A stretch of 18,289 nucleotides of DNA from Planctomycetota bacterium (GTDB taxonomy: Bacteria > Planctomycetota > MHYJ01 > JACQXL01 > JACQZI01): the NCBI GenBank assembly GCA_016207825.1, contig JACQZI010000016.1:1-18289 (forward strand). The letters are read 5' to 3'. Shown one piece after another: positions 1 through 18,289 of this stretch. Every line of letters starts with the position of its first letter. The stretch's first letter is position 1. The notes beneath the pieces were generated by a model. That model searched no databases. It saw nothing but the letters and a program-made list of their open reading frames with translations, and had not been told where the DNA came from. A program made the translations under genes and the position numbers.

Positions 1-416
1 TAGGATACCTCCTTAGTTATATAGTGATACGGCATTACTAATCATGGGATATATACCCTGTGGACTTGGGATAGGTATCCTGTGATGCAGTGATACGCCG
101 TCTGTATAGCCCTAATATCCCCAGAGTATCCTTGGGATACCTACGGGCATGGATATTCCTATTCCTTCCATTGCTCATGTCAGGGACGTGCATATAACAT
201 TACGAGCTCGGTTTACATATCCTTACCTGTGCCGACGAAACCAGCTAAATATTTGACTCGGAAGTTATAGTTTGTAAAATAACCATTAAGAACTCATTAG
301 GATTAAAAGCCTATAGCAGGGCATTTTATAAAAAGCGAACCTAACATCTCAGGAAAATAAAGAGTTGCGGTGTGTGGGGAGCATCCTCTCTGCCAGGTTA
401 ATTAAGTAAGGGGTCT
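1..416. other. gene-free leader with short repeats
   Basis: I see no credible coding region here. The first about 170 bases are rich in GATACC/GATACG words: ggatacct at 3-10 and 135-142, its inverted form aggtatcc at 73-80, and agtgatacg at 23-31 and 89-97. A small hairpin gtatcc-ttg-ggatac lies at 126-140. The rest, from about 170 to 410, has no recognised RNA gene, and nothing folds like a tRNA by eye. Confidence 0.5.
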
Positions 417-743
417 ATGGAAGTTCAAAAGAAACAAAAGATGCTAAGATTTATTCTGTTGGTGGGTGGCGGTTTAATCGGCGCGTTGCTGGGCGGTCTT
501 TATCTTTATATTAATGATGATAAACTCATGAGTTTACCTCGTGATAGTTTTCAAAAAGATATATTTGTGCTGAGAGGAAGTCTAATATTTATTTTGGTCA
601 CTTATAATATCGGATATTATGGCATGAAATTCTTCGGCTTTAAGGAACAGGCGGAGGAGATAAAAGAGGCTAAAAAATGGCGCACATTGATTTTAAATAT
701 TTTAATGGTAGTTGTGTTTATAATGTCATTTTTCTTCAAGTGA
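417..743 (+). CDS. small three-helix membrane protein, unknown function
   Basis: This 108-aa protein is not recognised. It has three hydrophobic segments at about residues 10-31 (with a glycine-rich GGGLIGALLGG stretch), 49-70 and 88-107. A charged loop (EQAEEIKEAKKW) lies between helices 2 and 3. The ATG is preceded by aagggg at about -9, which supports it as a real gene start. It stands alone: upstream is gene-free and downstream is a convergent minus-strand gene. A 7-bp hairpin (gatttga/tcaaatc, 742-762) begins inside the stop codon. The protein is probably an integral inner-membrane protein. No catalytic or binding motif is visible. Confidence 0.65.
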   Translation: MEVQKKQKMLRFILLVGGGLIGALLGGLYLYINDDKLMSLPRDSFQKDIFVLRGSLIFILVTYNIGYYGMKFFGFKEQAEEIKEAKKWRTLILNILMVVVFIMSFFFK

Positions 744-762
744 TTTGAATTCCAATCAAATC
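742..762. terminator. hairpin overlapping the stop codon
   Basis: A perfect inverted repeat gatttga (742-748) / tcaaatc (756-762) with a 7-nt loop starts within the TGA of the preceding gene. It is AT-rich and has no clear T-run after it, so its role as a terminator is weak. Confidence 0.25.
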
Positions 763-805
763 TGGGGACACCCTCCTGCCCCTCACGGTACGACCTACTG
801 GCTGC

Positions 806-821
806 GGCGGGCAAGCCCGCC
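806..821. terminator. GC-rich hairpin after the GatD reading frame
   Basis: ggcggg (806-811) / cccgcc (816-821) forms a 6-bp stem with a 4-nt loop, about 65 bp past the minus-strand stop at 885. There is no T-tract. It may be a dispersed palindromic repeat rather than a true intrinsic terminator. Confidence 0.3.
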
Positions 822-884
822 TAACGGCGAGACTCCGCCATAGCTACGCAATACTGATTTTCCCTGTTTGCTATACGGTATCGC

Positions 885-1967
885 TTATTTCAAATGGCCT
901 GAAATGTAGGCGCTGACCTCGGGCAAACCGCCCTGGAGAATCAGATAGCCATCGTGAGGTTCGCGCTCGGTTATTTCGTGCGCAATCGGAGTGAGCATCA
1001 TCTCTTTCGCCTTCTTCTGGTCGGTGGTGTGGCCCAAGACCCAGCAGAGTTTCATATAGGCAACTTCCGGCAACATATTATCGCAGGGGATAATCCCAAG
1101 GTCCAATAAATCCCTGCCCGTATCATATACATACATCTGGACATAGCCCCACAAGGTCTGGACCGTCATCACCACGGTAATCCCTTTATCCACCGCTTTC
1201 TTTAACGGCGCATACAAGGGCTTGTTGACGTGGCCCAAACCCGTCCCGGCAATCACGATTCCCTGATAGCCATTATCAATCAGCGAATCTATCATATCCG
1301 GCTTCATATTGGGATAATAATAAACAATGGCGACCTTCTCGTTAAAGGCGGTATCTATCTTGACCTTCCTGTCGTTCCGGCGGCGCTTGTAATTATCCGT
1401 AAAGAACTTAAATTCGGTGGGTGAAACAAGCCCGATGGGAATATTCCCGATGGTGCGGAAGGTGCTACGGTAACTCGAATGCATTTTTCGGACGCGCGTG
1501 CCGCGGTGCAACAAGCAATACTGGTCGCTGGTGGGCCCGAACATGCAGACCATAACCTCGGCGACATCGCTATGGGCGGCGGTGCGGACGGAATTTATGA
1601 GGTTCAGCGCCGCGTCGCTTGACGGGCGGTCGCTGGAACGCTGGGAACCGACCATAACTATCGGCACAGGCGAATCCTGCACCATGAAAGAAAGTATCGC
1701 CGCGGTGTGGTGCATGGTATCAGTTCCGTGCCCTATCACAATTCCGGCGGCGCCGTTGGCAATTTCTTTCCCGATTGCCTGGGCAGTGCCTATATACTGT
1801 TCCGGCCCCATATTCTCACTGAAGACGCCGAAAAGCTTTATGGTTTTAAGATTACAGATATCGGCAAGTTCAGGTACGGCCCCGTATAATTCTCCCGGAG
1901 TGAATGCCGGAATCACCGCACCAGTCCGGTAATCAAGGCGCGAAGCAATCGTTCCACCTGTTCCCAA
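885..1967 (-). CDS. gatD: GatD-like amidotransferase, catalytic asparaginase domain (downstream part of a frameshifted gene)
   Basis: This is the asparaginase-type domain of a GatD-like protein. In archaea GatD releases ammonia from Gln for GatE, which converts Glu-tRNA(Gln) to Gln-tRNA(Gln). Visible asparaginase residues, numbered from the TTG, are Thr6 in GTGGTIAS, Thr82-Asp83 in GHGTDTMH, and Lys161 in RVRKMHSS. GatD-typical stretches are RTGAV, SQRSSDRPSSDA, GTGLGH and IPCDNMLPEVAYMKLCWVLG. The in-frame TTG at 1967 falls inside the first β-strand (VTLLGTGGT), and no ATG, GTG or TTG lies upstream in this frame before a stop. It therefore cannot be a sensible independent start. The missing N-terminal domain lies immediately upstream in the other frame. 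No GatE is in the window. A plain L-asparaginase is the alternative, but the upstream GatD-type domain argues against it. Confidence 0.85.
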   Translation of the reverse strand: MGTGGTIASRLDYRTGAVIPAFTPGELYGAVPELADICNLKTIKLFGVFSENMGPEQYIGTAQAIGKEIANGAAGIVIGHGTDTMHHTAAILSFMVQDSPVPIVMVGSQRSSDRPSSDAALNLINSVRTAAHSDVAEVMVCMFGPTSDQYCLLHRGTRVRKMHSSYRSTFRTIGNIPIGLVSPTEFKFFTDNYKRRRNDRKVKIDTAFNEKVAIVYYYPNMKPDMIDSLIDNGYQGIVIAGTGLGHVNKPLYAPLKKAVDKGITVVMTVQTLWGYVQMYVYDTGRDLLDLGIIPCDNMLPEVAYMKLCWVLGHTTDQKKAKEMMLTPIAHEITEREPHDGYLILQGGLPEVSAYISGHLK

Positions 1968-2265
1968 AAGGGTTACGTAGGCGGTATCGGTCGGACTTAA
2001 AATTTTCCGGTATTTTATAGATGGCTTCCTTAAATCCTTTTTCCTCTATCGAGGTGATATTGGCGATATTAAGCCCGGTGTTATAGCCGGAACGGAGTTT
2101 CAAAACGATATGCTCGTCATCCGCGGTTTCCGAACGCGGCAGGATAATACCGATAAATTCGCCTTTATTGGTATTGACAACGACATCGCTCCAAACCTTG
2201 ACGTTGAACTCAATCAGTTTGGCCTTCGCCCTGCCTTTATAACCTTTGTAAATATTGTCCGCCAT
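1933..2265 (-). CDS. gatD: GatD N-terminal domain (upstream part of the frameshifted gene)
   Basis: This 110-aa frame holds the small β-barrel-like N-terminal domain of GatD proteins. The pattern runs SDVVVNTNKGEFIGIILPRS, DDEHIVLKLRSGYNTGL, then ITSIEE. After about residue 92 (KIPENF) the sequence stops making sense (KSDRYRLRNPFG) and hits a stop at 1933. The +1 frame from the same point reads LSPTDTAYVTLLGTGGTIAS and continues into the catalytic domain. Removing one base within the aaaatttt run near 2000-2010 would give a continuous protein of about 459 aa, close to the usual GatD length. The ATG lies 1 nt after the stop of the FKBP gene, so the two are probably co-transcribed. Confidence 0.8.
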   Translation of the reverse strand: MADNIYKGYKGRAKAKLIEFNVKVWSDVVVNTNKGEFIGIILPRSETADDEHIVLKLRSGYNTGLNIANITSIEEKGFKEAIYKIPENFKSDRYRLRNPFGNRWNDCFAP

Positions 2266-2266
2266 A

Positions 2267-3055
2267 TTATTTCGTTACGATTTCCAAAAGCTCAACTTCG
2301 AATATAAGCATTGTATTAGGACCTATCGGACCGCCCGGCCGCGGATTCATTCCGTAAGCAATATTAGAGGGAATAAAAAGCTTGTATTTACTGCCAACAT
2401 TCATCAGCTGCAATGCCTCAATCCACCCTTTGATTACCCCGCCGACCTGGAATTCAGCCGGAACCCCTCGGTCATAAGAACTGTCAAAAACCGTGCCGTC
2501 AATCAAAGTCCCGCGGTAATGGACGCGAACCGTATCGGTCAGCTTGGGCTGTGGGCCATCGCCTTTCACCAGGATAACATACTGCAATCCACTGGCCGTG
2601 GTCATCACGCCTTCTTTCCCTTTGTTTTCCGCCAGGAACGCCTCGCCTTCCTTAAGATTTTTCTCGGCTAATTCTGCCATCTGGGCGGATGGCGGCGGTT
2701 GCTTGCTTTGTTGCCTGGCTACCCATTCATTCCTAATTGCCATTGCTTCTTCCTGGCTAATAACCGGCTTGTTGCCTTTGAGGAAATCGTCCACTCCCTG
2801 ACAGAACGACTGGAAATCAACTCCTTTATCCAACTGCTTAAAATTGCCCCCTATTTCCAATCCGTAAATATAACTCAGTTTCTCCTCATACGTAGTCAAT
2901 GCTTTCTTCGGCTGGGTCTCAGTTACGCCAGGTGTTGCCGTATTAGGCGTCGGGGCAGGTGGAGCATTCAACCCACTCTGTTTCTGACTGCTTACATATA
3001 ACAATATAACCCCGATAAAAACCACGATAGCCAATGGTAATATTAGCTTATTCAT
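2267..3055 (-). CDS. membrane-anchored FKBP-type peptidyl-prolyl isomerase
   Basis: This is a 262-aa Mip/FkpA-like prolyl isomerase. An N-terminal hydrophobic segment (residues 3-22) acts as an anchor or uncleaved signal. A Pro/Thr/Gln-rich linker follows, then an FKBP N-terminal dimerisation-type region (about 55-135, YIYGLEIGGNFKQ...). The C-terminal FKBP domain (about 150-260) carries the family signature: GLQYVILVKGDG, VHYRGTLIDGTVFDSS, GGVIKGWIEAL, IPSNIAYG and LIFEVELLEI. The Tyr, Phe-Asp, Val-Ile and Tyr positions that line the proline pocket are present. It is expected to fold periplasmic or cell-envelope proteins. An RBS gaaaggg precedes the ATG, with a σ70-like promoter further upstream. 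The gatD frame starts 1 nt after its stop. Confidence 0.92.
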   Translation of the reverse strand: MNKLILPLAIVVFIGVILLYVSSQKQSGLNAPPAPTPNTATPGVTETQPKKALTTYEEKLSYIYGLEIGGNFKQLDKGVDFQSFCQGVDDFLKGNKPVISQEEAMAIRNEWVARQQSKQPPPSAQMAELAEKNLKEGEAFLAENKGKEGVMTTASGLQYVILVKGDGPQPKLTDTVRVHYRGTLIDGTVFDSSYDRGVPAEFQVGGVIKGWIEALQLMNVGSKYKLFIPSNIAYGMNPRPGGPIGPNTMLIFEVELLEIVTK

Positions 3056-3087
3056 TTATAACCCTTTCAATATTTATTAAATAACTA

Positions 3088-3116
3088 ATATTAATCCAAA
3101 ACCGACCCAGAATCAA
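3088..3116 (-). promoter_or_regulatory. σ70-like promoter for the FKBP-gatD pair
   Basis: On the minus strand TTGATT (3116-3111) is separated by 17 nt from TAATAT (3093-3088). Each box matches 4 of 6 consensus bases. The start codon lies about 30 nt downstream, behind a gaaaggg RBS. Confidence 0.45.
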
Positions 3117-3166
3117 GTTAAAAAGACCATAAAATCTCACTGAGCAAAACGACCGGAAGACAAACA

Positions 3167-3290
3167 CCCCGCTCCGCGGGACCCCGATTAATAGGGAGTC
3201 CCCGAAGGGGGCGAATAAGAACGAATTAAAACCCCGAACGCTTTCGGGGTAATATTCGTCCCACCCGCCTGAACGATTCCTTCGGGCAGG
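3167..3290. repeat. cluster of small hairpins between divergent genes
   Basis: The gap between the divergent FKBP and ribF genes holds four consecutive hairpins. They are cccgc-tcc-gcggg (3168-3180), cccc-gaa-gggg (3200-3210), accccgaa-cgct-ttcggggt (3231-3250, perfect 8 bp) and gcctgaa...ttcgggc (about 3268-3287, one G-T pair). None has a T-tract. They look like repeat debris, not terminators, because both flanking genes point away from this region. Confidence 0.5.
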
Positions 3291-3329
3291 TTCGTGTAAT
3301 TCGTGTTAAACTACAAGAAAAGAAATGTA

Positions 3330-3358
3330 TTGACTTCGGCTCGAAATAAGAATAATAT
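3330..3358 (+). promoter_or_regulatory. σ70-like promoter for ribF
   Basis: TTGACT (3330-3335), 17-nt spacer, TAATAT (3353-3358). The predicted transcription start, near 3365, is about 10 nt before the ATG at 3375. This supports that ATG over the upstream in-frame start at 3303. Confidence 0.5.
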
Positions 3359-3374
3359 ACGAAGTTTAATACTT

Positions 3375-4253
3375 ATGAAAAAAGCTATCATTACCTGGGG
3401 GATATTTGACGGGATGCACCGCGGTCACCAGCAGCTTATCAATAAAGTAGTCGTATGGGCAAAGAAAGCCAGGGGTACTCCGCTTGTCCTCACCTTTTAC
3501 GAGCATCCGGATAAAGTCCTGCTGGATAAACAACCACCCACCCTGACCTCGCTTGAACACCGCTTTTCACTGCTCCGGAATAGTGGAATAAAGGAAATCA
3601 TCGCCTTGCCATTCGCCTCTGGACTACGCAATCTTTCACCTGAAGCCTTTGTACGCGATATACTTTTGAACTGGCTTAATATCTTTGGACTGGTCGTTAC
3701 CTCTAACCTTCGTTTCGGGAAAGACAAACAAGGCAACCTCGCACTGTTAAAGAAGCTCTGCAAAAAATATCATCTAAACCTAAAAACCATCCAACCGGTT
3801 TATTATAAGGATAAAATCATCAGCAGCACCAGAATACGCCAAGCGATAAGCCAAGGAAATCTCAGGGAAGCAAAGGCAATGCTCGGGAGGCCGATTACCC
3901 TGATGGGCACGGTGGTCACGGGAAGCGGACGTGGCAGGAAACTCGGCATCCCTACGGCAAACCTCGATTTGCACCACGAAATCGCGCCGCCCAACGGAGT
4001 CTATACGGGCCGCGCGCGCGTTAACGGCCATTACCTTAAAGCCCTGACCAATATCGGCACCAGACCCACTTTCGATAAAGGCAAGAAAGTGATTGTGGAA
4101 GTCCATATCATAGGATTAAAATCCTATAATAACCTTTACGGCAAGACCGTGGAGTTAGAACTAATCAGGAAAATACGTGGGGAAAAGAAATTCCGTAACG
4201 CCGCGGAACTCTTGAGGCAGATAGAAAAAGATAAGAAATACTGCTCAAAATAA
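3375..4253 (+). CDS. ribF: bifunctional riboflavin kinase / FMN adenylyltransferase (FAD synthetase)
   Basis: RibF phosphorylates riboflavin to FMN and adenylates FMN to FAD in the cytosol. With the start at 3375 the protein is 292 aa. The N-terminal nucleotidyltransferase domain shows GIFDGMHRGHQQL (HxGH at residues 15-18) and the ISSTRIRQAI motif at about 149-158. The C-terminal flavokinase domain shows GRGRKLGIPTANL (about 185-197), PPNGVYTGRA and NIGTRPTF (about 226-233). An in-frame start at 3303 would add 24 residues unlike any RibF N-terminus and would precede the promoter boxes, so I reject it. A flavin supplier next to a multi-flavin redox operon is notable but may be chance. No FMN riboswitch is evident upstream. 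Confidence 0.93.
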   Translation: MKKAIITWGIFDGMHRGHQQLINKVVVWAKKARGTPLVLTFYEHPDKVLLDKQPPTLTSLEHRFSLLRNSGIKEIIALPFASGLRNLSPEAFVRDILLNWLNIFGLVVTSNLRFGKDKQGNLALLKKLCKKYHLNLKTIQPVYYKDKIISSTRIRQAISQGNLREAKAMLGRPITLMGTVVTGSGRGRKLGIPTANLDLHHEIAPPNGVYTGRARVNGHYLKALTNIGTRPTFDKGKKVIVEVHIIGLKSYNNLYGKTVELELIRKIRGEKKFRNAAELLRQIEKDKKYCSK

Positions 4254-4254
4254 A

Positions 4255-4271
4255 CCACAAAAAACACAAAG
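4255..4271 (+). repeat. 'cacaaag' intergenic repeat, left copy
   Basis: Just after the ribF stop, ccacaaaaaacacaaag occupies most of the 25-nt gap to the next gene. Its ends (ccacaaa and cacaaag) match, in inverted orientation, the repeat at 5182-5205 on the other side of the HEAT gene. The trailing agagg also serves as the ribosome binding site of that gene. Confidence 0.45.
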
Positions 4272-4278
4272 AGGAAAT

Positions 4279-5172
4279 ATGAAAAAACGTTTAATGCTCG
4301 TGTTGGTGCTGGTCGGAATGATTGGATGCGAAACTACCATAACTGAAGAACCGAAGAACCAAGAAACTAAAGAACCAACAACGCAAGATTCCCCACTAAC
4401 AACCAACATCCAACAACTAATCACTAATCTGGGCTCAGACGACTGGGAAACACGGGAAAAGGCGCAGAAAACTCTGGAAAACTGGCCCAGAGAAAAGCTG
4501 GATGAAATAGAACCGCCAATTAACAAAGCCGCTCAAAACACCAACCCTGAAATTCGTAACCGCGCTAACAAAATCCTCAGGGCAATAGCGGTTAGAAAAC
4601 GGGTTGAGTTTTCCCAAGAGTTATTAACTGAATTCCCAAATATATACTCAGATTTTTTCTTATTTGATTCTCATGCCAAATTTGAAGTGATTGAAAAAAT
4701 ACTCTATAATAGAACTCTCACTAGCAAAGGGAAATATACGGAAATCACCACCAATGATATTATTGGCCTTATCAACGAAGTCCTTTTAGATAATGGGATA
4801 GGATTAAACAGAGACGAAAAGACAAACATTATCAACCTGTGTCGCGGGGACCGGTGGAACGGTGAATTAATAAAAGAATCATCAGCGTCATTAAGGAAAC
4901 TACTAAAGGATGAGGATTGGCTTGTGCGTAGCTATACTGCCATAACCCTTGCTAATCTCGGCGATAAAGAATCTATTCCCTTAATACATAACCTGATTAA
5001 GGATGAATCTCCAGCTGTGCGCCGCGAAGCTGTTCATGCACTAGGTCGATTAGACGACAAAGAATCAATCCCTGAAATAAAGAAACTATTAAAAGACAAA
5101 GATAAAAATGTTCGTGAACAAGCCCTCAAAACGCTAAAAGAACTTGGGGTGGATGTCGAGGAAAATAAATAA
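4279..5172 (+). CDS. HEAT-repeat lipoprotein, unknown partner
   Basis: This 297-aa protein has a lipoprotein signal peptide: KKR, a hydrophobic core, and a lipobox MIGC with the lipidated Cys at residue 17. A Thr/Glu/Gln-rich linker (18-50) should extend it from the membrane. An N-terminal HEAT-like unit ([20 protein letters not shown], about 50-100) is of a kind common in planctomycetes. Clear PBS-lyase-type HEAT repeats lie at about 205-290: [38 protein letters not shown] and [13 protein letters not shown]. The fold suggests a protein-binding scaffold in the envelope, with no catalytic residue. The RBS agagg sits about 7 nt before the ATG. The gene is bracketed by inverted intergenic repeats. 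It is not functionally related to ribF or uvrB in any obvious way. Confidence 0.8.
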
Positions 5173-5181
5173 TCCTATTGT

Positions 5182-5205
5182 CTTTGTGCCTTAGTGTCTT
5201 TGTGG
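5182..5205 (-). repeat. 'cacaaag' intergenic repeat, right copy
   Basis: The plus strand reads ctttgtgccttagtgtctttgtgg; the minus strand reads ccacaaagacac...cacaaag. Sequences of this type recur between genes in many environmental bacterial genomes (from memory, not checked here). The copy fills the gap before uvrB and forms the spurious N-terminus of the longer uvrB reading frame. Confidence 0.5.
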
Positions 5206-5213
5206 CAGAACAT

Positions 5214-7184
5214 ATGACAGAATTTAAACTGACAACCAAGATGACCCCCAAAGGCGACCAGCCACAGGCTATCAAGAAGCTTACCGAAGGCATCAATTCC
5301 GGGCTCCCCCACCAAACGCTCCTGGGCGTGACCGGCTCAGGCAAGACCTTTTCCATGGCGCACGTCATCCAGAATACAGGAAAACCAACGCTCATTATTT
5401 CCCATAATAAAACCTTAGCCGCCCAGCTCTACTCCGAATTCAAGGAATTCTTCCCCAATAACGCCGTCCATTACTTTGTCAGCTATTACGATTATTACCA
5501 GCCTGAGGCATATATCCCCCAGCGCGATATCTATATAGAAAAGGACGCCTCCATCAATGAGAATCTCGACCGCCTGCGTCTAGCCGCCACGAGCGCCCTT
5601 CTTTCCCGCCGCGATGTCATTATCGTTGCCAGCGTCTCCTGCATATACGGCCTGGGCTCTCCCGAAGATTACGCCCAAATGGTCGTATCCATAAAAATCG
5701 GGGATAAAACCGCGCGCGAATCCATCATGAAACAGCTGGTCGATATCCTGTATGAACGCAACGAAACGGTCTTAAGCCGCGGCAATTTCCGGGTGCGCGG
5801 AGACACCATAGAAATCTGGCCCGCGTATGACGAGCATGTCATCAGGATTACCATGGATGACGACAAAATCGCCACTATCAGCCAGACCAACCGCCTGACC
5901 GGCGATATCATGCAATCATTCGAATCCGTGACTATTTTCCCGGCAAAGCATTTTGTCATGCCTGAAGATAAAATAAAGCGCTCAATACAATCAATCAAGG
6001 ACGAGCTTAAAGTGAGACTGGCGGAACTGAAGAAGCAAAATAAGCTGGTGGAAGCCCAGCGCCTGGGCGCGCGGACGAATTACGATATCGAAATGCTCCT
6101 TGAGGTCGGTTATTGTAAAGGGATAGAAAATTATTCCCGCCACTTAAGCGGCAGAAAACCGGGAGAGCGCCCGTTCACTTTGATGGACTTCTTCCCGAAA
6201 GATTACCTCGTATTCGTGGATGAATCGCACGTGACCATCCCGCAAATAAGAGGCATGTATTTCGGCGACCGCTCCCGCAAGGAAACTCTTGTGGAATACG
6301 GATTCCGCCTGCCATCAGCCTTGGATAACCGCCCGATGAAGTTCGCGGAATGGGAAGCCATGGTCAAGCAAATGGTCTTTGTCTCTGCCACGCCCGGCGA
6401 TTATGAAGCGGAGAAATCCAAAGACAAGGTGGTCGAACAGATTATCCGCCCGACCGGATTGGTTGACCCGGCGATTATCGTCAAGCCCACCGAAGGGCAG
6501 GTGGCTGACCTGACCAAACGCATACAGCAGAGAATAAAGAACAAGGAACGCGTGCTGATAACGACGCTGACCAAGCGGCTGGCAGAAGATTTAAGTTCCT
6601 ATATGCAGGAAAAAGGCATTAAGGGCAGGTATCTCCACTCTGAAATAGAAACCATCGAACGCGTTAAGATATTGAACGACTTACGGAAAGGCACATTTGA
6701 CGTCCTGGTCGGGGTAAACCTCTTGCGCGAGGGATTGGATTTGCCGGAGGTATCGCTGGTGGCAATCATGGACGCGGATAAAGAAGGATTCCTGCGCTCG
6801 GAGACATCGCTCATCCAGACCGTCGGCAGAACCGCGCGCAATGTCAATGGTGAGGTAATCCTGTATGCGGATAACATAACCGGCTCCATGAAGCGCGCCA
6901 TGGCGGAAACCGACCGCCGTAGGAAAATACAGCTTGACTTCAATAAAAAGAACCATATCACGCCCAAGACCATCAAGAAAGCAATACTGGAAGGAATAGA
7001 ACAGGCAGAGGAATCCAAAAAGATTGAGGCGCAGGCGTTTTCATTTGATATCTCCCAGTATGAGGGAACGGAGCTGGTAATGAAGCTGGAAGAAGAGATG
7101 CTCGAGCACGCCAAGAAACAGGAATTCGAGAAGGCCGCGGAAATCCGGGATTTAATTGACGAGCTTAAGCGCAAGAAGAAATAA
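5214..7184 (+). CDS. uvrB: excinuclease ABC subunit B
   Basis: UvrB is the damage-verifying helicase-like subunit of nucleotide excision repair; it receives DNA from UvrA and recruits UvrC. From the ATG at 5214 it has 656 aa, a normal length. Visible features are Walker A GVTGSGKT (about 38-45), the damage-binding β-hairpin region [24 protein letters not shown] (about 336-339) followed by [28 protein letters not shown], motif [19 protein letters not shown], and motif [11 protein letters not shown]. The C-terminal UVR motif is [25 protein letters not shown]. An upstream in-frame TTG at 5178 lies inside an intergenic repeat and is rejected. No strong RBS is visible before 5214. Confidence 0.96.
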
Positions 7185-7230
7185 ACGCAATGATTTCAAG
7201 ACAGGCCATCCATCAAATCTCCACAAAAAC

Positions 7231-7266
7231 AAACTGCTCCGCCCGGCTTGCTGACGGAGCAGTTTT
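7231..7266. terminator. strong hairpin terminator after uvrB
   Basis: An 11-bp perfect stem, aaactgctccg (7231-7241) / cggagcagttt (7255-7265), with a 13-nt loop, extends into a short T-run on the plus strand. It has an A-rich left flank and could act in both directions. It sits 46 bp after the uvrB stop, between convergent genes. Confidence 0.75.
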
Positions 7267-7275
7267 AAAACCTAT

Positions 7276-7308
7276 TAAAAACCCCCATGTACCACATAGG
7301 GTACATGG
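7276..7308 (-). terminator. terminator of the redox operon
   Basis: ccatgtacc (7285-7293) / ggtacatgg (7300-7308) forms a perfect 9-bp stem with a 6-nt loop. Read on the minus strand it is followed by gggttttt, giving a classical intrinsic terminator 7 nt after the stop of the operon's last gene. Confidence 0.75.
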
Positions 7309-7314
7309 TTAAAA

Positions 7315-8898
7315 TTAAGACTTAATTATCTTTTCGGCTTCGGCTTTATCGACATCCATGACATAAGTAATGCCGCTGATTTCTGTTGCTTCGCGCGTTA
7401 AGGACATAATATCATCGCGGGAGATATTATCCAGCGTGAATTTCCTGCAACCGGCCATCAACTGGCGCAGGCCCTGTGCCAGCCTTTCATAATAGGTGTA
7501 AAGGCCGATGGCGCCAGCGGGCATCTTCTCGAATTCCGCATCACCCAGTTCTTTGCGCAGGTTAGCGGCCGTCACGAAGATTTCATCTTTGCTTGAGCCG
7601 AACCTTTCCACATAAACCGGCAGCTGCTGCTCATCAATCGCCCGGCCGATATTCTTGCCTACCATCGCCGCGGCTATCGGAGCGCGTGCCATGCCGATCA
7701 TCTTGACAAACGGGGCTCCCATAGCCAGCCCCTTGAAAATCTGGTCTTCAAAGCTAAAGCCGCCGTTTACGGCAATCGCCGGGAGATATGCTTTCTTTTC
7801 AGCCAGCATCTTGGCATACTTATAAACGAGCGAGTGCAGCTCAACCGGTGGAACGCCCCATTCATTCATCATCTTCCACGGGCTCATTCCGGTGCCGCCG
7901 CCTGCCGCGTCCACGGTCAGGAGGTCGATTTTATATTTGGAGGCGAATTTCATGGCCAGAGCCAGTGCGGCCGGGCGATAAGCGCCGGTCTTCAGGAAGA
8001 TATACTTGGCGCCTGCCTTACGCAACTCTTCCACGCGCTGGGCAAAACCTTCTTCGGAAACCATGCCGACCCTTGAATGGCGCTCGAATTCCTTAAAGGC
8101 GCCTTTATCATACGCCCGGATGACGTTCGGATCTTTCGGGTTGGGCAACACGACATAACCACGCTCGTAGAGCATCTGGGCCTTCTTCAAATCCCGGATT
8201 TTCACTTCGCCGCCGATATTCTTCGCGCCCTGCCCCCACTTTAGCTCCACGCAGGTCACGCCGAGCTTTTCAATGGCGTATTCCTGGACGCCCAAACGTC
8301 CGTCTTCGACATTCGCCTGGACAATAATGGCACCGTAACCGTCACGCTGGCTATCCGTATAAAGTTTTACCCGGCGTTTTAAATCCACGGTATCCATGAC
8401 GCGCCCGTTCTTTATGACGGACTGCGGGTCCATGCCGACGACGTTTTCGCCGATGGTCAGGGGTGTGCCGGAAATAGCCGAGCCGATTGCTAAACCTTCC
8501 CAGTTATTCTTGGCGATATCGGTCGAGCCGATGCCGGAAATCACCCACGGATATTTAAATTTTAGACCTTTATCATGGCCGATGGCCAGCTCAAGCTTGA
8601 CGTTCGGGAAAATCGCCTTGTCGCTATCCGCTTCGATTCCCTGCGCGCCGATGACGCCGCTGATGATATTAAAGTGGGAATAATCTACCGGATATGATTT
8701 TTCCCCGGCCGAAGTGATGACGCCAAAGGGCTGCGGATAGATGACTTCATGCCCCCGGTAGGCGGATTTACCGATTTCGCACATGCCGATGCACCCGTCC
8801 ACGCATGTTACGCACATGCCGGATGCCGGGATGACCGAGCCTTCGGTCCTGTTTTTGGTCAGGGTGGCCGCTGTTGCATTCGTCTTAGAAAGTGACAT
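7315..8898 (-). CDS. FMN-binding glutamate synthase-like protein (GltB domain without glutaminase)
   Basis: This 527-aa protein is the FMN-barrel domain of the glutamate synthase large-subunit family. Recognisable parts are GIGSTDIAKNNWEGLAIGSA, VELKWGQGAK, DAAGGGTGMSP, the phosphate-loop-like AVNGGFSFEDQIFKGLAMGA, and PAGAIGLYTYYERLAQGLRQ. There is no N-terminal amidotransferase domain, so it cannot take ammonia from glutamine by itself. The Cys residues that hold the 3Fe-4S cluster in classical GltB are absent after AMGAPFVKMIGMARAP. Instead an N-terminal Cys cluster (C29-x2-C32-x3-C36-x3-C40) could bind Fe-S. A textbook RBS (aggaggagg) precedes the ATG. It is the last gene of the operon, 14 nt after the Fe-S subunit. 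It is probably the substrate-reducing subunit; glutamate synthesis is possible but unproven. Confidence 0.85.
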   Translation of the reverse strand: MSLSKTNATAATLTKNRTEGSVIPASGMCVTCVDGCIGMCEIGKSAYRGHEVIYPQPFGVITSAGEKSYPVDYSHFNIISGVIGAQGIEADSDKAIFPNVKLELAIGHDKGLKFKYPWVISGIGSTDIAKNNWEGLAIGSAISGTPLTIGENVVGMDPQSVIKNGRVMDTVDLKRRVKLYTDSQRDGYGAIIVQANVEDGRLGVQEYAIEKLGVTCVELKWGQGAKNIGGEVKIRDLKKAQMLYERGYVVLPNPKDPNVIRAYDKGAFKEFERHSRVGMVSEEGFAQRVEELRKAGAKYIFLKTGAYRPAALALAMKFASKYKIDLLTVDAAGGGTGMSPWKMMNEWGVPPVELHSLVYKYAKMLAEKKAYLPAIAVNGGFSFEDQIFKGLAMGAPFVKMIGMARAPIAAAMVGKNIGRAIDEQQLPVYVERFGSSKDEIFVTAANLRKELGDAEFEKMPAGAIGLYTYYERLAQGLRQLMAGCRKFTLDNISRDDIMSLTREATEISGITYVMDVDKAEAEKIIKS

Positions 8899-8900
8899 AT

Positions 8901-8912
8901 TCCTCCTCCTTT
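8901..8912 (-). promoter_or_regulatory. ribosome binding site of the GltB-like gene
   Basis: The minus strand reads aggaggagga a few bases before the ATG at 8898. This strong match to the anti-SD fixes the start and suggests high translation of this subunit. Confidence 0.75.
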
Positions 8913-9590
8913 TTAATCTTTCTTTATTTCACAAGCCACACAAGGTGACATATAACACATCATATCATCAAACTTTTCCTTTTCCAGACAGGGCGGTTCC
9001 AGATTGGCGCATCCGCCGCAAATCGCTTTATCCGGCTGGTTATAAGTGCACCTGAGCTGGCAGGCCGGACAAACATACATGCATCCTCCGCACAGGCGGC
9101 AGACTTCAGATTTGATATTAAATGGCGTATTGATAGTCCGCTTATTGCCGCGCCCGTTAAACCCAATTGCCTGCGCCGCCATCTGCTCCTTACACATCCG
9201 GACGCACAGCCCGCAGAGTATGCAGGTTTCGTGTTCCTGCTTGAACCTTTGCTGGCGCACGCCGTAAGAAGAAGCCAAATCCTGAATCTGTTTGGATTGC
9301 GGGCAGGAACCGAGCAGGAGTTCGATGACTATCCGCCTGGCTTTAATCACCCTTTCCGAAGCGGTACGGACTTTCAAGCCTTCCTCAACCGGATAGGTGC
9401 ATGAAGAAACGAGTTTGGCTCTCGGCCCTTCCCCGATTTCCACCACGCACAGGCGGCAGGTACCGTAAGGAGAAAGCCCATCCATATAGCAAAGCGTGGG
9501 GATAGGAAACCCCAGGAACCTGGCGGCTTCCAATATGGTAGTCCCATTTTCCACCTGGACAGCAACGTTGTTAATTTTTAAGTTAATCAT
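8913..9590 (-). CDS. HoxU/NuoG-N-like electron-transfer Fe-S protein
   Basis: This 225-aa protein resembles the N-terminal Fe-S part of NuoG, HoxU or Fe-hydrogenases. An N-terminal [2Fe-2S] ferredoxin domain uses C34, C45, C48 and C64 (LCYMDGLSPYGTCRLCVVEI). A double [4Fe-4S] domain follows: C123-x2-C126-x2-C129-x3-C133 and C164-x2-C167-x2-C170-x3-C174. The His-Cys3 cluster region of NuoG is not conserved. An additional Cys-rich tail (C177, C181, C191, C194, C201, C212, C217, C220) is unusual and may bind a further cluster or zinc. Its ATG overlaps the stop of the preceding flavoprotein gene (ATGA), implying translational coupling and a tight complex. It probably wires the NuoF-type site to the GltB-like subunit. 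Confidence 0.88.
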   Translation of the reverse strand: MINLKINNVAVQVENGTTILEAARFLGFPIPTLCYMDGLSPYGTCRLCVVEIGEGPRAKLVSSCTYPVEEGLKVRTASERVIKARRIVIELLLGSCPQSKQIQDLASSYGVRQQRFKQEHETCILCGLCVRMCKEQMAAQAIGFNGRGNKRTINTPFNIKSEVCRLCGGCMYVCPACQLRCTYNQPDKAICGGCANLEPPCLEKEKFDDMMCYMSPCVACEIKKD

Positions 9591-12500
9591 ATATCAGAAC
9601 TCACTAATTCTTTCTCTTTATTAGGTTTAGTATCATCATTTTTCTTTACCAGCTCCAATTCGCACCTCAAGCAGCGCCGGGCTTCCTTGACCGCTTCCTC
9701 TTTGGTCAGGACGCAATCCACTTCCTTAAAGCTGCCCTGGCGCTCCTTTACCGGAATGACCGGAACTTTGGCGCGCTTGGCGGTAAGCATTTCTTCTTCT
9801 GATATTTCAACCGCATCGATATATATCGAGGGACGGGTCAGTTTATATTCCCTTGCCACCGGCTTTTTCTGGAGATACTGGTCAATTGATTCGGCCGCAA
9901 CCTTGCCGGCCGCCATCGCTTCGATAACTGTGCTCGGTCCGGTGACCGCGTCGCCTCCCGCAAAGACGCCTTCTTCATCGGTCGCCATTGTTTCCGGATT
10001 AACCGTGATGGTCTTGTTTTTGGAAACCAACCTCTTTAACGAAGGCGTATCCATAAATGATGGGTCGGCTTCTTCACCAACCGCGACCAGTAGCGTATCC
10101 ACCGGAATCTTAACTTCGGAATTGGGAAGCGGAATGGGTTTCCGGCGGCCACTTTCATCAAAATCGCCCAACTGCATCTTGGAACATTCCAACTCAACTA
10201 GCTTGTTATTTCTCGTGATAATACGCACCGGGGCGGTCAGCAATAATATTTTAATGCCCTCTTCCAGGGCACTCTCGATTTCCTCTTTCAAAGCCGGCAT
10301 TTCGGCCTTGGTGCGCCGGTAAATGATGGTTACATCCGCGTTCAAGCGGGCCGCCGTGCGCGCCGCGTCAATCGCGGCATTGCCGCCGCCGATAACCCCG
10401 ACATTTTTCCCGATATTGGACTTGATGCTCAGATTGACTTCTCTTAGGAAATCTAGCGCATCAAGCACGCCTTCGGCGGTTTCGCCGTTAATTCCCAAAT
10501 GCTTCCCTTTATGGGTTCCGGTCGCGATAAATATCGCGTTGAAACCTTCCTTTTTCAGGCTGTCTATCGTAATATCTTTTCCTAAACGGCAGTTGGTCTT
10601 TATGGTCACGCCTAATTTCTTGATAGACTCAATATCCCGGTTAAGGATATCTTTCGGCAGCCTGTATGACGGGATGCTGACGGCCAACATTCCACCTGCT
10701 ACGGGTAGCGCTTCGAAAACCGTCACGCCGTAGCCTTTAATCGCCAGCGCCCATGCCGCGGCCAGTCCGGCCGGACCGGAGCCGATAACCGCCACCTTCT
10801 CCTTCTTCTGTGCAGCGGTTTTTGGCTTGTAATTATATTTTTCCTTATAACCGTTATCAACGGCAAAACGTTTTAAGGCGCGGATGGCAACGGCCTCGCC
10901 CGCGTCGCCGGCACGGCATTTTATCTCGCAAGGATGCGAGCAAACCCGGCCGCAAACGCTGGGCAAAGGATTATCCTTCATCACGATATCATAGGCCTCT
11001 TTGAAACGCCCGTGAGCAATCAAGGCCGTATAAACCGAGGCCTCGGTACCGATGGGACAGATATGCTGGCACGGGGACGAAACCAGTTCCTTGCAGACCC
11101 CGGCCTGGCATCTCTTTTTGGTAATGTGATTTTCATATTCGCTCTGGAAATAACGCAGGGTGCTTAATACGGGATTAGCCGCTGTCTGTCCCAGGCCGCA
11201 CATGGTCGTATCCTTGACCACCTGCGCCAGTTCCTTTATCAAATCTATCTGTGAAAGCTTGCTCTGCCCTTTGGTGATATCCGTAACTATTTCCAGCATC
11301 CTCTGGATACCTTTGCGGCAGGTATAGCATTTGCCGCATGATTCATCCAAAAGGAACGTGAGGAAATATTTGGAGATGTCCACCATGCAGGTATTTTCAT
11401 CCATGACAATCATGCCGCCCGAGCCCATGATAGAGCCGACCTCGGCAAGCTTTTCATAATCCACGGGCAGGTTAAGCATATTATTCGGGATGCATCCGCC
11501 TGAAGGACCGCCGGTCTGGACGGCTTTAAACTGCCGTCCCTTGGGAATGCCGCCGCCGATATCGAAAATAATCTGGCCCAAGCTCGTCCCCATCGGGATT
11601 TCCACGAGTCCCGTATTGTTTATCTTTCCGACCAAAGAGAAAATCTTGGTGCCCTTGCTCTTTTCCGTGCCGATAGCGGCAAACCAATCGGCGCCCTTGT
11701 TAATGATAATGGGAACGTTCGCCCAAGTTTCGACGTTATTAATATTAGTGGGTTTCCCCCAAAGCCCTTTCTGCGCCGGGAAAGGCGGCCTCTGGTGCGG
11801 TTCGCCGCGCTTGCCTTCGATGGATGCAATCAAGGCGGTTTCTTCCCCGCAGACAAATGCGCCTGCCCCACGGTTTATCTGGGCATCAAAGCTGAAATTA
11901 CTCCCTAGAATATTCTCGCCCAGCAATCCGTATTTGCGGGCCTGTTCGAGGGCGATTCCGACATTCTGGACGGCCAGCGGATATTCGCTGCGCACATAGA
12001 AAAATCCTTTTGACGAACCGATAGCGAAAGCCCCTATAAGCATGCCTTCCAAAACAGAATGCGGATTTCCTTCCAAGACGCTCCTGTCCATATAGGCGCC
12101 CGGATCGCCTTCGTCTCCGTTACATATAATGTATTTGACGTCGCCTTTTGATTTGCGGCATAAATCCCATTTAAGGCCGGTCGGGAATCCGGCGCCACCG
12201 CGCCCGCGCAGTCCGGATTTCCTCACTTCCTCTATCACCTTTTCAGGGGATGATGAAGAAAGGACCTTTGCCAGGGCCGAATAACCACCGATGGCAATGT
12301 AATCCTCAATGCTCGTCGGATCGATTACGCCGTTATTACCCAGAATCAATCTCTGCTGGCGGTTATAAAACGGCACGTCTTTTTCGTAAGTCACTTTCTT
12401 GCCTGTCGAGGGGTCGACATAAAGCAGGCGTTCTATGACCTTTTTATTAGCGATTGTCTCGGAAACGATTTCTTCGATATCCTCAACTTTTATATTCTGA

Positions 12501-12766
12501 TAAAATATTCCTTCCGGCTTAATCACACTGATCGGGCCTTTCTCGCAAAAGCCGTGGCAGCCGGTCATCTTGACCTTGACTTTTTTCTCGAGCTTGTGGA
12601 AAGCGATAGCCTTGTTAAAAACATCCACCACGTTTTCCGCTCCCCAAGCACGGCAGCCGGTACCCGCACAAATGGTACTATATGTAATATCATATTCCCT
12701 TTGTCCGGCCAGTTTTAACCTTAATTCATCAAGCGCTTTGAAGTTTTTTATCTTTGTCATATTCAT
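9587..12766 (-). CDS. fused HydB/NuoF-type and GltD-type flavoprotein
   Basis: The protein is 1059 aa in one frame. A thioredoxin-like [2Fe-2S] domain (about 25-115; C33, C38, C70, C74) comes first. A NuoF domain (about 140-540) follows with GLRGRGGAGFPTGLKW, CNGDEGDPGAYMDRS, CGEETALIASIEG, an SLBB region, and the [4Fe-4S] site C477/C480/C483/C523. The N-terminal domain is typical of HydB/HndC rather than respiratory NuoF. A complete GltD-like half begins at about 553: CxxxxC-type Fe-S ligands (C566, C570, C605, C609, C613, C617), FAD site GSGPAG (662-667), second dinucleotide site GGGNAAIDAARTA (793-805) with YRR, and VFAGGDAVTGPS. One chain could thus carry FMN plus FAD and two nicotinamide sites. 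It overlaps the NuoE-like gene by 38 bp and the next gene by ATGA. The start could also be 12760. Confidence 0.92.
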   Translation of the reverse strand: MNMTKIKNFKALDELRLKLAGQREYDITYSTICAGTGCRAWGAENVVDVFNKAIAFHKLEKKVKVKMTGCHGFCEKGPISVIKPEGIFYQNIKVEDIEEIVSETIANKKVIERLLYVDPSTGKKVTYEKDVPFYNRQQRLILGNNGVIDPTSIEDYIAIGGYSALAKVLSSSSPEKVIEEVRKSGLRGRGGAGFPTGLKWDLCRKSKGDVKYIICNGDEGDPGAYMDRSVLEGNPHSVLEGMLIGAFAIGSSKGFFYVRSEYPLAVQNVGIALEQARKYGLLGENILGSNFSFDAQINRGAGAFVCGEETALIASIEGKRGEPHQRPPFPAQKGLWGKPTNINNVETWANVPIIINKGADWFAAIGTEKSKGTKIFSLVGKINNTGLVEIPMGTSLGQIIFDIGGGIPKGRQFKAVQTGGPSGGCIPNNMLNLPVDYEKLAEVGSIMGSGGMIVMDENTCMVDISKYFLTFLLDESCGKCYTCRKGIQRMLEIVTDITKGQSKLSQIDLIKELAQVVKDTTMCGLGQTAANPVLSTLRYFQSEYENHITKKRCQAGVCKELVSSPCQHICPIGTEASVYTALIAHGRFKEAYDIVMKDNPLPSVCGRVCSHPCEIKCRAGDAGEAVAIRALKRFAVDNGYKEKYNYKPKTAAQKKEKVAVIGSGPAGLAAAWALAIKGYGVTVFEALPVAGGMLAVSIPSYRLPKDILNRDIESIKKLGVTIKTNCRLGKDITIDSLKKEGFNAIFIATGTHKGKHLGINGETAEGVLDALDFLREVNLSIKSNIGKNVGVIGGGNAAIDAARTAARLNADVTIIYRRTKAEMPALKEEIESALEEGIKILLLTAPVRIITRNNKLVELECSKMQLGDFDESGRRKPIPLPNSEVKIPVDTLLVAVGEEADPSFMDTPSLKRLVSKNKTITVNPETMATDEEGVFAGGDAVTGPSTVIEAMAAGKVAAESIDQYLQKKPVAREYKLTRPSIYIDAVEISEEEMLTAKRAKVPVIPVKERQGSFKEVDCVLTKEEAVKEARRCLRCELELVKKNDDTKPNKEKELVSSDI

Positions 12767-13256
12767 TTCTTTTCTTTATTTGTTTACTCTTTCGCATTTC
12801 TTCTATCAGCAGTTTAACTTTGGATTTAGTGGCATGCCCGTGGTAAACGCCGTCAATCACCACGACCGGACCTAATGCACAGGCGCCCAGACAATTGACT
12901 GTTTCAAGGGTAAACATTTTATCAGGAGTGGTTTCCCCCGGCTCCACACCGAGTATTTTCTGCAATTCATCCACCAGGCGCGGTGCGCCGCGGACGTGGC
13001 AGGCCGTGCCCAGGCATGCGGTGACGATATGCTTGCCCCTGGGCTTAAGGCTGAACGCCTTGAAGAAAGTCGCCACCCCGTAAACATCGGTCAGGGGAAG
13101 CCGCAGCTTTTGGGCGACATCGCGGATGGATTCCTCGGAAAGCCAGTTATTTTCCGACTGGATATCCTGTAACAGCGAAATCAACACATCTTTCCTGCCG
13201 TTATACCTCGCCATCAGTTTTTCAATCAGTTTCCCGTTGGTGTCTTTCGTAGTCAT
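12729..13256 (-). CDS. NuoE/HydC-like [2Fe-2S] subunit
   Basis: This 175-aa thioredoxin-fold [2Fe-2S] protein is of the NuoE (24-kDa complex I) / HydC / HndA type. The four ligands are visible: C81 and C86 (ACLGTACHVRG) and C122 and C126 (NCLGACALGP). An N-terminal helical part is typical of NuoE (LLQDIQSENNWLSEESIRDVAQKL, then VYGVATFFKAF). It pairs with NuoF-type flavoproteins, here encoded next and overlapping by 38 bp. The C-terminal tail is lysine-rich (KSKQIKKRNEYDKDKK) because that stretch also contains the start region of the next gene. The RBS aggggg lies just before the ATG. It is cytosolic and has no membrane segment. Confidence 0.92.
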   Translation of the reverse strand: MTTKDTNGKLIEKLMARYNGRKDVLISLLQDIQSENNWLSEESIRDVAQKLRLPLTDVYGVATFFKAFSLKPRGKHIVTACLGTACHVRGAPRLVDELQKILGVEPGETTPDKMFTLETVNCLGACALGPVVVIDGVYHGHATKSKVKLLIEEMRKSKQIKKRNEYDKDKKLQSA

Positions 13257-13325
13257 TCAGGCCCCCCTTTCTTTCTCGGCGCGAAAACTAAGAAGCTAAC
13301 TATTCAATAATCCTTTAACAATCCC

Positions 13326-13601
13326 TTATCTGTATTCTTCGCAATGGCAGATTCCGCCTTCGGGTTGGGGACGGTTGCAGGTCTCGCGGTTTTCGCAATT
13401 CATGCAGAGCCCTTTATACTGGCGTGAATTCTTTTCCATCATTGCATTTGGGTTTGAAGCAAGATTCAGTCCCGAGCCACCGGGAAGACATTCATATTCA
13501 TTGCAGTGTTGCACCGGTTTATCCGTTGAATTATGAAGGGAACACTCCGGGATATTCTTGCAGTTTACACACAAATCTTTACGTTCTGCAGCTTTTGTCA
13601 T
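13326..13601 (-). CDS. small Cys-rich protein with a duplicated LCxNC motif
   Basis: I do not recognise this 91-aa protein. It has ten cysteines: 11, 14, 20, 33, 38, 66, 69, 75, 85 and 87. They form two copies of one motif: LC-x-NC-x5-C ... HCNEY (residues 10-36) and LC-x-NC-x5-C ... HCEEY (65-90). The copies are joined by a linker of about 25 residues. This arrangement suggests two small metal-binding knuckles (Zn or Fe-S). The start at 13601 is fixed by a textbook RBS (aaggagg, 13617-13611). A longer in-frame extension to 13694 has no RBS and lies in the structured leader. It is the first gene after the σ54 promoter and 69 nt before the NuoE-like gene. It may be an assembly factor or small subunit of the complex; that is inference. 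Confidence 0.75.
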   Translation of the reverse strand: MTKAAERKDLCVNCKNIPECSLHNSTDKPVQHCNEYECLPGGSGLNLASNPNAMMEKNSRQYKGLCMNCENRETCNRPQPEGGICHCEEYR

Positions 13602-13610
13602 ATATAGTAG

Positions 13611-13617
13611 CCTCCTT
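13611..13617 (-). promoter_or_regulatory. ribosome binding site deciding the start of the Cys-rich gene
   Basis: The minus strand reads aaggagg about 9 nt before the ATG at 13601, while the alternative start at 13694 has nothing similar. Confidence 0.8.
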
Positions 13618-13672
13618 TTCTTTATTAAGGGACATTGGTGGCTACGCTTTTTCCATAACTGGAAATTCAGCC

Positions 13673-13782
13673 GCACGCTTCTTTCCTTACTCACTCCGCG
13701 GAGTTCTCCCGGAGAGAGCGAAGGTTCTGATGGGTCTTCGCTCTCCCCTAGAAAGGAGATTTGGGAATTCAGCGTAGCGTGC
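13673..13782 (-). promoter_or_regulatory. structured leader of the σ54-dependent operon
   Basis: The operon has a leader of about 200 nt. Nested complementary segments enclose it: gcacgct (13673-13679) / agcgtgc (13776-13782), ctttc (13681-13685) / gaaag (13751-13755), and a perfect 10-bp hairpin gagagcgaag (13714-13723) / cttcgctctc (13736-13745) with a 12-nt loop. A near-perfect 11-bp direct repeat (ggaaattcagc 13661-13671; gggaattcagc 13763-13773) lies close to its edges. It could be a cis-regulatory RNA or a small inserted palindromic element. No known riboswitch class is recognised. Confidence 0.45.
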
Positions 13783-13808
13783 TTATCCCCGATTATTACC
13801 TACAATAT

Positions 13809-13824
13809 AGCAATTAGCGTGCCA
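13809..13824 (-). promoter_or_regulatory. σ54 (-24/-12) promoter of the redox operon
   Basis: The minus strand reads TGGCACG-ctaa-TTGCT, an exact match to the σ54 consensus with correct GG/GC spacing. The predicted transcription start is near 13798, about 197 nt before the first start codon at 13601. An NtrC-family activator gene lies immediately upstream (13992-15341), which makes this the most likely target promoter of that regulator. Confidence 0.85.
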
Positions 13825-13944
13825 AGAATGGGAAAAACAGGCTCACTTTGCGGACTGACTATTGAACTGCCAGAAAATCAAGAAGTTAGATATGATCGCT
13901 AAAATACTGGCAAAATATTATTATTAAAATTATAGTGAGTCTGG

Positions 13945-13961
13945 CGGGGAAATTCTCCCCG
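13945..13961. promoter_or_regulatory. palindrome upstream of the σ54 promoter (enhancer or weak terminator)
   Basis: cgggga (13945-13950) / tccccg (13956-13961) is a perfect 6-bp dyad with a 5-nt spacer, centred about 155 bp upstream of the predicted start. That distance is typical for σ54 enhancer sites. An AT-rich stretch (about 13898-13935), suitable for bending, lies between. Because it also follows the stop of the response regulator (13992), it might be a transcription-end hairpin, though it has no T-tract. Confidence 0.35.
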
Positions 13962-13991
13962 GCTGGGGAATAACAACCCGGTGATAGGGGT

Positions 13992-15341
13992 TTATTTGGG
14001 CAGCCTGTCGCGCAGTGTTTTCCTGTCAATACCGAGTATTTCAGCGGCTTTGGTTTTATTGCCTCCAACGCTTGACAGGACATTCTTGATGTATTCTGAT
14101 TCCATTTGGGACAATGTCTTGGTGGGCTTTGTTTTAACTGAATCAGAAACATTCAAGGCTGAAAACCTCATCAAGCTCGGCAGATCAGGAACGCCGATGG
14201 CATTACCGTCCGTCATGACCACCATTCTCTGGATTACATTTTCCAATTCCCGGACATTACCCGGCCAGTGATAGTTTTTAAGCACCTGTAAAGCCTCGTC
14301 GGAAAAAGTGGGGACTGTCTTGCCGCTTTCACGGGCGAACTTAGCGATAAAATGGTTTATCAAAAGCAAAATATCATCGTCCCGCTCCCTTAACGGAGGC
14401 AATTCAATCATGATGATATTCAGGCGGTAAAATAAATCCTCCCGGAAGATATTTTTCTTTACCAGCGCCTGCAAATCTTTATTGGTGGAAGAGATTATCC
14501 GGATGTTCACTTTCCTTGACTGGCTGGAGCCTATCATGCAGACTTCTTTTTCCTGAAGGACCCTCAAGAGCTTGACCTGCATGGCCGGGGTGGTCTCGCT
14601 TATTTCATCCAGAAAAATCGAGCCCCCGTCCGCGGTCTGGAAAAATCCGAGGCGCGATTCCGTGGCGCCGGTAAAAGCGCCCTTGACATAACCGAAAAGC
14701 TCGCTCTCCAACAGGGTTTCCGGTATCCCGCCGCAATTTACCGGGATAAACGGGGCTGAGGCTCGTGAACTGCTGTAATGAATCGCCCGGGCAACCAGCT
14801 CCTTGCCCGTCCCGCTTTCCCCGAAAATCAGGACCGTGGCGGTGGTAGACGCGGCCTTGCTGATGGCGCTAAATACTTTTTGCATCGCTTCGGATTCTCC
14901 GATAATACCCTGCGGGGTGCGCGGCGTGCAATGGCCCTGTCCCAGTGCGGTCTTTCTAATGCGCAATTTATCCAGGGTCCGGCGCACGGCCGATGATAAT
15001 TCATCATCCGTAAAAGGCTTGGAAAGGTATTCTTCGGCGCCGGTCTTCATCGCCTCGACCGCGCCGTTAATGGAAGCGTATCCGGTAATCATCATTACCT
15101 CGGTTTCGTGGGAATTTTCCCGGATATGTTTTATCAAATCAAGCCCGTTCGCGCCGGGCATTTTAAGGTCGGTAATCACCAAATCCAGCGGGTTATCTTC
15201 GAAAATGGTTATTGCCTCACGGACGTTCGGTGCGGTAAAAACCTGGTAGCCCTGGCTTGTCAAATTACGGCGCAATAACTCCAGGGTGTCCGGAGCATCA
15301 TCCACCACCAAAATACTTTCTTTTACGACTGCTGTTTCCAT
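13992..15341 (-). CDS. NtrC-family σ54-dependent response regulator
   Basis: This 449-aa protein (start METAVVKES at 15341) has three parts. A receiver domain (about 8-120) has the acidic pair in VVDDAPD, phosphoacceptor Asp58 in VITDLKMPG, Thr in MMITGYAS, and Lys108 in LSKPF. An AAA+ domain (about 145-375) has Walker A GESGTGKE (174-181), the σ54-contact loop GAFTGA (221-226), Walker B GGSIFLDE and WPGNVREL. A Fis-type HTH (about 412-449, GGNKTKAAEILGIDRKTLRDRL) completes it. The intact GAFTGA means it can remodel σ54-RNA polymerase. The ATG is 1 nt past the kinase stop, with gaaggag 12 nt upstream; a start at 15377 inside the kinase frame is less likely. It is encoded next to a consensus σ54 promoter, its probable target. 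Confidence 0.95.
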   Translation of the reverse strand: METAVVKESILVVDDAPDTLELLRRNLTSQGYQVFTAPNVREAITIFEDNPLDLVITDLKMPGANGLDLIKHIRENSHETEVMMITGYASINGAVEAMKTGAEEYLSKPFTDDELSSAVRRTLDKLRIRKTALGQGHCTPRTPQGIIGESEAMQKVFSAISKAASTTATVLIFGESGTGKELVARAIHYSSSRASAPFIPVNCGGIPETLLESELFGYVKGAFTGATESRLGFFQTADGGSIFLDEISETTPAMQVKLLRVLQEKEVCMIGSSQSRKVNIRIISSTNKDLQALVKKNIFREDLFYRLNIIMIELPPLRERDDDILLLINHFIAKFARESGKTVPTFSDEALQVLKNYHWPGNVRELENVIQRMVVMTDGNAIGVPDLPSLMRFSALNVSDSVKTKPTKTLSQMESEYIKNVLSSVGGNKTKAAEILGIDRKTLRDRLPK

Positions 15342-15342
15342 A

Positions 15343-17058
15343 CTACTCTTCGACTCCTTCGGTTGAGGTAAAATCATCTATGGGAAATCTCACTTCAAAG
15401 CAGGCTCCTTTGTCCGGCGCGCTTTTGACATTTATCGAGCCGCCGTGCGCGGCAACAATCCCGTGGACGACCGAAAGCCCCAAACCCGTTCCCTGCCCCA
15501 CTTCCTTAGTGGTAAAAAACGGAATAAAAACCTTTTTAATCGTATCGTCGCTCATACCGACACCGGTATCGGAAACGGTCAGGAGCACGTGCTTGTTGAC
15601 CGCCTCGGTCCGGACGGTCAAAGCGCCGCCTGAAGGCATCGCCTGGATGGCATTCACCACTAAATTGACCAGCACCTGGTGCAGTTGTGAATGGTCGGCG
15701 ACGATATCCGGTATTTCGCTGTCGAATTCGCGGATAAGCTTCACGCCTTCTTTCTGGCAGCGCGATTCCAGGAAATAAAGCCCTTCCTGGACGACCTGAT
15801 TAAGGTTAACACGCGATTTCCTTATCGGCATCTGCCGGGCAAAAAGCATAAGCTTCCTTATCACTTCCCTGGTATGCAAAGACGCCTTGATTATTTTTTC
15901 TATATCCTGCGCGGCCTGCGCGGGCAAGTCCGGACTTTTTGCGGCAAGTTGTGCAAAGCCGAGTATATCGCTCAAGGGCTCGTTTATTTCATGTGCCACA
16001 CCGGCGGAAAGCTGGCCGATGGTGGCTAACCTATCCGCATGGCGCAATTGTTCCTGGAGCCTTATCCGGTCATCTTCGGCATAACGGCGTTCTATCAAAA
16101 GGGCAATCTGGCGCGCAATAGTATCCAAAAGGCTCTGTTCCTCCCTAAGAAAAAGCACCCTTTCTGTTTCGCCCGCCATTTTAGTGTAAACGACTTCAAT
16201 CGTTCCCCGTTTTTCCCCGCGGACGAAAATAGCCGAATAAAGTTTCCGGTCAGTTTCCGCGAAATTCATGGTGGAATATGCCTTGCCGTCAAGCACAATC
16301 CTGCCTGAAGCGGTATCCGGGTATTGGAAGGCCGGCGGCAATAAATTCACGATTCCCTGAAGAATGCCGTCAAGCGAAAGATTAAGCTGGCTGACCAGCC
16401 CGGCAATTCCGTAAAGGCAGGTTAATTCCTTAACACGCTCCCTCAAGGCAGCCTGGGCACGCCGATTGGCGATGGAAACACCCAGTATCTGGCCCACCTG
16501 TTCATATAGTTCTATATCATGCGGCTTAATATGGTCAGAAGGCTTGCATTTTAACTGGAGTATGCCGCGGTTTTTCTCATCTATGATAAACGGAATCATT
16601 GCCATGGATTGGCAATTGTCTTCCAACGATTTTTTATTCTGTTCCCCGCAAACAACTGGCGTTTTCAAATCCTTCCCGGCGTTGCCTGTCCAGAAACTGC
16701 CGTGCTTGGTGAAAAAAGGCAGTGCCGGATTGAAATTACCGCTGAAGAGGTCGTTAAAGAGCTTGTCATCCACGGTGTTTTCCGGGGATTCGTAGACGAA
16801 CTCACCTTTTTTATCCTGGTGGACCGGGAAGGTTTCAAACTTAAAAGATTCTTCCGGATGAAACCGGGCGGCGAAGCGGTAATACATCGGGCCTTCTGTC
16901 ACGCGTAATTCGACCGTGTCGCACGCGGAAAAATTAAGGAGAATCCTGGCTATTCCCTTTAAGAATTCTATGCGTGGAACACCCCTCAAAGCATAGTCTA
17001 AAATCCTGCGTGATAAAGCCCAGAAATCACTAAATTGATGATTCTTGGATTCCTCCAT
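15343..17058 (-). CDS. cytoplasmic GAF-type sensor histidine kinase
   Basis: With the start at 17058 (MEESKNHQ, taagg upstream) this is a 571-aa soluble kinase without membrane segments. An N-terminal GAF-like sensory region (about 15-200, ILDYALRGVPRIEFLKGIAR) is followed by a second GAF-like region (about 205-325) opening with KELTCLYGIAGLV. The HisKA helix carries phospho-His356 (AGVAHEINEPL). The ATPase shows N box NLVVNAIQAM, G1 DTGVGM, and G2 GTGLGLS. It resembles NtrB-type kinases that feed NtrC-family regulators; the cognate regulator begins 1 nt downstream. The cytosolic GAF domains suggest an intracellular redox, metabolite or gas signal; which one is not visible. An in-frame start at 17166 would add a 36-aa stretch with no RBS. 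Confidence 0.93.
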   Translation of the reverse strand: MEESKNHQFSDFWALSRRILDYALRGVPRIEFLKGIARILLNFSACDTVELRVTEGPMYYRFAARFHPEESFKFETFPVHQDKKGEFVYESPENTVDDKLFNDLFSGNFNPALPFFTKHGSFWTGNAGKDLKTPVVCGEQNKKSLEDNCQSMAMIPFIIDEKNRGILQLKCKPSDHIKPHDIELYEQVGQILGVSIANRRAQAALRERVKELTCLYGIAGLVSQLNLSLDGILQGIVNLLPPAFQYPDTASGRIVLDGKAYSTMNFAETDRKLYSAIFVRGEKRGTIEVVYTKMAGETERVLFLREEQSLLDTIARQIALLIERRYAEDDRIRLQEQLRHADRLATIGQLSAGVAHEINEPLSDILGFAQLAAKSPDLPAQAAQDIEKIIKASLHTREVIRKLMLFARQMPIRKSRVNLNQVVQEGLYFLESRCQKEGVKLIREFDSEIPDIVADHSQLHQVLVNLVVNAIQAMPSGGALTVRTEAVNKHVLLTVSDTGVGMSDDTIKKVFIPFFTTKEVGQGTGLGLSVVHGIVAAHGGSINVKSAPDKGACFEVRFPIDDFTSTEGVEE

Positions 17059-17068
17059 AACCAGCCTT

Positions 17069-17110
17069 ATTGTAACAATAATCGGCAATATGTCAACAAC
17101 AATATGCCGA
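17069..17110 (-). promoter_or_regulatory. possible σ70 promoter and operator before the kinase
   Basis: The minus strand has TTGACA (17096-17091), 16-nt spacer, TACAAT (17074-17069). An inverted repeat tcggca (17082-17087) / tgccga (17105-17110) straddles the -35 box and could be an operator. The predicted start lies only a few bases before the ATG at 17058, so the mRNA would be nearly leaderless or the boxes are fortuitous. Confidence 0.35.
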
Positions 17111-17597
17111 CACGTTTTTGGATAAGCTAACTGATTTGATTGGTTAAAATGAAAGAGAGCAACCAAAAGACCGCCCCATCCTCACTACTCACTACCCACC
17201 TCAAACGTTAGCATCATTCAGGCATCCCACATCTGCAATAAAAACATAATCATGCGTCCCCCGACGGATGTCGGGGGTCCGCGGTAGTGTCGGGATATGC
17301 ATTTACCCCTAACTGACTTTTACCTCAAGGAACAACCGCGGAACGTCCTTGTAAAAGGGCCCGTTCTCCTTGCGTAGTAGAACGGAGTCCCGATTCTCGG
17401 GGACGAAATCCACGTAACTCGCTCCGCCCGAAGTAAAGCGATTTAGCTTTATATCCTCGTTTATTAATTACAAGCAGGCTAATTATCAGAAGTATTTACT
17501 GCGGAAAGAATCATATCAATCTGAATCCTATAAACTTTGGAACGGCTAAAGATTTCGCACCCTACCGGATAAGTAATCTACCCCCTCCCTACCCGTA

Positions 17598-17763
17598 TAC
17601 CCTATACCCCCTGCCATACCCCTATCCGGAGTATCCCGAACCCGGAAAGGGAGTATATGGATTTTCTATCCGGAGGGAATAAAATAGCCTGAACCACCCG
17701 GAGCCGGTATCACCACCCCCTATACCCACCTACCCTATACCCCCCTCCTAACCCCTATCCGGA
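17598..17763. repeat. 33-bp C-rich direct repeat
   Basis: Positions 17598-17630 and 17731-17763 match at 29 of 33 bases, 133 bp apart. Both begin taccctatacccc and end acccctatccgga. An inverted partial copy (atagggggtg, 17782-17791) pairs with caccccctat (17714-17723). The strand asymmetry is strong: C-rich on the plus strand. Confidence 0.75.
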
Positions 17764-17921
17764 CCGGTCAAAGCACTTGGAATAGGGGGTGCGACGGGAA
17801 ATCAAATTAAACTAAGTGAGAACAGAGAAAATTGGAAAAGTGCGCCGTACAACATAAGAAAATCAAGGGTTACAAGCAGTGGGAAGCGTCCCTCGCATAC
17901 CTGATAGCGTATTCGCCACAG

Positions 17922-18068
17922 GTTATGGCATTGAAGCCCCGAGTTATGGCATTAAAGCCCCGAGTTGTGGCATTACTGCCAAAGGTTGTGGTCTTAAGGT
18001 TACGAGTTATAACCTTGAGGATATGAGTTATATTCAGTTGAATATAGCTTATATTCCGGTGATTATAA
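17922..18068. repeat. degenerate 21-bp tandem repeat, about seven units
   Basis: Seven consecutive 21-bp units start at 17922, 17943, 17964, 17985, 18006, 18027 and 18048. The first two differ by one base (gttatggcattgaagccccga), and the units decay progressively rightwards while keeping the g/cTTAT or GTTGT start. Because the unit is 7 codons long, all frames show heptad patterns, for example YGIKAPS on plus and GFNAITR on minus. No frame has a good start, so coding is not supported. Confidence 0.8.
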
Positions 18069-18101
18069 CTAGAAGCGGTTTCATAAGTTCTTTCAGGAGT
18101 T

Positions 18102-18148
18102 AAATCCCCCTTAATTCCGCTTTGACAAAGGGGGAAATAGGGGGATTT
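18102..18148. repeat. long 'aaatccccc' palindrome
   Basis: aaatccccc (18102-18110) pairs with gggggattt (18140-18148). The inner arms aattccgcttt and aaagggggaaat also pair with few mismatches, leaving a 3-nt loop. A T-run follows on the plus strand, so it could terminate transcription. Palindromes of this composition are commonly dispersed, and it is likely a small repeat element. Confidence 0.6.
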
Positions 18149-18201
18149 TTGCTTTGTTGAATAATTATTTTGAGGAGTGATATAAAAGTTAAAGTAAAAC
18201 A

Positions 18202-18264
18202 GGGTCATAGACGAAAATACTTGTAGAGAACAGTATTTTTATAAGGAGAACCCGTCTATGACCC
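18202..18264 (+). promoter_or_regulatory. hairpin burying a start codon
   Basis: gggtcatagacg (18202-18213) pairs perfectly over 12 bp with cgtctatgaccc (18253-18264), which contains the ATG at 18258. Inside it a second 8-bp stem, aaaatact (18214-18221) / agtatttt (18232-18239), stacks directly. The RBS aaggag (18243-18248) lies in the one-sided bulge. The fold would restrict translation of transcripts that read in from upstream. Confidence 0.55.
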
Positions 18265-18289
18265 CTGATTTATTATGTGAATCGGCAAA
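18258..18289 (+). CDS. start of a gene cut by the window end
   Basis: An ATG follows aaggag at a spacing of 9 nt and opens a frame reading MTPDLLCESA before the window ends. Only ten codons are visible, so no family can be assigned. The start codon lies in a strong hairpin. Such an arrangement is known for some transposase genes, so a mobile-element gene is one possibility. Confidence 0.4.
   Translation, partial: MTPDLLCESA

Follow-up and report, generated by a model that had tools for sequence, protein, structure and literature searches.

The joining of a HydB-type protein to a GltD-type module is not new, having already been described in [FeFe]-hydrogenases. In the group A3 enzymes of Hydrogenedentota the sub-type I BfuB subunit has a NuoF core in which the B3/B4 domain has given way to a DPD_II [4Fe-4S] and a C-terminal FAD/NAD(P) domain, and two-flavin bifurcation has been postulated for these hydrogenases (Zheng & Huang 2024, PMC11406978). 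The B subunit encoded in the window, by which we mean the whole 18,289-nucleotide stretch of Planctomycetota DNA analysed here, has the same build. The partners differ. The sub-type I BfuA is the H-cluster hydrogenase, whereas the window has a short HoxU-like subunit, in which the Pfam search found no H-cluster domain, and then a GltB-like gene.

StnABC/NfnABC (PMC7483475, PMC10482914; Nfn-Bfu in PMC9304861) likewise combine a HydBC core with a permuted GltD NADPH module, and a C-terminal RCxxC and a lysine at the proximal cluster are common to StnC-type GltD and the window fusion. In Stn, however, the module belongs to the A subunit, flanked by Fer2 and a NuoG-like part, and the ferredoxin tail of the B subunit is retained, whereas in the window it occupies the C-terminus of the NuoF protein, replacing that tail, and a GltB-like subunit is present. 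Bfu Type 2 enzymes (PMC9304861) resemble the window set in having BfuC, a BfuB core, a BfuA without A3 and A5, and an extra subunit for a third substrate, to which BfuA is wired. They differ in that the window B subunit lacks B3/B4 and the window BfuA has eight additional conserved cysteines at its C-terminus. No reaction listed in that paper involves a GltB-like third subunit. Glutamate synthase (GltB/GltD) likewise pairs an FMN barrel of the GltB family with a GltD module within a single gene set, but the window set is without the GATase, central and GXGXG domains, its Fe-S motif is another one, and a HydB-type protein carries its GltD as a fused part. A search of the literature outside subscription papers and preprints gave no description of a GltB-like protein serving as third subunit on a Bfu-type core, or of a bifurcating or Bfu-linked glutamate synthase.

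The features of the locus are given in Table 1. The NuoE-like, fusion, HoxU-like and GltB-like genes lie close together in a single operon preceded by an exact sigma-54 site; the first two overlap by 38 nt and the HoxU-like gene overlaps the fusion stop by 4 nt. That site is the only match without mismatch in the window, and is exact in a same-genus relative too; 28 of 60 loci have a counterpart in which no more than one of the 11 positions deviates. Homologues of the response regulator and of the histidine kinase adjoin the operon in about 42 and about 35 of 87 loci, respectively, and the small Cys-rich gene precedes the NuoE-like gene in many relatives.

Table 1. Features of the operon and its surroundings (nucleotide positions in the window, or residues of the fusion protein).
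Feature	Position	Strand	Remarks
Stem-loop and T run	7277..7308	-	directly 3' of GltB-like gene; CCATGTACC-CTATGT-GGTACATGG, then GGGTTTTT; read by eye; likely intrinsic terminator
GltB-like FMN TIM-barrel subunit	7315..8898	-	527 aa; N-terminal CX2CX3CX3C motif
HoxU/BfuA-like subunit	8913..9590	-	225 aa; only Fer2 and Fer4 domains
BfuB/HydB-GltD fusion gene	9587..12766	-	1059 aa, stop-free frame
Thioredoxin domain of fusion	residues 31-103		[2Fe-2S]
NuoF part of fusion	residues 181-548		FMN/NAD(H) part with B1/B2 clusters
GltD-type module of fusion	residues 564-1059		FAD/NADP(H); two plausible [4Fe-4S]
NuoE/BfuC-like subunit	12729..13256	-	175 aa, thioredoxin-like [2Fe-2S]; PF01257, E 6.9e-50
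Small Cys-rich protein	13326..13694	-	maximal ORF, true start probably internal; no Pfam family
Sigma-54 (-24/-12) promoter match	13809..13824	-	TGGCACGCTAATTGCT; upstream of operon
NtrC-family sigma-54-dependent response regulator	13992..15377	-	PF00158, PF00072, PF02954
Cognate sensor histidine kinase	15343..17166	-	PF00512, PF02518

Is the fusion real? A preliminary description had proposed, without giving a strand, one uninterrupted frame that joins a thioredoxin-like domain, NuoF and GltD, with GltD in the place of the usual ferredoxin domain. The frame is there at its full length on the minus strand. Pfam domains follow in the order 2Fe-2S_thioredx (31-103), Complex1_51K (181-352), SLBB (376-424, weak), NADH_4Fe-4S (464-547), Fer4_20 (552-642) and Pyr_redox_2 (657-954), so that the last two stand where the B3/B4 tail is expected. 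The Bfu-type NuoF domains PF01512 and PF10589 are thus present and SLBB (PF10531) is weak, under its own cut-off. A sequence search assigns residues 31-563 to HydB and 564-1036 to GltD, and Foldseek with the AF2 model (pLDDT 85.8, pTM 0.82) retrieves bifurcating-enzyme HydB as well as GltD of the StnC/NfnA type. Fifty further complete fusions of 1050-1119 residues occur in the same operon of relatives, and we therefore dismiss chance or an assembly join; the fused protein is real. In one relative, G054 (L019), the NuoF and GltD halves are split over two overlapping frames.

The neighbours named in the preliminary description were all found, all on the minus strand, and the same fusion and neighbours recur in relatives. 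Only the 80 most similar loci were kept, and the totals are lower bounds: the operon occurs in at least 80 loci from at least 15 named bacterial phyla. Throughout these loci the GltB-like gene always follows the NuoE-like, B and HoxU-like genes wherever the contig extends, and the GltB-like proteins are 75-82% identical. As in the Bfu family, BfuC is a thioredoxin-like [2Fe-2S] protein and BfuA has [2Fe-2S] and ferredoxin domains. The four cysteines of the NuoE-like protein are invariant or nearly so in 66 homologues; the window protein is without the C-terminal extension of about 110 residues and eight cysteines that most relatives have. The HoxU-like protein retains residues for the N-terminal [2Fe-2S] and two [4Fe-4S] clusters (A1, A2); the A3-type ligands are gone.

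The C-terminal tail of the B subunit varies within this otherwise constant operon. Among 78 loci it is GltD in 58 and an ordinary two-[4Fe-4S] ferredoxin tail in 20, and the B3/B4 domain replaced in the window is present in 22 complete relatives; the ferredoxin form also occurs within the window's own genus, in the relative L016. Tail type switches at least six times in the B-core tree, and the AU test rejects the grouping of all fusions in one clade (p=1.4e-5). The two modules alternate by swapping. As to a possible independent origin of the window fusion, the best trees place its NuoF core outside the main fusion clade and the window GltD with a formate-dehydrogenase-type fusion, although joining the window fusion to the main clade is not rejected by the AU test (p=0.318). 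The same fusion is also found in [FeFe]-hydrogenase loci and a formate-dehydrogenase-like cluster; B subunits of the GltB-type operon and of hydrogenases are separated with full support.

Which reaction does the GltB-like subunit catalyse? Most likely a 2-oxo acid is reductively converted to glutamate or a related amino acid; the PF01645 motifs and the nearby GDH genes favour glutamate. The protein scores 55.5 bits against PF01645 (cut-off 20.4), best over profile positions 185-303 of 369, and a multiple alignment with intermediate homologues shows the GltB motifs G-E, RxGV, QGAK and GGTGxSP. A profile comparison with canonical GltB, both alignments being shallow, aligned the GGTG region only. 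GDH-type genes adjoin the operon in 9 of 87 loci and are its recurrent metabolic neighbour.

The subunit might instead be a hydroxy-acid or other FMN-barrel dehydrogenase, part of a catabolic bifurcating enzyme whose electron acceptors are NAD+ and either ferredoxin or NADP+, a reading we hold to be rather unlikely. The predicted fold is an FMN barrel (Z about 26), best matched by flavocytochrome b2, glycolate oxidase and lactate oxidase. In the alignment the [3Fe-4S] cysteine motif of GltB is missing and there are insertions relative to GltB, which suggests altered chemistry; neither GATase nor GXGXG was found, PF01645 alone passing its cut-off. With these domains absent and such structural matches, the substrate could be another acid. 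Against this stand PF01645 and the motifs that group the protein with GltB, together with the recurrent GDH-type neighbour. The fold match itself cannot separate the two readings, since the GltB barrel is of the same general FMN kind; solved structures include no sequence relative of the protein, and the lack of a glutamate synthase chain among the 50 structural matches listed does not exclude that fold.

A domain search of the host genome found no canonical GltB and no GXGXG domain, the second PF01645 match being an IMP dehydrogenase-like ORF on C23. This absence carries little weight because few members of the phylum have canonical GltB in any case. The idea that the complex stands in for it was dropped, as PF01493 counts do not discriminate: a full GltB is present in 5 of 43 carriers of the operon, against about 9 of 50 non-carriers from the same phylum. 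The host also encodes GDH and an NfnAB-like pair; these cover the same needs and count against our best explanation.

A second issue is whether energetic coupling occurs at all. In 75 aligned B subunits C460, C477, C480, C483, C523, H547, C553 and C558 are invariant. They correspond to the B1 and B2 ligands of PMC9304861; the B2 [2Fe-2S] set (C460, H547, C553, C558) is unchanged in 75/75 and includes the bifurcation-typical histidine, absent from non-bifurcating homologues according to that paper. The FMN ligands are also invariant in B subunits of this operon. Such conservation speaks against a plain NAD(P)H-fed reductase, in which the NuoF and GltD sites would pool electrons for the GltB-like subunit, as does the ferredoxin tail in 20 of 78 loci, for which a plain NADH reductase would have no use. 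The pooling of electrons is favoured by a GltD of the non-bifurcating StnC type and by the fact that no ferredoxin is needed where the acceptor is one of high potential, for instance 2-oxoglutarate plus ammonia. The window B subunit is moreover without B3/B4, and a HydABC without B3/B4, that of Syntrophomonas wolfei, does not bifurcate, as cited in PMC11406978. On balance we regard a reductase of this kind as unlikely.

The GltD module begins no more than 8 residues past C558. It keeps C566, C570, C609, C613, C617, C1032, C1035, GxGxxA and RR, which make two [4Fe-4S] clusters and an NADP(H) site plausible. StnC has a lysine at the proximal cluster and a non-bifurcating FAD, where NfnB has a glutamate and a bifurcating FAD (PMC10482914). 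By alignment to StnC, K632 is the counterpart of the K170-type lysine. The second bifurcating flavin hinted at in the preliminary description is therefore less likely than a plain NADPH port, and the GltD FAD would probably serve NADPH in place of ferredoxin without bifurcating. That both flavins bifurcate, the GltD FAD as in NfnB and the FMN core as in HydBC, is very unlikely: bifurcating NfnB is among the GltD-family relatives and R702, at the NfnB R201 position, is kept in 50/51 fusions, but StnC has the same arginine (R239) as well, and the StnC-type lysine occurs in 50/51 fusions of this operon and in all hydrogenase fusions checked.

We infer that the four products assemble into a single cytoplasmic complex on a HydBC/BfuBC core, with a GltB-like third reaction, most likely glutamate-forming, and an NADP(H) port in the window version, the reaction being coupled to or simply fed by both nucleotides; for this whole we consider the case evenly balanced. 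The FMN in the NuoF half would be where NADH (or NAD+) reacts. Through the [2Fe-2S] and [4Fe-4S] clusters of the HoxU-like subunit electrons would pass on to the GltB-like one; there an N-terminal CX2CX3CX3C cluster may feed the FMN barrel, the putative site for the third substrate. Ferredoxin would be the exchange partner of the B subunit's C-terminal two-[4Fe-4S] tail in the ordinary version. With the tail swapped for StnC-type GltD, the low-potential port would become NADP(H), along a path from the B2 cluster through the distal and proximal [4Fe-4S] of GltD to FAD. A downhill third reaction could drive NADH electrons to ferredoxin or NADP+, or NADH and the port might both simply feed the complex. 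In its most far-reaching form, the proposal is of an undescribed and widespread HydBC-type bifurcating branch that forms glutamate, or an amino acid related to it, through the GltB-like subunit, the downhill step pushing NADH electrons onto ferredoxin or, after repeated C-terminal module exchange, NADP+. This we offer as speculative and judge quite unlikely.

If the exchange of modules works as proposed here, an NADPH port could take the place of the ferredoxin port in a bifurcating core with the rest of the complex identical; were glutamate-forming bifurcation true, the low-potential port of such a core would be a plug-in part. The site and manner of electron splitting in HydBC-type enzymes are disputed, and the operon would then offer natural matched pairs, even inside one genus, on which to test it. 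If the third subunit does form glutamate, bifurcation and nitrogen assimilation would be directly linked in many uncultured bacteria.

The preliminary description gave the fusion as one 1059-residue frame; it runs without interruption on the minus strand, and Pfam reproduces the proposed domain order of thioredoxin-like [2Fe-2S], NuoF FMN-binding, SLBB (weak), NuoF 4Fe-4S, Fer4_20 and Pyr_redox_2. Sequence searches place residues 1-563 nearest to HydB of bifurcating hydrogenases (PDB code 7t2r chain B, 757 bits) and residues 564-1036 nearest to the GltD part of the NfnABC and StnABC A subunits (9bov, 9n5u and 8oh5). Foldseek matches to the AF2 model (pLDDT 85.8, pTM 0.82) are the HydB group and the NfnABC/StnABC GltD group.

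Features of the window around the fusion gene
Feature	Position	Strand	Remarks
GatD-like gene	885-2265	minus	GatD_N and asparaginase domains; two overlapping frames
GltB-like gene		minus	starts 14 nt past HoxU-like gene
HoxU-like gene		minus	overlaps stop of fusion gene
Fusion gene	9587-12766	minus	
NuoE-like gene		minus	38-nt overlap with fusion gene
Sigma-54 site TGGCACGCTAATTGCT	13824-13809	minus	sole exact match in window; ahead of operon
Cys-rich small ORF		minus	upstream of operon
NtrC-family regulator		minus	upstream of operon; Pfam
Histidine kinase	15343-17166	minus	upstream of operon; Pfam

A sigma-54 site with at least 10 of 11 matches lies upstream of the NuoE-like gene in 28 of 60 loci. 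The sensor-like domain of the histidine kinase seems also to occur in a 917-residue protein encoded downstream of a related operon (L077:9893-12643), of a family seen in 11 loci. GatD is best known in archaea, and the split in the window's GatD-like gene is possibly a frameshift.

When genome contigs were scanned with the GltB-like alignment, at least 558 stretches matched. The 80 top-ranking loci, the ones retained, fall in 15 named phyla plus nine unassigned records and bear out the suggested association of the fusion with its three neighbours, the order NuoE, B subunit, HoxU-like, GltB-like being kept wherever the contig reaches. Where the B subunit is visible it is NuoF plus GltD in 58 of 78 loci and NuoF with the ordinary two-[4Fe-4S] tail in 20, proportions biased by the choice of the loci most similar to the window. 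In one locus (L019:3148-6296, genome G054) the fusion halves occupy two overlapping frames of 802 and 530 residues, an assembly error or a real split. The NuoE-like proteins of most relatives (e.g. L025:3237-4082) carry a C-terminal extension of about 110 residues with eight conserved cysteines, zinc-ribbon-like and with no Pfam match; it is missing in the window, L017, L020, L021 and L061.

A relative of the same genus, G001, has the same operon but a B subunit with the ferredoxin tail. Identity to the window is 95% for the GltB-like and 88% for the HoxU-like protein but only 57% for B and 44% for NuoE, a pattern that suggests in-place replacement of the B/C gene pair. To explain the fusion label, a tree of 75 B cores requires 12 changes, and well-supported branches force at least six; the AU test rejects a single clade holding every fusion (p=1.4e-5). 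The window's phylum, surveyed in 294 genomes, also has the fusion in [FeFe]-hydrogenase clusters and in one formate-dehydrogenase-like cluster, and the hydrogenase fusions separate from the GltB-operon B cores with full support. In L158:2914-8875 a HydB-GltD fusion lies beside a molybdopterin (formate-dehydrogenase-like) subunit split over two frames. In the tree, the window's GltD has its nearest neighbour in the GltD of this fusion.

The ligands of cluster B1 (C477, C480, C483, C523) and B2 (C460, H547, C553, C558) are invariant in 75 B subunits. The B2 histidine is conserved in virtually all BfuB and missing from non-bifurcating homologues (PMC9304861). The B5 set is full in the window and incomplete in most relatives. 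The GltD module has C566, C570, C609, C613 and C617, plus C1032 and C1035 near the C-terminus; in alignments the RCLxC segment is C-terminal in this module and in StnC, N-terminal in ordinary GltD. At the proximal-cluster position 50 of 51 GltB-operon fusions, and every hydrogenase fusion checked, have lysine, as does StnC with its non-bifurcating FAD, whereas NfnB has glutamate (PMC10482914). This favours a GltD module acting as an NADPH port rather than as a second bifurcating flavin, although a single residue does not prove it.

In the HoxU-like protein the [2Fe-2S] site and the two [4Fe-4S] sites are retained, the A3 ligands are gone and eight extra cysteines are conserved, in agreement with Type 2 BfuA, which hands electrons to an additional subunit (PMC9304861). 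The GltB-like protein scores above the PF01645 cut-off and shares aligned motifs with GltB, from which it differs in having no GATase, GXGXG or GltB [3Fe-4S] motif. A CX2CX3CX3C motif near its N-terminus is invariant or near-invariant. The predicted fold is an FMN barrel, matching flavocytochrome b2 and its relatives at Z about 26, the first 68 residues being poorly modelled.

The NuoF-GltD architecture itself is already published: sub-type I BfuB of Hydrogenedentota hydrogenases has DPD_II and FAD/NAD(P) domains in place of the B3/B4 domain (PMC11406978). In Stn, GltD is on a different subunit. The window protein lacks one feature of the strict Bfu definition, the B3/B4 domain, and the best description for it is a Bfu-type core whose tail has been exchanged. 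A GltB-type third reaction is absent from those listed in the Bfu review (PMC9304861), and searches of open-access papers found none for Bfu enzymes.

Glutamate is the leading guess for this third reaction. GDH-type genes adjoin nine of 87 loci, against a chance expectation roughly estimated at well under one, given 554 flanking ORFs and genomes with one or two GDH-type genes each. The window's genome has a GDH; canonical GltB was not found there and is likewise missing in most genomes of the phylum. On contig C12 of this genome an FNR-like gene precedes a GltD-like gene (L116:5732-8043), and this NfnAB-like pair probably gives the host a further route to NADPH. On contig C8 a second HydBC-type cluster (L023:8193-14306) includes pyruvate:ferredoxin oxidoreductase-like genes, a HydA-like protein with a fused TPP domain (Por-Bfu-like) and a HydB split into two overlapping frames.

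Beside a core of HydBC type, the conserved four-gene set includes an FMN subunit of the GltB family, and its tails, for ferredoxin or NADPH, are interchangeable. In a single complex, electrons would pass between NADH at the FMN core, the GltB-like site and a tail serving NADPH or ferredoxin. The window's gene set is a real, widely conserved variant with a putative reaction.
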